Positions 1 through 64,000 of a DNA stretch of 64,000 nt are shown piece after piece (positions within the stretch are counted from its first letter, which is position 1; every line of letters starts with the position of its first letter). Where the stretch lies: assembly GCA_030532125.1 (NCBI GenBank), contig JAUNLU010000001.1, positions 487,960 through 551,959 of the forward strand. The letters are read 5' to 3'. The DNA is from Trueperella sp. Its GTDB lineage: Bacteria; Actinomycetota; Actinomycetes; Actinomycetales; Actinomycetaceae. The notes under the pieces are model-generated. The model did no database searches. It worked only from the letters and a program-made list of their open reading frames with translations, and was not told where the DNA came from. The position numbers were made by a program, and so were the translations under genes.

Positions 1-1017
1 GTATCTGCATCTTCGCTGGCCTCAGCTTTTGCGGAGAACTACTGGCAGCTCCTGATTTTCCGTTCTGTGGGCGGCATCGGCTCGGTCACATTCACAGTGG
101 CGGCGATGTCACTGATTATTCGGCTGGCGCCACCACATGCCCGAGGGCGGGCTTCAGCTGCGTATGGCGCCGGATTCTTGATCGGCAATATCGCCGGCCC
201 GGCAGTAGGCGCCTTGCTGGCCCCCCTGGGTTACCGCTGGCCGTTTGCCATCTATGCGGCGTTTTTGATGGTGGCGTTCGTGATTGTGGCGTGGCAGATC
301 CCGGCCACTTCGCACAAGAAGATCAGCCTAAAAGAACTAGAAGAAGAACAAGACGCCCAAAAACACGTCAAAGCTGCACCGAAGCCAAACCCTGATCCCA
401 AAGTGGTATCGCCGATGACGGTGCGCGAAGCCCTACAAATAAAACTTTTCCGGATCGTGCTGCTCACTGCATTCGCTCAAGGGTGGACCAATTTGGGCGT
501 GCGCGTGGCAGTGGTGCCACTGTTAGCGGCGTCAATAGTGGGCGGCCCTGAATGGTTGCCAGGCGGTGCGCTCGCGGCATTCGCCATCGGTAACGGGCTG
601 GCGCTGGCCCGCGCGGGCGCCTGGTCAGATAGATATGGGCGCCGACCAATCGTCATCACCGGTTTGTTGGTCTCCGCCGCCTTCACTATTGCTATGGGGA
701 TGTCCACCAGTGCGACGCCGATGCTAGTAATTAGCTTGTTTGCGGGTATGGGCTCGGGGCTAGTGCAGCCCTCCCAACAAGGAGCAGTAGCTGACGTTAT
801 CGGCAAACGCCAAGGGAGCCGGGTAGTTTCAACCTTCCAACAGGCCGCTGATCTGGGGCAGATAATCGGTCCGATCGTAGCTGGCATACTGGTGGACGTG
901 AGCGGATTCCGGCTCGCCTACCTGATTTCTGGGATAATTATGCTGGTAGCGGCGTCAGTATGGATCTTTTTTGCGCCACGTAATTCCAATGGGCAGCCAC
1001 AAGCAACGCAAGGCTAA
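1..1017 (+). CDS. MFS transporter, 3' part (5' end outside window)
   Basis: The reading frame is open from the first base, so the gene begins upstream of the window and only the C-terminal part (338 codons) is seen. It encodes many hydrophobic helices separated by a charged central loop (around bases 300-410, rich in Lys and Glu), as in 12-helix major facilitator exporters. The motif DRYGRRP after a helix near base 630 is the family's loop signature between helices 8 and 9. A GTG at 67 is in frame but lies inside a membrane segment and is not a credible start. Substrate unknown; drug or metabolite efflux is the usual guess for this subfamily. Confidence 0.85.
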   Translation, partial: VSASSLASAFAENYWQLLIFRSVGGIGSVTFTVAAMSLIIRLAPPHARGRASAAYGAGFLIGNIAGPAVGALLAPLGYRWPFAIYAAFLMVAFVIVAWQIPATSHKKISLKELEEEQDAQKHVKAAPKPNPDPKVVSPMTVREALQIKLFRIVLLTAFAQGWTNLGVRVAVVPLLAASIVGGPEWLPGGALAAFAIGNGLALARAGAWSDRYGRRPIVITGLLVSAAFTIAMGMSTSATPMLVISLFAGMGSGLVQPSQQGAVADVIGKRQGSRVVSTFQQAADLGQIIGPIVAGILVDVSGFRLAYLISGIIMLVAASVWIFFAPRNSNGQPQATQG

Positions 1018-1115
1018 AACCAGAAATAACCTGGTAGGTTAGTTATCCTTGCAGCGAAACAGAATTATCTAGCTCAGTACCCGCCTAGGCTGGTAACAAG
1101 AGAGAAGGAGTGATC

Positions 1116-1550
1116 ATGAGCAAATACGCACATGTATACAACGACCAAGGCAAGAAGCCATTTGTGCTGGATATCGAAAAAGAGACCATAGGTAACACCA
1201 ACTTCCGCACTACGATGTGGACGGGCGAATACCTGCAGATGACGGTTATGGATATCCCAGTAGGTGGCGATATCGGACTGGAAGTACACGATGATCACGA
1301 CCAATTCTTGCGGGTTGAACAGGGTAAAGGTCTATGCCAGATGGGCCCAGCTGAGAACGATCTGAGTTTCGAAGCTAATGTCAGCGATGACTGGGCGATT
1401 TTCGTGCCGGCAGGTACCTGGCATAACATCACCAACACTGGTGATGAGCCGCTGAAACTGTACACCATCTATGCGGCACCGGATCACGTAGCTGGTACGG
1501 TACACGCCACCGCGGAAGACGCCGCAAACGATCCGAACGAACAACACTAA
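1116..1550 (+). CDS. Cupin-domain protein
   Basis: A 144-residue single-domain cupin. His58 and His61 with nearby Asp and Glu residues form the first metal-binding cupin motif, and the PAGTWH segment with His103 forms the second, so a metal centre is likely. The ATG at 1116 is preferred to a GTG six bases earlier because the AGAAGGAG ribosome site ends just before it; the GTG would lie inside that site. Such small cupins are often sugar isomerases, dioxygenases or binding proteins; the sequence does not say which. It converges on the ROK kinase gene and shares its terminator. Confidence 0.8.
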   Translation: MSKYAHVYNDQGKKPFVLDIEKETIGNTNFRTTMWTGEYLQMTVMDIPVGGDIGLEVHDDHDQFLRVEQGKGLCQMGPAENDLSFEANVSDDWAIFVPAGTWHNITNTGDEPLKLYTIYAAPDHVAGTVHATAEDAANDPNEQH

Positions 1551-1568
1551 AATTCGGAATTAAGCGCT

Positions 1569-1616
1569 AAATAGGGTTGGGGTCGCAAGAAATCTCTTGC
1601 GACCCCAACCCTATTT
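1569..1616. terminator. Bidirectional hairpin between cupin and ROK kinase genes
   Basis: A perfect 22-bp inverted repeat (1569-1590 with 1595-1616) with a 4-base AATC loop lies between two convergent genes. The outer arms are A/T-rich, so each strand ends in a short T run. This fits an intrinsic terminator used from both sides. Confidence 0.85.
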
Positions 1617-1629
1617 ACTAATAGAAAAC

Positions 1630-2577
1630 TTACCGAGGCAGCCGGCGAGCCAAATCGGCGGCGCCGATAATACCGGCGTCGTTACTCAACTCGGCCAATA
1701 CGATCGGCGGGACTTTGCGGAAGTCGCGGGCGGTGAGGCGGGTCTCGAATTGGCGGCGCGCGGGATCGAGCAGGATATTGCCCGCTTCGGATACTCCACC
1801 AGCGAGCACGAATACTTCGGGATCCAGCAGGGCGGCCAGATCAGCCATCCCTTGCCCTAGCCATTTGCCGATCTCCTCATAAACTTCCAGCGAAAGTTCG
1901 TCGCCACGCTTGGCGCATTGGGTGACCATGAAACCGGATATCTGCTCAATTGATCCGCCGGACATTTCCAGTAGAGCACCGGCGCGGGCGGGATCCTGGG
2001 CGGCAAATTCACGCCCAATCCGCGTCATGGCGCTGCCAGAGGAGTACATCTCCCAGCAGCCCTTTTGCCCGCAGCCGCAGGGGACCCCATTGGGGACCAT
2101 GTTCATGTGCCCGATTTCGGCGCCGAAGCCAGTGGAGCCGCGCAATAGTTCCCCGCGATAAATAATGCCGCCGCCGATTCCGGTACCTACCGTTACGGTA
2201 ACTGCAGAAGAAAACTCTTTCGCTGCGCCAAATTGGTATTCGCCCCACGCCGCCACATTGGCATCGTTCTCCAAAAGTACGGGGAGTTCGACGGCGGCAG
2301 AGATTATTTCCGCTAATGGTTCGTTGCGCCAATTCAGGTTAGGCGAGAACATGATGGTAGTGCGGCTGTTGTCAATAAAACCAGCTGCGCCGATCCCCAC
2401 AGCACTGACCTGGTGGCGGCTGCGCAGCTGCGCAATACCGGTGATAATCGCATCTGCCACCGCTTGCGGGCTATGTGCCGGAGTCGATACCCGCACCTGC
2501 TCCACAATTTTGCCATCTGGCGAAACTACTCCCGCGGCAATTTTCGTGCCGCCAACATCCACACCAATCGTTAACAT
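1630..2577 (-). CDS. ROK-family sugar kinase, probable glucokinase
   Basis: 315 residues, the normal length for ROK kinases. The N-terminal phosphate-binding motif DVGGTK is at residues 7-12, a catalytic NDAN segment follows in the middle, a glycine-rich TVGTGIGGG stretch comes next, and the ROK zinc motif CGCGQKGCWE is intact. These indicate ATP-dependent (or polyphosphate-dependent) phosphorylation of glucose or a related hexose in the cytoplasm. There is no DNA-binding N-terminus, so it is a kinase and not a NagC/XylR-type repressor. No clear ribosome site precedes the ATG; a GAAGAT box six bases upstream is a weak leaderless-type candidate. Exact sugar specificity is not shown. Confidence 0.88.
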   Translation of the reverse strand: MLTIGVDVGGTKIAAGVVSPDGKIVEQVRVSTPAHSPQAVADAIITGIAQLRSRHQVSAVGIGAAGFIDNSRTTIMFSPNLNWRNEPLAEIISAAVELPVLLENDANVAAWGEYQFGAAKEFSSAVTVTVGTGIGGGIIYRGELLRGSTGFGAEIGHMNMVPNGVPCGCGQKGCWEMYSSGSAMTRIGREFAAQDPARAGALLEMSGGSIEQISGFMVTQCAKRGDELSLEVYEEIGKWLGQGMADLAALLDPEVFVLAGGVSEAGNILLDPARRQFETRLTARDFRKVPPIVLAELSNDAGIIGAADLARRLPR

Positions 2578-2619
2578 GGGCTCATCTTCTCATAACCCGC
2601 GCCAGGCGGGCAGGTGTAC

Positions 2620-3432
2620 TCAAGATTTTGTGAGCGGCGCGGATTCTTCCGCAGATTCTGCACTGCGGTGGGTGGGGGCTGAGTCGGCGTCGGTGACGAT
2701 GACGCTAGCTTGGGAAAGTACCCGGGTCACGATTATAGTGCAAATGGTCTGCACCAGCATTACCCCTACCAGCACGATTAGCTGGAACCGGGCAGCTTCT
2801 ATCGGGGAAGCCCCGCCAATCAACGCCCCCACAAAAGCGCCAGGCAGAGTCACCAAACCAGTGTTCTTGGTCTGATCCAAATTGGGGATCAATGCTTCTT
2901 GGGAAGAAATCTGGGCAATGCGGGCGAATGCCACCCGAGAGGGGGCGCCCAGTGCCAGCCAACCCTCAATCTCTCCCGCATTAGCCTTACTGGCACTGAG
3001 GAAATTGCGTCCGGTCAGCGTAGCGCCAGACATGGCATTACCAGTAATGATGCCGCCGATTGCGATCACATTGGAAACCGTTAGGTCCATCATCTGCAGC
3101 GCAAAAATAAGCGTCCCGGTGATCGTTGCCGAGACGACTATCCCCAGTGCAGCAGCGCGCCGGCCGTAGGGCAATTCCGATATTCGTTTCCCGGAGGTGG
3201 CGGAAGCTACGGTGAGCATTACCGCGAGCATAAGCACCGCCGTCCAGGGATAGGTGAAAACACCCTGTAGTACCACTGCCACAAATGTTAATTGGAGTAC
3301 AGCTCGCAGTGCAGCGACCAGCGGTTGCAAGCTCAGTTTTATGCGTGCCCAACGCTGTAATGCCAACACCATGACCAGCATGAGGCTGAGGCCGACGCCG
3401 GTAATTATCAGTAGTTTTACTGGGATTTCCAT
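2620..3432 (-). CDS. FetB/UPF0014-family ABC transporter permease
   Basis: 270 residues with about seven hydrophobic segments. The middle (ALGAP followed by AFARIAQ, then LPGAFVGALIGGASP) resembles the conserved coupling and membrane region of FetB/YbbM permeases, which with the FetA ATPase export iron in Escherichia coli. The C-terminus is short, polar and Ser/Glu-rich. No ATPase gene is adjacent: the upstream neighbour is dnaK (divergent) and the downstream one is the ROK kinase 42 bases away. A GAGGAT ribosome-site match precedes the ATG. The family is clear; substrate and partner are not. Confidence 0.82.
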   Translation of the reverse strand: MEIPVKLLIITGVGLSLMLVMVLALQRWARIKLSLQPLVAALRAVLQLTFVAVVLQGVFTYPWTAVLMLAVMLTVASATSGKRISELPYGRRAAALGIVVSATITGTLIFALQMMDLTVSNVIAIGGIITGNAMSGATLTGRNFLSASKANAGEIEGWLALGAPSRVAFARIAQISSQEALIPNLDQTKNTGLVTLPGAFVGALIGGASPIEAARFQLIVLVGVMLVQTICTIIVTRVLSQASVIVTDADSAPTHRSAESAEESAPLTKS

Positions 3433-3518
3433 TTATCCTCGGTTCTTTTGCGGTTTAACTAAGTCTAGGGGAATTTGCGAAATTTTGGGAACGCGGGAAT
3501 AAATACCCATTCTGCAAA

Positions 3519-3539
3519 GTTGAGTTAATCAGACTCAAG
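3519..3539. promoter_or_regulatory. HAIR element (HspR operator) upstream of dnaK
   Basis: GTTGAGT, seven bases, then ACTCAAG: this matches the HspR-associated inverted repeat CTTGAGT-N7-ACTCAAG at all but the first base. It lies about 100 bases upstream of dnaK, and the hspR gene is in the same operon, giving the known autoregulated loop in which HspR with DnaK represses the operon. Confidence 0.88.
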
Positions 3540-3641
3540 AATTGCCCAGTGGTGTAGACATAACTTGCTGATTGCGGCATACTTGGTTTCGGAAGGTTTG
3601 TAGCGCTGGCTGCGGCTGGCGAATAGAAGGAGTGAATGAAT

Positions 3642-5528
3642 ATGGCACGAGCAGTTGGTATCGACCTTGGTACGACTAACTCTGTGGTCTCCGTCCTAGA
3701 AGGTGGGGAACCCACAGTAATCGCCAACGCTGAGGGGCAGCGCACTACCCCGTCGGTAGTTGGTTTTTCTAAAACTGGTGAGGTGCTGGTAGGGGAAATT
3801 GCCAAGCGCCAAGCTGTAACGAACGTAGAACGCACGGTTTCTTCCGTCAAACGGCACATGGGTGACCCGGACTGGAAGATTGAAATTGATGACAAATCGT
3901 ATAACGCCCAGCAAATTTCGGCGTTCATCCTGCAGAAGCTGAAGAAAGACGCCGAAGCCTACTTGGGTGAACCGGTCACGGATGCAGTTATTACCGTCCC
4001 GGCTTACTTCAACGACGCTCAGCGGCAAGCCACAAAAGACGCCGGTCAGATTGCCGGTCTGAAAGTGGAGCGGATCGTCAATGAACCCACGGCCGCAGCG
4101 CTGGCTTACGGGCTCGAAAAAGGCAAGCAAGACGAACTCATTCTGGTGTTCGACTTGGGCGGCGGCACGTTCGACGTCTCCCTGCTGGAAATCGGCAAGG
4201 ATGACGACGATTTCTCCATCATCCAGGTTCGCGCCACCTCTGGCGATAACAAGCTCGGCGGTGACGACTGGGATCAGCGCATCGTTGATTGGCTGATCAG
4301 CCAGGTAAAGAACAACTACGGCGTCGATCTTTCTAAGGACAAGATCGCGCTGCAGCGGCTGAAGGAAGCCGCGGAACAGGCCAAGAAGGAACTGTCCTCC
4401 GCCACTTCCACCAATATCACCCTGCAGTATCTGTCGATGTCGGAAAACGGGCCAATCCATCTGGATGAGAAGCTGACCCGCGCCAAGTTTGAAGATATGA
4501 CGAAGGATCTGTTGGAGCGCACCAAGGCCCCGTTCAAGAAGGTAATTGAAGACGCCCAGATCAAGCTGTCCGATATTGACCATGTGGTCATGGTGGGCGG
4601 CTCTACCCGGATGCCGGCAGTCACCGAAGTCATTAAGGAACTCACGGGTGGCAAGGAGCCCAACAAGGGCGTTAACCCAGACGAAGTGGTGGCAGTTGGC
4701 GCTGCGCTGCAGGCTGGTGTTATCACCGGTGACCGCAAGGACGTGCTCCTGATCGACGTCACCCCGCTTTCCCTCGGTATCGAAACCAAGGGCGGCGTGA
4801 TGACCAAGCTGATCGAGCGTAACACCGCAATTCCGACTAAGCGTTCGGACGTATTCTCTACCGCGGAAGACAACCAGCCCTCGGTGCTGATCCAGGTTTA
4901 CCAGGGTGAACGTTCTTTCGCGCGGGATAACAAGCTGTTGGGCACCTTCGAGCTTTCGGGCATTGCCCCGGCGCCACGCGGTATCCCGCAGATCGAAGTG
5001 AATTTCGATATTGACGCCAACGGTATCGTCCACGTTTCCGCTAAGGATCTCGGCACGGGCAAGGAGCAGTCGGTGACCATCACCGGTGGCTCGGCGCTGT
5101 CGAAAGAAGACATTGACCGCATGGTCAAAGAAGCAGAAGAACACGCCGCAGAGGACGCCAAGCGCAAGGAGGAAGCCGAAGTTCGCAACACTGCCGAACA
5201 GCAGGTTTACTCGATTGACAAGCTCCTCGAGGACAACAAGGACAAGCTGGACGACGCCGTCGTCACCGAAGTCAAGGAAGCTAATGATGCGCTCCGCACC
5301 GCGCTCGAGGGCGACGATGTGGCGGCAATCAAGTCCGCACAGGAGGACTTGAACACTAAGGCGCAGAAGATTGGTGAAGCGCTGTACGCCCAGCAGGCTG
5401 CGGAAGGTGCCGCCGGTGCTCAGCCGGGTGCCGATGGCTGGACTGCGGCTGGTCAGGCCGGTCAAGCCGGAGCTGACGCGGCGGAAGACGTCGTAGACGC
5501 CGAAATCGTAGACGAAGACGAAGAATAA
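3642..5528 (+). CDS. dnaK: Chaperone DnaK (Hsp70)
   Basis: 628 residues. The nucleotide-binding domain starts with GIDLGTTNS at residues 6-14, has the phosphate-2 motif DLGGGTFD near residue 172 and the adenosine motif VGGSTRMP near 319. The substrate domain and a helical lid follow, ending in an Ala/Gly-rich tail and an acidic C-terminus. It is the central ATP-dependent folding chaperone, working with DnaJ and GrpE encoded next to it. The ATG at 3642 is chosen over one at 3636 because GAAGGAG at 3626-3632 is nine bases from the former and only three from the latter. First gene of the heat-shock operon, under the HAIR operator. Confidence 0.98.
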
Positions 5529-5597
5529 TCACCAGTTGCGGTCGTGGGGCGCAGTCGGCGATCGGCTGCGCCCCCGCCCTCGAATTAAGGAGTAGCA

Positions 5598-6173
5598 ATG
5601 GCAGACATTGATCCGGAAGACACAGCACAGCCTGTGCCTGGCGACGGCGAGCCAGAAGCTGCTGCTGAGCCAGACGCGGTGGAACCAGATGCAGTGGAGC
5701 CAGAAGCAGTGGAACTATCCGAACTGGATAAGGCACTGCTACAGGTGGCACAACTGGAAGAAGATTTAGCGCGGCGCAATGCCGATCTCTACAACCTGCG
5801 CCAGGAGTACAACGGATACGTGAAACGCTCCAAGGCGGACGGTATCGCCCAGCGCGATGCCGGAATTGCTAAGGTGCTGGACACCCTATTGACCGTATTG
5901 GATGACGCCGCTTTGGCGCGTGAACACGGTGACCTAGTGGGGCCGGCCGGCACGATTGTGGAGAAACTCGAATCCACTTTGGGTACTAATTTCCGGCTGC
6001 ACCGCTTCGGCGCGGCGGGGGAAGAATTTGACCCACAGCTGCATGATGCGCTGATGCACAGCACGTCGGCTGAGGTGGAAAAAGAACAGATTGCGCAACT
6101 GATTCAGCCGGGCTATATGTACGGCGATCGAGTACTGCGCCCCGCGCGGGTGGCAGTGGTGTCGCCAGAGTGA
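5598..6173 (+). CDS. grpE: Nucleotide exchange factor GrpE
   Basis: 191 residues. An acidic, Ala/Glu/Pro-rich N-terminal tail of about 45 residues is followed by a long helix with the conserved RRNADLYNLRQEY pattern and then the small beta domain (FGAAGEEFDPQLHDAL, ending VLRPARVAV). GrpE homodimers release ADP from DnaK. A GGAG ribosome site sits before the ATG. The gap to dnaK is 69 bases with no obvious terminator, consistent with co-transcription from the dnaK promoter. Confidence 0.96.
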   Translation: MADIDPEDTAQPVPGDGEPEAAAEPDAVEPDAVEPEAVELSELDKALLQVAQLEEDLARRNADLYNLRQEYNGYVKRSKADGIAQRDAGIAKVLDTLLTVLDDAALAREHGDLVGPAGTIVEKLESTLGTNFRLHRFGAAGEEFDPQLHDALMHSTSAEVEKEQIAQLIQPGYMYGDRVLRPARVAVVSPE

Positions 6174-6213
6174 GCCCAGCAGCGCAGCAGATTTTTAAGG
6201 AGGTGAGACGTAA

Positions 6214-7212
6214 ATGGCTAGTCAAGATTGGATGACTAAAGATTTCTACGGCGCCCTCGGGGTTAAGAAAACCGCGAGTGCTGAGGAAATAAAAAAGGCG
6301 TACAACACTTACGCCCGCAAATACCACCCGGATCGCAATCCGGGAGATAAAGCGGCGGAGGAGAAGTTCAAAGCAGCTTCTGAGGCCTACCAGGTGTTAT
6401 CCAACGACGAAGATCGCAAGCAATACGATGCCCTGCGGCAAATGGCCGGTGGCGGTGCCCGCTTCTCCCCAGGTAGCAACGGCGGCTTTGAAGATATCTT
6501 CTCCATGTTCGGCGGTGGTCCAGGCGGCGGCAGTGGCAATGTGCGATACACCAGCACCGGTGGCGGCGCCGGATTTGAAGATATTCTCTCGTCGATGTTT
6601 GGCGGTGGAGGATCCGGGGCAGCGGGTGGCGGTTTCGGGTTTGGCTCCCGGCGTCGTCCTACAAAAGGGGCAGACGTCACGGCGAGCGTATCCCTGCCAT
6701 TGCGTCAAGCCGTAGACGGCGCCACGGTGACAGTAGGTACCGGGCGCGAACAGGTTACTGCGCGGATACCCGCGGGCGTTTCCGATGGGCAGACCATCCG
6801 CATTGCCGGCAAAGGGCAGCCGGGGTCAAATGGCGGCGAGCCAGGTGACATCCTGGTGAAAGTCAGCGTAGAACCACACCCAGTGTATGAGCTAAAAGGC
6901 AAAGACGTTTACGTCAATTTGCCAGTCACATTTGATGAGGCTGCGCTGGGGGCCACCGTAGAGGTTCCCACTATTCACGGCACTAACGTGAAGGTGAAGA
7001 TTCCCGCGGGGTCTTCAACTGACAAGGTCATGCGGGTACGCGGCAAAGGCGTTACCAGCGGGCGAGGCAATGCCGGCGATATGTATGTGCGCATCAAAAT
7101 CGTGGTGCCCAGCAAATTGTCTGCCGAGTCACGCAAAGCGGTTGAGGCGTTCCGCAAGAGCGCCCAAGGTACCGATCCCCGCAAAGAATTCCGTACTATG
7201 GCGCAGTTATAG
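6214..7212 (+). CDS. dnaJ: DnaJ-type co-chaperone without zinc finger
   Basis: 332 residues. A J domain occupies residues 9-75 with the HPD motif inside KYHPDRNPG. A Gly/Phe-rich linker of about 65 residues follows, then the two beta-barrel C-terminal domains (RIPAGVSDGQTIRI and KIPAGSSTDKVMRV). The CxxCxGxG zinc repeats that separate these parts in class I DnaJ are absent, so this is a class II (CbpA-like) protein in the normal dnaJ position. It stimulates the DnaK ATPase and delivers clients. Ribosome site AAGGAGGTGAG precedes the ATG. A second, zinc-finger DnaJ may exist elsewhere in the genome. Confidence 0.94.
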   Translation: MASQDWMTKDFYGALGVKKTASAEEIKKAYNTYARKYHPDRNPGDKAAEEKFKAASEAYQVLSNDEDRKQYDALRQMAGGGARFSPGSNGGFEDIFSMFGGGPGGGSGNVRYTSTGGGAGFEDILSSMFGGGGSGAAGGGFGFGSRRRPTKGADVTASVSLPLRQAVDGATVTVGTGREQVTARIPAGVSDGQTIRIAGKGQPGSNGGEPGDILVKVSVEPHPVYELKGKDVYVNLPVTFDEAALGATVEVPTIHGTNVKVKIPAGSSTDKVMRVRGKGVTSGRGNAGDMYVRIKIVVPSKLSAESRKAVEAFRKSAQGTDPRKEFRTMAQL

Positions 7213-7253
7213 CGCAATAGCTGCCGAGTTAGGTGGCACTGGAAGGAGGAGCG

Positions 7254-7760
7254 ATGGCACGGGTTCCACGCAATGCGGCTATTTTGACGGTCTCAGTGGC
7301 TGCTGAGCTGGCGGGCATGCACGCTCAGACGGTGCGCCAATACGACCGGCTGGGCTTGGTGGTTGCCAAACGCACCCGCGGCGGCGGGCGGCGCTATTCG
7401 CTGGACGACGTCGCAAAACTGCAAGAAATACAGCGGCTTTCCCAAGAGGAAGGCATAAACCTGGCTGGTATTGCCCGGATATTCCAACTGAAAGACCAAG
7501 TAGATCGGCTGCAACGCGCCAATGACCGTATGGAGCGAGAACTGGGGCGAGTGGGCGAGCTCAACGAGTATCTGCGGCAAAAAGTGGCCACCCAGGAACA
7601 GCGCAGCTCGCGCGTCTTTGCTGCGGACACTAGCGGCGGCATAACTGTGGCCGAGCGGTGGGATATGTTGCGCGAAGTACTCCGCAACGAAATGCTCGCC
7701 ACGGGGCAAGAAGTTGTGTTGTGGCGTCCGCGCACCATCACCGTATTCCCGGACGACTGA
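7254..7760 (+). CDS. hspR: HspR, MerR-family heat-shock repressor
   Basis: 168 residues. A MerR-type winged helix-turn-helix at about residues 8-75 (SVAAELAGMHAQTVRQYDRLGL, here split at VRQ/YDR, then GGGRRYSLDDV) is followed by a coiled-coil helix rich in Arg, Glu and Leu and a short C-terminal region. HspR binds HAIR sites with DnaK as co-repressor. The ATG at 7254 is preferred because GGAAGGAGG at 7241-7249 directly precedes it; an in-frame GTG at 7233 would place that site inside the gene. It follows dnaJ by 41 bases and closes the feedback loop on the operator at 3519. Confidence 0.95.
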   Translation: MARVPRNAAILTVSVAAELAGMHAQTVRQYDRLGLVVAKRTRGGGRRYSLDDVAKLQEIQRLSQEEGINLAGIARIFQLKDQVDRLQRANDRMERELGRVGELNEYLRQKVATQEQRSSRVFAADTSGGITVAERWDMLREVLRNEMLATGQEVVLWRPRTITVFPDD

Positions 7761-7772
7761 CAGGGCGCGGCA

Positions 7773-8693
7773 ATGTTTGGCAGATTTGCCCCCTCGCCAA
7801 CCGGAGATTTCCACCTGGGTAATCTCCGTACCGGGATGTTGGCGTGGGCGTTTGCTCGTTACGCCGGGCTGGGTTTTCACCTGCGAGTGGAAGACCTGGA
7901 CGATCGCAGCCGCCCCGAGTTCAGCCAGCGCCAGCTGGAAGATTTGGCTGCGCTCGGGGTCGAATGGGATGAACCGGTACTGTACCAGTCCACTCGGAAG
8001 CCGCGGTATGAAGAAATTTTTGCGGAACTGCAGGCGCGGGGCTTGATCTACGAGTGCTACTGCACCCGCCGGGAACTGGCGCAGATCGCGGCGGCGCCGC
8101 ATACGCCACCGGGTGCTTATCCCGGCACCTGCCGAAATCTGAGCGCAGCGCAGCGGGAGCGCCGGCGCGCTGAACTAGCGGAATTGGGGCGCGGGCCCGC
8201 ATTCCGGCTGCGCACCGAAATAGCTGAACTGACCATAACTGACCAACTCTATGGGGACTACACCGGAGCAGTGGATGACTTCATAATCCGCCGCTCGGAC
8301 GGCGTATTCTCCTACAACTTCGTATCGGTGGTTGACGACGCCGATTTCCACATCTCGCAGATTGTGCGCGGTGATGACCTGTTGCCATCTACTGCGCGCC
8401 AGGCGTATCTGCAAGATATTTTGGCTGCGCCGCGCCCCAGCTATGCGCATGTGCCGCTGGTGTTGAACCTGGCCGGGCAACGGTTGGCGAAGCGTGACGG
8501 TGCAGTGAGCCGGCGCCAACTAGCTGAGTTCGGCTGGCAAACAGCAGACATTATCCAACTTTTAGCTGCCTCCTTAGGGTGGGCAGAAGTACGCAGTGGA
8601 ACAGAATTTTTGCGCCGTTTCGATCCGGGGCAGTTGCCACGGGAGCCGTGGCTAGTGGATGTGGTGCAGTTAGAACACGGCCCCCAGTTCTAG
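7773..8693 (+). CDS. gluQRS: Glutamyl-Q tRNA(Asp) synthetase
   Basis: 306 residues, much shorter than a full GluRS because the anticodon-binding domain is missing. Class I synthetase signatures are present: FAPSPTGDFHLGN (HIGH-type) at residues 5-17 and LAKRDGA (KMSKS-type) near residue 240. A zinc-type set occurs at ECYC and later TC. The enzyme attaches glutamate to queuosine in tRNA(Asp), and a tRNA-Asp with a GUC anticodon is encoded at 35969. It starts 12 bases after hspR and ends 25 bases before clpB, so it seems to be part of the chaperone operon, an unexpected place for it. The ribosome site is weak. Confidence 0.9.
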   Translation: MFGRFAPSPTGDFHLGNLRTGMLAWAFARYAGLGFHLRVEDLDDRSRPEFSQRQLEDLAALGVEWDEPVLYQSTRKPRYEEIFAELQARGLIYECYCTRRELAQIAAAPHTPPGAYPGTCRNLSAAQRERRRAELAELGRGPAFRLRTEIAELTITDQLYGDYTGAVDDFIIRRSDGVFSYNFVSVVDDADFHISQIVRGDDLLPSTARQAYLQDILAAPRPSYAHVPLVLNLAGQRLAKRDGAVSRRQLAEFGWQTADIIQLLAASLGWAEVRSGTEFLRRFDPGQLPREPWLVDVVQLEHGPQF

Positions 8694-8697
8694 AACT
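8686..8697. promoter_or_regulatory. Palindrome just before clpB
   Basis: AGTTCTAGAACT is a perfect 12-bp palindrome overlapping the last codons of gluQRS, 21 bases before the clpB start. It does not match HAIR. It may be an operator for an internal clpB promoter, or chance. Confidence 0.3.
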
Positions 8698-8718
8698 TGG
8701 GAGCTAAAGGAGAATGAC

Positions 8719-11334
8719 ATGGACAAAATGACTACGAAATCTCAGGAGGCGCTCAGTGCGGCAATTGCCCTAGCCAATCAGGCGGGCAATCCCCAGCTGG
8801 AGCCAAGCCACCTGCTGGCTGCGTTGCTGGAGCAAGAGGGCGGAGTGGCCAATGCATTGCTTGATGCAGTTGGTGCAGACCGAGGTGCGCTCACCCAGCG
8901 GGTACAAGCGCAGCTAACTACGTTGCCGGGGGTGAGTGGCGAATCCGCCAGCCAGGTGCAGGCCTCGCGCAACCTCTCCACGGTACTGACCGACGCAGGC
9001 AAAGAAGCGACGGCGCTCGGGGATTCCTATATCTCCACTGAGCATTTGTTGATTGCCCTGGCAGGCAATAGCCATTCCGCTGGGGAGATTTTGCGCGCTG
9101 GTGGGGCAGGCCCAGAACAGTTGCGAGCGGCGCTGCCTAATGTGCGCGGCAACGCCAAAGTGGAATCGCCAGATCCAGAGGGCACCTACAATGCGCTGGA
9201 AAAATATGGTACTGATCTGACGGCGATGGCGCGCGAAGGCAAACTAGATCCGGTTATCGGCCGGGACGCCGAAATCCGCCGGGTAGTGCAAGTGCTATCG
9301 CGGCGCACCAAAAACAACCCAGTGCTAATTGGGGAGCCCGGCGTCGGCAAAACTGCGGTAGTGGAAGGGCTGGCGCAACGCGTAGTAGACGGCGATGTGC
9401 CCACTTCGCTGCGCGGTAAGCGGATAATTTCGCTCGATATTTCCGCGATGCTGGCAGGCGCAAAATACCGCGGCGAATTTGAAGAGCGCTTCAAGGCAGT
9501 GTTGGGCGAAATCAAAGCTGCTGCCGGCCAAGTGGTCACTTTTATTGATGAATTGCATACGGTGGTTGGCGCCGGTGCGGGCGGCGACGGCGCCATGGAC
9601 GCCGGGAATATGCTCAAGCCGATGTTGGCGCGCGGCGAGCTGCGGCTGGTGGGCGCCACCACTTTGGATGAATACCGGGAACATATCGAGAAGGACCCGG
9701 CGTTAGAGCGCCGCTTCCAACAGGTATATGTGGGAGAGCCGTCAGTGGAAGATACCGTGGCTATTTTGCGCGGTATTGCACCGAAGTACGAGGCACACCA
9801 CAAAGTGACTATTTCCGATGGCGCTTTAGTGGCGGCAGCTACGCTCTCGGACCGCTATATCACCGGGCGGCAGCTGCCGGATAAAGCGATTGACTTGGTA
9901 GATGAAGCAGCGTCGCGCCTGCGGATGGAGTTGGATTCCTCACCGGAGGAGATCGACGCACTGCAACGCCAGGTGGACCGGCTCAAGATGGAGCAGGCAT
10001 ATCTGACTGAAACTGAGGAGGATGACGCCGGTGCGGCAGACCGCCTAGAGCGCCTGGAGGCAGAGCTGGCGGATAAGTCAGAGGAATTGGCGAGCTTAAA
10101 TGCCCGGTGGGAAGCAGAAAAAGCGGGACGCAATAAAGTGGGCGATCTGCGAGTGCAGCTTGATGAACTGCGTACGCAGTTAGAGCGTGCCATTCGCGAA
10201 GGCCGCTATGAGGAAGCTGGGCGCATTCAAAACGGCGATATTCCGGCAGTTGAAGCCCAAATCGCGGCAAGTGAGGCGGCTGAAGTTGCAGCGCATGACG
10301 CCCAGGAAGCCCCGATGATTGGCGAGCGGGTAGACGCCGACGGCATTGCCGAAGTGGTGGCGGCCTGGACGGGAATCCCGGTGGGTCGGCTGCTGCAAGG
10401 GGAAACCGAAAAGCTACTCACTATGGAAGACCACATTGGCGAACGGCTGATTGGTCAAGAGCGGGCAGTGCGTTCGGTGGCAGATGCAGTGCGCCGGGCG
10501 CGGGCCGGTATTGCCGATCCCAATCGACCGACTGGATCGTTCCTATTCCTGGGGCCAACTGGGGTGGGGAAAACTGAACTAGCGAAATCGCTGGCAGATT
10601 TCCTATTTGACGACGAACGTGCCATGGTGCGGATTGATATGTCCGAATACGCGGAGAAGCATTCTGTGGCTCGTCTGATTGGGGCGCCGCCGGGATATGT
10701 GGGATACGAAGAAGGCGGTCAGCTAACGGAAGCAGTGCGGCGTCGTCCGTATGGGGTGGTGCTGCTGGATGAAGTAGAAAAAGCTCATCCGGAAGTTTTT
10801 GACATCCTATTGCAGGTGTTGGACGACGGGCGGCTCACTGACGGCCAGGGGCGCACGGTGGATTTCCGCAATACCATTCTGATTTTGACCTCGAATATCG
10901 GGTCGCAGTTCTTGACGGCGGCGGAGATGAGCCAGGCGGAGAAGAATAGCGCGGTGTTGGATGCAGTGCGGGCACATTTCAAGCCTGAGTTCTTGAACCG
11001 GCTGGATGACATCATCATTTTTGACCCGCTTACTGCGGAGCAGTTGGCCCAGATCGTGGAGCTGCAGATTGCGCAGCTAATGGCACGGTTGGCGGGTCGG
11101 CGGATCACGCTGCAGGTTTCGGCGGCGGCGAAAGAAGTGTTGGCGCAGGAAGGCTACGACCCAGCTTATGGGGCGCGGCCGTTACGCCGGCTGATTCAGC
11201 GGGAAATTGGTGACCAGTTGGCGCGGATGTTGTTGGCTGGGGAAATTGCAGACGGCGGCACGGTGGCGGTTGATGCGGCGGCGGATCTACCGGCGGAGCC
11301 AGAGTATCGGCTGGTGTTGCAGCCGATTAATTAA
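8719..11334 (+). CDS. clpB: Disaggregase ClpB
   Basis: 871 residues, the family's usual length. Two Clp N-terminal repeats come first, then AAA+ module 1 with Walker A GEPGVGKT at 205-212 and FIDELH Walker B, the long coiled-coil middle domain at about 410-530 that separates ClpB from ClpA and ClpC, and module 2 with Walker A GPTGVGKT at 612-619. The C-terminal domain ends near PLRRLIQ. No ClpP-docking loop is expected. With DnaK/DnaJ/GrpE it pulls proteins out of aggregates, so its place at the end of this operon makes sense. Ribosome site AAAGGAGA precedes the ATG. A terminator follows at 11406. Confidence 0.97.
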
Positions 11335-11405
11335 CTGCTAGCCAATCGGTTAAGTGGCAGAGCTGCTAGTCAGAGGGAATAGCTAAATAGTTAGGCGCGG
11401 CTAAG

Positions 11406-11462
11406 CGGACACCCACCCAGCCAGGGACTTTAGTCCTGAGGCGTGGGGTGGGTGTCCGTTTT
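11406..11462 (+). terminator. Terminator after the heat-shock operon
   Basis: A perfect 13-bp stem (11406-11418 with 11446-11458) encloses a smaller hairpin around 11422-11438 and is followed by a run of T. It lies 71 bases after the clpB stop. Confidence 0.85.
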
Positions 11463-11597
11463 GGGTATCTGGTGTGAGTTGCTACTCAGGAAAGTCGCCA
11501 AATCCTCTAGTAAAATTAATAAAAATGTCAAAGAATAGTAATTATCTTTCTGGGGTTTGCCTAGAGATTTCCTTGACAATGAGGTGGAAGGATAAAA

Positions 11598-12419
11598 ATG
11601 AAAGTTCCTATTAAGGGAGCAGTCGTACTTATTACCGGTGGTGGTGGCGGTATTGGTCGGATGATGGCAATTGAATGTGCTAAGCGTGGGGCGAAGCACG
11701 TATTGCTGTGGGGACGCCGGCAACACAATATCGAAGAAACTGCTGAACTCGTGCGCCAAGCTGGCGGTAGTGCTGACTTCTTCGTAGCCGATGTATCGGA
11801 TAATGACGCCGTCGAAGCTGCCGGCGCCGCAGTACTGGAGAAGTACGGTCGGGTCGATATTCTGATCAACAACGCCGGAGTAGTGAGCGGTAAGCCATTC
11901 CTGGAGCAGACCGATGAGAAGGTCAAGCAACTGTTCGAAATTAACGTACTGTCGCTGTACCGCGTGACGCGGCAATTCCTGGGTGGAATGGTGGAGCGCG
12001 ACCGCGGTGCAGTGGTCACGGTCGCTTCGGCCGCTGGCCTGATTGGGGTACCGCGGCAGACCGACTACTCGGCGTCGAAGTTCGCTGCTTCGGGCTTCGC
12101 AGAATCGCTGCGGGCAGAGCTGCGCCACCAGGGTTCAAATGTGGTTTCGCTGCTGGTGCAGCCGTTCTACATTGACACCGGCATGTTCGAGGGGGTCAAG
12201 ACGCGGTTCCCGCTGATCCTTCCGATCTTGAAGCCAGAAGACGTCACGATGAAGACGCTGGACGCGATCGAAGCTGGCCGCTACAACCTAGTGATGCCGC
12301 CGTTTGCGTACACGGTTAAGCTGCTGAAGATACTGCCGGCACCGATTATGGATGCGCTGGCGGACTTCTTTGGCGTCACCTCGTCGATGGACGAATTCGT
12401 GGGGCACCAAAAGAAGTAA
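11598..12419 (+). CDS. Short-chain dehydrogenase/reductase
   Basis: 273 residues, classical SDR fold. The NAD(P)-binding glycine motif GGGGGIGRM is near the N-terminus, NNAG is in the middle, and the catalytic pair is Tyr157 and Lys161 in YSASK, preceded by a catalytic Ser in ASAAG. The C-terminal part is hydrophobic and extended, as in SDRs acting on lipids or retinol-like substrates. Substrate unknown. GGAAGGAT precedes the ATG. Transcribed alone, with a strong terminator at 12461. Confidence 0.88.
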   Translation: MKVPIKGAVVLITGGGGGIGRMMAIECAKRGAKHVLLWGRRQHNIEETAELVRQAGGSADFFVADVSDNDAVEAAGAAVLEKYGRVDILINNAGVVSGKPFLEQTDEKVKQLFEINVLSLYRVTRQFLGGMVERDRGAVVTVASAAGLIGVPRQTDYSASKFAASGFAESLRAELRHQGSNVVSLLVQPFYIDTGMFEGVKTRFPLILPILKPEDVTMKTLDAIEAGRYNLVMPPFAYTVKLLKILPAPIMDALADFFGVTSSMDEFVGHQKK

Positions 12420-12460
12420 CACCTAACTAAAAAGAAAAGTAAAAATAAATAGCACGACTC

Positions 12461-12496
12461 CGGGGCGGTAGCGATTATTTCGCTACCGCCCCGTTT
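12461..12496 (+). terminator. Terminator after SDR gene
   Basis: A 14-bp perfect stem (12461-12474 with 12480-12493), 5-base loop, followed by TTTAAG. It closes the monocistronic SDR gene. Confidence 0.85.
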
Positions 12497-12509
12497 AAGT
12501 TTTAGGCAT

Positions 12510-12524
12510 GTCCAACAGTTGGAC
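12510..12524. promoter_or_regulatory. Operator-like palindrome upstream of permease gene
   Basis: GTCCAAC-A-GTTGGAC is a perfect 7+1+7 inverted repeat 41 bases before the permease start and 28 bases before its apparent TATGGT -10 box. The position, in the -35 region, fits an operator. The regulator is unknown. Confidence 0.5.
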
Positions 12525-12552
12525 GGCGGAATTAGTGGGTAGCACCGGGGGT

Positions 12553-12558
12553 TATGGT
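12553..12558 (+). promoter_or_regulatory. TATGGT -10 box, seven bases before permease ATG
   Basis: The box is followed by seven bases and then the ATG at 12566, and no ribosome site is visible. This suggests a leaderless transcript. Confidence 0.5.
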
Positions 12559-12565
12559 TTAGCTC

Positions 12566-14002
12566 ATGCAAGATAACAAGGCAGAGCATACACAGCTATC
12601 GCGCCGGCTAACGAGCGCACAAGTATCTATGATTGGGCTCTCTGGAGCCCTGGGAACGGGTCTCTTTTTGGGGTCCGGGTCGGTAATTAACCTAGCTGGT
12701 CCAGCTACCGTCGTCGCTTATGCTCTCGCCGGGCTACTCGCACTGGCTATTGTGTGGGCGCTGGCAGAAATGGTGGTAATCCACCCAGTCGCTGGCGGTC
12801 ACGGGGCAGTGGCCGCTTCCTATTTAGGCAGTGGCGGTGGATATGTGACGCGGTGGAACTTCGCCATCACTATGTTGATTGCAGTGGGGGCGGAAGTGAC
12901 CGCCACTGCCACCTACATCCAATTCTGGTTCCCACAGATCCCGCTCGCCGTTGGCACAGTGTTCTGTTCACTCATAATCGTGGGGTTGAACCTATTCTCC
13001 GTACACCTCTACGGCTCAGCCGAGTACTGGTTCTCCATGATAAAAGTGGTGGCGATTATTTCCTTTATCTTGCTGGGTATCGCGTTAATCGTGGGTATGG
13101 TTCCCGGGGTGGACGCAATCGGCACCGGTAATCTCACCGACCACGGCGGTTTTGCGCCGATGGGAATCGGCGGCATTTTAGCGGCCTCCTGTATGGCAGT
13201 TTTTTCTTTCGGTGGTATCGAAAATGTTTCAGTGGGAGCAGCCGAATCCGAACACCCAGAACGCGATGTGCCGCGAGCAGCACATGCGATGATCTGGCGC
13301 CTGCTGGTCTTCTACGTCCTCGCCATCTTGGTAGTGCTCGCGCTACAGCCGTGGAAAGAGACGGCGGCTTCTGGCGGCACAGTAACTGAATCGCCATTCG
13401 TGCGCGCCTTAGATCTATCTGGGGTGCCCGGCGCGGCGCACATTATGAACTTGGTGTTGATCGTGGCCGCGCTCTCGGCAGCAAATGGCTGCCTCTACGC
13501 CTCGACCCGGATGATTCACTCATTGGCCCAGGACGGGCAAGCACCTGCATTTGCCGCCCGCACCACATTGCGCGGCAACCCGCGGGGCGCAGTATTAATT
13601 GCCACCATTGGCATGGTTATTGCAGCCATCTTGGCAATGGTCAGCCCCGGTCAAGCCTTCATGTGGCTATATGGTGCAGCCACGGTAGGAATTCTAGTTA
13701 CTTGGGTAATGACGATGGCTACCCACCTGGCGTTCCGGCGGAAGCGCGCTGCGGCCGGGCTACCCAAACCGGAACGTCGGCTCTGGGGTGCGCCGGTGGT
13801 GAATGTGCTGGTGATCGTGGCTTCGGTGGCAATCTTCATCGGTTTGTACTGGCTGATGCCGATTGTCTGGTATGCCGGCATTCCCTATATTGTGTTGCTA
13901 GTGGGCAGCTACTTCGTACTGGTCAAAGTGCGCGGAGTTAAACCGCATACAGATTTGCTAGCCGCCGAACTGGAACAACGGAAAGTGGCCGAACAGGTAT
14001 AG
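12566..14002 (+). CDS. APC-family amino-acid permease
   Basis: 478 residues with about 12 hydrophobic segments. The first helix carries the family's GLSGALGTGLFLGSG motif (the GxGxG substrate loop), typical of the AAT group that imports amino acids by proton symport. The conserved FSFGGIENV stretch follows in the sixth helix region. The polar tail is short. The exact substrate (Lys, GABA, Pro and others are possible in this group) cannot be read. No Shine-Dalgarno sequence is visible. A palindrome upstream may bind a regulator. It converges on ino1 with a shared terminator. Confidence 0.88.
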   Translation: MQDNKAEHTQLSRRLTSAQVSMIGLSGALGTGLFLGSGSVINLAGPATVVAYALAGLLALAIVWALAEMVVIHPVAGGHGAVAASYLGSGGGYVTRWNFAITMLIAVGAEVTATATYIQFWFPQIPLAVGTVFCSLIIVGLNLFSVHLYGSAEYWFSMIKVVAIISFILLGIALIVGMVPGVDAIGTGNLTDHGGFAPMGIGGILAASCMAVFSFGGIENVSVGAAESEHPERDVPRAAHAMIWRLLVFYVLAILVVLALQPWKETAASGGTVTESPFVRALDLSGVPGAAHIMNLVLIVAALSAANGCLYASTRMIHSLAQDGQAPAFAARTTLRGNPRGAVLIATIGMVIAAILAMVSPGQAFMWLYGAATVGILVTWVMTMATHLAFRRKRAAAGLPKPERRLWGAPVVNVLVIVASVAIFIGLYWLMPIVWYAGIPYIVLLVGSYFVLVKVRGVKPHTDLLAAELEQRKVAEQV

Positions 14003-14026
14003 CACTAACGCAAGCAGCTACAAAAC

Positions 14027-14063
14027 ACTGGTGGGGCGTAGTTACCAACTACGCCCCACCAGT
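14027..14063. terminator. Bidirectional terminator between permease and ino1
   Basis: A perfect 17-bp inverted repeat (14027-14043 with 14047-14063), 3-base loop, followed by TTT on the plus strand. It lies between two convergent genes. Confidence 0.85.
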
Positions 14064-14102
14064 TTGATTAGGAATCAGTGCTAACGGAGTTAGCTCGCCC
14101 GC

Positions 14103-15182
14103 TTATCGCTCCACATCTCCGGTGATGAAATCTTCTACCGATTGGCGTGCGATATTATCTGGCCGCTGCTCCATCGGCGACTTCATGAAGTAGCTGGAGG
14201 GGCTGAGTAGCGGACCGCCAATGCCGCGATCCAGCGCGATCTTTGCGGCGCGCAGCGCGTCAATCACGATCCCGGCCGAGTTCGGAGCGTCCCAGACCTG
14301 CAGTTTGTACTCAATGCTGAGCGGCACTTCGCCAAATGCCCGGCCTTCCACCCGCACGAACGCCCACTTGCGGTCATCGAGCCATTCCACGTAGTCCGAC
14401 GGGCCAATGTGAATATCCCGTGGCTCCAAATGGCCGCGCATATTAGAAGTTACCGCCTGAGTCTTGGAGATCTTCTTCGACTCCAACCGGTTGCGCTGCA
14501 ACATGTTCTTAAAGTCCATATTGCCGCCCACATTCAGCTGGTAGGTGCGGTCAACTACGATGCCGCGCTCTTCCATCAGCCGCACCAAATCACGGTGGGT
14601 AATAGTTGCGCCCACCTGGGACTTGATATCGTCGCCAACGATCGGCACCCCGGCGTCTTCAAACTTCTTTGCCCACTCCGGGTCAGAACCGATGAACACC
14701 GGCAAGCAGTTCACGAAAGCCACGCCGGCGTCCAGTGCACACTGTGCGTAGTACTTATCGGCTTCTTCCGAACCCACTGGCAGATAAGAGATAAGAACAT
14801 CTACCTGCTTTTCTTTCAGTGCCGCCACCACATCAATTGGTTCGGCATCTGATTCGGTAATGGTTTCTCGGTAGTAATCGCCGAGGCCATCTAGCGTGTG
14901 GCCACGTTGCACCGGAACGTTCAGGTTCGGGATATCTGCAATTTTGATCGTGCAGTTCGGGGCGGTAACGAGAGCCTCGGAAAGATCTTTGCCAACTTTA
15001 TTGGAATCAACATCGAGCGCAAACACAAATTCGATGTCATTAATGTGGTAACCGCCGAAATTGACGTGCATCAAGCCCGGCACGCTTTCGGATGGGTCAG
15101 TGTCACGATAGTATTCCACGCCTTGTACCAGGGACGAGGCGCAGTTACCTGCGCCAATAATTCCCACGCGGATTTTGCCCAT
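14103..15182 (-). CDS. ino1: Inositol-3-phosphate synthase
   Basis: 359 residues, the usual size of the actinobacterial enzyme. It has the NAD-binding [15 protein letters not shown] near the N-terminus (shown here in part), and the NVGGN and SYFMKSP segments typical of bacterial myo-inositol-phosphate synthases. It converts glucose 6-phosphate to inositol 3-phosphate, feeding phosphatidylinositol and mycothiol; a mycothiol-synthase-like gene is at 39918. The start at 15182 is chosen because AAAGGAGT directly precedes it; a longer reading frame to 15233 lacks a ribosome site and would add a non-conserved leader. The upstream region has two GACACAC direct repeats around 15272-15296. Confidence 0.96.
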
Positions 15183-15379
15183 GATTACTCCTTTGCGGCG
15201 CAGCATGTGCGCCATATTCAAATGTAAGGACATTTCATATTTTCTGTTTTTCGGATGTAACGCAAGTCTCGGCGTGTGTCACCGGGTGTGTGTCGAAAAT
15301 AAACGGCTAAATTGCCTGGTAAATACGCTATCCGCAATAGAGTTGGTAAGAATTCTCGCAAATATGCCACAGTAGAAAT

Positions 15380-16183
15380 ATGGAATTTTCTGCACTACCC
15401 GCTGACACTTTTGGTTTTCCCCATGCCTATGTAGTGCTCACTGCGCAAAATCCGGTGTGCTTCTACGGTGATCTCGATCGGGTTTTTCCACTAGCCTCCG
15501 TAACTAAACCAATTGCGGCCTGGGCGGTGTTAGTGGCAGTTGCGCAAGGCAAGCTCACTTTGGACGACGCCGCCGGTCCCGCGGGTGCTACCGTCCGGCA
15601 TTTACTCTCCCACGCCGCCGGGCTGCCGTACACTGCTGGCGAGCCGATAAACCACCCCGGGGAGCGGCGCGGCTACAGTAACTACGGCTTCGACTTAGTA
15701 GCAGATATACTCGCTGAGCGTACCGGGATGAGCGCCCCAGAGTGGATCAAACAAACAGTGGCGCAGCCGCTCGGTATGGATACCTTGGAGATTTCTGGAT
15801 CCATCGCCCACACTGGGCAGGCCAGCGCTGATTGTTTAGCGCTTTTTGCTGCCGAAGTATTAAACCCCACGCTAATCCCCGCCGAGCTGGCCGAAGAGGC
15901 ACTCAGTCCAGTATTCCCCGGGCTGCCTGGAGTATTACCGGGCTACGGGCCGCAGTCGGATAACTTGTGGGGCTTAGGCTTTGAAATACGCGGCCACAAA
16001 TCTCCGCACTGGTTAGGGGAGGATTTCCCGCCTGAAACCGCCGGGCACTTCGGCCAATCTGGCTCCTTTATCTGGATAGATCGGCAGGCGCAGAAAGCTG
16101 GCGTATTCCTGGGAGCTGAGCCATTTGGCACTCAGCATCGCGAAATCTGGCCAGCGCTAACTAACCAAATGCGCGCGCTCTAG
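15380..16183 (+). CDS. Serine hydrolase, beta-lactamase/DD-peptidase-like (class C)
   Basis: 267 residues, short for the family. The nucleophile motif is SVTK (near residue 41), the second motif is YSN (in GYSNYGFD, about residue 99), and an HFGQSG segment near residue 225 takes the place of the KTG-type box. It has the LLSHAAGLP signature of the class C/esterase EstB branch. No signal peptide is seen, so it is probably cytoplasmic or exported by another route. An esterase or D-peptide hydrolase is more likely than a true beta-lactamase. The ATG lacks a ribosome site; a CACAGT box lies six bases upstream. Confidence 0.82.
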   Translation: MEFSALPADTFGFPHAYVVLTAQNPVCFYGDLDRVFPLASVTKPIAAWAVLVAVAQGKLTLDDAAGPAGATVRHLLSHAAGLPYTAGEPINHPGERRGYSNYGFDLVADILAERTGMSAPEWIKQTVAQPLGMDTLEISGSIAHTGQASADCLALFAAEVLNPTLIPAELAEEALSPVFPGLPGVLPGYGPQSDNLWGLGFEIRGHKSPHWLGEDFPPETAGHFGQSGSFIWIDRQAQKAGVFLGAEPFGTQHREIWPALTNQMRAL

Positions 16184-16203
16184 CACGTGCGCGCACGCTA
16201 GCC

Positions 16204-17013
16204 TCAATCCGCGAAATCCACGATTACCGGCACATGATCTGAAGCGCCCTTACCTTTGCGTTCGTCTCGGTCAATCTCCGCGCCTACTACGCGCGCCGCC
16301 AATGCCGGTGAAGCATACGCAAAATCAATGCGCATCCCCTCATTGCGTGGAAAACGCAGCTGCTGATAATCCCAGAACGTGTAGTTCGTGGCATGTTCCC
16401 GGGTAGTCTCCACCAGCCCGATGTCAGCAAAGGCAGCAAAGGCAGCCCGTTCGGCGTCGGAAAGATATAGCCCATCTGTGGCAGTGGGATCCCAGATATC
16501 GGCGTCGGTAGGAATTACGTTCCAGTCGCCCACTAGCGCCAGCTGCACCTGCGGATCAGCAGATAACCGGCTAGCGGCGTAGTCCCGCAGCGCCCGCAAA
16601 AATTCCAGCTTGTAGTGATAGTGCGCGTCGCCTACGGCGCGCCCATTGGGTATGTACAGACTCCACAGTTCGACGCCAGCCACCACTGCCCCCAGTGCGC
16701 GTGGCTCTAAAGCGCCATTGCGGAATAGTTGCCCAGTTTCTGGTTCGCCCTTTTCAAAACCTGGCTGGCCGGGAAAGCTGGTCTGCACGGCGTCGAGCCC
16801 CACCCGGGACACTATCGCCACCCCATTCCACTGATTCAGCCCGGCCGCCGCCACCTGGTATCCGGCTTCCTCAAATGGAGCAGTCGGAAATTGTTCTGGT
16901 TTGCATTTGGTTTCCTGTAAGGCCAGTACGTCTAGATCGTGGCGCTGCAGTACGCCCAGAGCCCGATCCGTGCGGGCGCGAATTGAATTGATATTCCAAG
17001 TTGCCAGCTTCAT
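16204..17013 (-). CDS. xth: Exodeoxyribonuclease III (AP endonuclease)
   Basis: 269 residues, complete for the exonuclease III family. It starts with WNINSIRAR, carries LQETKC (metal-binding Glu), the GDWNVIPTDADIWDP active-site block, and ends with SDHVPVIVDF containing the catalytic His. It repairs abasic sites and 3' blocks. There is no ribosome site; TAGAAT ends exactly six bases before the ATG, so the mRNA is probably leaderless. It is divergent from the SDR gene at 17056, with only 42 bases between the two start codons. Confidence 0.94.
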   Translation of the reverse strand: MKLATWNINSIRARTDRALGVLQRHDLDVLALQETKCKPEQFPTAPFEEAGYQVAAAGLNQWNGVAIVSRVGLDAVQTSFPGQPGFEKGEPETGQLFRNGALEPRALGAVVAGVELWSLYIPNGRAVGDAHYHYKLEFLRALRDYAASRLSADPQVQLALVGDWNVIPTDADIWDPTATDGLYLSDAERAAFAAFADIGLVETTREHATNYTFWDYQQLRFPRNEGMRIDFAYASPALAARVVGAEIDRDERKGKGASDHVPVIVDFAD

Positions 17014-17019
17014 ACCCCT

Positions 17020-17025
17020 ATTCTA
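17020..17025 (-). promoter_or_regulatory. Leaderless -10 box of xth (TAGAAT-N6-ATG)
   Basis: Read on the minus strand, TAGAAT is followed by six bases and the xth ATG. No Shine-Dalgarno sequence is present. Confidence 0.7.
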
Positions 17026-17043
17026 GTTGGTTAACCGATGCAC

Positions 17044-17049
17044 TAGACT
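17044..17049 (+). promoter_or_regulatory. Leaderless -10 box of SDR gene (TAGACT-N6-ATG)
   Basis: TAGACT is followed by six bases and the ATG at 17056. It is back to back with the xth promoter. Confidence 0.7.
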
Positions 17050-17055
17050 GTGCCC

Positions 17056-17820
17056 ATGGCACGTGCATTGATTACCGGCGCCAGCGCCGGCATAGGTAAA
17101 GAATTCGCTTGGCAACTAGCTCGCCGCGGTGAGGACCTCGTATTAGTAGCCCGCAACCAGCAGCGACTCGAAGAACTCGCAGCAGAAATAACTGCAAAAA
17201 CCCAGGTAGACGTGGAAGTTCTGCCAGCTGACTTGACTGACCTGGATGACTGCTACCAGGTGGCTGAACGGCTGCGTGCCTCCGAAAAACCAGTTACGAC
17301 TTTGGTAAACAACGCCGGTTTTGGGCCGGGGCAGAAATTCATCGGCGGCGATCTGCAGCGCGAACTTGACGGCCTGCACCTGATGGTGCGCTCGATTATG
17401 GTGCTCAGTCACGCTGCTGGCGAAACTATGCGGGCGCGGCGCGCCGGCACCATTATCAATATGTCCTCCATGACTGCGCTGACGGCACAGAGTACCTACT
17501 CGGCACATAAAGCGTGGGTACGCACTTTCTCCGAAGGTTTAGCTGCCCAGCTCAATAAAGACGGCGTAACTGTCACGGCGGTCTCCCCGGGCTTGACGCG
17601 CACCGAATTCCACGAACGGGCCCAGGTAGATGCCAGCGTCTTCCCGGCATTGGCGTTCTTGAAACCCAAGCAGGTAGTGCGCGAAGCGCTAGCTGCAGCG
17701 GACAAGGGCAGAGTTTTGGTGACGCCGTCGATCCGCTACAAGATTGTAGTGGGGGCGCTGCGGCTTACCCCGCGCAGTTTAGTGCGCAAGTTCGCTGGTC
17801 CGGATCTATCCGGTTACTAG
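17056..17820 (+). CDS. Short-chain dehydrogenase/reductase
   Basis: 254 residues. It has TGASAGIGKEFA at the N-terminus for NADP binding, NNAGFG in the middle, and catalytic Tyr148 and Lys152 in YSAHK, with Ser in NMSSM. It resembles the YqjQ/DltE-like SDR group, whose substrates are mostly unknown. The ATG at 17056 is preferred over a GTG at 17050 because the latter directly abuts the TAGACT box. It is not closely related to the SDR at 11598, whose coenzyme loop and C-terminus differ. Confidence 0.86.
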   Translation: MARALITGASAGIGKEFAWQLARRGEDLVLVARNQQRLEELAAEITAKTQVDVEVLPADLTDLDDCYQVAERLRASEKPVTTLVNNAGFGPGQKFIGGDLQRELDGLHLMVRSIMVLSHAAGETMRARRAGTIINMSSMTALTAQSTYSAHKAWVRTFSEGLAAQLNKDGVTVTAVSPGLTRTEFHERAQVDASVFPALAFLKPKQVVREALAAADKGRVLVTPSIRYKIVVGALRLTPRSLVRKFAGPDLSGY

Positions 17821-17872
17821 AATGCCGCATTTGCCTGGCTGCCGGAATTGCCCGGCCGCTCGGCAGAGCCGC

Positions 17873-17878
17873 TAAACT
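17873..17878 (+). promoter_or_regulatory. Leaderless -10 box of pyrE (TAAACT-N6-GTG)
   Basis: TAAACT is followed by six bases and the GTG start at 17885. A weak TTGCCC lies 19 bases upstream of the box. No ribosome site is present. Confidence 0.65.
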
Positions 17879-17884
17879 GGGGGT

Positions 17885-18460
17885 GTGATTACGAATGACA
17901 CCCCTAAAGCCCGCTTGGCCGAATTAGTAAGTGAGCTGTCCGTAGCGCGCGGTGAATTTACCCTCGCTTCTGGGCTCAAATCCAGCTACTACGTGGATAT
18001 GCGCCGCTCTACTTTGCATCACGAAGCTGGCCCACTGATCGGGCATGTAATGCTTGACCTGCTAGAAGATTCTGGATTCTCGCCGGAAGATATCGACGCA
18101 GTAGGTGGGCTCACTATGGGAGCCGATCCGGTGGCAACCGCAATTATGCATGCGGCGGCCTCGCGTGGATTGGGGATCGACGCGTTCGTAGTGCGCAAAG
18201 CCGCCAAAGACCACGGCATGAAACGGCAGATCGAAGGCCCGGATATTGCGGAGCGCAACGTGGTTATTTTGGAAGACACCTCCACCACGGGAGGGTCCCC
18301 GCTTCAAGCAATGGAAGCGGTGCGCGCTGCCGGAGCCCAGGTATTGGCGGTGGCAGTGGTGGTGGACCGGGATACCGGCGCTCGCGAGCGTATCGAAGCC
18401 GCCGGGGTACCGTATTTAGCTGCCTTGAGCTTGGCAGATCTCGGTTTAGCAAATGACTGA
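17885..18460 (+). CDS. pyrE: Orotate phosphoribosyltransferase
   Basis: 191 residues. The PRPP-binding motif VVILEDTSTTGGSP is intact near residue 120, preceded by the GGLTMGADP loop and the FVVRKAAKDHG flexible loop with catalytic Lys residues. It makes orotidine 5'-phosphate in pyrimidine synthesis. The start is GTG. Its stop overlaps the start of the methyltransferase gene (ATGACTGA), so the two are translationally coupled. No other pyr gene is nearby. Confidence 0.95.
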   Translation: MITNDTPKARLAELVSELSVARGEFTLASGLKSSYYVDMRRSTLHHEAGPLIGHVMLDLLEDSGFSPEDIDAVGGLTMGADPVATAIMHAAASRGLGIDAFVVRKAAKDHGMKRQIEGPDIAERNVVILEDTSTTGGSPLQAMEAVRAAGAQVLAVAVVVDRDTGARERIEAAGVPYLAALSLADLGLAND

Positions 18461-19073
18461 ACTACCGGAGCCGGAGGCGCCGATCGGGGTGGGCCCGTGG
18501 CAGGGCGAGCTGCCTACCGATCCGCGCTTTGATCCGGAACTATTGCACGACGGCGACCGGCGCAATGTAGTAGATAAGTACCGGTATTGGACGGTTGAAG
18601 CTATCCGCGCCGATCTGGATACCACGCGCTCTGCGCTGCATATCGCCATCGAGAACCTAGAACATGACCTCAATATCGGGTCGATAGTGCGCACTGGCAA
18701 TGCCTTCAACGTGGGCGGCGTGCATATTGTGGGGCGGCGCCGGTGGAATCGCCGCGGCGCCATGGTGACCGACCGCTATCTGGATATTTGCCATCATGAA
18801 ACGCCAGCAGACCTGTCTGCTTGGGCTGCGGAAAACGGCTACACCTTAGTGGCAGTTGATAACACTGGCGACGCCGCGCCGCTGCCGGCAGCAGAGTTGC
18901 CAGAGCGGTGTGTATTGATTTTTGGGCAAGAATCTAGCGGGATTTCGGCAGATCTTTCTGCAGTTGCCACCCAGCGTGTTTATATCCCGCAGTACGGCTC
19001 CACCCGGTCAATGAATGTGGCGGCAGCGGCTGCCATCGCCCAGTATGCCTGGATTTTGCAGCACCGCACCTAG
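18453..19073 (+). CDS. SPOUT-family (TrmH/SpoU) RNA 2'-O-methyltransferase
   Basis: 206 residues with the three SpoU motifs: NIGSIVRTGNAF, LIFGQESSGI and STRSMNVAAAAAI, which form the knotted S-adenosylmethionine site. It methylates a ribose 2'-OH in tRNA or rRNA; the target is not evident. It overlaps pyrE by eight bases, a pairing seen in many actinobacteria. A polar leader of about 50 residues precedes the catalytic domain. Confidence 0.9.
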   Translation: MTELPEPEAPIGVGPWQGELPTDPRFDPELLHDGDRRNVVDKYRYWTVEAIRADLDTTRSALHIAIENLEHDLNIGSIVRTGNAFNVGGVHIVGRRRWNRRGAMVTDRYLDICHHETPADLSAWAAENGYTLVAVDNTGDAAPLPAAELPERCVLIFGQESSGISADLSAVATQRVYIPQYGSTRSMNVAAAAAIAQYAWILQHRT

Positions 19074-19107
19074 CTATATTCCAGCTACTGCCGCCAGATC
19101 TCCGCTG

Positions 19108-19932
19108 CTAGATTCCCAGCTGCTGCACCAGCTCAGTCAGTACTTCCGAGGCACCGCCCTCAACGCGGAGGGTGGCAATAGCGTCTGCTTCAGTGCGGCC
19201 ACGATTAACAATTGCAATTGGTGCTCCATTCGCCCAGCCTTGGCGGACTACCCACAAGCCAGTAGAGACGATCAGGGAAGAACCTACTGCCAGTATTACG
19301 TCAGCGTCTTGCGCTGCCGCTAAGGCTTGATCCATTGCCGGCGGTAAACTCTGCCCAAAAAATACAATCGCCGGTTTCACTATTCCGCCACAGCGTGGGC
19401 ACGGTGCCACTTGAAAAGTGGAAGCTTCAGCTGCGGCGCGGTCTGCGCTCGCCAACACGGCAACGTCGTGATCATAGGTAGGCCAGCCCGGATTCAACTC
19501 AGTTAGTTGCTCGGCGTAGTCTGCCCGCGGGAAGCGCAACCCACAGCTCAAGCATTCCACTTCGCGCCAGGACCCGTGCAACTCCCAAGCGGCAGAGCCA
19601 GCCAATTCATGCAAGCCATCTACATTTTGGGTGGCAATACCGGATACCAGTCCGGCGCGTTCCAGCTGTGCCAAGGCGAGATGCGCCGGGGTGGGGCGGA
19701 GTTGGCTAAAAATCTGCCAAGTTTCGTGATTACGCTGCCAAACCCAGCGGCGCCACACCGGGTCAGCTACAAACATCTGAAAATCAATATTGGGTTGCTC
19801 GGTGCTGCCGGTTCCCCGGTAGTCTGGCAAACCGGCGTCGGTAGAAATCCCCGCGCCAGTGGTGGCGAGGGTGCGCTTGCCGCGCATCAGTTCGGCTAGT
19901 TCTGCGGCTGCTATGGAAAGATCAGTAATCAT
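19108..19932 (-). CDS. Sir2-type NAD-dependent protein deacylase
   Basis: 274 residues. It has the sirtuin motifs TTGAGIST, PDYRG, TQNVDGLHE and LHGSW (catalytic His), two zinc-binding Cys pairs (CLSC and CPRC), and GSSLIV. It removes acyl groups from lysines using NAD. Two adjacent ATG codons are possible (19935, 19932); the ribosome site GGAGG ends only one base before the first, so the second is more plausible. It runs opposite to its neighbours and stands alone. Confidence 0.93.
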   Translation of the reverse strand: MITDLSIAAAELAELMRGKRTLATTGAGISTDAGLPDYRGTGSTEQPNIDFQMFVADPVWRRWVWQRNHETWQIFSQLRPTPAHLALAQLERAGLVSGIATQNVDGLHELAGSAAWELHGSWREVECLSCGLRFPRADYAEQLTELNPGWPTYDHDVAVLASADRAAAEASTFQVAPCPRCGGIVKPAIVFFGQSLPPAMDQALAAAQDADVILAVGSSLIVSTGLWVVRQGWANGAPIAIVNRGRTEADAIATLRVEGGASEVLTELVQQLGI

Positions 19933-20019
19933 CATGCCTCCGCTCTCAGCTTACCGCTGCGCAAAACTTCCCGGATGCAGTGCACGTATCGCCAGGTGGT
20001 TTGCCTAGAGCAGATGGCA

Positions 20020-20045
20020 GGAACGTGAGATAATAGGGACGTTCC
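20020..20045. promoter_or_regulatory. Inverted repeat spanning the likely fba -10
   Basis: GGAACGT (20020-20026) and ACGTTCC (20039-20045) are perfect 7-bp arms with a 12-base spacer that contains GATAAT, a good -10 hexamer. The 3' arm ends 25 bases before the fba start. A protein bound here would cover the promoter. Confidence 0.5.
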
Positions 20046-20070
20046 ATATTCCGATTGAAGGAGAATTTTA

Positions 20071-21093
<1,023 letters not shown>

Positions 21094-21118
21094 TTTTCAG
21101 TAGTAGCTGAGAAATCAG

Positions 21119-21153
21119 TGAGGGCGAGGAAGAATTCTTCCTCGCCCTCATTG
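21119..21153. terminator. Bidirectional terminator after fba
   Basis: A 32-base perfect palindrome (21119-21150), 16 bp per arm with no separate loop, followed by TT. It lies between convergent genes. Confidence 0.82.
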
Positions 21154-21170
21154 CGTTAACTTGACGGCAG

Positions 21171-21554
21171 TTAGTTATCGACTACTGCTATGGAAATCGC
21201 GCTTAGCAGCCCGAGTATCAGCCCGATTTTGGTGTGCGGCGCCCGCACTCCGGCAGCCTTGCGGTGTTCTCCGCACCGGTAAATAATTTTTTCACCCGCT
21301 GCGGCGACTGCAACTAGCGCTGCTCCGCCTCCGGCCAGCAGCGCGGGATTGTCTTTCCCCTGCGCGGTGACTTCCGCCAGGTCAGCACGAAATTCTTCAT
21401 TCGGCACCATGGCCCCAATTGACGCAGCGGTAATTGCACCTTTTACGAGCATGCGGACTTTCCGCGATTGGAAAATGTCTGGTACCGCATAGAACGCAGT
21501 TACGGCCGTTCCAGCTAATACCGCATCTACCCAGTTAAAAGTTTTTTGCGTCAT
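21171..21554 (-). CDS. Small membrane protein of unknown function
   Basis: 127 residues; not recognised. There are hydrophobic segments around residues 10-26, 35-50, 70-88 and 108-124, with a charged stretch between the second and third. No signal-peptidase site or catalytic motif is visible. GAGAGGAAG precedes the ATG. It sits between fba (convergent) and purA (divergent), and could share the control region 21555-21730 with purA. Confidence 0.6.
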   Translation of the reverse strand: MTQKTFNWVDAVLAGTAVTAFYAVPDIFQSRKVRMLVKGAITAASIGAMVPNEEFRADLAEVTAQGKDNPALLAGGGAALVAVAAAGEKIIYRCGEHRKAAGVRAPHTKIGLILGLLSAISIAVVDN

Positions 21555-21600
21555 GGTACTTCCTCTCCAGTTGCAAGCTATTTCTCAGCATACAGCCACA

Positions 21601-21630
21601 TTGTTAGCCGCCGGCGATCTCAAGTACACT
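21601..21630 (+). promoter_or_regulatory. Candidate purA promoter
   Basis: TTGTTA (21601-21606), an 18-base spacer, and TACACT (21625-21630) give a plausible sigma-70 type promoter. It would leave an untranslated leader of about 95 bases before purA. Confidence 0.45.
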
Positions 21631-21730
21631 AACCAAGTAAAGCGCGTGGCTTTACAGTACAGAAGAATAAAGTCGGGTAGGCACCTGACTCAAAATATTG
21701 CACCTGCGGGTGATAAGGACGTGAAGCGCG

Positions 21731-23017
21731 ATGCCGGCAATAGTTATAGTTGGCGCCCAATGGGGGGACGAAGGTAAAGGTAAAGCCTCAGACCAACTTG
21801 GAACTCAAGTCGATTATGTAGTGAAATTCAACGGTGGCAATAATGCTGGGCACACCGTCGTCGTCGGGGATGAAAAATTCGCTTTGCACCTATTGCCAGC
21901 TGGAATCCTGACCCCAGGCTGTATTCCAGTGATTGGGAACGGGGTAGTAGTTGATCTGGAAGTACTGTTCTCCGAAATTGAAGAACTGGAATCGCGCGGA
22001 GTAGATACCTCCAAGCTGCGCATCTCAGCTAATGCTCACATCATTCCGCCGTACAACAAGAAGATCGATGCCGTTAATGAACGAATGCTCGGCAAGCGCA
22101 AACTCGGCACTACTGGGCGCGGCATCGGCCCCACCTACGCGGATAAAATGAACCGGATCGGGCTGCGGATCCAGGACCTATTCGATCCGTCTATTTTGCG
22201 GCAGAAAGTAGAAGGCGCGCTTAGCCAGAAGAACGGCATTTTGGCGCACCTGCACGAGGAACCAACTTTCGATATTGACGAAGTGACCGCAGAGTTGCTC
22301 TCCTATGCTGACCGTGTGCGCCCGATGGTGCTGAATGTTTCGGCAGAACTGAATCACGCCCTAGATGCGGGGAAGACGCTGGTATTTGAAGGTGGCCAGG
22401 CCGCGATGCTGGATATCGACCACGGCACCTACCCGTTCGTCACGTCGTCATCGTGCACTGCAGCGGGTGCCTGTACCGGATCCGGAGTGGGGCCGAAGCG
22501 CATCGACCGCATCGTGGGGGTAGCCAAGGCCTACATCACCCGGGTGGGTGAGGGTCCATTCCCGACCGAACTATTTGATGAATCGGGTGAATATCTGCGG
22601 GAAACTGGTGGCGAATATGGCACTACCACGGGCCGCCCGCGCCGGTGTGGTTGGTATGACGCCGTAGTGGCACGGTATGCCTCGAGCATTAACTCCTTGA
22701 CCGACATCGTGCTCACTAAATTGGATGTGCTGACCGGTTTGGAGCAGATCCCGGTTTGTGTTGCCTATGAAATTGATGGGCAGCGAATGGACGATATGCC
22801 CGAGAACCAATCGGATATGCACCATGCCAAACCAATTTACGAGTATTTCCCGGGCTGGGAAGAGGACATTACTGATTGCCGTAAGTTCGAGGATTTGCCG
22901 CAAAATGCCCAGGATTACGTGCATAAGCTCGAAGAACTCTCTGGCTGCCGGATCTCTGCCATCGGCGTTGGTCCCGGGCGGGAACAGACGATTGTGCGCC
23001 ATGCGCTAATTGACTAA
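21731..23017 (+). CDS. purA: Adenylosuccinate synthetase
   Basis: 428 residues. It starts with the GTP-binding loop [11 protein letters not shown], has [11 protein letters not shown], the [14 protein letters not shown] signature and [12 protein letters not shown]. It condenses IMP and aspartate, with GTP, in AMP synthesis. The ribosome site is weak (AAGGA, ten bases upstream). Another purine gene, purC, is at 26640 but is not linked. A hairpin-rich stretch follows the stop codon. Confidence 0.97.
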
Positions 23018-23034
23018 AAGCTGGGTGGTGAAAG

Positions 23035-23100
23035 CTGGGCATTGCCTCTGGCTAGCGATATAAACCAGCTGGCAACGCAGCCAGGGGCAGCACACCCCAG
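23035..23100 (+). other. Extended stem-loop in purA 3' region
   Basis: An 11-bp stem (23043-23053 with 23079-23089, one G-T pair) is extended by an outer 5-bp stem (23035-23039 with 23096-23100) and has a 25-base loop. It precedes the terminator at 23144. No known RNA family is recognised. Confidence 0.4.
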
Positions 23101-23143
23101 CCAGGCGGCAGCATAAGAAGATAAGAATCTGCCTTAACTACAA

Positions 23144-23180
23144 AACTAGGTGGCGGACCTAATGGGTTCGCCACCTAGTT
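23144..23180. terminator. Bidirectional terminator between purA and lppM
   Basis: A 17-bp stem (23144-23160 with 23164-23180, two G-T pairs) with a 3-base loop, between convergent genes. Confidence 0.8.
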
Positions 23181-23226
23181 ATTTAGGTATTACCGGATTT
23201 GCCAGTATTAATCAGTGCTTAACTAA

Positions 23227-24159
23227 TTAGTACTTGGGAGTCCACCCCGAGTCGTTATTCGGGTTAGGCTCTGCCGGTGGCTGCGGCGCTGCAGTCGGCG
23301 CTGACCCGTCAGTCGGTGGAGTAAATACGCCGGGTTTTTCTGGCTGCCAAGCTGAGCCAGCAGCATTATCGCCTGCTGGTGGGTTTTCCGAGAAAGCAGT
23401 GTAAGGTGGTACAGCTGCGTCATCGCCCTTGTTCTTTTTGCGTGTTGCAAAGAAGACGATGCCGCCAATCAGTGCCAGTGCCACTACTGCGACAGCCACC
23501 CACACCAGCGGTGAGGTCTCGTCGTCTTTGGCAGTATCCGGGGCTGCCTGATCTATTTTGCCGCCGTTAGTGGCAGAGTTTTCATTGTTGTCGGTTGTTT
23601 CGGGTGCTTTTGCTCCGCCGGCACCGGGCGCAGATTTGTAGCCTTCAACCGTAATGCCCCCTTCGATCTTGTCCAAGGAATTGTAGACCGCGCGGTTGCC
23701 AGAAATATCTGCGCCGTCAGCTTTGACAATATCTCCAGGCATCTCCACAGTGAAAGTGAAAACTACGCCGTCTGGCATGCCCTGGCTGCCTAATGCAGCG
23801 GGGGCGTCTTCAGAGGGAGGCAAAGTGAAAATGTAGGTGTCCTCAGTTTCAGTTACTACGCCACCATCTGTCAGATCTCCCTCCAGTGGGGAAGTCATTT
23901 TGCAGGTCAGGACGCCGTCAGCAGAAATATCCTCAACCGTAACGGGGACATCAGAATCCTCGTTGGCGGATTCCTTCAAAGCATCGCAGGTCATTCCGTA
24001 CTGGCTCAGCTCGCCAGTAGTGTCCTTAATGACCATCACGGTTTCCCCGGAGTTGGTGTCATTGATTTTTATCGTGGTGTGTACTTCGCACGCGCTTAGC
24101 GCGACGGCAAGCGGAATTGCCATCAGCAGTGCTGCGCGCCGCTTGGTCTTTTGCTGCAT
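23227..24159 (-). CDS. LppM-like membrane-anchored lipoprotein
   Basis: 310 residues. A signal peptide (QQKTKRR charged start, then a hydrophobic core) ends in the lipobox LSAC with Cys24, so the mature protein is lipidated outside the cell. The ectodomain of about 170 residues resembles the LppM domain of mycobacteria. A polar Asn/Asp/Thr-rich linker leads to one transmembrane helix (around residues 203-222), followed by KKNK and a Pro-rich tail. This gives a double anchor with a cytoplasmic end. The start at 24159 is set by AGAAAGGGAAAT upstream. Function in this group is not well defined. Confidence 0.8.
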   Translation of the reverse strand: MQQKTKRRAALLMAIPLAVALSACEVHTTIKINDTNSGETVMVIKDTTGELSQYGMTCDALKESANEDSDVPVTVEDISADGVLTCKMTSPLEGDLTDGGVVTETEDTYIFTLPPSEDAPAALGSQGMPDGVVFTFTVEMPGDIVKADGADISGNRAVYNSLDKIEGGITVEGYKSAPGAGGAKAPETTDNNENSATNGGKIDQAAPDTAKDDETSPLVWVAVAVVALALIGGIVFFATRKKNKGDDAAVPPYTAFSENPPAGDNAAGSAWQPEKPGVFTPPTDGSAPTAAPQPPAEPNPNNDSGWTPKY

Positions 24160-24621
24160 GATTTCCCTTTCTGGGCAGACGCCGTAGTGCTGAGCTAAGA
24201 GCGGAGCGTCGCTGCCGTCACTTCGTTCTGAGCCACTATTTGCAATCATACGGAAGTGCAAGGTTAGTTGTCAGTGCCCAGTGCAATTCGGAAACCACAA
24301 TTTTGCTGGAGATATCAAGCTGCTGGTGCGGTGTGAGACTAGTCGCTAAGTGCCTGCGCTAATAATTAGTAAGCGATTGACCAGCAGCTATGGCTGGAAG
24401 CCACGGTAAGCGCTCCACTTACTCTTACTTAAGCATATCTTTACTTATCTAGGAATATTGTGAAAGAATGGCAAAGGTCAACTACCAGTACACAGCTGGA
24501 ATGACGCTACATCACTCCAGTTCCGCTGCGTAGTTTCCGAATAACCCATTGATCAGGACTTGATCTTTGAAAAATGGCTTGTGGAAAAGATGAACATCGC
24601 CTAAGCCTAGGAGGAAATGCG
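24160..24621. promoter_or_regulatory. 462-bp divergent control region, lppM/pckG
   Basis: No gene is visible. It is richer in A and T than its surroundings. It holds repeated TTACT motifs at about 24418-24448, an imperfect inverted repeat CTGGAATG...CACTCCAG at about 24496-24520 (one mismatch), and a small palindromic stretch around 24359-24376. These may be operators for pckG, a gene usually under carbon-source control. I cannot assign a regulator. Confidence 0.45.
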
Positions 24622-26481
24622 ATGACAGTTAAGCAATTCGACGCCGCGGAGGTCCGCGCCGGAGCCCCAACCTTCGCTCCGGATGATCTGGTGAAATGGG
24701 TGGCTGAAGTAGCTACCATCACTCAGCCGGCGAAGATCGAATGGATGGATGGCTCCGATGAAGAATGGGACCGTCTCACCTCTCAGATGGTAGAGAACGG
24801 GGTATTCACCCGCCTCAACCCGGAAAAACGCCCGAACTCCTTCCTCGCTCGTTCCCTTCCGTCGGATGTGGCGCGCGTAGAATCGCGTACCTTCATCTGC
24901 TCGGAAAAAGAAGAAGACGCTGGCCCCACCAATAACTGGGCCGATCCGAAGGAAATGAAAGAAACCCTGATCGGGGAAAATGGGGTATTCCAGGGCGCTA
25001 TGCGCGGGCGCACCATGTACGTCATTCCATTCTCCATGGGCCCGCTGGGTGGTCCGATCTCCCAGCTAGGCATCGAGCTAACTGACTCTCCGTACGTAGT
25101 AGTGAACATGCGCATCATGACCCGTATGGGTGAAGCTGCGCTCAAGCTTATCGGCGAAGGCAAGCCATGGGTTCCAGCCGTACACTCGGTTGGTTACCCG
25201 CTGGAAGACGCCGATGGCAACACTCGCCCGGACACCACCTGGCCGTGCAACGATGAAAAGTACATCACGCACTTCCCAGAGACCAACGAAATCTGGTCCT
25301 ATGGTTCCGGTTACGGCGGCAACGCGCTGCTCGGCAAGAAGTGCTTCGCACTGCGGATTGCTTCCACCATGGCGCGCCGCGATGGCTGGATGGCAGAGCA
25401 CATGCTCATCTTGCGTCTGACTGACGAAAAGACCGGCAAGCAGTACCACGTAACTGCTGCATTCCCATCCGCTTGTGGCAAGACTAACCTCGCCATGTTG
25501 CAGCCGACTATCGAGGGCTACAAGGTAGAGACCATTGGTGACGACATTGCTTGGATGCGCCCTGGTCCAGATGGTCGCCTCTACGCCATCAACCCAGAAG
25601 CTGGTTTCTTCGGCGTCGCCCCGGGTACCTCCTACGACACCAACCCGATGGCAATGGACACCATGCGTGCCAACTCCATCTTCACTAACGTAGCTCTGAC
25701 CGACGACGGCGACGTCTGGTGGGAAGGCATCGACGGCCCGACTCCAGAGCACCTGATCGACTGGCACGGCAATGACTGGACGCCAGAATCCGGCGAAAAA
25801 GCTGCCCATCCGAACTCCCGCTTCACCACCCCGGCCGCGCAGTGCCCGATCATCTGCCCGGATTGGGAAGCACCAGAAGGTGTTCCGGTGGATGCAATCC
25901 TGTTCGGCGGCCGCCGTGCTTCCAACGTGCCGTTGGTAGCTGAGCAGTACTCCCCGGCACATGGTGTGTTCATTGGCGCTTCGGTTGCCTCCGAACAGAC
26001 CGCTGCTGCGGAAGGCAAGGTTGGCTCGCTGCGGCACGATCCGTTCGCAATGCTCCCGTTCTGTGGCTACAACATGGCCGACTACTGGGGTCACTGGATC
26101 GAAATGCAGAAGGAACTGGGCGATAACTTCCCGAAGGTATACCAGGTCAACTGGTTCCGCAAGGATGAAAACGGCAAGTTCCTGTGGCCAGGATTCGGCG
26201 AAAACTCGCGCGTACTGGACTGGATCGTTCGCCGCGCTGCTGGTGAAGCTGATGCCATCGACGGCCCAACTGGCCGTTACCCCAAGTTTGAAGAATTCAA
26301 CTTGGATGGTGTCGACGTAGACAAGACCACCTGGGACAAGATGTTTGACATCGATCCAGCAGCATGGCTGACCGAAACTGAAGATACCGAAGAGTACTTC
26401 GGCCAGTTCGGCGAACATGTACCAGCAGAGGTCAACGAAGAGCTGGCAAAGCTCCGGGAACGCCTTGAAGCTGCAAAGTAG
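24622..26481 (+). CDS. pckG: Phosphoenolpyruvate carboxykinase (GTP)
   Basis: 619 residues, typical of the GTP-dependent type. It has the kinase P-loop FPSACGKTN (about 282-290), the reactive Cys within it, the [16 protein letters not shown] block and the FGGRR motif. It interconverts oxaloacetate and PEP, in gluconeogenesis or, in fermenters, CO2 fixation. The ATG at 24622 is chosen because AGGAGG ends seven bases before it; a longer frame to 24574 has no such site. The codon bias is strong. With ppdK at 62126 the organism has two PEP-forming enzymes. Confidence 0.97.
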
Positions 26482-26513
26482 TAATTCGTTCAGTTAACTG
26501 AATTACGCAGTTA

Positions 26514-26549
26514 CGAAAGCCGGGAGTGCGGTGGCACTCCCGGCTTTCG
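26514..26549 (+). terminator. Terminator after pckG
   Basis: A perfect 15-bp stem (26514-26528 with 26535-26549) and a 6-base loop, 32 bases after the stop codon. The T-tract is weak. Confidence 0.75.
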
Positions 26550-26556
26550 CTGTCTG

Positions 26557-26620
26557 CGGCAGCTGGAATACCACAAAAAATATTCCAGCTGCCGAAGCGG
26601 CAGAATGCTGCGGTATTCTG
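26557..26620 (+). promoter_or_regulatory. Tandem hairpins in the purC leader
   Basis: A perfect 14-bp stem (26557-26570 with 26581-26594) with a 10-base A-rich loop is followed at once by an 8-bp stem (26601-26608 with 26613-26620) with a TGCG loop. Both lie before the purC ribosome site, so they could be an attenuator, a protein-binding leader or an additional pckG terminator. No riboswitch family is recognised. Confidence 0.45.
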
Positions 26621-26639
26621 AGAGAGTTAGGAGGCGGTT

Positions 26640-27590
26640 ATGGGAAGTGAAGCGCTGCAGTCGTTGCCGGGGTGGAGCCATGTTTCTGCCGGCAAAGTCT
26701 GGGATATGTTTGTGCCAGTGGTAGCTGATTTGTACACCGGTGGCGAGAGTATGCTCATGGTTGCTTCAGATAGAATTAGCGTCTGTGACCGCCTGATCCC
26801 GACCGCAGTTCCGGGCAAAGGTGCCCTGGTGGCTGCCTTGACGCGGTGGTGGTTTGACCAGATAGCTCAGACTTTCCCGGTGCATCTGACTACTGGCGAA
26901 ATACCGCCGCAGTTAGCTGAGCGCAGCGTTCTGGTACAACAACTGTGGATGTTTCCGGTTGAGTGTACTGTGCACGGGTATATGTCACAGCAGCTGCGGC
27001 ACAGTGCGGCAGTGCTCGGCGCTGAGCTCAACCTGGGGCGGCCAGCTGCAGAGATACCGATTGGGGAAAAACTTGCCAAGCCGTGTTTCATCCCGGCAGT
27101 AAAAGGAAAACCGGGCGCACCTGATCTTGACCTAACTGAGAAACAGTTTACGGAATTGGTGGGGAAAGACGCCGCAGTGGAACTGCGGAATGCGTCAGTA
27201 CAGCTCTATCAACTCGCCCACCAGATCAGTTATCGCCGGGGGCTAGTGCTAGTGAATGCCAAATTGGAATTTGGCACCCCCACAGATCCGGGAGAGTCGA
27301 ATATTACTTTGGCGGATGAGGCATTTACGCCAGATACCGCTAGCTTCTGGCGAGTCGAAGATCTGGAAGCTGGCAATCCCGAGCATTACGATAAACGCTA
27401 TCTCCAAGAGTGGATACAGGAGTGTACAACAGAGTGGAACCCAGCTTGCCGGGTATTGCCATTCGAGCTGCCGCCCGCCGTCGTCACAGAAATCCAAAGC
27501 AGGTACCGCACGGTATACGAAATGCTCACCGGGGAACCAGGGGAGTCTTTCGCGGCAGAGAACTGGGAAAGTGAAGATAGGGAGAAATAA
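26640..27590 (+). CDS. purC: SAICAR synthetase (phosphoribosylaminoimidazole-succinocarboxamide synthase)
   Basis: 316 residues, the longer actinobacterial form. It carries the ATP-site stretch SDRISVCDRLIP, the EXTVHGY substrate segment (here ECTVHGYMS) and LVNAKLEFG. It joins aspartate to CAIR in purine synthesis. AGGAGG lies before the ATG. Other purine genes are not adjacent; instead a TetR gene follows by three bases, an unusual pairing. Two hairpins lie in its leader. Confidence 0.95.
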   Translation: MGSEALQSLPGWSHVSAGKVWDMFVPVVADLYTGGESMLMVASDRISVCDRLIPTAVPGKGALVAALTRWWFDQIAQTFPVHLTTGEIPPQLAERSVLVQQLWMFPVECTVHGYMSQQLRHSAAVLGAELNLGRPAAEIPIGEKLAKPCFIPAVKGKPGAPDLDLTEKQFTELVGKDAAVELRNASVQLYQLAHQISYRRGLVLVNAKLEFGTPTDPGESNITLADEAFTPDTASFWRVEDLEAGNPEHYDKRYLQEWIQECTTEWNPACRVLPFELPPAVVTEIQSRYRTVYEMLTGEPGESFAAENWESEDREK

Positions 27591-27593
27591 CAG

Positions 27594-28379
27594 ATGGCCA
27601 GTGATAAGCATCAGATAGATCGGCGTAGCGCCCGGTGGGATCAGCACCGCAAAGAGCGCTATGAAGAACTACTGGCTATCACGCGCGATGCCGTCAATAA
27701 ATATGGCAAAGAAATCTCGATGGATGACATCGCAGATGAGGCCCAAACTTCAAAATCAATTCTGTATAAATACTTCGGCGATAAGATCGGGCTGCAATTT
27801 GCCATTGGTGAGGCCACCTTAAAAGAGCTATTGGCGAAGATGTCGGCTGCTATTCAGGGGGCAGCAGACCGGAGGGAAGTTCTCTATAACGCTATTGATC
27901 AGGTGTTTTTGTTGATCGAAAAAGAGCCGGATCTATTTCGGTTCATGCGAGTGGGGATCTTTGAGAGTGAAGAGCTAGATCCCAATGCGGATATTTTTGA
28001 CTTAGATTCGGCAGTGGGAGACCTACTAATGCAGTTCCTGCCCGAGAGCAAAAATATGAAAAATCACCCATATCGCAAAGCGTTGGCACGTATCTGGGGT
28101 ACCACAACTGTATTCTTAGTACGCGGCGTGGCGGATGTGTGGCTACAGGCTCGTGAAGCGGTGTTGCGCACTAACCGCCACCCCAATCGGACACCTGATA
28201 TTTCGGACGTAGTTCTCGGTTCGCTGCCACGCCAGCTTATGACCAATCTGGTGGTACAGACGCTAGAAAGTACGCTGGAAGCTATTTTGGACAACATTTT
28301 GGATGCAGTTGACCCAGAAAGTCTGGATTCGGAAATATTAGACACGATTTATGAGCGCCTACTGGTACTTGGTTCGTAG
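27594..28379 (+). CDS. TetR-family transcriptional regulator
   Basis: 261 residues, slightly long. The N-terminal helix-turn-helix at about residues 38-65 has the pattern ISMDDIADEAQTSKSILYKYF (shown across two parts: ISMDDIADEA and SKSILYKYF) that defines TetR. The C-terminal ligand domain is helical, with an acidic end. It follows purC by three bases and precedes gdhA by 64 bases, so it is likely co-transcribed with purC. It may control either neighbour or a distant operon; the ligand is unknown. Confidence 0.88.
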   Translation: MASDKHQIDRRSARWDQHRKERYEELLAITRDAVNKYGKEISMDDIADEAQTSKSILYKYFGDKIGLQFAIGEATLKELLAKMSAAIQGAADRREVLYNAIDQVFLLIEKEPDLFRFMRVGIFESEELDPNADIFDLDSAVGDLLMQFLPESKNMKNHPYRKALARIWGTTTVFLVRGVADVWLQAREAVLRTNRHPNRTPDISDVVLGSLPRQLMTNLVVQTLESTLEAILDNILDAVDPESLDSEILDTIYERLLVLGS

Positions 28380-28428
28380 GTAAAAGAGGAGTATCAGGAA
28401 ACGTTCAAACTGCGATGAGGGCAAATGA

Positions 28429-29781
<1,353 letters not shown>

Positions 29782-29828
29782 TAGCGGGTAGTTACGGTCA
29801 CCAGTCGGTAAATCTCCAGGCACGCCGA

Positions 29829-29834
29829 TAGAAT
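29829..29834 (+). promoter_or_regulatory. Leaderless -10 box (TAGAAT-N6-GTG)
   Basis: TAGAAT is followed by six bases and the GTG start at 29841. No ribosome site is present. Confidence 0.7.
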
Positions 29835-29840
29835 TATCAG

Positions 29841-30200
29841 GTGCTTAGAAAAATAGATCCCCAAGCGGGCATGGACGCAATTCGCGCCTATGCCCGCGGC
29901 AAGGAACTAGATACTGCCACGTTGCGGTTGGCGGTGCGCTTTGCGCTGGCTGATTTTGCCCAGCGGCATCCCGGGAAAACAGTAGAAATTCGTATCCCGT
30001 GGATTGGGGCAGTGCAGGCTATTGCCGGTCCAGTGCACCGCCGGGGCACTCCGCCTAATTTGGTAGAGATGGATGGGGAAACTTGGCTGCGTCTGGTTAT
30101 TGGCAAAGAAGTAGCACCCGAAAAAATCACGATATCGGGTGCTAGAGCAGATATTAGCGGGTACTTGCCAATCTACCGAAATTTGGGGTCAGCTGATTAA
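29841..30200 (+). CDS. Sterol-carrier-family (bacterial SCP-like) protein
   Basis: 119 residues. The pattern VEIRIPWIGAVQAIAGPVHRRGTPPN matches small actinobacterial proteins annotated as sterol carrier family (quoted here as IPWIGAVQAI and HRRGTPPN). No membrane segment or signal peptide is seen. Its function is unknown; the name reflects fold similarity only. The start is GTG at 29841 in a leaderless context. It converges with the DUF3073 gene, overlapping its 3' end by four bases. Confidence 0.75.
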   Translation: MLRKIDPQAGMDAIRAYARGKELDTATLRLAVRFALADFAQRHPGKTVEIRIPWIGAVQAIAGPVHRRGTPPNLVEMDGETWLRLVIGKEVAPEKITISGARADISGYLPIYRNLGSAD

Positions 30201-30418
30201 TCCCAGTCCTCAATAGCAGGTGGGATGTCATAGCTCTTATAGCTCTCCGGATCGTATTCGTCCCACGAATCTTGATCTTCGGTGGCGTCGTCATCCTCAG
30301 GCTCCGAGTTCCGGACAGCTAGCTCGCGCTCTAGCGCTGCGTAGTCAGTCTCCGGGCTGAAGTACTTTAGGTTACGTGCGACTTTTCGCTGTTTGGCTCT
30401 TTGACGGCCGCGCCCCAT
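30197..30418 (-). CDS. DUF3073 family protein
   Basis: 73 residues. It begins GRGRQRAKQRKVARNLKYFS, a basic segment that defines the family, and ends in a very acidic tail rich in Asp, Glu and Tyr. The ATG at 30418 has GAGGGGG before it. The family is small, actinobacterial and uncharacterised; the basic N-terminus suggests nucleic-acid or ribosome contact, which is only inference. The 3' end overlaps the convergent SCP-like gene by four bases. Confidence 0.85.
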   Translation of the reverse strand: MGRGRQRAKQRKVARNLKYFSPETDYAALERELAVRNSEPEDDDATEDQDSWDEYDPESYKSYDIPPAIEDWD

Positions 30419-30704
30419 GGGGTCGACCCCCCTCAACTCGTATCAACCGGCACTTATAGTGCGGTTACATTATCATCTGTAATTTGTTCGTGTCCCTATT
30501 TTAACCAGAATGAATAGGAAACGTCACCTCTTCCCAGCTGCAACCGGTACTAATCACACCTGGGAAAAGTTAGGTTGTGAATCCAGCACTGTCCGCTAAT
30601 ACATCCCCACTATTTGACAGATATCGTAGACTGTAAACCACAAGATCAGTAGCGGTGCCATATTCCTAACTGGGAAGATCGCAGCAAGTCAAAAGGAGGA
30701 TGTC

Positions 30705-30899
30705 TTGAGTAAACCTACGAACGAAAGTGAGCTCATGACGCCAGCTGAAGTGGCTGCCCTGTTCCGGGTAGATCCAAAGACTGTGGCACGTTGGGCTGAT
30801 TCAGGTAAGTTGCCGTCTATCAGGACGCTTGGCGGACACCGCCGATTCCCGCGGCGGGATGTCTACGCCAGCATTGGCATAGACATCCCGGAGAAGTAA
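30705..30899 (+). CDS. bldC: BldC-like MerR-family DNA-binding protein
   Basis: 64 residues, consisting only of a winged helix-turn-helix: MTPAEVAALFRVDPKTVARW, then the wing GGHRRFPRRDV. This matches BldC, which controls timing of development in Streptomyces by head-to-tail binding to direct repeats. The start is TTG with AAAAGGAGG upstream. The 286-base region upstream carries three copies of TGGGAA or its complement around 30531-30670, possible binding sites. Its role in a non-sporulating organism is unknown. Confidence 0.9.
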   Translation: MSKPTNESELMTPAEVAALFRVDPKTVARWADSGKLPSIRTLGGHRRFPRRDVYASIGIDIPEK

Positions 30900-30905
30900 T
30901 TTGTG

Positions 30906-31250
30906 CTAGAAAATCCGGCGCAGTACAAACCTGGTGGCGAGCGCAATCCCAGCTAGTGCCAGAATTGAGGGGACATCGCCGTCCCGAGCTCCGCACCAAA
31001 GTTCCTGCAGTTTGTCCTTAACTACGTCAAACTTTTCCGCAGCAGTGGCTTTGGCATTATTTAGCAGTGCCTCAGGTGCCAGGATGTCAGCTAGTTCATC
31101 TACCGTCGCGGTCATTTCTTCACGCACTCGCTCGATATCCTGCTGAATCTGTGCGGCGCTGCGGTCATCTGGTTGATCGGCGGGGAGTTCGTAGTCAGCA
31201 GCAGTTTTTGCCTGTGCTGCCATGCGCGCCCGAATATTTATTTGGCTCAC
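30906..31250 (-). CDS. DUF3618 family protein
   Basis: 114 residues. The central DUF3618 motif runs AAQIQQDIERVREEMTATVD (residues about 32-51) with DELADIL after it, then a helical stretch and a single C-terminal hydrophobic helix ending in RRIF. This type of protein is usually encoded beside a Holin-X gene in actinobacteria, as here: the genes overlap by four bases (ATGA). A role in the cell envelope or stress is likely but unproven. Confidence 0.85.
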   Translation of the reverse strand: MSQINIRARMAAQAKTAADYELPADQPDDRSAAQIQQDIERVREEMTATVDELADILAPEALLNNAKATAAEKFDVVKDKLQELWCGARDGDVPSILALAGIALATRFVLRRIF

Positions 31251-31687
31251 TTGTCTAGTCCCTTCTTGACGGCGTCGATGTCTTGTTCAATTCCGGACTT
31301 GGGGTCTAATTCATGCTTCCCAGCTGACTTAAACCGGTTCACTCCCAATAGCGCCAGAATTACACAGATCAGAAGCAGTGCGCCGCCCACAATCAAGAAC
31401 GCAGCCCAGGCTGGCAATACGGTGGCAATGCCATAGCCAGCAGCCAGCAATAGGATGCCAAAAGCGTAGAGAGCGAGCACGCCAGCAACTGCGAATAGCG
31501 CAGCGCCCACTGCAGACTTAACTACCTTGGCTTTCAACTGCATAGTGGCGTACTTGATTTCATCACGAATCAGAGCCGAGAACTGGGCAGTAACTTTGGC
31601 GACCAGCTGCCCTACCGAAGCTTTGCTGGTAGTCGTTGCATTCGGAATCTGCTGATCCGGTCCCGCAGGATTAGTGTATGTAGTCAC
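31247..31687 (-). CDS. Actinobacterial Holin-X (phage holin superfamily III) protein
   Basis: 146 residues. Two strong hydrophobic helices (about residues 62-82 and 92-115) follow a polar N-terminus with the typical ALIRDEIKYA segment. Despite the name, members are chromosomal envelope proteins and nothing phage-like is near. The start is GTG with AAGGAGGT upstream. It is first of a two-gene unit with the DUF3618 gene. Confidence 0.86.
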   Translation of the reverse strand: MTTYTNPAGPDQQIPNATTTSKASVGQLVAKVTAQFSALIRDEIKYATMQLKAKVVKSAVGAALFAVAGVLALYAFGILLLAAGYGIATVLPAWAAFLIVGGALLLICVILALLGVNRFKSAGKHELDPKSGIEQDIDAVKKGLDK

Positions 31688-31845
31688 GAACTACCTCCTT
31701 ACCGTGGGCCGTCTTGCGGCTGACGCCCGCTTATAGAATGTACCGTCCTCTATTGTTCCACGTCTGGCACAGTTTTTTGGAATATCCCGTGGATTGTGCA
31801 TTTATGCCTACAGCTTGAGAGCTAGCTGCATCCGCTGCCGCAAAT

Positions 31846-31851
31846 TAGGAT
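31846..31851 (+). promoter_or_regulatory. Leaderless -10 box of tpx (TAGGAT-N6-ATG)
   Basis: TAGGAT is followed by six bases and the ATG at 31858. No ribosome site is present. Confidence 0.7.
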
Positions 31852-31857
31852 TCAACT

Positions 31858-32355
31858 ATGGCAAAGATTACTTTTGATGGCTCTCCGGTAAACACTTTTG
31901 GCGAGCTACCGGCGGTAGGCACAGCTGCCCCGGACTTCACCCTCACTGGCTCCGATCTGTCGGATGTCAAACTCTCGGATTACGCTGGAAAACAGGTGGT
32001 TCTCAACATTTTCCCGTCGTTGGATACCGATGTGTGCGCCATGTCCGTGCGCAAGTTCAACCAGCTCGCTGCGAGCTTTAATAATACGGTGGTCATCGGC
32101 GTCTCCATGGATCTGCCATTTGCTAGCGGGCGATTCTGCGCAATGGAAGGCATTGAGAATGTAGTAACTGGCTCAGCATTCCGCTCCACCTTTAGCGAAG
32201 ATTACGGTGTGCTGATGCTGGATGGCCCATTAGCTGGGTTGCTCTCCCGCTCGGTGGTAGTTATCGACCCGGATGGCAAAGTCGTCTACACCGAACAGGT
32301 GCCGGAAATTACCTCCGAACCTGATTACGACGCCGCAGTTGCTGCATTGCAGTAA
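31858..32355 (+). CDS. tpx: Thiol peroxidase (atypical 2-Cys peroxiredoxin)
   Basis: 165 residues. The peroxidatic Cys is in TDVCAMSVR (about residue 60) and the resolving Cys in RFCAMEG (about 94), the standard Tpx spacing. The N-terminal ITFDGSPV and TLTGSDLSDV segments are typical. It reduces hydrogen peroxide and alkyl hydroperoxides with thioredoxin. The gene is transcribed alone, with a leaderless-type start and a strong terminator shared with murJ. Confidence 0.95.
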   Translation: MAKITFDGSPVNTFGELPAVGTAAPDFTLTGSDLSDVKLSDYAGKQVVLNIFPSLDTDVCAMSVRKFNQLAASFNNTVVIGVSMDLPFASGRFCAMEGIENVVTGSAFRSTFSEDYGVLMLDGPLAGLLSRSVVVIDPDGKVVYTEQVPEITSEPDYDAAVAALQ

Positions 32356-32391
32356 AACTGTATTAGTTAGATAACTGCATAATTTTGATTT

Positions 32392-32430
32392 TGCCGCGCT
32401 GGCGTAGCTTCGCCAGCGCGGCAGTGTTTT
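32392..32430. terminator. Bidirectional terminator between tpx and murJ
   Basis: A 13-bp perfect stem (32392-32404 with 32411-32423), 6-base loop, followed by TTTTATT on the plus strand. It lies between convergent genes. Confidence 0.85.
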
Positions 32431-32443
32431 ATTGGTGGCGTCG

Positions 32444-34210
32444 TCACTTGCGCCGCAGTTTCCGCCCCAACCGCTGTAAATAGTGAAACAGCAGTTCGGC
32501 TTCGGGGATACGCAGTAGCCGCAGTAACAATAAGTAGATAACGACCATTGCCGTACCCACCCCAAATAAGCAATAGAGTGCCATCGCAATGCTGTGAGCA
32601 GGGCGTTCCCAGCCAATTAGATACATGAGGCCGGCGCCGGCGGCACCTGTCACTAGGGCAACTGCTCCCAGGCGGAGATGGGAAATTAGCAGCTGCACGC
32701 CGCCTAGGGAGCCAATTTTTCGGCGCAGTATGAAGTAAGACAGCCCCAGGAGAACTAAATTGGCGATCACCATCACCACTGCCACCATCGGTAGCACCTG
32801 GCGGGGAGGTAGTAGACCGGTTACCCAGTAGCCGCCAACCAGTATCACGGTAACGGGAATCCAGATGAAGAACAGAGTGCGGGTGTCTTCTAGGGCGTAG
32901 TAGATCTTATTAAATACTGTGATTGCGCCTAGCGGGATAATGCCCAATGACATTATTGCCAGTACCCGCCCCAGGGTGAACACTTCGGTTGGGGTCACAG
33001 ACGGCACGATAATGCGCGAAACGGGTATCGCCAATACTAAAATCCCTGCCACTGCCAGGTAATTGATCGCAGAAATAGTGTTGATCGCGCGGGAAGTTTC
33101 CTGCTTTGCCGCTGCCATGTGGTCATCGTTGATTGCGATTGTCATGCGAGTGTACACCGCAGTGGCAATCGAAACAGTAATCAGCGAAGTGGGCAACATG
33201 TAGATGGCGTGTGCTGCCGAGTAAACCGAGTTGCCGGCTACCTCTGCCAGATTTTCACCCGCATCTAGGGCACGCTGAGTGGCGCCGGCTGCGACATTGG
33301 AAAGCACAATTGACGGCAGTAGATTGAGCGTGGTGGTGGCGATTACCCAAAGCGATACCCGCCCAGTGCGCCCCAACCCTGAGCCGCGCCATTTGAAATC
33401 TGGCCGGTAGCGAATCCCGGCAATCCGCATCGGGATAATTAGCACTAGCGCCTGTGCGGCAATGCCCAAAGTGGAAACGCCGCCGAGTACTGCGGCGCGG
33501 GCGCCGAGCCATTCAGCCGCGGGGGTGGGGTCAGTTACGGACTCTGAGCCGAATAACACCAGCATGAGCACTAGTCCAGCAATCGCGATTACGTTATTCA
33601 GGGCCGGCGCCCAGGTGTAGGGGCCGAATTTTTGCCGAGCATTGAGTACTTGACCGAGCACGTCGTACATGCCATAAAAGAAAACTTGCGGCATACACCA
33701 GTAGGTGAAAATAACGGTCAGCTGGTACCACTGCGGATCGAGCGTAGCAGCAAATATTTTAGTCACCAGCGGAGCTGCCAAAGTAAGCAGAGCAGTGGTG
33801 CTCAGCAATACCACGCCCGCAAGCGTGATTAATTTATTGATGAAGGCTTCCCCGTTGTCGGCAGAATTTTTCGAGGCTTTCACGATTGCTGGCACAAATA
33901 CTGCAGCGCTCAGCCCACCCATAATCAATAGCCAGAACAGGTTCGGCATTTTATTGGCTACGTCAAAGGCGTTGGCAGCTGGCGTAGTCAGGCCCACTGC
34001 GGCGCCCAACAAAATCGGAGAACGCACCATGCCTAAAATTCGGGACGTAAAAGTGCCGAGGAACATCACCAGTGAGGAACGAGCCGCCGACGGCGCTGCG
34101 GGGGCAGACTCGCTCGCAGCTGGCTCAGCGTGTGGCACTGAGGCAGCGGCAGCCGGCGTCTTCCCTGGCTGAAATTGGCGGTGACGCGGACGATAGTTCC
34201 CAGAAGTCAT
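32444..34210 (-). CDS. murJ: Lipid II flippase MurJ
   Basis: 588 residues. A polar Ala/Pro-rich N-terminal tail of about 45 residues precedes about 14 hydrophobic helices. The first carries SRILGMVR and AANAFDVANKMPN, typical of MurJ/MVF. It moves lipid II across the membrane for peptidoglycan synthesis. There is no C-terminal pseudokinase domain as in mycobacterial MviN. The start at 34210 is set by TACGAT exactly six bases upstream; an in-frame extension to 34279 would put that box inside the gene. Confidence 0.92.
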   Translation of the reverse strand: MTSGNYRPRHRQFQPGKTPAAAASVPHAEPAASESAPAAPSAARSSLVMFLGTFTSRILGMVRSPILLGAAVGLTTPAANAFDVANKMPNLFWLLIMGGLSAAVFVPAIVKASKNSADNGEAFINKLITLAGVVLLSTTALLTLAAPLVTKIFAATLDPQWYQLTVIFTYWCMPQVFFYGMYDVLGQVLNARQKFGPYTWAPALNNVIAIAGLVLMLVLFGSESVTDPTPAAEWLGARAAVLGGVSTLGIAAQALVLIIPMRIAGIRYRPDFKWRGSGLGRTGRVSLWVIATTTLNLLPSIVLSNVAAGATQRALDAGENLAEVAGNSVYSAAHAIYMLPTSLITVSIATAVYTRMTIAINDDHMAAAKQETSRAINTISAINYLAVAGILVLAIPVSRIIVPSVTPTEVFTLGRVLAIMSLGIIPLGAITVFNKIYYALEDTRTLFFIWIPVTVILVGGYWVTGLLPPRQVLPMVAVVMVIANLVLLGLSYFILRRKIGSLGGVQLLISHLRLGAVALVTGAAGAGLMYLIGWERPAHSIAMALYCLFGVGTAMVVIYLLLLRLLRIPEAELLFHYLQRLGRKLRRK

Positions 34211-34216
34211 GGGAAT

Positions 34217-34222
34217 ATCGTA
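34217..34222 (-). promoter_or_regulatory. Leaderless -10 box of murJ (TACGAT-N6-ATG)
   Basis: On the minus strand TACGAT is followed by six bases and the ATG at 34210. No ribosome site is present. Confidence 0.65.
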
Positions 34223-34314
34223 GCTGAGGCGGGGAAAAGGAATGCGCGGGATGCGATGAGTGTGGTGCCAGCTACGCATAGTGGATTTTCCAGCTATTTT
34301 TTAGGTTGAACCAG

Positions 34315-34320
34315 TATCAT
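34315..34320 (+). promoter_or_regulatory. TATCAT -10 box of GH1 gene
   Basis: TATCAT is followed by seven bases and the ATG at 34328. A competing ATG at 34319 overlaps the box and is therefore unlikely. Confidence 0.55.
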
Positions 34321-34327
34321 GTTTCGC

Positions 34328-35674
34328 ATGGGTGAGACTCGTAATAGAAAACTAAATGGTCTGCTGATCGGTACCGCATCAGCAGCTACCCAAATTGAGG
34401 GTGGCGACACTAATAACAACTGGTATGAGTGGGCGCAAGGCCCCAATATTGCCGATGGATCATCGCCAGTGCGGGCGAATGACCACTGGAATCTTTGGCG
34501 CGAGGATAACGAGATCATGGGTGAACTCGGGTTCCCGATTGCGCGCCTGGGCTTGGAATGGTCTCGGATTGAACCAGAGGCCGGGCGCTTTGACTCTGCG
34601 GCAATCGACCGGTATCGCGAAGAACTGACCGATCTTAAGGATCGGGGGATCAAACCGCTGGTTACGATCCATCACTTCTCCAATCCGCTGTGGCTGGAAC
34701 GGCGCGGTCAATGGACCAACCCGGATACGATTGAGAGCTACCTGCGGTATGCCGAATACGTAGTACGCGAACTGAGTGACCTCGTCTCCGAGTGGGTGAC
34801 GATCAACGAACCAAATGTCTACGCTACGCAGGCGCACCTGTTCCGGGAAGGACCTCCGGGGAATGTCAGCATGCGGGATACGCTGAAGGTTATTCGGCAT
34901 ATGGCAATTGCGCACGTGCGTGCCTACGAATTGATCCACTCGATCAATCCGGACGCGACTGTGACTATCGCACACCACCTGCGGAGTTTTGCGCCGCGTA
35001 ATCCGAAGAATCCGTGGCATCGGTTCCTGACCGCGGTTGACGCCTACGCTTTCCAGAATCAGCTGACCGATGCGTTCGGCCGGGGCAAGTTTGGCCCGCT
35101 GCTCGGGCGTTCGCCAGTGCCGGTGGGGAAGTACGTCGACGTCATCGGGCTTAACTACTACTCGCGGACTGCAGTAAATGGTCTCAGTGACGGCGTATTC
35201 CCGGGCGTGCCCGTAACTGATCTGGGCTGGGAGGTTTACCCGCAAGGCCTGATCGAGAGTGCAGCCGATCTGCACAACCGGCTTGGAGTTCCAGTGTGGA
35301 TTACCGAAAACGGCTGTGCGGATAACGGCGACGCCGAACATCTGGAGAGCTTCCGCCCGCGCTTCCTGGCGGATCATTTGGCGGCAATTCTCGATTCTTC
35401 GGTGCCGATTGAGCGCTACTACCACTGGTGCTTCGTGGACAACTGGGAATGGTCTGACGGCGAGGTGCCGCGGTTCGGGATCGTGTACAACGACTACGAA
35501 AACCAGAAGCGCATCATTAAGCCTTCGGCACGGATGCTGAGTGAAATCGTGAAGAGCGGCGAACTGAGCAGTGACATTGTTAACCGCTACACCGCTGGGC
35601 AGAGCTACCGCACTCCAGAGACGGTCAACCGGGCGGGTACTAAGCACACCAGCGACCCCCAGGCAACTAAATAA
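34328..35674 (+). CDS. Family GH1 glycosidase (beta-glucosidase-like)
   Basis: 448 residues, the usual GH1 length. The acid/base Glu161 is in TINEPN and the nucleophile Glu327 in ITENG. The N-terminus has the IGTASAATQIEGG signature (with AATQ where many have AAYQ). It cleaves beta-linked glucosides, galactosides or 6-phospho forms in the cytoplasm; no signal peptide is seen and the substrate class is not certain. No transporter or regulator is adjacent. A strong hairpin ends the unit. Confidence 0.92.
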   Translation: MGETRNRKLNGLLIGTASAATQIEGGDTNNNWYEWAQGPNIADGSSPVRANDHWNLWREDNEIMGELGFPIARLGLEWSRIEPEAGRFDSAAIDRYREELTDLKDRGIKPLVTIHHFSNPLWLERRGQWTNPDTIESYLRYAEYVVRELSDLVSEWVTINEPNVYATQAHLFREGPPGNVSMRDTLKVIRHMAIAHVRAYELIHSINPDATVTIAHHLRSFAPRNPKNPWHRFLTAVDAYAFQNQLTDAFGRGKFGPLLGRSPVPVGKYVDVIGLNYYSRTAVNGLSDGVFPGVPVTDLGWEVYPQGLIESAADLHNRLGVPVWITENGCADNGDAEHLESFRPRFLADHLAAILDSSVPIERYYHWCFVDNWEWSDGEVPRFGIVYNDYENQKRIIKPSARMLSEIVKSGELSSDIVNRYTAGQSYRTPETVNRAGTKHTSDPQATK

Positions 35675-35701
35675 GTAACTAATCTCCACCGGAGATAGCA
35701 A

Positions 35702-35737
35702 AAGGCTCCAGAGCACTTTTCAGTGTTCTGGAGCCTT
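35702..35737 (+). terminator. Terminator after GH1 gene
   Basis: A 16-bp stem (35702-35717 with 35722-35737) with a single G-T pair and a TTTC loop, followed by GCTTATTGT. Confidence 0.82.
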
Positions 35738-35857
35738 GCTTATTGTCAGAAACAATTTATGTTCCGCAAGAAGTGGGGCGTTGAAAATTATCTGAAGTTA
35801 CCTTAGCTGTTTGTTCTTAGCCAGCTACTTTCTAGCATTATCAGGTAAAGCCTTATC

Positions 35858-35933
35858 TGGTGGCTCCGACCGGCGTCGATCCGGTGACCTTTCGATTTTC
35901 AGTCGAACGCTCTACCAACTGAGCTACAGAGCC
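35858..35933 (-). tRNA. tRNA-Phe (GAA)
   Basis: The minus strand folds as a full cloverleaf with 7-bp acceptor stem GGCTCTG/CGGAGCC, anticodon loop CTGAAAA (GAA) and T-loop sequence. The terminal CCA is encoded. It is the last of three tRNAs on this strand. Confidence 0.95.
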
Positions 35934-35941
35934 GAAAGAAA

Positions 35942-35960
35942 ACACCCGGAAACCGGGTGT
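35942..35960 (-). terminator. Hairpin between tRNA-Asp and tRNA-Phe
   Basis: An 8-bp perfect stem (35942-35949 with 35953-35960), 3-base loop, followed on the minus strand by TTCTTTC. It may end the Glu-Asp tRNA transcript or be a processing site before tRNA-Phe. Confidence 0.55.
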
Positions 35961-35968
35961 ATCTTACG

Positions 35969-36042
35969 CGACCCTGACGGGACTTGAACCCGCGACCTCC
36001 GCCGTGACAGGGCGGCGCGCTAACCAACTGCGCTACAGGGCC
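35969..36042 (-). tRNA. tRNA-Asp (GTC)
   Basis: Cloverleaf on the minus strand with acceptor stem GGCCCTG/CAGGGTC and anticodon loop CTGTCAC (GTC). CCA is not encoded. Its position-34 guanine would be the queuosine site acted on by GluQRS (7773). Confidence 0.95.
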
Positions 36043-36099
36043 TTGGACGTTTACTTTACAGTAACCGACCGGTTAGTCTCAACGTAGTCCGTGAGACAG

Positions 36100-36172
36100 T
36101 ACCCCCAACGGGATTTGAACCCGTGTTACCGCCGTGAAAGGGCGGCGTCCTAGGCCGCTAGACGATGGGGGC
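36100..36172 (-). tRNA. tRNA-Glu (TTC)
   Basis: Cloverleaf on the minus strand with acceptor GCCCCCA paired to TGGGGGT and anticodon loop CTTTCAC (TTC). CCA is not encoded. It is first in the Glu-Asp-Phe cluster. Confidence 0.95.
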
Positions 36173-36328
36173 TTAGGAAAACCCATTCAACCTGGTTTGA
36201 TTGAACTCGTTTAGCATAGGAAATTATGCCATAGATGTTCAATTTCTTTGCTTGTGCCTTTAGTCACCTCAAATTTCGCTCTCAGGCGCAGGATCCAACT
36301 CTGGGCGCTCCCATATTGTTGCGTGCTC

Positions 36329-36334
36329 TACGCT
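36329..36334 (+). promoter_or_regulatory. Leaderless -10 box of mscS-like gene (TACGCT-N6-ATG)
   Basis: TACGCT is followed by six bases and the ATG at 36341. It excludes an in-frame extension starting near 36248. Confidence 0.6.
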
Positions 36335-36340
36335 AGATAC

Positions 36341-37879
36341 ATGATCGTGCAGATTTTACGGGAAAATGGCGCACCTGCTGATGCCGGCGAAGCGGTGGAG
36401 GCTACTTTCGATGCGCTGCAGTTGGGCCTCGGGGCACTGGTGGGTGCCGGAATTGGTCTAGTGCTGGGGCTAGCGATTTTAGGGGTAATGCGCGTTTTTG
36501 CCCGGCGGCGTCCCGCTTGGAACTCGTTCAATGCCCCGGTAGCAAAGCCATTAGAAATACTGATGATGGCGATTGGAGCTTGGATTGGTTTCACTACCCA
36601 ATCTGTTGCCGTCCATTCTGAGGCGGCACCTGCCTGGCTGCCAAAGCTCGATCACTTATTCCTGATCTTGGTTATTGTGCTGGCCACTTGGCTGATTGCC
36701 GCTATGGTCAATGGTCTGGTGCAGTTCCTCTACGCTCGGATCGAAAATGAGACGGAACCGCGGCGTACTGCCCGGATAAAGACGCAGATGCAAATTTTGC
36801 ACCGGGTGGCCATCGCTACGGTCTGGGTGCTAGGAGTGGCAGCAGTGTTGCTCACTTTCCCCGGTGCCCGCGCTGCTGGTACTTCACTATTTGCCTCTGC
36901 TGGCATCATTTCGGTGGTTGCTGGCCTAGCTGCCCAAACCACGCTGGGGAATGTATTTGCTGGCTTGCAGCTGGCGTTCTCCGACTCACTTCGCGTGGGA
37001 GATATTGTGCAGTACGACGGCGAATACACCACAGTAGAAGAGATAACGCTGACCTACGTGGTGCTAGCCGTTTGGGATGGGCGGCGCATCATAGTGCCGT
37101 CAGTGAAGATGACTACTGAGTCGTTTGAGAACTGGACGCGGCGGGCCCCGGAGATGTTGGGTGGAGTGGAATGGCTGGTTGATTGGGGATTCCCCATTGA
37201 CGCTGCGCGTAAGCAACTTGACTACCTGCTCCGGGAAACTGACTTGTGGGATGGTCGTACCGGTGTGCTGCAAGTAGTAGATTCAGTAGAACATGACGGC
37301 TTATTAAAGATCCGGGCGTTAATTTCTGCTGCAGATTCTCCGACGCTGACCGACCTGGCTTACTATGTGCGGGAATCGATGGTGAAGTGGATTCAGGAAG
37401 AGGCGCCGCAGGCGGTGCCACATCAGCGGCTGTACCGCCACGCTGAACTGGACTTTACCGCAGCTAGTGAACGCAGCAGTGAACTAGTGGAACAGCGGCT
37501 GGCACAAGAGCCCCCAACTTTCACTCCGCAGCACAAAGTACCGCGGAAAACTGAAAAGCACACTGCGGCCACAGAGATTATAACTAGCCGAGATATTGGC
37601 CGGGATTCGATCCCTATTTCCCGCGTTCCACTCGCGGAGCTGGCTGCAAATATCCCGGACTCGGCGTTCGAGAGTGAGATACCAGGGGCGCCCACTGGCG
37701 AACGTACCGCGGGGCATGAATCGGCGATATTTTCTGGGTCTGCGCAGGCAGAGGAGCTGGCTAAACAGTACTCTGGCCCGGGAGAAGAAGTCTATGAAGA
37801 GCGAAATAGGAAACTCACTGAAACTGAAGAGGCACTAGTTGCCAACTCCACCGAAAATAAGGAAGCGAAAAATGATTAA
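36341..37879 (+). CDS. MscS-family mechanosensitive channel
   Basis: 512 residues. Several N-terminal helices lead to the pore helix with the conserved Gly/Ala pattern ([17 protein letters not shown], near residue 187) and [23 protein letters not shown], the beta domain of MscS. A long polar C-terminal tail of about 130 residues follows, poorly conserved and probably disordered. It opens under membrane tension to release solutes. The leaderless start at 36341 gives MIVQILREN as the N-terminus. It overlaps msrB by eight bases. Confidence 0.9.
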
Positions 37880-38264
37880 GCGCACCGACGCCGAATGGCG
37901 CAACTTCCTCACCCCGATGCAGTATCACGTATTACGTGAGGCGGGTACTGAGCGGCCAGGTACCGGAGAACTGCTCTATGAAGACCGGCCGGGAACCTAC
38001 TTATGCGCCGGCTGCGGCAATAAGCTGTTTACGGCAGAAACCAAATTTGAGTCGCACTGCGGTTGGCCGTCGTTCTACGACCCAGATGAAGAAAACGCCG
38101 TCAAATATATATCGGATACTTCGCACGGGATGGTGCGCACCGAAGTGCGGTGTGCGGAATGTGATTCGCATTTGGGGCATGTATTTCCGGATGCGCCGCA
38201 AACTCCAACCGGGCAGCGCTACTGCATGAATTCAGCAGCGCTCACCTTTGAACCGCAAAGTTAA
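37872..38264 (+). CDS. msrB: Peptide methionine sulfoxide reductase MsrB
   Basis: 130 residues. The zinc pairs are CAGC (near residue 44) and CAEC (near residue 92), SHCGWPSF supplies the fold signature, and the catalytic Cys lies in RYCMNSAAL near the end. It reduces the R form of methionine sulfoxide. Its ATG overlaps the end of the channel gene, and its stop overlaps the next start (TAATG), so the three genes form a coupled unit. Confidence 0.96.
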
Positions 38265-38992
38265 TGATCCGACTCCGCATCGGCACCTTTAATATTCAAC
38301 ACAGCAAACCGCGCAGTGCGGGCATTACCGCTCGCTCTGCTGTGGCGACGCTGGGTGCAGAATTGGCTGCGTTGGACTTGGATTATCTCGCGATGCAGGA
38401 GGTAGACGCCGGGCGGGAACGCTCAGGAAATTTGGATCAGCCCCGGCTGATTGCGGATGCCTTGCAGATGAGTGGCAGATTTTGCCCGACGCTGCCGGGA
38501 TACGGCTTAGCAAGTTTTACCCGCCACCCGAGCGAATCTTGGTGCGGCTCGCCTTTGCCAAATCAGAAGCAGTGGCGGAATGTTGATATGTGGCTGCAAG
38601 CGCCAGAGCCGCGCGGCTGGATCGGCACCCGGCTATTTTTGGCCGACGCTGCTGAGTTATTACTTGCCAATACACACCTAGCTGTGGAACCGGAGCGGGC
38701 CCAGCTGCAGCTTGCCAGCTTGACTGCAGAGTTGGCACAAATGGCAGGCCCTAATCGACCAGTAATTTTGCTAGGTGATCTCAATCTGCTGCCAGCCGCA
38801 GTGGCAGAGGTTGCCCCGCAGTGGGTAGCACTGGCTACGGGAGATACCACTCCCATGCCCCATCCGAGACGGCAAATAGACCATATTCTGGGGTGGAATT
38901 TACCGGCAGATAGCACCGGAAATTTTGGGGCAAATGTACAAGAACTCTCGGTTTCCGACCATGCGGGATTAATTGCTGAGATCAGGCTTTAA
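38264..38992 (+). CDS. Endonuclease/exonuclease/phosphatase-family protein
   Basis: 242 residues. It has GTFNIQH at the N-terminus, MQEVDAG (metal-binding Glu), NTHLA, LLGDLNLLP (catalytic Asp and Asn) and SDHAGL with the final catalytic His. These are all the EEP-fold markers, so it is probably an active metal-dependent phosphodiesterase, but whether on DNA, sphingomyelin or another phosphoester is not evident. It has no signal peptide. Last gene of the mscS-msrB unit. Confidence 0.83.
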   Translation: MIRLRIGTFNIQHSKPRSAGITARSAVATLGAELAALDLDYLAMQEVDAGRERSGNLDQPRLIADALQMSGRFCPTLPGYGLASFTRHPSESWCGSPLPNQKQWRNVDMWLQAPEPRGWIGTRLFLADAAELLLANTHLAVEPERAQLQLASLTAELAQMAGPNRPVILLGDLNLLPAAVAEVAPQWVALATGDTTPMPHPRRQIDHILGWNLPADSTGNFGANVQELSVSDHAGLIAEIRL

Positions 38993-39047
38993 GTTATGGT
39001 GTGCCTGGTAACTACTAAGGCATATCAAAAGCAAAACATACAAAAAG

Positions 39048-39120
39048 TAGGCCCCGCGGGACTCGAACCCGCAACCTACGGATTAAAAGTCCGGAGCTCT
39101 ACCACTTGAGCTAGAGGCCC
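39048..39120 (-). tRNA. tRNA-Lys (TTT)
   Basis: Cloverleaf on the minus strand with acceptor stem GGGCCTC/GGGGCCT, anticodon loop CTTTTAA (TTT), and GGTTCGAGTC T-loop. CCA is not encoded. The flanks contain no other gene. Confidence 0.95.
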
Positions 39121-39274
39121 GCGCAGTTGCGCAGTTCCTTGCACAGCTCTCAATTGGAAAGATCTGCAAAGAACACTCCACGATTGTACTAGGCAAATTG
39201 CATAAGTTAAAACGCGTTAAATGTATCGTCTCTCACCACTTTGCGAGACAATTGATAAAAGCGAAGGAGATGTC

Positions 39275-39898
39275 ATGGCTATGAATCAACCGCGTCGTCC
39301 GGCACAATTGCGTCCGGAACAAATTGAACTCATCGAAGGTGAAGTAGATACAGCCGCAACTTCTGAACTGGCACACACCACTGCGCAAGCAGTAGTGCTG
39401 CCGCGAAATCCACAAACGGAGCTAGAACCGCAGGCAGCAGCGCGTATCCAAGAAATTATCGCCGCCGAAGGGATAGATAGTATCGCGGAAACTTGGGCTA
39501 ACTCGCCACATGACTCGCTGCCGGGGGTGTTGTGGCGCGGATATTTGCTCCGGGAATGGGTGCGCCGTTTTGGGACAGAGGTAGAACTGCGCTTTGCTGC
39601 CGCCCAGAAAGTTGCACAGCAGGACGCGCCGGAAAAGTTAACCCAGGTTAGTACTCCGGCTCAGGTGCGCGCCCAATGGGATACCGTATTGCGGGGCAAT
39701 TTTACTGGTGATTTTGCTGCAGTACTGCGGGAATCTGCTCGATTTACCGATTTCTTGGGGGCGGTGGAGCCGCTCTGGATTGAAGACGAAGAGCATCCGC
39801 TGGCCACCCAAGTTACTATCCGCGACACAGCCATGTTGCGTACCAGCGCAGAGTTCCGGGATGCCGGCGAGCTGCAGGTGCGCGGTCTGCTGCAGTAG
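39275..39898 (+). CDS. Conserved-looking protein of unknown function
   Basis: 207 residues; not recognised. It is soluble, acidic, Ala/Gln/Glu-rich and predicted largely helical. The central part, IAETWANSPHDSLPGVLWRG (about residues 72-91), looks like a fold core. No catalytic or DNA-binding motif is visible. The ATG at 39275 has GAAGGAGA upstream; an in-frame ATG at 39221 has none. It precedes the mycothiol-synthase-like gene by 19 bases and is probably co-transcribed, but that does not reveal its job. Confidence 0.65.
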   Translation: MAMNQPRRPAQLRPEQIELIEGEVDTAATSELAHTTAQAVVLPRNPQTELEPQAAARIQEIIAAEGIDSIAETWANSPHDSLPGVLWRGYLLREWVRRFGTEVELRFAAAQKVAQQDAPEKLTQVSTPAQVRAQWDTVLRGNFTGDFAAVLRESARFTDFLGAVEPLWIEDEEHPLATQVTIRDTAMLRTSAEFRDAGELQVRGLLQ

Positions 39899-39917
39899 CT
39901 CGGATAGGAGATAGCTC

Positions 39918-40913
39918 ATCCAACGGGTAGATTTTGCACGGGTATTACGCCCTACTGCGGTGCAGGCAGTGCGGCATTTTACGCAGCAAGTCACGGCGGC
40001 AGATGGCGTGAGTCCATTTGACGAACAGACTCTGCTAGATATTGCTAATCCCGATGCCGCAACTAGCTATGCACTGATTTTCCAGCCGCGTGCTGATGAC
40101 GGCGTTGCCGGGGAGGTGCCCACTTTGCTGGGATTTGCAGCTGCCGATTTGCGCAATAATTCACTGGAATTAGCAGTGCATCCGCGCGCCCGCCGGCAGG
40201 GGTACGGCACTGCACTCTTGGGACTGAGTAAGGAATTGCCGGGCGGCACAGTGTGGGCACATGGCAACTTGCCAGCTGCCCTAGCTTTTGCACAGCACAA
40301 TATGCTGCCGCCAGTGCGCGAACTCCTAGTGCTGGAGCGGAAAATTGTTGCTACTGCCCATCAGGCCGGTGCAGTTTATCCAGCACAAGCAATGCCGACC
40401 CAAGCTGGTTGGCAGCTGGACACTTTCCAACCGGACGATTTGCCGGAGTTGGTTGCGCTCAATTCCCGCGCGTTTGCGCAGCACCCAGAGCAAGGGCAGT
40501 TAGTGGCGACCGACTTTACCCAGCGTTTTGCCCAAGACTGGTTTGATCCCCAACTCCTCTACTTATTGCGCCCAGCGCAGAGCCAAACAAAACGGAGCGC
40601 AGCACAGCGGAGTGCAGAGCAGCAGAGGATAAAACCGCAGCGCGCAAAACTAGGGGGCTTCGTCTGGCTCAAGCCAGATCCACCGCAAGTAGAGCTCTAT
40701 GTGCTCGGCGTCGACCCAGCAGAGCAGGGGCAAGGCTTGGGTAGTTATCTCATCCAGGTGGCGCTGCATGCAGCTTGGCAAAATGGCTACCAGAAGATAG
40801 TGCTATACGTAGATGGGGCAAATCTCCCCGCTGTGCGCGCCTATACCCGGGCGCAATTCACAGTGCAGGCGCGGCATACCGCTTTTCGAGTGCCGCAGCT
40901 GGCAAAAATATAA
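39918..40913 (+). CDS. mshD: Mycothiol-synthase-like double GNAT acetyltransferase (probable ATC start)
   Basis: 331 residues from ATC at 39918. Two GNAT acetyl-CoA sites are present: HPRARRQGYGTALL near residue 87 and VDPAEQGQGLGSYL near residue 272, as in MshD, which acetylates Cys-GlcN-inositol to form mycothiol. In frame, there is no ATG, GTG or TTG between the stop at 39912 and the GTG at 39960. A good ribosome site (AGGAG, 39906-39910) is seven bases from the ATC, and the residues before 39960 (VDFARVLRP) look like the normal MshD N-terminus. Starting at 39960 would lose them and have no ribosome site. A repetitive Gln/Arg/Ser insert lies near residue 220. Confidence 0.72.
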   Translation: MQRVDFARVLRPTAVQAVRHFTQQVTAADGVSPFDEQTLLDIANPDAATSYALIFQPRADDGVAGEVPTLLGFAAADLRNNSLELAVHPRARRQGYGTALLGLSKELPGGTVWAHGNLPAALAFAQHNMLPPVRELLVLERKIVATAHQAGAVYPAQAMPTQAGWQLDTFQPDDLPELVALNSRAFAQHPEQGQLVATDFTQRFAQDWFDPQLLYLLRPAQSQTKRSAAQRSAEQQRIKPQRAKLGGFVWLKPDPPQVELYVLGVDPAEQGQGLGSYLIQVALHAAWQNGYQKIVLYVDGANLPAVRAYTRAQFTVQARHTAFRVPQLAKI

Positions 40914-40961
40914 GGTCAATCTGCCTATACATTGCACCAGAATTTTTGGTTTACTGCAGAT

Positions 40962-43214
40962 ATGGAACTTGAATTAGATTCCCCCGCCCACGAACCGGAG
41001 AAGATCGCACCGTGGATGCGAATGGGTAGTCCGTACACCGCGGCAGAATTAGCGGAGCTATTTGCGCAAGCGCAGCAAGACGCCACGCCCGACGCCGAAG
41101 TTAAACTGCCCAAGGGGCGGTTCCTAGATCGGGAGATTTCCTGGCTAGCGTTTAATGAACGGGTATTGGAGCAGGCTGAGGATCAGAATCTGCCGCTGTT
41201 GGAGCGTGCCTGGTTCCTGGCCATATTTGCCTCCAACTTAGACGAGTTCTATATGGTGCGCGTAGCTGGGCTGATGCGGCGTATGGCAGCTGGAATGGCA
41301 GTTACTAAGGCTTCGGGGCTGTCGCCACGGCGAGTGCTAGAGGCAATTCGAGCGCGCACTGCCGAACTGCAAACTCGCCACGCGCAGCTATTCCGGGACG
41401 ATGTGCAGCCCAAGTTGGCTGAAGTTGGCATCGTGATCCAGCACTGGGCGGAGCTAGGTGAACCGGAACGAGAGCGGCTGCTCAAGTTCTACCGGAAGCA
41501 AATTTTCCCGGTACTCACGCCGCTAGCAGTGGACCCGGCGCACCCCTTCCCCTATATTTCGGGGCTGTCGCTGAACCTGGCGGTTATTGTGCGGAACCGG
41601 CAGACCGGAAAAGAATCTTTTGCCCGGGTAAAGGTGCCGCCACTTTTGCCGCGCTTCATCGCCGTCGATTCCGAAGGGCGCCCCTACCGCCCGGAGGATG
41701 TGCCCTCAGACGAAGACGGCAACACCTACTACATCCCGCTGGAAGAAATCATCGGCGCGCACTTAGATACGCTATTCCCCGGAATGGACATCGTGGATTT
41801 TTCAACTTTCCGCGTCACTCGTAACGAGGATCTAGAGGTAGAAGAAGACGACGCGGAAAACTTGTTGAAAGCGATCGAAAAAGAGCTTACCCGGCGCCGA
41901 TTCGGTGCTGCAGTGCGGCTGGAAGTAGAAGAAGACATTTCCCCGCATGTGCTGGATCTGTTGGTGCGAGAGCTGGGCGTACGGGAGGAGGACGTACTGC
42001 GGCTCCCCGGTCCGCTAGATTTGACTGGGCTAAATGTGATCCACGATCTGGATCGCCCACAGTTCAAATATCCGAAGTATGTGCCGGTTACTGCCAAGGG
42101 TTTGGCGGAAGTGGAATCTTCCCAAGCAGTAGATGTTTTTGCGGCGATTAGGCGGCAAGAAATTCTATTGCACCACCCGTATGATTCTTTCTCCACCTCA
42201 GTGCAACAGTTCTTGCAGCAGGCGGCGCAAGACCCTAAAGTACTGGCAATTAAGCAGACCTTGTACCGCACTTCGGGAGATTCTCCCATCGTAGATGCGC
42301 TGATAGCAGCGGCAAATGCGGGAAAGCAGGTGCTCGCCGTCGTCGAAATTAAAGCTCGATTTGACGAGCAGAACAACATTGAATGGGCGCGCAAACTGGA
42401 GCGCGCAGGCGTACACGTGGTTTACGGCATCGTCGGGTTGAAGACGCACTGCAAGACGGCGTTGGTAGTGCGCCAGGAACGTGACGGGCTGCGCCGGTAC
42501 TGCCACGTCGGCACCGGGAACTACAACCCGAAGACGGCGCGCGGTTACGAAGATCTCGGGCTGCTGACTTGTGACCGTGATGTCGGGCAGGACTTAACTC
42601 GGCTATTTAACCAGCTCTCCGGCTATGCTCCCAAAGCTAAGTTCCACCGGCTCTTAGTGGCACCCAAAGGCGTGCGCCTCGGCCTGCTGGAACGCATTGA
42701 ACGCGAGATCGCCAACCATCAGGCGGGGAAAGAAGCGTGGATTAAGTTCAAAGCCAATGCAGTAGTGGATGAACAGATCATCGACGCGCTATACCGGGCT
42801 TCCCAGGTTGGAATCCCAATCGATATCCAGGTGCGCGGTATCTGCTGTTTGCGCGCCGGCATTCCAGGGCTGTCCGAAAATATTCGGGTGCGGTCGGTGC
42901 TGGGGCGGTTCTTGGAGCACTCGCGGATTTACGCATTTGCTAATGACGGCGATCCAGAAGTTTGGATCGGTTCCGCTGACCTAATGCATCGCAATTTGGA
43001 TCGGCGCATCGAGTCATTAATCAAGATCGAAGACCCAGAAATGGTCAACTACTTAGTGGGATTGGTGCAAACCGCCTGCGCAGATACCACCCAGTCGTGG
43101 CATATGCGGCCAGAAGGTTGGCAACGGGTGCAGTACGACGCCGAAGGGCGCGAGCTGGACCATATCCAAGATTTATTGATGGCTGCGGCGCGCTCCCGAG
43201 TAGCGGGGGAATAG
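40962..43214 (+). CDS. ppk: Polyphosphate kinase 1
   Basis: 750 residues. It has the four PPK1 domains: the N-terminal [15 protein letters not shown], the head domain, and two phospholipase-D-like catalytic domains. The phosphorylated His515 lies in [10 protein letters not shown], and a second conserved His in [19 protein letters not shown]. It makes polyphosphate from ATP. A TATACAT -10-like box is at 40926; the ATG at 40962 has no clear ribosome site. A longer N-terminus from 40932 would need a TTG. It adjoins the mutT1-like gene, as in many actinobacteria, and precedes pstSCAB. Confidence 0.96.
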
Positions 43215-43235
43215 TCACTAACACCAGGCAAAATA

Positions 43236-44222
43236 ATGCGGAAAATATCCTATGTTCAGGGTGCGGGGGCAATAGTCTGGCGCGTTAAGAAGGAAAAACT
43301 TGAGGTGCTTATTGTGCACCGGCCCAAGTGGGATGACTGGTCATTCCCGAAAGGAAAGCTGAAGTCAGGGGAGACCCTGCGCGCTGCCTGTATCCGGGAG
43401 CTAAAAGAGGAAGCTCGGGTAGATATCGCGTTAGGGGTGCCCCTGGGTTGGCAGCGCTACCGGTTAAGAAGTGGAGCGCATAAGCGGGTCTACTACTGGA
43501 CTGCTACCGAACTACCGGCGAAGCACCCGGCGCTGCGTTCGCGGTGCCGCGTGGCGGCGGCATCAGCGGCCGAAGTGGATCAGGTGCGGTGGGTGTCAGT
43601 GAAAAAAGCCAAGAAAATGCTGACCACCGAGTCCGATCGGGAAATGCTCGCCCAAGTGAAGAAGATGTTTGACGCCGCAGAGCTGGCAACAGTGCCGCTC
43701 TTGCTGGCTCGGCACACTCGAGCACAGAAGCGTTCTGCCTGGGCAAAGCATGATGGACAGGAACAGACCCGGCCGCTGACCGAAACTGGCAGCCGCCATG
43801 CGGAGGCAATTTCGGAAGTTTTCACCCAGTACGGGGTGGAGTCGGTACTGTCCTCGCCATGGCAGCGCTGCGTAGATTCTGTGCGGCCGTACGCCAAGAA
43901 AAGCAGACTGGAGATTAAGTTCCTGCCAGAGATTACCGAGAAAGCTCATAAAGAACAGCCCGCACAGGTGAAGAAAGTATTTTCTCGGTTAGTGCGCACT
44001 GGTGACGTGCCCACAGTGGTGTGTGTGCACCGGCCCACGTTGCCAACTATCTTCACGGCGCTGGGCAAGTTCTCCACTCCGCGGCTGCGCCGGCAACTTC
44101 CGGCGGCAGATCCGTGGCTAAAAACTGGTGAAATTCTGGTGGCGCATGTGGCGCACAGTTCGGGAGCAGAACCAGAAATCGTTGCTTATGAGCGGGTAAG
44201 GCTGCCCCAAACTGGTAAATAA
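43236..44222 (+). CDS. NUDIX hydrolase fused to histidine phosphatase (MutT1-like)
   Basis: 328 residues. The NUDIX box spans residues 40-62 (GKLKSGETL...RELKEEARV); the usual Gly near its end is Arg61. From about residue 155 a histidine-phosphatase domain begins with LLARHTRA and includes SSPWQRCVDS and a later HRPTL. This is the layout of mycobacterial MutT1, which cleaves 8-oxo-dGTP and dinucleoside polyphosphates. It starts 21 bases after ppk and is probably co-transcribed with it. Confidence 0.9.
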   Translation: MRKISYVQGAGAIVWRVKKEKLEVLIVHRPKWDDWSFPKGKLKSGETLRAACIRELKEEARVDIALGVPLGWQRYRLRSGAHKRVYYWTATELPAKHPALRSRCRVAAASAAEVDQVRWVSVKKAKKMLTTESDREMLAQVKKMFDAAELATVPLLLARHTRAQKRSAWAKHDGQEQTRPLTETGSRHAEAISEVFTQYGVESVLSSPWQRCVDSVRPYAKKSRLEIKFLPEITEKAHKEQPAQVKKVFSRLVRTGDVPTVVCVHRPTLPTIFTALGKFSTPRLRRQLPAADPWLKTGEILVAHVAHSSGAEPEIVAYERVRLPQTGK

Positions 44223-44242
44223 TGTGACGTAAATTATGCCTA

Positions 44243-44275
44243 GTTAACGCATTGTTAACTTTCTGTGTCCTGATC
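44243..44275 (+). promoter_or_regulatory. Candidate PHO box upstream of pstS
   Basis: Three direct repeats with an 11-base period: GTTAACG at 44243, GTTAACT at 44254 and GTGTCCT at 44265. This spacing is that of actinobacterial PhoP boxes (GTTCACC-N4 units). They lie about 82-114 bases before the pstS start. Confidence 0.6.
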
Positions 44276-44308
44276 GGACAAGTTCGTTCTTTATCGTGGT
44301 TCTCAGTC

Positions 44309-44327
44309 AGGAGGGTTCATTCCTCCT
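44309..44327 (+). promoter_or_regulatory. Leader hairpin in pstS 5' region (AGGAGG/CCTCCT)
   Basis: AGGAGG (44309-44314) and CCTCCT (44322-44327) form a 6-bp stem with a 7-base loop. The first arm is a perfect ribosome-site sequence with no start codon at the right distance. Confidence 0.45.
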
Positions 44328-44356
44328 GGATGTCTAAAATAAAGGATGGATTTATT

Positions 44357-45454
44357 GTGAAGACTGCACGTAACCGCGCACTCGCAAGCATTGCAGCAGC
44401 GGCACTTATCTTCAGCTTCTCTGCATGCTCCAATGATGACGGCCAGGACCAAGGCTCGTCGGATACCAAACTTTCCGGCACTATCAACGGTTCCGGTGCT
44501 TCCTCGCAGGTAAATGCACAGCAGGCCTGGCGGGATAACTTCACCAAGGAAACCGGCGTCGTAGTTAACTACGATCCAACTGGCTCCGGTACTGGTCGCG
44601 ACCAGTTCCTCGCTGGTGAAGTAGTCTTCGCTGGTACCGACTCGATGCTCAAGGACGAAGAACTGACCAAGGCTGCTGAGCGGTGCGGTGACACCGGCGT
44701 TATTGAGCTTCCGCTCTACATTTCGCCAATCGCGATTGCTTTCAACCTGGAAGGCATCGATTCCCTGAACATGGACGCTAAGACGATCGCGGGAATCTTC
44801 GACGGCAAGATCACCAAGTGGAATGACGCGGCAATCGCCGACGCCAACCCGGATGTAGAACTGCCGGATGCAGACATTATCCCAGTAAACCGCGCTGACA
44901 AGTCCGGTACCACCGAAAACTTCCAGCAGTACCTGGTAGAAGCAGCTGGCGATGCTTGGCCATACGAAGCAGATGATATCTGGCCAAAGGAAGGCACCCA
45001 GGCTGCAGAAAAGACTTCCGGTGTAGTAAACCTGGTTAAGTCCACCCAGTACTCCATCACCTACGCTGACGCTTCCCAGATCGGTGACTTGGGCTCCGTA
45101 GCTGTTGAGGTAGGCGACGAGTTCCTGAAGTACTCGCCAGAAGCCGCTGCCGCAATTGTGGACGGCTCCGAACCTACCGCTAACGCTACCGATCAGATCC
45201 TCACGGTAGATCTGAAGCGTGATGGCTCCATCAAGGGCGCTTACCCGGTAGTAATGATCTCCTACCTGGTTGCTTGCACCCAGTACGAGGACGCTTCCAC
45301 CGCTGCCAACGTCAAGGCATACTTCGAATACATGGCTTCGGCTGATGGACAGGAAGTAGCTGCCAAGGCTAACGGCGGTAACGCACCTATCTCGGACGAT
45401 CTACGCGACAAGGCTATGGCTGCCATCGCAAAGATTGCAGTAGCAGCTAAGTAA
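44357..45454 (+). CDS. pstS: Phosphate ABC transporter substrate-binding lipoprotein
   Basis: 365 residues. It has a signal peptide with lipobox FSAC (Cys24), then the PstS fold: INGSGASSQ for phosphate binding, DPTGSGTGRDQFLAG, and RADKSGTTENFQQYL. It binds phosphate outside the cell and passes it to PstCA. The GTG at 44357 follows AAAGGATGG by a normal distance; an ATG at 44330 is in frame but would add nine residues before the charged signal-peptide start. Strong codon bias suggests high expression. Confidence 0.96.
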   Translation: MKTARNRALASIAAAALIFSFSACSNDDGQDQGSSDTKLSGTINGSGASSQVNAQQAWRDNFTKETGVVVNYDPTGSGTGRDQFLAGEVVFAGTDSMLKDEELTKAAERCGDTGVIELPLYISPIAIAFNLEGIDSLNMDAKTIAGIFDGKITKWNDAAIADANPDVELPDADIIPVNRADKSGTTENFQQYLVEAAGDAWPYEADDIWPKEGTQAAEKTSGVVNLVKSTQYSITYADASQIGDLGSVAVEVGDEFLKYSPEAAAAIVDGSEPTANATDQILTVDLKRDGSIKGAYPVVMISYLVACTQYEDASTAANVKAYFEYMASADGQEVAAKANGGNAPISDDLRDKAMAAIAKIAVAAK

Positions 45455-45467
45455 CAGCTAATGAACA

Positions 45468-45503
45468 CTGTGCGGGCCAGCCAGTTTTGGTTGGCCCGCA
45501 CAG
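45468..45503 (+). other. Intercistronic stem-loop between pstS and pstC
   Basis: A 16-bp stem (45468-45483 with 45488-45503) with a single G-T pair and a GTTT loop. No T-tract follows, so it is more likely an mRNA-stabilising or partial-termination element raising pstS over pstCAB than a full terminator. Confidence 0.65.
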
Positions 45504-45527
45504 GTGTCCAAAAGCCTCTCGGTAAAG

Positions 45528-46652
45528 ATGGGAGAAGGGGTGGCAGAGAAAACTGAAGCGGGTCTTCGAACCCAAACAGCTGGAACCGCTAATAAAAAGT
45601 GGGATCCAAAATCAGGTGGAGAACATCGTGCTGACCGACTCTTCAGCGGAGTATCGACCACAGCTGGTTCACTAATCCTGGCACTGTTGGCGGCAGTTGC
45701 CATCTTCTTGATGCTGTCCTCCCAAGGGGTATTCTTCGCCTCGTCCGAAACCATCGCAGAAGAGGTCGGCTTCGCCCAAGGTAAATCTTTCTGGGAATAC
45801 GCCGGTTTAGCCATTTTTGGCACCTTATTGGCCTCTATCATCGCACTTGTGATTGCAGTGCCATTTGCGGTGGCAATCAGTCTATTTATTTCGCACTATG
45901 CTCCGCGCCGCCTCTCCACCTTTTTCGGCTACATCATCGACCTACTCGCTGCTATCCCGTCGGTAGTATTTGGCCTGTGGGGGATGTGGACGCTAGAACC
46001 GCTGATGCGCCCAGTGTTCACCACCATCTCCAAAATTCTCACCCCGGTTTTCACATTCTTTTCCGGTACGCAAACTGAGGTAGATGGCGTAATAACCTAC
46101 GAAGGTGGGCTACCAGGTTTCAACTGGTTAGCCGCAAATTTCTCCTGGTGGCCAATCCAACCTGATGCTGCCGCGTTCACTCCACCTGCCCGCAATATCC
46201 TGATGGGTGGGGTAATTTTGGCGATTATGATTTTGCCGATTATCACGGCACTGTGTCGCGAGGTATTCCTGCAAACTCCGCGGCTCCAGGAGGAGGCATC
46301 CCTCGCTTTAGGTGCCACCCGTTGGGAAATGATCAAAATGGTAGTGCTGCCGCACGGCCGTTCCGGTATCGTTTCCGCCTCTATGCTGGGCTTAGGGCGG
46401 GCACTAGGTGAGACGATGGCACTGTTGATGGTGCTTTCGCCGGGGCTTATGCTCAACTTCAAACTTATGCAGCCCGGGCAACACTCCACTATTGCTTCCC
46501 AAATCGCGCTGAAGTTCCCGGAAGCATCCGGGCTAGAATCCAACTTCTTGATTGCACTGGGCCTGATCCTGTTCGTAATTACCTTCGTGGTTAACTTTAT
46601 TGCCCGCATGATTGTTAACCGCTATGCAGAATTCTCGGGAGCGAACGCATGA
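45528..46652 (+). CDS. pstC: Phosphate ABC transporter permease PstC
   Basis: 374 residues from the ATG at 45528. A polar N-terminus of about 45 residues leads to six helices; the PstC family shows LAAIPSVVFGLWG and the cytoplasmic coupling segment EEASLALGATRWE. The exact start is unsure: GTG at 45504 abuts the stem-loop, and GTG at 45540 is too close to GGAGAAGG. It overlaps pstA by four bases (ATGA). Confidence 0.92.
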   Translation: MGEGVAEKTEAGLRTQTAGTANKKWDPKSGGEHRADRLFSGVSTTAGSLILALLAAVAIFLMLSSQGVFFASSETIAEEVGFAQGKSFWEYAGLAIFGTLLASIIALVIAVPFAVAISLFISHYAPRRLSTFFGYIIDLLAAIPSVVFGLWGMWTLEPLMRPVFTTISKILTPVFTFFSGTQTEVDGVITYEGGLPGFNWLAANFSWWPIQPDAAAFTPPARNILMGGVILAIMILPIITALCREVFLQTPRLQEEASLALGATRWEMIKMVVLPHGRSGIVSASMLGLGRALGETMALLMVLSPGLMLNFKLMQPGQHSTIASQIALKFPEASGLESNFLIALGLILFVITFVVNFIARMIVNRYAEFSGANA

Positions 46653-47719
46653 GTGTTATCAGTCCAACTAACGCCCGTATTACCGCTAAACCGCAGCGCA
46701 GCCTACCGCTGTGGTTCACCGGAATTTCTCTGGCAGTTGCTCTGCTAGTCGGCGCCTTGTGGCAGATAGTACTGCCCGAAGAGCCGAACTGGATCGCTGC
46801 TGGGTTCATCGTCATTGTGGTGCACCTGCTGATTTCAGCAGTGGCCGGCTATTCCTACGAAGGCCGCCGATACGGTGCCAACCGGGTGGCGACGTCGGTA
46901 ATCGTAGCCGCGTTTGTGATGGCGGTAATCCCACTCATTTCGCTATTGATCACGGTAATCACCGAGGGCTGGTCCCGGATGACGGCGGGCGGTTACTTCA
47001 CTGCCACTACATTTGGTTCTTCCAGTGCCGAAGCTATTACTGGCGCTGGTCACGCTATCGTGGGGACGCTGCTCATCACCGGAGTTACTGCGTTGATTGC
47101 CATCCCGTTCGGGGTGCTCACTGCGGTATACCTGGTGGAATACGGGCGCGGCCCGTTTGCGCGGCTAATTACCTTCCTAGTAGACGTAATGACGGGTATT
47201 CCGTCCATTGTGGCTGGTCTATTTGCGGCGGCGATGATTCCGATGATCAATCTGCTGCTATTTGGCCAGACCCAGTTCAAGAACGGGTTTATGGGCTCTG
47301 TGGCATTGGTGGTCTTGATGACGCCGATTGTGGTGCGCAATACCGAGGAAATGTTGCGGCTGGTGCCTAATGAGTTGCGAGAAGCCTCCTACGCCCTGGG
47401 CGTTACTAAAGCCGGGACTATTGTGCGGATTGTGCTGCGCACTTCACTATCTGGCATTGTCTCCGGGGTGGTTATCGCCATCGCGCGCGTAATTGGCGAG
47501 TCAGCTCCGCTGCTGATTACCGCTGGTACCACGGACGTTTACAACATGAATATGTTCGATGGGCAGATGCTGACGCTGCCAGTTTATGTGTATAACGAAT
47601 ACACTAAAGGTAATCATGCGACAGCTTGGGCTGGAGCGCTGCTGCTGATCCTGATTGTTTTACTGCTTAATCTCTTTGCGCGGTGGATTGCTAAGCGGTT
47701 CGCTCCTCAGGGCGAATAA
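46649..47719 (+). CDS. pstA: Phosphate ABC transporter permease PstA
   Basis: 356 residues, longer than many PstA because two or three extra N-terminal helices (residues about 15-90) precede the usual six. The core has MTGIPSIVAGL and the coupling motif REASYALGVTKAG. It pairs with PstC to form the phosphate channel. It starts inside the pstC stop and is followed by pstB after 54 bases. Confidence 0.94.
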   Translation: MSVISPTNARITAKPQRSLPLWFTGISLAVALLVGALWQIVLPEEPNWIAAGFIVIVVHLLISAVAGYSYEGRRYGANRVATSVIVAAFVMAVIPLISLLITVITEGWSRMTAGGYFTATTFGSSSAEAITGAGHAIVGTLLITGVTALIAIPFGVLTAVYLVEYGRGPFARLITFLVDVMTGIPSIVAGLFAAAMIPMINLLLFGQTQFKNGFMGSVALVVLMTPIVVRNTEEMLRLVPNELREASYALGVTKAGTIVRIVLRTSLSGIVSGVVIAIARVIGESAPLLITAGTTDVYNMNMFDGQMLTLPVYVYNEYTKGNHATAWAGALLLILIVLLLNLFARWIAKRFAPQGE

Positions 47720-47773
47720 CGCAGTGTTGGCTATATTGTTAAGTGGCTGTGCTGTTAGAAAGGAAACCTAAAA

Positions 47774-48556
47774 ATGTCATATGAAGGCATTCGGGTGCGA
47801 GACCTCAACATTTACTACGGCGATTTCTTGGCGGTAGAGAATGTGACCGTAGACATTGAACCGCGCTCTATTACTGCACTTATTGGGCCATCGGGCTGCG
47901 GCAAATCGACTTTCTTGCGTTCCTTGAACCGGATGCACGAAGTGATTCGCGGTGCGCACTGCAAAGGCTCAGTGGAAATAGACGGTGAAGATATTTACGA
48001 TCCCAATGTGGATCCGGTGCAAGTACGGCAGCACGTAGGTATGGTGTTCCAGCGTCCGAACCCATTCCCCACGATGTCTATTGCCGATAACGTACTGGCT
48101 GGTATCCGGTTAAATAACCGCAAACTAGATAAAAGCGAAGCAGAACAGATCGTACAAGAATCCCTAATTGGCGCTAACTTGTGGGAAGAAGTGAAAGATC
48201 GGTTAGATCGCCCGGGCTCCTCGCTGTCGGGTGGGCAGCAGCAGCGGCTATGTATTGCGCGTGCTATTGCGGTGCGCCCACAGGTGCTGCTGATGGATGA
48301 ACCGTGTTCGGCACTGGATCCGATTTCTACGCTGGCAATTGAGGACCTCATGCAGCAGCTGAAAGAGGACTACACGATAGTTATCGTGACGCACAATATG
48401 CAGCAGGCGGCACGTGTTTCTTCCAAGACTGGCTTCTTCAATATCGAAGGTACCGGTAAACCGGGGCACCTGATTGAATTTGACGACACCGAGACCATCT
48501 TCTCCAACCCGACGCATCAGGAAACTGAAGACTACGTATCGGGCCGTTTTGGCTGA
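47774..48556 (+). CDS. pstB: Phosphate ABC transporter ATP-binding protein
   Basis: 260 residues. Walker A is GPSGCGKST (about 36-44), the signature is LSGGQQQRL, Walker B is [12 protein letters not shown], and the switch His is in VTHNMQQA. The Cys in Walker A is typical of PstB. It powers PstCA. AGAAAGGAAA precedes the ATG. Last gene of the pst operon; no phoU follows, unlike in many operons. Confidence 0.97.
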
Positions 48557-48582
48557 GTCACCAGCGGTGCTGCACTAACCGC

Positions 48583-48622
48583 AAACAAGGAGTCCCTAGC
48601 AGTTGCTAGGGACTCCTTGTTT
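48583..48622. terminator. Bidirectional terminator between pstB and pit
   Basis: An 18-bp perfect stem (48583-48600 with 48605-48622) with an AGTT loop; its A/T-rich ends give T runs on both strands. It separates the convergent pst and pit units. Confidence 0.87.
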
Positions 48623-48663
48623 ATTAGCGTTATTAGCGCCAAACTCGTGGGGTACCGGGGCAC

Positions 48664-49659
48664 CTACATAAATAAATTCACCAAGTGGTAGCAGAGTGCA
48701 GCAATTACTCCGGCACAAGGGATCGTCAAAAACCAGGCGCCTACGATATTGCCAGCTACTGACCAGCGCACTGCTGATTTACGCCGGGTGGCGCCCACAC
48801 CCATGATTGCTGAAGTAATCGTATGAGTAGTAGAAATAGGGGCACTAAAGGCGGCCGTCAGATATAACACGCTGGCAGCTATCGCTTCTGCTACAAAGCC
48901 ACGGGCAGGATCCAGCTCAGCAATACGGTGCCCCAGCGTCTTCATAATGCGCCAGCCGCCAGTGTAGGTGCCGAGGGAAATCGCAGTTGCGGCCCCAATC
49001 TTTACCAGTAGGGGAATTTCTGGACCCGAGTGGTAGCCGCCAGCAACTAGCGCTAGCACCATCACACCCATCGTCTTCTGCGCATCTTGCAAACCGTGCC
49101 CCAGCGCTACGGCAGCTGCCGAAACGGTTTGGGCATAGCGGAACCGGCGCTCCGTCTTCTTATAGGAAAAGTTGCGGCAAATGAAGATAGTTAGCTTCAT
49201 AGCTAGAAACGCCAGCGTAAAACCGATTACTGGGGAAATGAACATCGGGAGGATCACTTTAATGCCGATAACATTCCAGTGCACGGTAGTAGATGCGGCT
49301 AGCCCGGCGCCGGTCAGCCCACCGATCAGAGCGTGCGAAGAGCTGGAGGGCAGCCCTAGCCACCAGGTGATCAAGTTCCACGCAATTGCGCCCAGTAGGC
49401 CGCTTAAAACTACCGCCAGGCCGTTAATTCCCTGGGGGGCATCGATAATTCCTGAACCGATAGTCTGTGCCACCCCAGTGCCGAGCAAGGCTCCGACGAA
49501 GTTCATTGTCGCTGCCATTAGCAGGGCTTGGCGCGGTTTCAGCGCGCGAGTTGCTACCGAAGTGGCGATAGCATTCGCGGCATCGTGGAAACCATTGGTG
49601 AAGTCAAAGGTAAGTGCAATCGCGATGACTAGCACCACTACCAGCAAAACTGGATCCAC
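48664..49659 (-). CDS. PiT-family inorganic phosphate transporter
   Basis: 331 residues with about nine hydrophobic helices. The two PiT signature repeats are present: FTNGFHDAANAIAT near the N-terminus and GHGLQDAQKTMGV in the middle (Q-D for the usual N-D). The family imports metal-phosphate by proton symport with low affinity. The start is GTG with GGAGT before it. It follows the DUF47 gene by one base; the pair is a common operon. Confidence 0.92.
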   Translation of the reverse strand: MDPVLLVVVLVIAIALTFDFTNGFHDAANAIATSVATRALKPRQALLMAATMNFVGALLGTGVAQTIGSGIIDAPQGINGLAVVLSGLLGAIAWNLITWWLGLPSSSSHALIGGLTGAGLAASTTVHWNVIGIKVILPMFISPVIGFTLAFLAMKLTIFICRNFSYKKTERRFRYAQTVSAAAVALGHGLQDAQKTMGVMVLALVAGGYHSGPEIPLLVKIGAATAISLGTYTGGWRIMKTLGHRIAELDPARGFVAEAIAASVLYLTAAFSAPISTTHTITSAIMGVGATRRKSAVRWSVAGNIVGAWFLTIPCAGVIAALCYHLVNLFM

Positions 49660-49660
49660 G

Positions 49661-50281
49661 CTATGACTCCTTGATCGCGATGATCTCTACCGTGGTAGCT
49701 AAATGTTCAAATGCGTCAATCGCAGCTTCCAAGGTGTCGGCTACAAATTTCAACCGCATAACATCGAGTGCGTTGATTTCGCTGTCAAATAGCCGCGCTA
49801 CAAATTTGCGGTAGATGACGTCGCCTTGGTTTTCTAGCTGGTTGATCTCCAGCCAGTAGTTGCGCGCTTTATCGGAAATGGCGCTGATGCCTTTGGAACT
49901 TTCCTTAGTGATTTCGCAGCAACGATTAATTATTTTGATGAGCTGGTGCAACTCTTCCGGTAGCGCGCCTAGCCGGTAAAGGAGGATGTTGTCTCCGGCT
50001 TCATCAATCAGGTCGGTGCATTCATCGAGCTGCTCAGAAAGTGCAATCAGATCTTCCCGATCGTGGGAGAGCACAAAAGCTTGTGAAACGTGCCGAGTTA
50101 ATTCGTGGGTAGCGTCGTCGGCGTCGTTCTCTACTTGGTGGAGTGCCTCGCGTAACGCACCACGGGACTCCGGCTCTGCTGCTGCCAGTTCGGCAAGGAG
50201 CTGAGCAGCTTTCACCGTATATGCAGCTTGTTTACGGAAGAGTTCCAGCACTTTATTGCGCTTAGAAGAAAATTTTCCCAT
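49661..50281 (-). CDS. DUF47 (PhoU-like) protein
   Basis: 206 residues, nearly all helix, with the PhoU-like three-helix-bundle pattern. The acidic motifs VENDADDATHEL and DECTDLIDEAGDNI are those that bind metal in this family. It is the usual partner and probable regulator of PiT transporters, encoded directly upstream. It could also take on the role of PhoU, which is missing from the nearby pst operon. Confidence 0.9.
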   Translation of the reverse strand: MGKFSSKRNKVLELFRKQAAYTVKAAQLLAELAAAEPESRGALREALHQVENDADDATHELTRHVSQAFVLSHDREDLIALSEQLDECTDLIDEAGDNILLYRLGALPEELHQLIKIINRCCEITKESSKGISAISDKARNYWLEINQLENQGDVIYRKFVARLFDSEINALDVMRLKFVADTLEAAIDAFEHLATTVEIIAIKES

Positions 50282-50486
50282 TGGATAACCCTTAGCGAAT
50301 TAACAATCAGTTAATCCCAACCATACGACACTTAAATAGGCATGCGCCGAGTAGGGAAGCTCGACCAAGTGTAGGAAGACTCACATTAATTTCGCTATCT
50401 GGACTAATGCCGCAATTTGCCGGCTTAGCCTCATACTTAAATCCTAGGCGTAGCTCAGCTATGCAGTTCTAACCAAAGGAGATGCC

Positions 50487-51944
50487 ATGGATAATTTCCA
50501 AGAAATAATCAGTCGAGTCACCGGTCCGGCGACTGAGTGGTTAGCTGGCATCAATGACTGGCTGTACACCTTCGTCATGATTGTTGCGCTGGTGGGAACT
50601 GGCTTGTGGTTTACGTTCCGAACCCGCGGAGTGCAGATTAGGCACTTTGGAAATATGGTGCGGTATATGGCGCAGTCGCGGCAGGGGGCCGACGGCGGTA
50701 TTTCCTCTTTCCAAGCATTTGCGATGGGCTTGGCGACGCGCGTTGGGATCGGGAACGTCACCGGAGTGGCGCTGGCGATGATTCTCGGTGGGCCCGGCGC
50801 ACTGTTCTGGATGTGGGTAGTGGCGCTGGTAGGAATGGCAACGGCGTTTGCCGAAGCAGTATTGGCGCAGCTATTTAAGCGCCGCCACCCAGATGGAACT
50901 TTCCGCGGTGGGCCGGCCTACTACATTAAGGCGGGGTTGAAATCTCAGACGCTCGCGGTGATTTTTGCGGTGTCTATGGTGTTTGCGCTGTCCGTTGCGA
51001 TGCCGATGGTGCAGTCCAATACGATTGCTGGGGTGCTCAGTGCTTCGCATGGAGTGCCATCGTGGGTAACTGGCCTAGTAGTAGCTGGGCTAGCTGCACT
51101 GGTGATTTTCGCCGGTGTGCGCGGAGTAGCTCGAGTTACCGAGATTGTTTCGCCAGCGATGGCACTGGCTTATATCGTGTTGGCAATTGCGGTTACGGTG
51201 GTTAACTTCCGGCAGCTGCCGCTCTTTTTCCAAGACGTTTTCTTAGCTGCATTTGGGCTGCGGGAGGCGCTATTTGGTACCGCAGGCGGGCTGCTAGCCG
51301 CATTGCTAAATGGTACCCGCCGCGGGCTATTCTCGAATGAAGCTGGGATGGGCACCAATCCGAATGCTGCCGCCACTGCTACAGTTGCCCACCCGGTACA
51401 GCAAGGGATGATCCAATCTTTCGGGGTCTTTGTGGACACGATTTTGGTCTGCTCGGCCACTGGGTTCATCATCCTAACTTCTGGAATGTTGGATCTGCAG
51501 CGGCTGGGAGCCGATGATTCCGCACATCTAACTGCAGATGCCATCGTGGGCAGTTTGGGTAGTTGGGTCACTATCCCGCTTTCGATAATTATTTTCTTCT
51601 TCGGGTTCTCCTCAGTTTTGGGGGCCTATGCCTACGCCAATGCCAATATTGTGTTCCTGGGCGGCAATGCGATAGCAGACTGGGCAGTGCGTATTTCAGT
51701 GGTGCTGTGCTCATTTATTGGGGCAGTGCTGGCGCTCACCTTTGTGTGGACTTTGATGGACACCGCTATGTTCGTAGTTACTGTGGTGAATCTAGTGGCG
51801 TTGGTAAAGCTGTCGAAGTGGGTAGTGGCTGCATTACGGGACTATGAACGGCAGAAAGCTCAAGGCGGCGAGATTAGTTTTGATCCGGTTGCAGCTGGAT
51901 TCCCCAGCGACCTGGACTGCAGTGCCTGGCAAGTAGCGGAGTAG
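50487..51944 (+). CDS. AGCS-family alanine/glycine:cation symporter
   Basis: 485 residues with about 11 helices. The family patterns GIGNVTGVALA, FRGGPAYYI and NEAGMGTNPNAAATA are present; they form the sodium and amino-acid sites. It imports alanine or glycine with sodium. AAAGGAGAT precedes the ATG at 50487. A hairpin follows, then a structured 483-base gap. Confidence 0.93.
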   Translation: MDNFQEIISRVTGPATEWLAGINDWLYTFVMIVALVGTGLWFTFRTRGVQIRHFGNMVRYMAQSRQGADGGISSFQAFAMGLATRVGIGNVTGVALAMILGGPGALFWMWVVALVGMATAFAEAVLAQLFKRRHPDGTFRGGPAYYIKAGLKSQTLAVIFAVSMVFALSVAMPMVQSNTIAGVLSASHGVPSWVTGLVVAGLAALVIFAGVRGVARVTEIVSPAMALAYIVLAIAVTVVNFRQLPLFFQDVFLAAFGLREALFGTAGGLLAALLNGTRRGLFSNEAGMGTNPNAAATATVAHPVQQGMIQSFGVFVDTILVCSATGFIILTSGMLDLQRLGADDSAHLTADAIVGSLGSWVTIPLSIIIFFFGFSSVLGAYAYANANIVFLGGNAIADWAVRISVVLCSFIGAVLALTFVWTLMDTAMFVVTVVNLVALVKLSKWVVAALRDYERQKAQGGEISFDPVAAGFPSDLDCSAWQVAE

Positions 51945-51988
51945 CTGGATATTTCGGAATAGCCGAGTAACACGCGTTACTACAGCAA

Positions 51989-52020
51989 CAGGGAGCCGCA
52001 GCATTAGCTGCGACTCCCTG
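51989..52020 (+). terminator. Hairpin after AGCS gene
   Basis: A 14-bp stem (51989-52002 with 52007-52020) with one internal mismatch and an ATTA loop. No T-tract follows, so termination may be weak. Confidence 0.6.
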
Positions 52021-52031
52021 CCGAGGTCTAA

Positions 52032-52117
52032 GACACCGAACCCGAGAGCGCCTGTCGGCGCGAAGGCCGCTCGTAGCGGCAAATATTTGGAGCCCGGGGC
52101 TTTCGCGATCCGGTGTC
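52032..52117. ncRNA. Candidate cloverleaf-like structured RNA
   Basis: A perfect 7-bp closing stem (52032-52038 with 52111-52117) encloses three hairpins: 5 bp with a TGTC loop (52048-52061), 6 bp with a CGT loop (52066-52080) and 4 bp with a CGG loop (52091-52101). It lacks a T-loop and anticodon arm, so it is not a normal tRNA, and no riboswitch core was recognised. The strand is undetermined. Confidence 0.4.
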
Positions 52118-52304
52118 GTGCTACTAGCGTAACGCACTAGCTACGGGAAGTCTCCCTGGGAGCCCAGGAAAGTACTGCACGTTTTCCTGGGAATCTGGCG
52201 CCTGTGCACTTTTGTGCATAAGAAATGATTGACATTGCATCAATCGAGTCATAGCTTAAAACTAGCCTCATTTGGGGAAGCGCCGATGTGAGTGTTGAGC
52301 TGAT

Positions 52305-52384
52305 ATCACCGCGAACTTGAGCTTGTGCCGGGTGCTACTTAGCTGCAGTGCCCAGCGGGACCTAGGCAAAGTGTTCGCGGTGAT
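52305..52384. ncRNA. Candidate long stem-loop element
   Basis: A perfect 12-bp inverted repeat, ATCACCGCGAAC (52305-52316) and its complement (52373-52384), with a 7-bp inner stem containing two G-T pairs (GGGTGCT with AGTGCCC). It lies 43 bases before the next start. It could be a leader structure, a small RNA or a small palindromic repeat element; a second copy is not seen in the window. Confidence 0.4.
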
Positions 52385-52415
52385 GGACTGCCAAGAATTT
52401 CTCATAAAATAGTGG

Positions 52416-52421
52416 GACAAT
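52416..52421 (+). promoter_or_regulatory. GACAAT box six bases before GTG start
   Basis: GACAAT is followed by six bases and the GTG at 52428. It is like the leaderless boxes but has G in the first position. Confidence 0.45.
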
Positions 52422-52427
52422 TCGGCT

Positions 52428-53174
52428 GTGAGAGCTGAACAAAAAACTTTCAAGCCCTGGATAGCGCCAGCCAGCGTCCGTGCCCAAATCGGATTCTGTG
52501 GCGCTGCTTTACTGGCGTTGGGTGGAGCTACTCACGTCGCCGGCACCGCAGTAGTGCTGCTGTTCTTAACTGTGGGTATGCTTCCCGGTTGGCCCAAACT
52601 TTTGCGGCTCCCAAATTTATCCACCTCTAGGTGGGTAATGTCTCTCACCGCCGTATTTGCGGCCTTTGCTGCTGGGTTGGGAACTGTGGGTCACACCGCA
52701 ATGGTGCTCACTGGAGCGGTAATTGCCAGTTTCGTTACTGAGATTTTCCGCACCGATGGCCGGTACAAACTGGTAGAACAAATTTCGGGTGATTTTGCCG
52801 GGGCAATAATGGTCATCTGTGCCAGCATGTGGATTCACCTGGTAAAACTAGAAGACGGCTCGAATGTGATGGTAGTGGCAGCTATTGCGTTAGCAGTGGG
52901 TGCAGTTATCAGCGCCTTTGATTCGCCGCGTGCCCACCTGCTCACCTTTATAAACACCACCGCGTTCGCGGTAGCAGTCGCATTTGTAATGGGAACTCCC
53001 GTAATGGTGGGGGTAATCATTGGACTATTCGTCGGGCTGGGATTCTACTTAACCCGCCGGGCGGTGCGGTTTCTCCCGCGCCACGACAGCCCAGAAATTA
53101 GCGCTGCCCGAGCGCTAATTCCGCATTGCGCTCTGGGGTTGATTAGCTACCTGGTGTGTGTTGTTCTCGTTTAA
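52428..53174 (+). CDS. Integral membrane protein of unknown function
   Basis: 248 residues; not recognised. About eight hydrophobic segments are spaced through the protein, with a conserved-looking polar loop after the fourth (TEIFRTDGRYKLVEQISGD). The N-terminus is basic and polar. No transporter or enzyme signature is apparent. The start is GTG without a ribosome site. It precedes the nitrobindin-like gene by nine bases. Confidence 0.7.
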   Translation: MRAEQKTFKPWIAPASVRAQIGFCGAALLALGGATHVAGTAVVLLFLTVGMLPGWPKLLRLPNLSTSRWVMSLTAVFAAFAAGLGTVGHTAMVLTGAVIASFVTEIFRTDGRYKLVEQISGDFAGAIMVICASMWIHLVKLEDGSNVMVVAAIALAVGAVISAFDSPRAHLLTFINTTAFAVAVAFVMGTPVMVGVIIGLFVGLGFYLTRRAVRFLPRHDSPEISAARALIPHCALGLISYLVCVVLV

Positions 53175-53177
53175 CCT
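53172..53177 (+). promoter_or_regulatory. Leaderless -10 box (TAACCT-N6-ATG)
   Basis: TAACCT, overlapping the previous stop codon, is followed by six bases and the ATG at 53184. No ribosome site is present. Confidence 0.6.
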
Positions 53178-53183
53178 AGAACT

Positions 53184-53798
53184 ATGGCAATACGACTTCC
53201 CGAAAACTTAGCCCCGGAAAACTACCCCCTAGGCTGGTTGGTAGACACTTGGTACGGTGGCGGCTTACTGGAATATGACAACATCTCTGCCAGTGCATAT
53301 TTGCATGAGGTGACTATCGACAACCGCGACGCTGGCCCGTATCTGCGGTTTATGTCCCAGATTTGGCTGGCCCAGGAACCGGCGTCAGCGGTTGATAAGG
53401 AAAATAGCGGGCAATATACCTACGATTCCCTTACCAAAGATCGATTGTGGTCGGTGACAACCGGTTATTTGCGGGTAAACCCCACTGCAGAAAAGCGGGC
53501 CGACGGCGCAGTCGAACTAGAAGCCATGGTCGCTAGCCCCACTGGCACTGCCCAACTGTGGGTGGGGCTAATAAACGGGCCGCGGCTACAGCTGGTAACT
53601 GATACGATCGTGCGTTCTAGCTCAGGCGCCGAATTAGCTAGTGCGCAGCTAGTAGCCGGCAATGTGGCCGCTGACCTGTTCTACGCTTACGATATGTCGG
53701 CTTTCGGGTTTGAAATGCGCAATTATCTTGCCGGGCGGCTCTCGCGGCAGTTTGACGATTCCGTTGATCCCGCAGCTGGGGCGTCAAGTGAAAACTGA
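53184..53798 (+). CDS. Nitrobindin-like (FABP/DUF1794) protein
   Basis: 204 residues. It has the beta-barrel start LVDTWYGGGLLEYDN, comparable to the GxWxGxG motif of bacterial nitrobindins, then alternating strands and LARGPxL-type segments (GLINGPRLQLV). Members bind heme and may scavenge nitric oxide or peroxynitrite; whether this one binds heme is not shown. The stop overlaps the ygfZ start. The pairing with YgfZ is common in actinobacteria. Confidence 0.8.
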   Translation: MAIRLPENLAPENYPLGWLVDTWYGGGLLEYDNISASAYLHEVTIDNRDAGPYLRFMSQIWLAQEPASAVDKENSGQYTYDSLTKDRLWSVTTGYLRVNPTAEKRADGAVELEAMVASPTGTAQLWVGLINGPRLQLVTDTIVRSSSGAELASAQLVAGNVAADLFYAYDMSAFGFEMRNYLAGRLSRQFDDSVDPAAGASSEN

Positions 53799-54927
53799 CG
53801 CTGCAGCTACACCCTGGCCACCCAGTGCCGATCTCCCCGGAGCAGTGGTGAATGCAGGGGTCGTCTCCCAGTATGGCAACCCGATCCGGGAACAGCGGCT
53901 ATTGGCATCTGGCCAGGCATTTACTGATTTGAGCCACCTGGAAGCAGTGCTAGTAACCGGGGATGATCGCACCGAATGGCTGCATAAACTGGCGGCCACT
54001 GATTTTCAGAACCTGCCGGTAGGCACCAGTGCCGAGACCCTGTTCCTCGACTCCCAAGGAAAGATTGCCCACGCGGCTGCGGTGTATCTTGCGCCCGGCG
54101 CCGTCTGGCTTCTCACGGACTTTGGTCGCTCAGCTGCGCTAGCTGAATTTCTCACCACAATGCGGTTCATGTTCCAAGTGGAAATCAGCCGCCCGCCGAT
54201 ATCCGCCTACGGCACGCTCACTGCCGCTGCTGCCTTACCCGAACAAGTGGTGCAGTTAGCAGAATTTATTTGGCAAGATCCGTGGCCGAATACTGATACC
54301 GCCGGCGCCAATTATGGAGTCGCTGACGCCGATCACCCTGCCAGTAGCCAGCCCGTGGCTATCGCCGTCTTTCACCGGGAGAATGCTGCGGCCGGTTTAG
54401 CTGCCTATGCGGAGCTGAGCCCAGCCGGGCAAATTGCCTGGGAAGCGCAGCGGGTATTCCGCTGGCGGCCGCGCCCGAATAACGAGGCCGGTGAGCCAGT
54501 CTTACCGCATGAACTCGACTGGCTGCGCACTGCAGTGCAGCTAAATAAAGGGTGCTACCCCGGTCAAGAAACAGTGGCAAAGGTGGTTAATATGGGCAAA
54601 CCGCCGCGCCGGCTCACCTACTTGTACCTGGAGGGACCAACTGGAGAGTTGCCCCCACCCGGCACTGAGTTACTGCTGGAAGATGGAACTGCAGCTGGCA
54701 TTCTCACTTCGGTGGCGCAGCATGCGATAGCGGGTCCGGTGGCACTCGCGCTATTGCGGCGGAGTGTGCCAGTGACGGCGATTTTGCACACCGGAGATTT
54801 TGTGGCCAGCCAAGTGGAGATTGTTGGTGCTAGTGGAAAGTCATCTGTTTCACCTGTAGATCGCCCCGGTCGGGAACTGCGTCCCCTGCCCGGTGCCCCG
54901 AATCGGCGAGGAAATCTAAATGCCTGA
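53788..54927 (+). CDS. ygfZ: Folate-binding YgfZ/GcvT-like protein
   Basis: 379 residues. The YgfZ signature KGCYPGQE is at about residues 254-261. The N-terminus has the GcvT-like barrel (LVTGDDRTEWLHKL). YgfZ binds tetrahydrofolate and helps in repair or assembly of certain iron-sulfur enzymes. The GTG at 53788 overlaps the upstream gene by 11 bases; an earlier frame would run deep into that gene and is not conserved. The stop overlaps the next start. Confidence 0.9.
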   Translation: MKTDAAATPWPPSADLPGAVVNAGVVSQYGNPIREQRLLASGQAFTDLSHLEAVLVTGDDRTEWLHKLAATDFQNLPVGTSAETLFLDSQGKIAHAAAVYLAPGAVWLLTDFGRSAALAEFLTTMRFMFQVEISRPPISAYGTLTAAAALPEQVVQLAEFIWQDPWPNTDTAGANYGVADADHPASSQPVAIAVFHRENAAAGLAAYAELSPAGQIAWEAQRVFRWRPRPNNEAGEPVLPHELDWLRTAVQLNKGCYPGQETVAKVVNMGKPPRRLTYLYLEGPTGELPPPGTELLLEDGTAAGILTSVAQHAIAGPVALALLRRSVPVTAILHTGDFVASQVEIVGASGKSSVSPVDRPGRELRPLPGAPNRRGNLNA

Positions 54928-55321
54928 CTTTACTAATTTTGACCTAGACAAGATCGACCTAACCCATATTTCTATGCTGTTTTCGCTGGCGGCTTTGGTG
55001 CTCTTCGGTTACGCCCTATTGGATGCGCTGCGCCGGCCAGAACGCGATTTTGCGCGGGCGCGGAAAAATAAAAATTTTTGGGTGACGGTGCTGGGCAGCT
55101 CCACTGCATTTTATGCCTTTTTCCAGATCGGGTCATTGTCGATGCCAATGGAGGGGCTCATTGGTTTGGCGGCATTAGTGGCGGTGGTCTACTATCTCGG
55201 ACCCGAACGCCAAGCAATGCGTCCGCGCGATTTGGGTGGCGGTGGCGGAAAATGGCCCAAATCTGGTCCCGGTGGGGGCTGGTCAAATTCTGGTTCCGAT
55301 GGGGGCTGGCGGCGATGGTGA
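54920..55321 (+). CDS. DUF2516-like small membrane protein
   Basis: 133 residues. Three hydrophobic segments (about 15-35, 52-68 and 74-92) are separated by short basic loops with the motif RRPERDFARA, recalling actinobacterial DUF2516 proteins. The C-terminal 30 residues are a Gly/Ser/Trp-rich tail. Function is unknown. The ATG overlaps ygfZ by eight bases, and dtd follows by four, so it is within the operon. Confidence 0.7.
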   Translation: MPDFTNFDLDKIDLTHISMLFSLAALVLFGYALLDALRRPERDFARARKNKNFWVTVLGSSTAFYAFFQIGSLSMPMEGLIGLAALVAVVYYLGPERQAMRPRDLGGGGGKWPKSGPGGGWSNSGSDGGWRRW

Positions 55322-55325
55322 CGCG

Positions 55326-55775
55326 ATGAAATCAGTAGTGCAACGGGTGCGGAGCGCCTCAGTTAAGGTAGACGGCGAAGTGGTCGGGCAAATTGGCGCC
55401 GGGCTGGCAGTATTAGTGGGAATAACACACACAGATGGACCGGCAGAAATCGCCAAAACTGCTCGCAAATTAGCAGAGCTAAAGCTGCTCCGTTCCCCAG
55501 ATGGTTCTGATGACCCCAAAGACCGAGTGGGCGCAATTGAAGTGGGGGCGCCACTATTGCTGGTGTCGCAGTTCACGCTATATGCCTCCGTGCGCAAAGG
55601 GCGCAAACCGTCCTGGTCGGACGCCGCGCCAGGAGAGGTGGCGGAACCGATTTTCCGGGAGCTGGTGGCAGCAGTGCGCGAATATGGACTGCCGGTGGAG
55701 ACCGGCGTCTTTGGTGCCATGATGGAAGTAGCCTTAGTTAATGACGGGCCTTTTACCGTAATAGTGGAAGTATAG
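55326..55775 (+). CDS. dtd: D-aminoacyl-tRNA deacylase
   Basis: 149 residues, typical for DTD. It starts MKSVVQRV and has the catalytic SQFTLYA motif (near residue 77) and the cross-subunit NDGPFT motif near the end. It hydrolyses D-amino acids and glycine mischarged on tRNA. A longer frame starting at 55236 would overlap the upstream gene and lacks family similarity. It is followed by galE after 15 bases. Confidence 0.95.
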   Translation: MKSVVQRVRSASVKVDGEVVGQIGAGLAVLVGITHTDGPAEIAKTARKLAELKLLRSPDGSDDPKDRVGAIEVGAPLLLVSQFTLYASVRKGRKPSWSDAAPGEVAEPIFRELVAAVREYGLPVETGVFGAMMEVALVNDGPFTVIVEV

Positions 55776-55790
55776 AAACGGAGTACATAG

Positions 55791-56762
55791 ATGGCGTGGC
55801 TAGTGACCGGAGGAGCTGGATATATCGGATCGCACGTAGTGCATGAATTTTTGCGTGCGGGACTCACTCCGATTGTTTTAGACGATTTCTCCACTGGACG
55901 GCGGGAATTTGTGCCCAGTGATGTCACCGTAATTGAGGCTTCGATTTTGGATCGGGACGCAGTGCGCCGCGCTCTGGAAGAATACGAGTGCACCGGCGTC
56001 GTCTCCCTAGCTGGGTACAAATACGCTGGTGAATCAGTGAAATATCCGCTCCACACTTACGAACAGAATGTCACGGGGATTGTGGCGCTGCTCGGTGCAA
56101 TGCAAGACGCCGGAGTGCACAACTACGTTTTCTCCTCCTCCGCTTCCGTCTATGGCACGCCTAAGGAAGTGCCAGTGACGGAGGAAACTCCCTACAGCCC
56201 AGAGTCCCCCTATGGTGAGACAAAAGTTATTGGGGAATTGCTCGCGCGGGATATGGCCAAAATTGACCCGCAGTGGCGCTACACCAATTTGCGGTACTTC
56301 AACGTAGTGGGAGCGGGCGATTTTGGTGCCTACGATGCCAGCCCGTATTCGCTGTTCTCCATCACCTTTAACCGGCTGCTGGCGGGGAAGAACCCCACTA
56401 TTTTCGGGGGTGACTACCCAACTCCAGATGGCACTTGCATCCGGGACTACATCCACGTCAGCGACCTCGCCTATTCGCATGTGGCGGCTGCAAAAGCGAT
56501 GGATGCCGGGGTAGATCTGTTGGATGCCTACAACTTAGGATCCGGAGATGGCTCTTCGGTAGCGGATATTATGCGGGAAATGAAAGAGCACACCGGGATT
56601 GACTTTGAACCCGAGATTGTGGGGCGGCGCCCGGGAGATCCGGCGGCTGTGGTAGCTGATGGCACGCTAGCAGCGCGGGATCTGGAGTGGGAAATGCGCC
56701 ATAGCATGGCGGATATGGTGCGCTCCGCTTGGGATGCTAAACGCGCTGCTGAGTCGCTGTAA
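55791..56762 (+). CDS. galE: UDP-glucose 4-epimerase
   Basis: 323 residues. The NAD-binding GGAGYIGSH is at residues 6-14, and the catalytic YGETK motif (Tyr and Lys) follows the active Ser/Ser/Ala segment. TPDGTCIRDYIHV is the family's sugar-binding stretch. It interconverts UDP-glucose and UDP-galactose for envelope glycans or galactose use. It is likely the last gene of the ygfZ-dtd cluster; no other gal gene is nearby. Confidence 0.93.
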   Translation: MAWLVTGGAGYIGSHVVHEFLRAGLTPIVLDDFSTGRREFVPSDVTVIEASILDRDAVRRALEEYECTGVVSLAGYKYAGESVKYPLHTYEQNVTGIVALLGAMQDAGVHNYVFSSSASVYGTPKEVPVTEETPYSPESPYGETKVIGELLARDMAKIDPQWRYTNLRYFNVVGAGDFGAYDASPYSLFSITFNRLLAGKNPTIFGGDYPTPDGTCIRDYIHVSDLAYSHVAAAKAMDAGVDLLDAYNLGSGDGSSVADIMREMKEHTGIDFEPEIVGRRPGDPAAVVADGTLAARDLEWEMRHSMADMVRSAWDAKRAAESL

Positions 56763-56816
56763 TACCGCGGTAATCCCGCGCTGTTCTAAGCTGCCCTAGG
56801 CAATATGGGCAGATTG

Positions 56817-56835
56817 TCTCACGCCTGCGGCGAAA
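56817..56835. promoter_or_regulatory. Candidate ClgR site upstream of clpC
   Basis: CGC (56822-56824), five bases, GCG (56830-56832), followed by AA, matches the core of actinobacterial ClgR operators (CGC-N5-GCG). It is 78 bases before the clpC start. ClgR is known to activate clp genes in Corynebacterium and Streptomyces; here it is inferred only from sequence. Confidence 0.45.
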
Positions 56836-56909
56836 TGATGCCCTGCCCGGATATCTGCGCGGGTTAGAGTTTACGAGGTATAAGGAACGGTTCTAAAAGG
56901 AGTCCGTAA

Positions 56910-59507
56910 GTGTTTGAACGGTTTACAGACCGCGCCCGTCGGGTGATCGTGCTGGCGCAGGAAGAAGCACGCAACCTGAAGCACAACTACCTTGGTACTG
57001 AGCACATTCTGTTGGGCTTGATTAAGGAAGGCGAAGGCGTTGCGGCTAAAGCGCTGGAGTCGCTGGGTATCAGCTTCGATGACGTGCGCGACCAGGTAGT
57101 AGAGATTATTGGCGAAGGCCAGGAACAGCCGTCTGGCCATATCCCGTTCACGCCGCGCGCCAAAAAGGTGCTGGAATACGCTATGCGGGAAGGGCTGCAG
57201 CTCGGTCACTCCTATATCGGCACTGAGCATTTGCTGTTAGGGCTGAGCCGGGAGCAAGACGGCGTTGCGGCGCAAGTGCTCGTGAAGCTGGGCGCTGATT
57301 TACCGCGGGTGCGCCAACAAGTTACCCAGCTGCTCTCGGGATATCAAGGGAAAGAAGCGGTCGGAGTAGGCGGCGGTGGCGCTCGCGAAGGCGTCAAGGC
57401 TGGCTCGACCGTATTGGATCAATACGGGCGCAATCTCACCCAAGCTGCGCGGGAAAACAAGCTGGATCCAGTTATTGGGCGGCACACCGAAACTCAGCGG
57501 GTTATGCAGGTGCTCTCGCGGCGCACGAAGAACAACCCGGTGTTGATCGGGGAACCCGGCGTCGGAAAAACTGCGGTAGTAGAGGGGTTGGCCCAAGCAA
57601 TTAGTGCGGGCGATGTGCCGGAAACTCTGAAAGAAAAGCAGCTGTATGCGCTGGATATGGGGTCTTTGGTGGCCGGATCACGCTACCGGGGCGACTTCGA
57701 AGAGCGCATGAAGAAGATTCTGAAAGAAATCAACACTCGCGGCGATATCGTCTTGTTTATTGACGAGGTACACACCTTAGTTGGCGCCGGTGCAGCGGAG
57801 GGGGCGTTAGATGCGGCCTCGCTGCTGAAACCAATGATGGCACGTGGTGAGCTGCAGGTAATTGGGGCCACCACGCTTGACGAATACCGCAAACATATTG
57901 AAAAGGATGCGGCGTTGGAACGGCGCTTCCAACCCATTCAGGTGGAGCAGCCTACGGTTAAAGAGACCATCGCGATTTTGGAGGGGCTGCGCGATCGCTA
58001 CGAGGCATTCCATCGGGTGACTATTACGGATGACGCCCTGGAATCTGCGGCCACATTGGCGGATCGGTACATTAATGATCGTTTCTTGCCTGATAAAGCT
58101 ATCGACTTGATTGACGAGGCGGGGGCGCGGCTGGCAATCCGGAAGATGACGGCGCCGCCAGAACTGCGCGAACTTGATGAAAAGATCGCTGATGTGCGGC
58201 GAGAAAAAGAAGCGGCCATTGACGGGCAAGACTTCGAGAAAGCTGCGGCACTGCGGGATACCGAACAGCAGCTAGCCAATGAACGCAGCGAAAAGGAAAA
58301 AGCCTGGAAAGAGGGCGACCTGGACGAAATCTCGGTGGTGGATGAAGATCTGATCACCGAGGTGCTGTCGATGTCCACCGGCATCCCGGTATTTAAGCTA
58401 ACTGAAGCTGAATCGGCGAAGCTGCTGCGCATGGAAGAGGAACTGCACAAGCGGGTTATCGGCCAGAATGAAGCTGTCACCGCGCTTTCGCAAGCTATTC
58501 GGCGTACCCGGGCCGGGCTGAAAGATCCGAACCGGCCGGGCGGCTCCTTTATCTTCGCGGGCCCAACTGGGGTAGGTAAAACCGAGTTGGCAAAGGCACT
58601 GGCAGAGTTCCTATTTGGGGACGAAGAAGCGCTTATCACCCTGGATATGTCTGAATATTCGGAGAAACACGCGGTTTCGCGACTATTCGGTGCCCCGCCC
58701 GGATATGTGGGCTATGACGAAGGCGGCCAACTGACCGAAAAGGTGCGGCGTAAGCCGTTCTCGGTGGTGTTGTTTGACGAAGTAGAGAAAGCACACCAAG
58801 ATCTGTTTAACTCGCTGTTGCAGATTTTGGAAGAAGGCCGGCTCACTGACTCCCAAGGGCGAGTAGTGGACTTCAAGAACACCGTCATCATTATGACCAC
58901 CAACCTGGGGACAAAGGATATTGCTAAGGGTGTGGAAACTGGCTTCCAGTTTGATGCCGATACCGCAACATCCTATGAGCGGATGAAGCTGCGGGTTAAT
59001 GAAGAACTGAAGAATCACTTCCGCCCAGAGTTCTTGAACCGCGTGGATGAGATTATCGTATTCCCGCAGCTAGAACGGGATGAGATCCTGCAGATTGTGG
59101 ATCTGATGATTGCCAAATTGGCTGAGCGGCTGGAAGATCAGGGCATGTCGATTGTGCTGACTGACGCCGCTAAGCAGCTGTTGGCAGATCGCGGTTATGA
59201 CCCAGTGCTGGGGGCACGCCCGTTGCGCCGCGCAATTCAACGCGATATTGAGGATGCGCTTTCGGAGAAGCTGCTGTTTGGCGAGTTCACTAAGGGTCAG
59301 ACGATTGTGGTGGATGTGGATGAAAACGATATCCCTAAGTCCTTCACTTTTGCCGGCCACGATTCGGACTACCAGCTGCCGCAGGGTGTGAAACCGGCGC
59401 CCGAAGCGCAACATATTGACGGTTTTGCGCGGGCAGTGGACACTCGCCCAGTGGGTGAAGCGGGCGAATCGCATCAATCCAGCACTCCGCCGGCACAGAC
59501 TGAATAG
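56910..59507 (+). CDS. clpC: Clp protease ATPase ClpC
   Basis: 865 residues. Two Clp-N repeats, a first AAA+ module with GEPGVGKT at about 214-221, a short middle region with a UVR-type segment (about 418-455), and a second module with GPTGVGKT at about 552-559. The short middle domain and the UVR part mark ClpC and separate it from the ClpB at 8719. It unfolds substrates for ClpP, which is not in this window. The start is GTG with AAAAGGAGT upstream. The C-terminal tail is polar. Confidence 0.96.
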
Positions 59508-59527
59508 TTCCCCGGAGTGGCGGATCG

Positions 59528-59533
59528 TAGGAT
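59528..59533 (+). promoter_or_regulatory. Leaderless -10 box (TAGGAT-N6-ATG)
   Basis: TAGGAT is followed by six bases and the ATG at 59540. No ribosome site is present. Confidence 0.7.
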
Positions 59534-59539
59534 ATAGCT

Positions 59540-60928
59540 ATGAGTTTGCAGACGATTAGCTACCGCATCCCGGGTCACACCACATATGAGTATCGCTTGG
59601 CAGTGCCACTGCGCTATCCGCGTAGTGGTGGGCCATACGGCAAACTGACCACTGCTGTACCGGCGGATGGGTCGGGCGCGCCGGGAGAGACTATCACCAT
59701 CTTTGCGCGCGAAATTGTGCGCGCCGGCAACGAAACTGCCCCGCGACTGGTTTACTTTCAGGGCGGGCCGGGATCGGCGGCGCCGCGTCCTGCCCCAATT
59801 TCTGGATGGGTAGCGCAGCTAGCCGCACAATTTCGGGTAGTGCTGTTAGATGAACGGGGCACTGGGCAGTCGCATGCGCTGGATCAGCACACGGTAACTG
59901 CCGTGGGTGACGCCGCCCAGCAAGCTGACTACTTGAGCTATTTCCGGGCTGACTCCATAGTGGCGGATGCGGAATCTCTCCGGCAGGCACTCCAAGGGGA
60001 TGAGCCGTGGTATGCGCTGGGGCAGTCTTTCGGCGGCTTTTGCCTCACTACGTATCTGTCGCAGGCGCCGCAGGGATTGCGCGGGGCAATGATAACTGCA
60101 GGACTGCCCAGCCTCACCCGGCACGCGGATGAAGTCTACCGGCGCACCTACCAACAAACCGAGCTGCGCAATCAAGAATTTTTTACCCGTTACCCGCGCG
60201 ATGAAGAAACCTGTTGGCAAATAGTTGAGCACCTGGCCAGTACGCCAGATGAATTACTCCCCACTGGGGAAGCGCTTACGCCGGGGCGGTTCCGGATGCT
60301 GGGCATAAACTTGGGCACTTCCTACGGGCTGGAAAAAATACACCAACTACTGGAAGATCCATTCGTAACCGTGGGCGGGCGGCGTCGGCTCAGCTCTCGA
60401 TTCCGGGCTGCGCTGGGAAGCGAACTGTCCTACTGGGATGTGCCAATGTACTTTGCCCTGCACGAGTCGATCTACGCGCAAGCCAGCACTGGCGCCACTA
60501 ACTGGTCAGCGCACCGGATGCGGGAAGAATTTCCCAGTATGCGCCTGCCAGAGCTCAGCGCCGACGCAGAACGGGAGCTGCGCGCTGCTGGTTACGGTTT
60601 CCGATTCACTGGAGAGCATGTTTATCCCTGGCAAGGGGAGCAAGATCCGGCATTGCAGCCGCTACTGCCGGCGGTAGACGCATTAGCACAGCGTGGAGAT
60701 CTACCTAATTTGCATGATCCTGGGGTATTAGCAGCAAATGAAGTGCCGGTGGCGGCATGGATCTACCGCCCAGATATGTTTGTGCCAGCGGAACTAAGTG
60801 AAGAGACGGCAGCGCAGATTCGCGGCACCGTGGTATTGCGTTCGGCGCAGTATCATCACGATGCCCTGCGCACCAATGACGATGTCGTGATCCCCGGGTT
60901 GCTCAGCGCTTTGGGGCTGGCACAGTAG
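59540..60928 (+). CDS. Alpha/beta-hydrolase peptidase, proline-iminopeptidase-like (S33)
   Basis: 462 residues. It has the oxyanion-type QGGPGS motif, LLDERGTGQS, and the nucleophile elbow GQSFGGF (Ser near residue 162). Asp and His residues of the triad lie near the C-terminus (the QYHHDAL region holds the probable His). This matches proline iminopeptidases and related aminopeptidases, which remove N-terminal Pro or small residues; no signal peptide is seen. It has its own leaderless-type promoter. A nucleoside hydrolase gene follows by 30 bases. Confidence 0.88.
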   Translation: MSLQTISYRIPGHTTYEYRLAVPLRYPRSGGPYGKLTTAVPADGSGAPGETITIFAREIVRAGNETAPRLVYFQGGPGSAAPRPAPISGWVAQLAAQFRVVLLDERGTGQSHALDQHTVTAVGDAAQQADYLSYFRADSIVADAESLRQALQGDEPWYALGQSFGGFCLTTYLSQAPQGLRGAMITAGLPSLTRHADEVYRRTYQQTELRNQEFFTRYPRDEETCWQIVEHLASTPDELLPTGEALTPGRFRMLGINLGTSYGLEKIHQLLEDPFVTVGGRRRLSSRFRAALGSELSYWDVPMYFALHESIYAQASTGATNWSAHRMREEFPSMRLPELSADAERELRAAGYGFRFTGEHVYPWQGEQDPALQPLLPAVDALAQRGDLPNLHDPGVLAANEVPVAAWIYRPDMFVPAELSEETAAQIRGTVVLRSAQYHHDALRTNDDVVIPGLLSALGLAQ

Positions 60929-60958
60929 CTCCGGTGCTGGCAGATAGTTAGGGGCGAG

Positions 60959-61909
60959 GTGGCTACTAAACCGTTGTATTTTGATTGCGACTGCGGGGTA
61001 GACGACGCAGTTGCGCTAGTTTATCTGGCTAAATCTCCGGAGATATCCCTGGTGGGAGTGGGGACGGTATGCGGCAATATTGACTCGCCGCAAGCGGCAG
61101 AAAATTCGCTGCGACTATTGGGCTTGTGTGGGCGGTCAGATGTGCCGGTGGCTATTGGGGAAAATCGATTCCTCACCCGTGACTTTACTGGCGGCCCAGT
61201 GGAGATCCATGGCACCAACGGTATAGGTGGAGTGGAACTGCCCGCCGTCGATAAAAAACCAGTGGAAAAATCGGCGGCACAATTGCTGGTGGAGCTGGCA
61301 AATGAATTTCCCGGGGAACTGGAGATCTGTGCCGTGGGTCCGCTAACTAACCTCGCTCGGGCAATAGCTTTAGATCCAGACTTGCCGGATAAAGTTCAGC
61401 AGGTGACGGTGATGGGCGGAGCTTTCGGGGTGCCGGGGAACGTCAGCCCAGTTGCGGAAGCAAATATCTGGAATGACCCAGAAGCTGCGCAAATAGTGGT
61501 GGAGCAGCCGTGGGCAATTAGCTTTGTGGGGCTGGATGTGACCATGCGCAGTGTGCTGGAAGAGTCGCATCGCCAACAGCTACTCAGTTCCGCACGGCCC
61601 GAAACCCGCGCTTTAGGTGAGATGCTGGATCACTATTTTGATTTCTACCGCGCAGAATATGGGCGCCGCTGCAGCCCGATCCACGACGCGGCAGCGGCAG
61701 TGTTGGCGGTGGGTGCAGCTGAGCTCATGGAATCGCCGCGAGTCCCGATCGTGATTGATACTACTGACGGCCCCGGGAGAGGACAAACTATTGCCGATCT
61801 GCGGGGGCAGCGCGTACAGCGCACAGACCGGGCAGGCGCCAAGGCGCGGCCAGCACTAGAATTTGATCGCGACATCGTGGTACAGGTGATGGCGCGGCTA
61901 TTGCCCTAA
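60959..61909 (+). CDS. Inosine-uridine preferring nucleoside hydrolase
   Basis: 316 residues. The calcium-binding N-terminus is DCDCGVDDA (usual DTDPGxDD form, with the four Asp retained), followed by GPLTNLA, VMGGAF and a His region HDAAAA near residue 242. It splits nucleosides into base and ribose. The start is GTG; GGGGCGAGG may serve as its ribosome site. It is next to the peptidase gene and may be co-transcribed. The exact nucleoside is unknown. Confidence 0.9.
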   Translation: MATKPLYFDCDCGVDDAVALVYLAKSPEISLVGVGTVCGNIDSPQAAENSLRLLGLCGRSDVPVAIGENRFLTRDFTGGPVEIHGTNGIGGVELPAVDKKPVEKSAAQLLVELANEFPGELEICAVGPLTNLARAIALDPDLPDKVQQVTVMGGAFGVPGNVSPVAEANIWNDPEAAQIVVEQPWAISFVGLDVTMRSVLEESHRQQLLSSARPETRALGEMLDHYFDFYRAEYGRRCSPIHDAAAAVLAVGAAELMESPRVPIVIDTTDGPGRGQTIADLRGQRVQRTDRAGAKARPALEFDRDIVVQVMARLLP

Positions 61910-62125
61910 TCCAATCTGGGATGTGCCGGTGGTCACCTATTTTCCATACTGTGCTAGCAGTCACCTGCGCAATTGATTTGAGATGAAAAGTGAAGCTGGG
62001 CGGGGGAAGTAGTCTATGTAGGCACAGTTCATTGCCCTTTGATAAATTTGAAGAGTTGCACAGCGACTACACTTAATAGTGCGGAAAATGACCGCAGTTT
62101 TAATTCCTAGTGGAGGAACATCCGG

Positions 62126-64000
62126 ATGACGAAATACGTTTATAACTTCACCGAGGGAGATAAAGACCAAAAAGATCTTCTCGGTGGCAAGGGTGCAAAC
62201 TTGGCAGAAATGACTAATTTGGGTCTGCCGGTGCCCCCAGGCTTCACGATCACCACTGAAGCGTGCCGCGCTTACCTGAGCGCTGGCGAAACCCCAGAAT
62301 CATTGGATGTTGAGGTTACCGCAGCTGTGCGGGATGTCGAATCCGTAATGCAAAAGCACCTCGGCGACCCGGAGAATCCATTGCTGATCTCGGTGCGCTC
62401 GGGCGCCAAATTCTCCATGCCCGGCATGATGGAAACTGTGCTGAACGTAGGGCTGAATGACGAATCCGTCGTCGGCCTAGCAACCCAATCCGGCAATGAG
62501 CGCTTTGCTTGGGACTCCTACCGCCGGTTAATCCAAATGTTTGGCAAGACCGTGATGGACATCGACGGTGACCTATTCTCCGATGCGTTGCACGAACTGC
62601 AGGACCGCAAGGGATACCAGGGCGACCTCGATATGACTACCGAGGACCTCAAGGAACTGGTAGTTGCATACAAGAAGATCGTTAAAGAGCAAACCGGTGA
62701 GGATTTCCCGCAGGATCCCCGCACCCAGCTCGATATGGCGATTGAAGCCGTATTCCGCTCCTGGAACACGGATCGCGCGCGGCTTTACCGCCGGCGGGAA
62801 CACATCCCGAATGATCTGGGCACGGCGGTAAACGTACAAACCATGGTGTTCGGCAATATGGGTGAGGGCTCCGGCACCGGCGTCTGCTTCACCCGCGACC
62901 CCTCCACTGGGCATTCCGGGGTATATGGCGACTACCTGGAAAACGCTCAAGGTGAAGACGTCGTCGCTGGTATCCGCAACACTCTGCCGCTTTCTGCGCT
63001 GAAAGACGTGGATGAGAAGTCGTACACGGAACTGACCGGCATTATGGAGAAGCTGGAAACCCACTACCGCGATCTGTGCGATATTGAGTTCACCATCCAG
63101 GAAGGCAAGCTGTGGATGCTGCAGACCCGCGTAGGTAAGCGCACCGCGGCGGCAGCATTCCGGGTGGCAGACCAGCTGGTGGCAGAACGCCTGATTACGC
63201 GAGACGAATCCGTAACCCGAGTAACTGGCGATCAGCTCACCTCGCTACTCTTCCCGCAGTTTGACAAGGATGCGCCGAAGGTAGTTATCTCGCGCGGTAT
63301 GGCCGCTTCGCCAGGTGCCGCAGTAGGCGAGATTGTTATGAATAACGAGCAGGCAGTGGAACGCACCCGCGCTGGCGCTTCGGTAATCCTGGTGCGCCGG
63401 GAAACCAACCCAGATGACCTGCAGGGCATGGTAGTTTCCTCCGGCGTGCTGACTGCGCGCGGTGGTAAGACCTCGCATGCTGCCGTGGTGGCACGGGGCA
63501 TGGGTCGGTGCTGTGTGGTTGGTGCTGATGACCTGGTGGTCAGCGCAGAGGAAGGCACGGTATTTGTTAAATCCACCGGCAAGACCTACCACGCAGGTGA
63601 CGTCATCGCGATTGACGGCACCACCGGTGAAATTTTTGAAGGTGATGTTCCGGTTACGGACTCGCCAGTAATGACCTACATTGCGCACGGGCTGGAAGCC
63701 GGTCTAGCTGCCTCGCCAGATGATGACACTCGGGAATTGGTGACCGCAGTAGACCGCATCTTGACCCATGCGGATGCTATGCGGGCGATGAGCGTTCGCG
63801 CTAACGCTGATACGCCAGAAGACGCAATGCGCGCTCGCGAATTTGGCGCCCAGGGTATTGGGCTGTGCCGCACTGAGCATATGTTCCTCGGTGATCGCCG
63901 CAAGTACATCGAGACTGTCATCCTGGCGGAGAATGAAACGGAACAGCAGGAAGCTTTCGATGCGCTGCTGCCATTGCAGCGGGACGACTTCGTGGGAATT
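62126..64000 (+). CDS. ppdK: Pyruvate, phosphate dikinase, 5' part (continues beyond window)
   Basis: The first 625 residues of a protein normally near 880. The ATP-grasp domain comes first (LLGGKGANLAEM, SVRSGAKFSMPGMM), then the swivelling domain with the catalytic His451 in GGKTSHAAVVARG, then the start of the PEP-binding barrel (GIGLCRTEHMF). It interconverts pyruvate and PEP with ATP and phosphate. GGAGGAA precedes the ATG. The upstream 215 bases are AT-rich and hold a TACACTTAAT stretch that may be the -10 region. The frame remains open to the last base. Confidence 0.96.
   Translation, partial: MTKYVYNFTEGDKDQKDLLGGKGANLAEMTNLGLPVPPGFTITTEACRAYLSAGETPESLDVEVTAAVRDVESVMQKHLGDPENPLLISVRSGAKFSMPGMMETVLNVGLNDESVVGLATQSGNERFAWDSYRRLIQMFGKTVMDIDGDLFSDALHELQDRKGYQGDLDMTTEDLKELVVAYKKIVKEQTGEDFPQDPRTQLDMAIEAVFRSWNTDRARLYRRREHIPNDLGTAVNVQTMVFGNMGEGSGTGVCFTRDPSTGHSGVYGDYLENAQGEDVVAGIRNTLPLSALKDVDEKSYTELTGIMEKLETHYRDLCDIEFTIQEGKLWMLQTRVGKRTAAAAFRVADQLVAERLITRDESVTRVTGDQLTSLLFPQFDKDAPKVVISRGMAASPGAAVGEIVMNNEQAVERTRAGASVILVRRETNPDDLQGMVVSSGVLTARGGKTSHAAVVARGMGRCCVVGADDLVVSAEEGTVFVKSTGKTYHAGDVIAIDGTTGEIFEGDVPVTDSPVMTYIAHGLEAGLAASPDDDTRELVTAVDRILTHADAMRAMSVRANADTPEDAMRAREFGAQGIGLCRTEHMFLGDRRKYIETVILAENETEQQEAFDALLPLQRDDFVGI

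Follow-up and report, generated by a model that had tools for sequence, protein, structure and literature searches.

The start codon of infC is ATT in E. coli but ATC in Streptomyces, and noncanonical start codons of this kind are described as being repressed by IF3 (PMC5472188). In Streptomyces, sigR is likewise described as starting with GTC under IF3 repression, and the SigR regulon includes mycothiol biosynthesis genes (PMC5472188). A survey of codon-anticodon pairs reported that weak pairs at the third position are disfavoured by IF3 (PMC10158994).

Here, the start of mshD, the gene for mycothiol synthase (mycothiol being an antioxidant), was analysed in a window of 64,000 nt from Trueperella sp. 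(genome G000). The gene very probably starts at an AUC codon (39918-39920, plus strand) and would then yield a full-length MshD-family acetyltransferase. ATC is taken as the start because it stands at the homologous start position of three congeners and of M. tuberculosis MshD, is preceded by a Shine-Dalgarno sequence and has no canonical competitor with one. As in infC, an AUN codon follows a Shine-Dalgarno sequence, and AUC is the infC start codon of Streptomyces, but infC differs in encoding its own repressing factor and in being autoregulated (PMC5472188). As in Streptomyces sigR, the noncanonical start is found in an actinobacterial thiol-redox gene, but the sigR codon is GTC, is conserved across Streptomyces and was established by Edman data together with stop mutations and IF3 alleles (PMC5472188), whereas the mshD start is proposed from sequence comparison. 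For the protein, the comparison is with MshD of M. tuberculosis (Rv0819; PDB 1ozp, 1p0h and 2c27), which belongs to the same family and shares the N-terminal register.

The mshD gene (39918-40913, plus strand) comprises 331 codons plus the stop. Read from ATC, its product of 331 residues contains two GNAT stretches and scored 189.3 bits against the NCBIfam model TIGR03448, above the cut-off of 163.1. The frame is bounded on the 5' side by an in-frame TAG (39912-39914), which is followed by CTC (39915-39917) and ATC (39918-39920), then by CAA CGG GTA GAT TTT GCA CGG GTA TTA CGC CCT ACT GCG, and then by GTG (39960-39962), the first canonical start codon. The preliminary description had stated that ATG, GTG and TTG are missing from the frame between the stop at 39912 and this GTG, and none was found there. 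A stretch of 14 codons free of canonical starts is unremarkable alone, and it is also too short for codon-position G+C to be decisive. The case for ATC is carried by its falling exactly where the relatives start, and not by this gap alone.

The Shine-Dalgarno motif AGGAG (39906-39910, plus strand), which the preliminary description had considered well placed for ATC, indeed ends 7 nt upstream of it (spacer 39911-39917). The duplex energy with the anti-Shine-Dalgarno sequence was -7.3 kcal/mol; of 4000 codons drawn at random within genes, 2.4% matched this value. Among the 56 heuristically called genes of the window, the motif was at least as strong as that of the best start in 36. Two neighbouring codons were rejected as starts. 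CTC at 39915 has a Shine-Dalgarno spacer of only 4 nt and lies 29 residues before the conserved DG motif, compared with 28 in the congeners, while GTA at 39927 is 16 nt from AGGAG and, to our knowledge, GTA has no known use as a start codon.

To locate the homologous start, the distance to the DG motif was compared between relatives. ATC 39918 lies 28 residues before DG, and the mshD genes of the three congeners with a match also start exactly 28 residues before it, with ATG in G001 and in T. bonasi (G003) and with GTG in G002. Close relatives thus carry a usual start at the very codon where the window has ATC. In the structure 2c27 of M. tuberculosis MshD, residue 5 aligns to residue 5 of the window protein, and the alignment is gap-free through the N-terminus. 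The N-terminus read from ATC is (M)QRVDFARVLRP..., of which the residues VDFARVLRP, singled out before as resembling MshD, begin at 39927. This resemblance is borne out for the register, which agrees with M. tuberculosis MshD and with the congeners. Only 1-2 identities with each congener were found in the first 14 residues, so that the agreement at the N-terminus concerns register and frame rather than sequence similarity.

A family survey, aligned on the DG motif, covered 33 MshD loci (the window, G001, G002 and 30 family loci including G003), which are a subset of the family, since a match over the family cut-off was obtained in 49 of the 213 genomes searched. In 32 of the 33 loci a canonical start was located 19-45 residues before DG, and the exception was the window, where the only canonical starts near the motif are GTG codons 14 and 11 residues before it.

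As a control, start positions were compared for the window genes that have orthologues within the 80 kb around the locus in G003 and G001. A canonical start in the window was within 3 codons of the relative's start with the best Shine-Dalgarno sequence in 35 of 40 pairs for G003 and in 32 of 38 pairs for G001; these counts include some short or doubtful ORFs, none of which was dropped after counting. Among the misses (5 for G003, 6 for G001), mshD alone has an ATN codon, and hence a near-cognate one, where the relative starts; this codon lies in the open frame, and both relatives agree on it. In the other misses, either the canonical start of the window lies upstream of the relative's, or the start assigned to the relative lies upstream of the window's stop. 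The remaining miss, the gene at 52466 compared with G001, has a window GTG 5 codons downstream and TGG in place of the relative's start.

The genome of the window probably makes use of near-cognate initiation already, since its infC carries ATT at the homologous start position. The same position carries ATC in G001 and G003 and ATT in G002. In these three congeners a stop codon lies four codons before the ATC, ATC and ATT, respectively, and no canonical start fits, while in G000 GTG codons are present further upstream in the frame. In this genus infC appears to start with ATT or ATC, and annotation would probably put its start in the wrong place, since the stop just upstream leaves the three congeners without a canonical start. 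The noncanonical codon thus recurs across the infC loci compared, whereas the congeners have ordinary starts in mshD. In the sigR and mshC homologues of G000, no start outside ATG, GTG and TTG was found: sigR starts with ATG, and mshC with TTG after GGAGAG.

The alternative of translation from GTG 39960, giving an MshD without its first 14 residues, is unlikely. GTG is common as a start, being the codon with the best Shine-Dalgarno sequence in 17 of the 56 heuristically called window genes, and the protein shortened in this way still scored 187.5 bits against TIGR03448. The Shine-Dalgarno energy at this GTG, however, was only -3.3 kcal/mol, an ordinary value that 37% of the 4000 random in-gene codons equalled, and the resulting N-terminus, with 14 residues before DG, would be shorter than in any other of the 33 MshD loci. 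An AlphaFold model of the window MshD, built with only 2 sequences (mean pLDDT 65.8), predicted a first helix at residues 11-29, which a start at GTG 39960 would cut. A product starting at residue 15 may still fold, though with the first helix clipped, and residues 1-10 had pLDDT below 50; the model is too weak at these residues, and the structure was dropped as an argument against the GTG start.

Still less probable is that mshD is losing its function in this lineage, a mutated start codon leaving it with scant product or none. With 1.47 Mb the genome is small, neither a strong mycothione reductase nor an MshA over the cut-off was found in it, and a search with the window protein yielded an mshD match in only 3 of the 8 congeners (G001, G002 and G003) and none in the other 5. 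Against this, the frame of 331 codons is open, its motifs are intact, a strong Shine-Dalgarno sequence is kept before ATC, and mshC is retained in G000. The divergence of mshD is also in line with that of its neighbours. Identity between G000 and the three congeners was 40-46% for mshD, compared with 67-71% among the congeners themselves; the corresponding values were 51-52% and 77-79% for mutT, 76-79% and 89-90% for ppk, and 59-65% and 74-77% for the upstream gene. The gene is intact and syntenic, and its divergence is not exceptional relative to its neighbours.

The block in question, all on the plus strand, consists of a 207-codon protein gene (39275-39898, stop TAG 39896-39898), mshD, ppk for polyphosphate kinase 1 (40962-43214; 1192 bits against NF003922) and a MutT1-like NUDIX/histidine phosphatase gene (43236-44222), the last assigned by profile matches and, like ppk, by synteny. 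This order is kept in G001, G002 and G003, and in each of them the 207-codon gene stands immediately 5' of mshD; its protein matched neither Pfam nor NCBIfam. From its stop to the mshD start there are 19 nt in the window and 28 nt in G001, and the two genes adjoin in G003 and G002.

An error in the assembly that turned an ordinary start into ATC is the least probable explanation. ATC and ATG are one substitution apart and ATC is known from one assembly of the species, but that assembly is good (4 contigs, 99.87% complete, 0 contamination) and isolated substitution errors are uncommon in assemblies of such quality.

An Rfam search of 38900-41200 detected only a tRNA gene (39048-39120, minus strand, 65.9 bits), which is located between an endonuclease/exonuclease-family gene and the mshD block. 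Three folds of the mRNA at the mshD start gave z-scores of -0.81, -0.89 and -0.46, none of them unusual. An exact scan for the mshD start region in viral contigs returned nothing, as expected for chromosomal DNA.

With regard to the pathway, MshC in G000 scored 457 bits (cut-off 485.1) and a cysS-like paralogue 249 bits, while the best scores for MshA and MshB were 125.9 bits (cut-off 462.5) and 171.1 bits (cut-off 224.35), respectively. MshA over the cut-off was found in none of the nine genomes of the genus, G000-G008 (best scores 118-126 bits against 462.5). MshC and MshD are both kept in G000, G001 and G003. Mycothione-reductase-like matches of 579-603 bits (cut-off 635.65) were observed in six congeners (G002, G003 and G005-G008). 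Of these, G005-G008 have the match yet lack mshD and an mshC-grade match; in G000 and G001, where mshC and mshD are present, no mycothione-reductase match exceeded 211 bits.

For the AUC start of mshD, the following course of initiation is proposed. AGGAG, 7 nt upstream, would position the 30S subunit at AUC 39918, and ribosomes terminating on the upstream gene, 19 nt before the AUC, possibly help through translational coupling. The initiator tRNA would pair with AU and mispair at the third position, and because of this mispairing, initiation with Met would be inefficient and disfavoured by IF3. By analogy, the AUC start should keep MshD scarce, and control of mshD by IF3 is plausible from infC and Streptomyces sigR as described in PMC5472188.

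The preliminary description had likened the AUC to infC, with low expression or dependence on initiation-factor fidelity. The start position is well supported by comparison, while the codon itself does not behave as expected of a regulatory one: AUC is not conserved at the mshD start in the genus, the three congeners with mshD having ATG, ATG and GTG. A conserved regulatory codon is therefore disfavoured, which is no argument against the use of AUC itself. Most likely, the AUC arose by loss of the canonical start in this lineage and was tolerated because little enzyme is needed; since the congeners keep ordinary starts, such a tolerated weak start is likelier than a conserved regulatory device. 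It is doubtful, though conceivable, that through the AUC the final step in making mycothiol depends on IF3, with synthesis rising when IF3 activity falls, in convergence with the IF3-repressed GTC of Streptomyces sigR.

In CC-licensed PubMed Central articles, neither an earlier report of a near-cognate start for mshD nor a paper joining mycothiol and Trueperella was found. Near-cognate starts are an uncommon but already known kind, to which mshD would be an added case. Annotation restricted to ATG, GTG and TTG would place the mshD start 14 residues too late, an error that comparison with the starts of congeners exposes. If the AUC start is confirmed, an actinobacterial redox gene would join the few genes other than infC on the short list of those with a near-cognate start, and a connection of IF3 with thiol metabolism would become testable.
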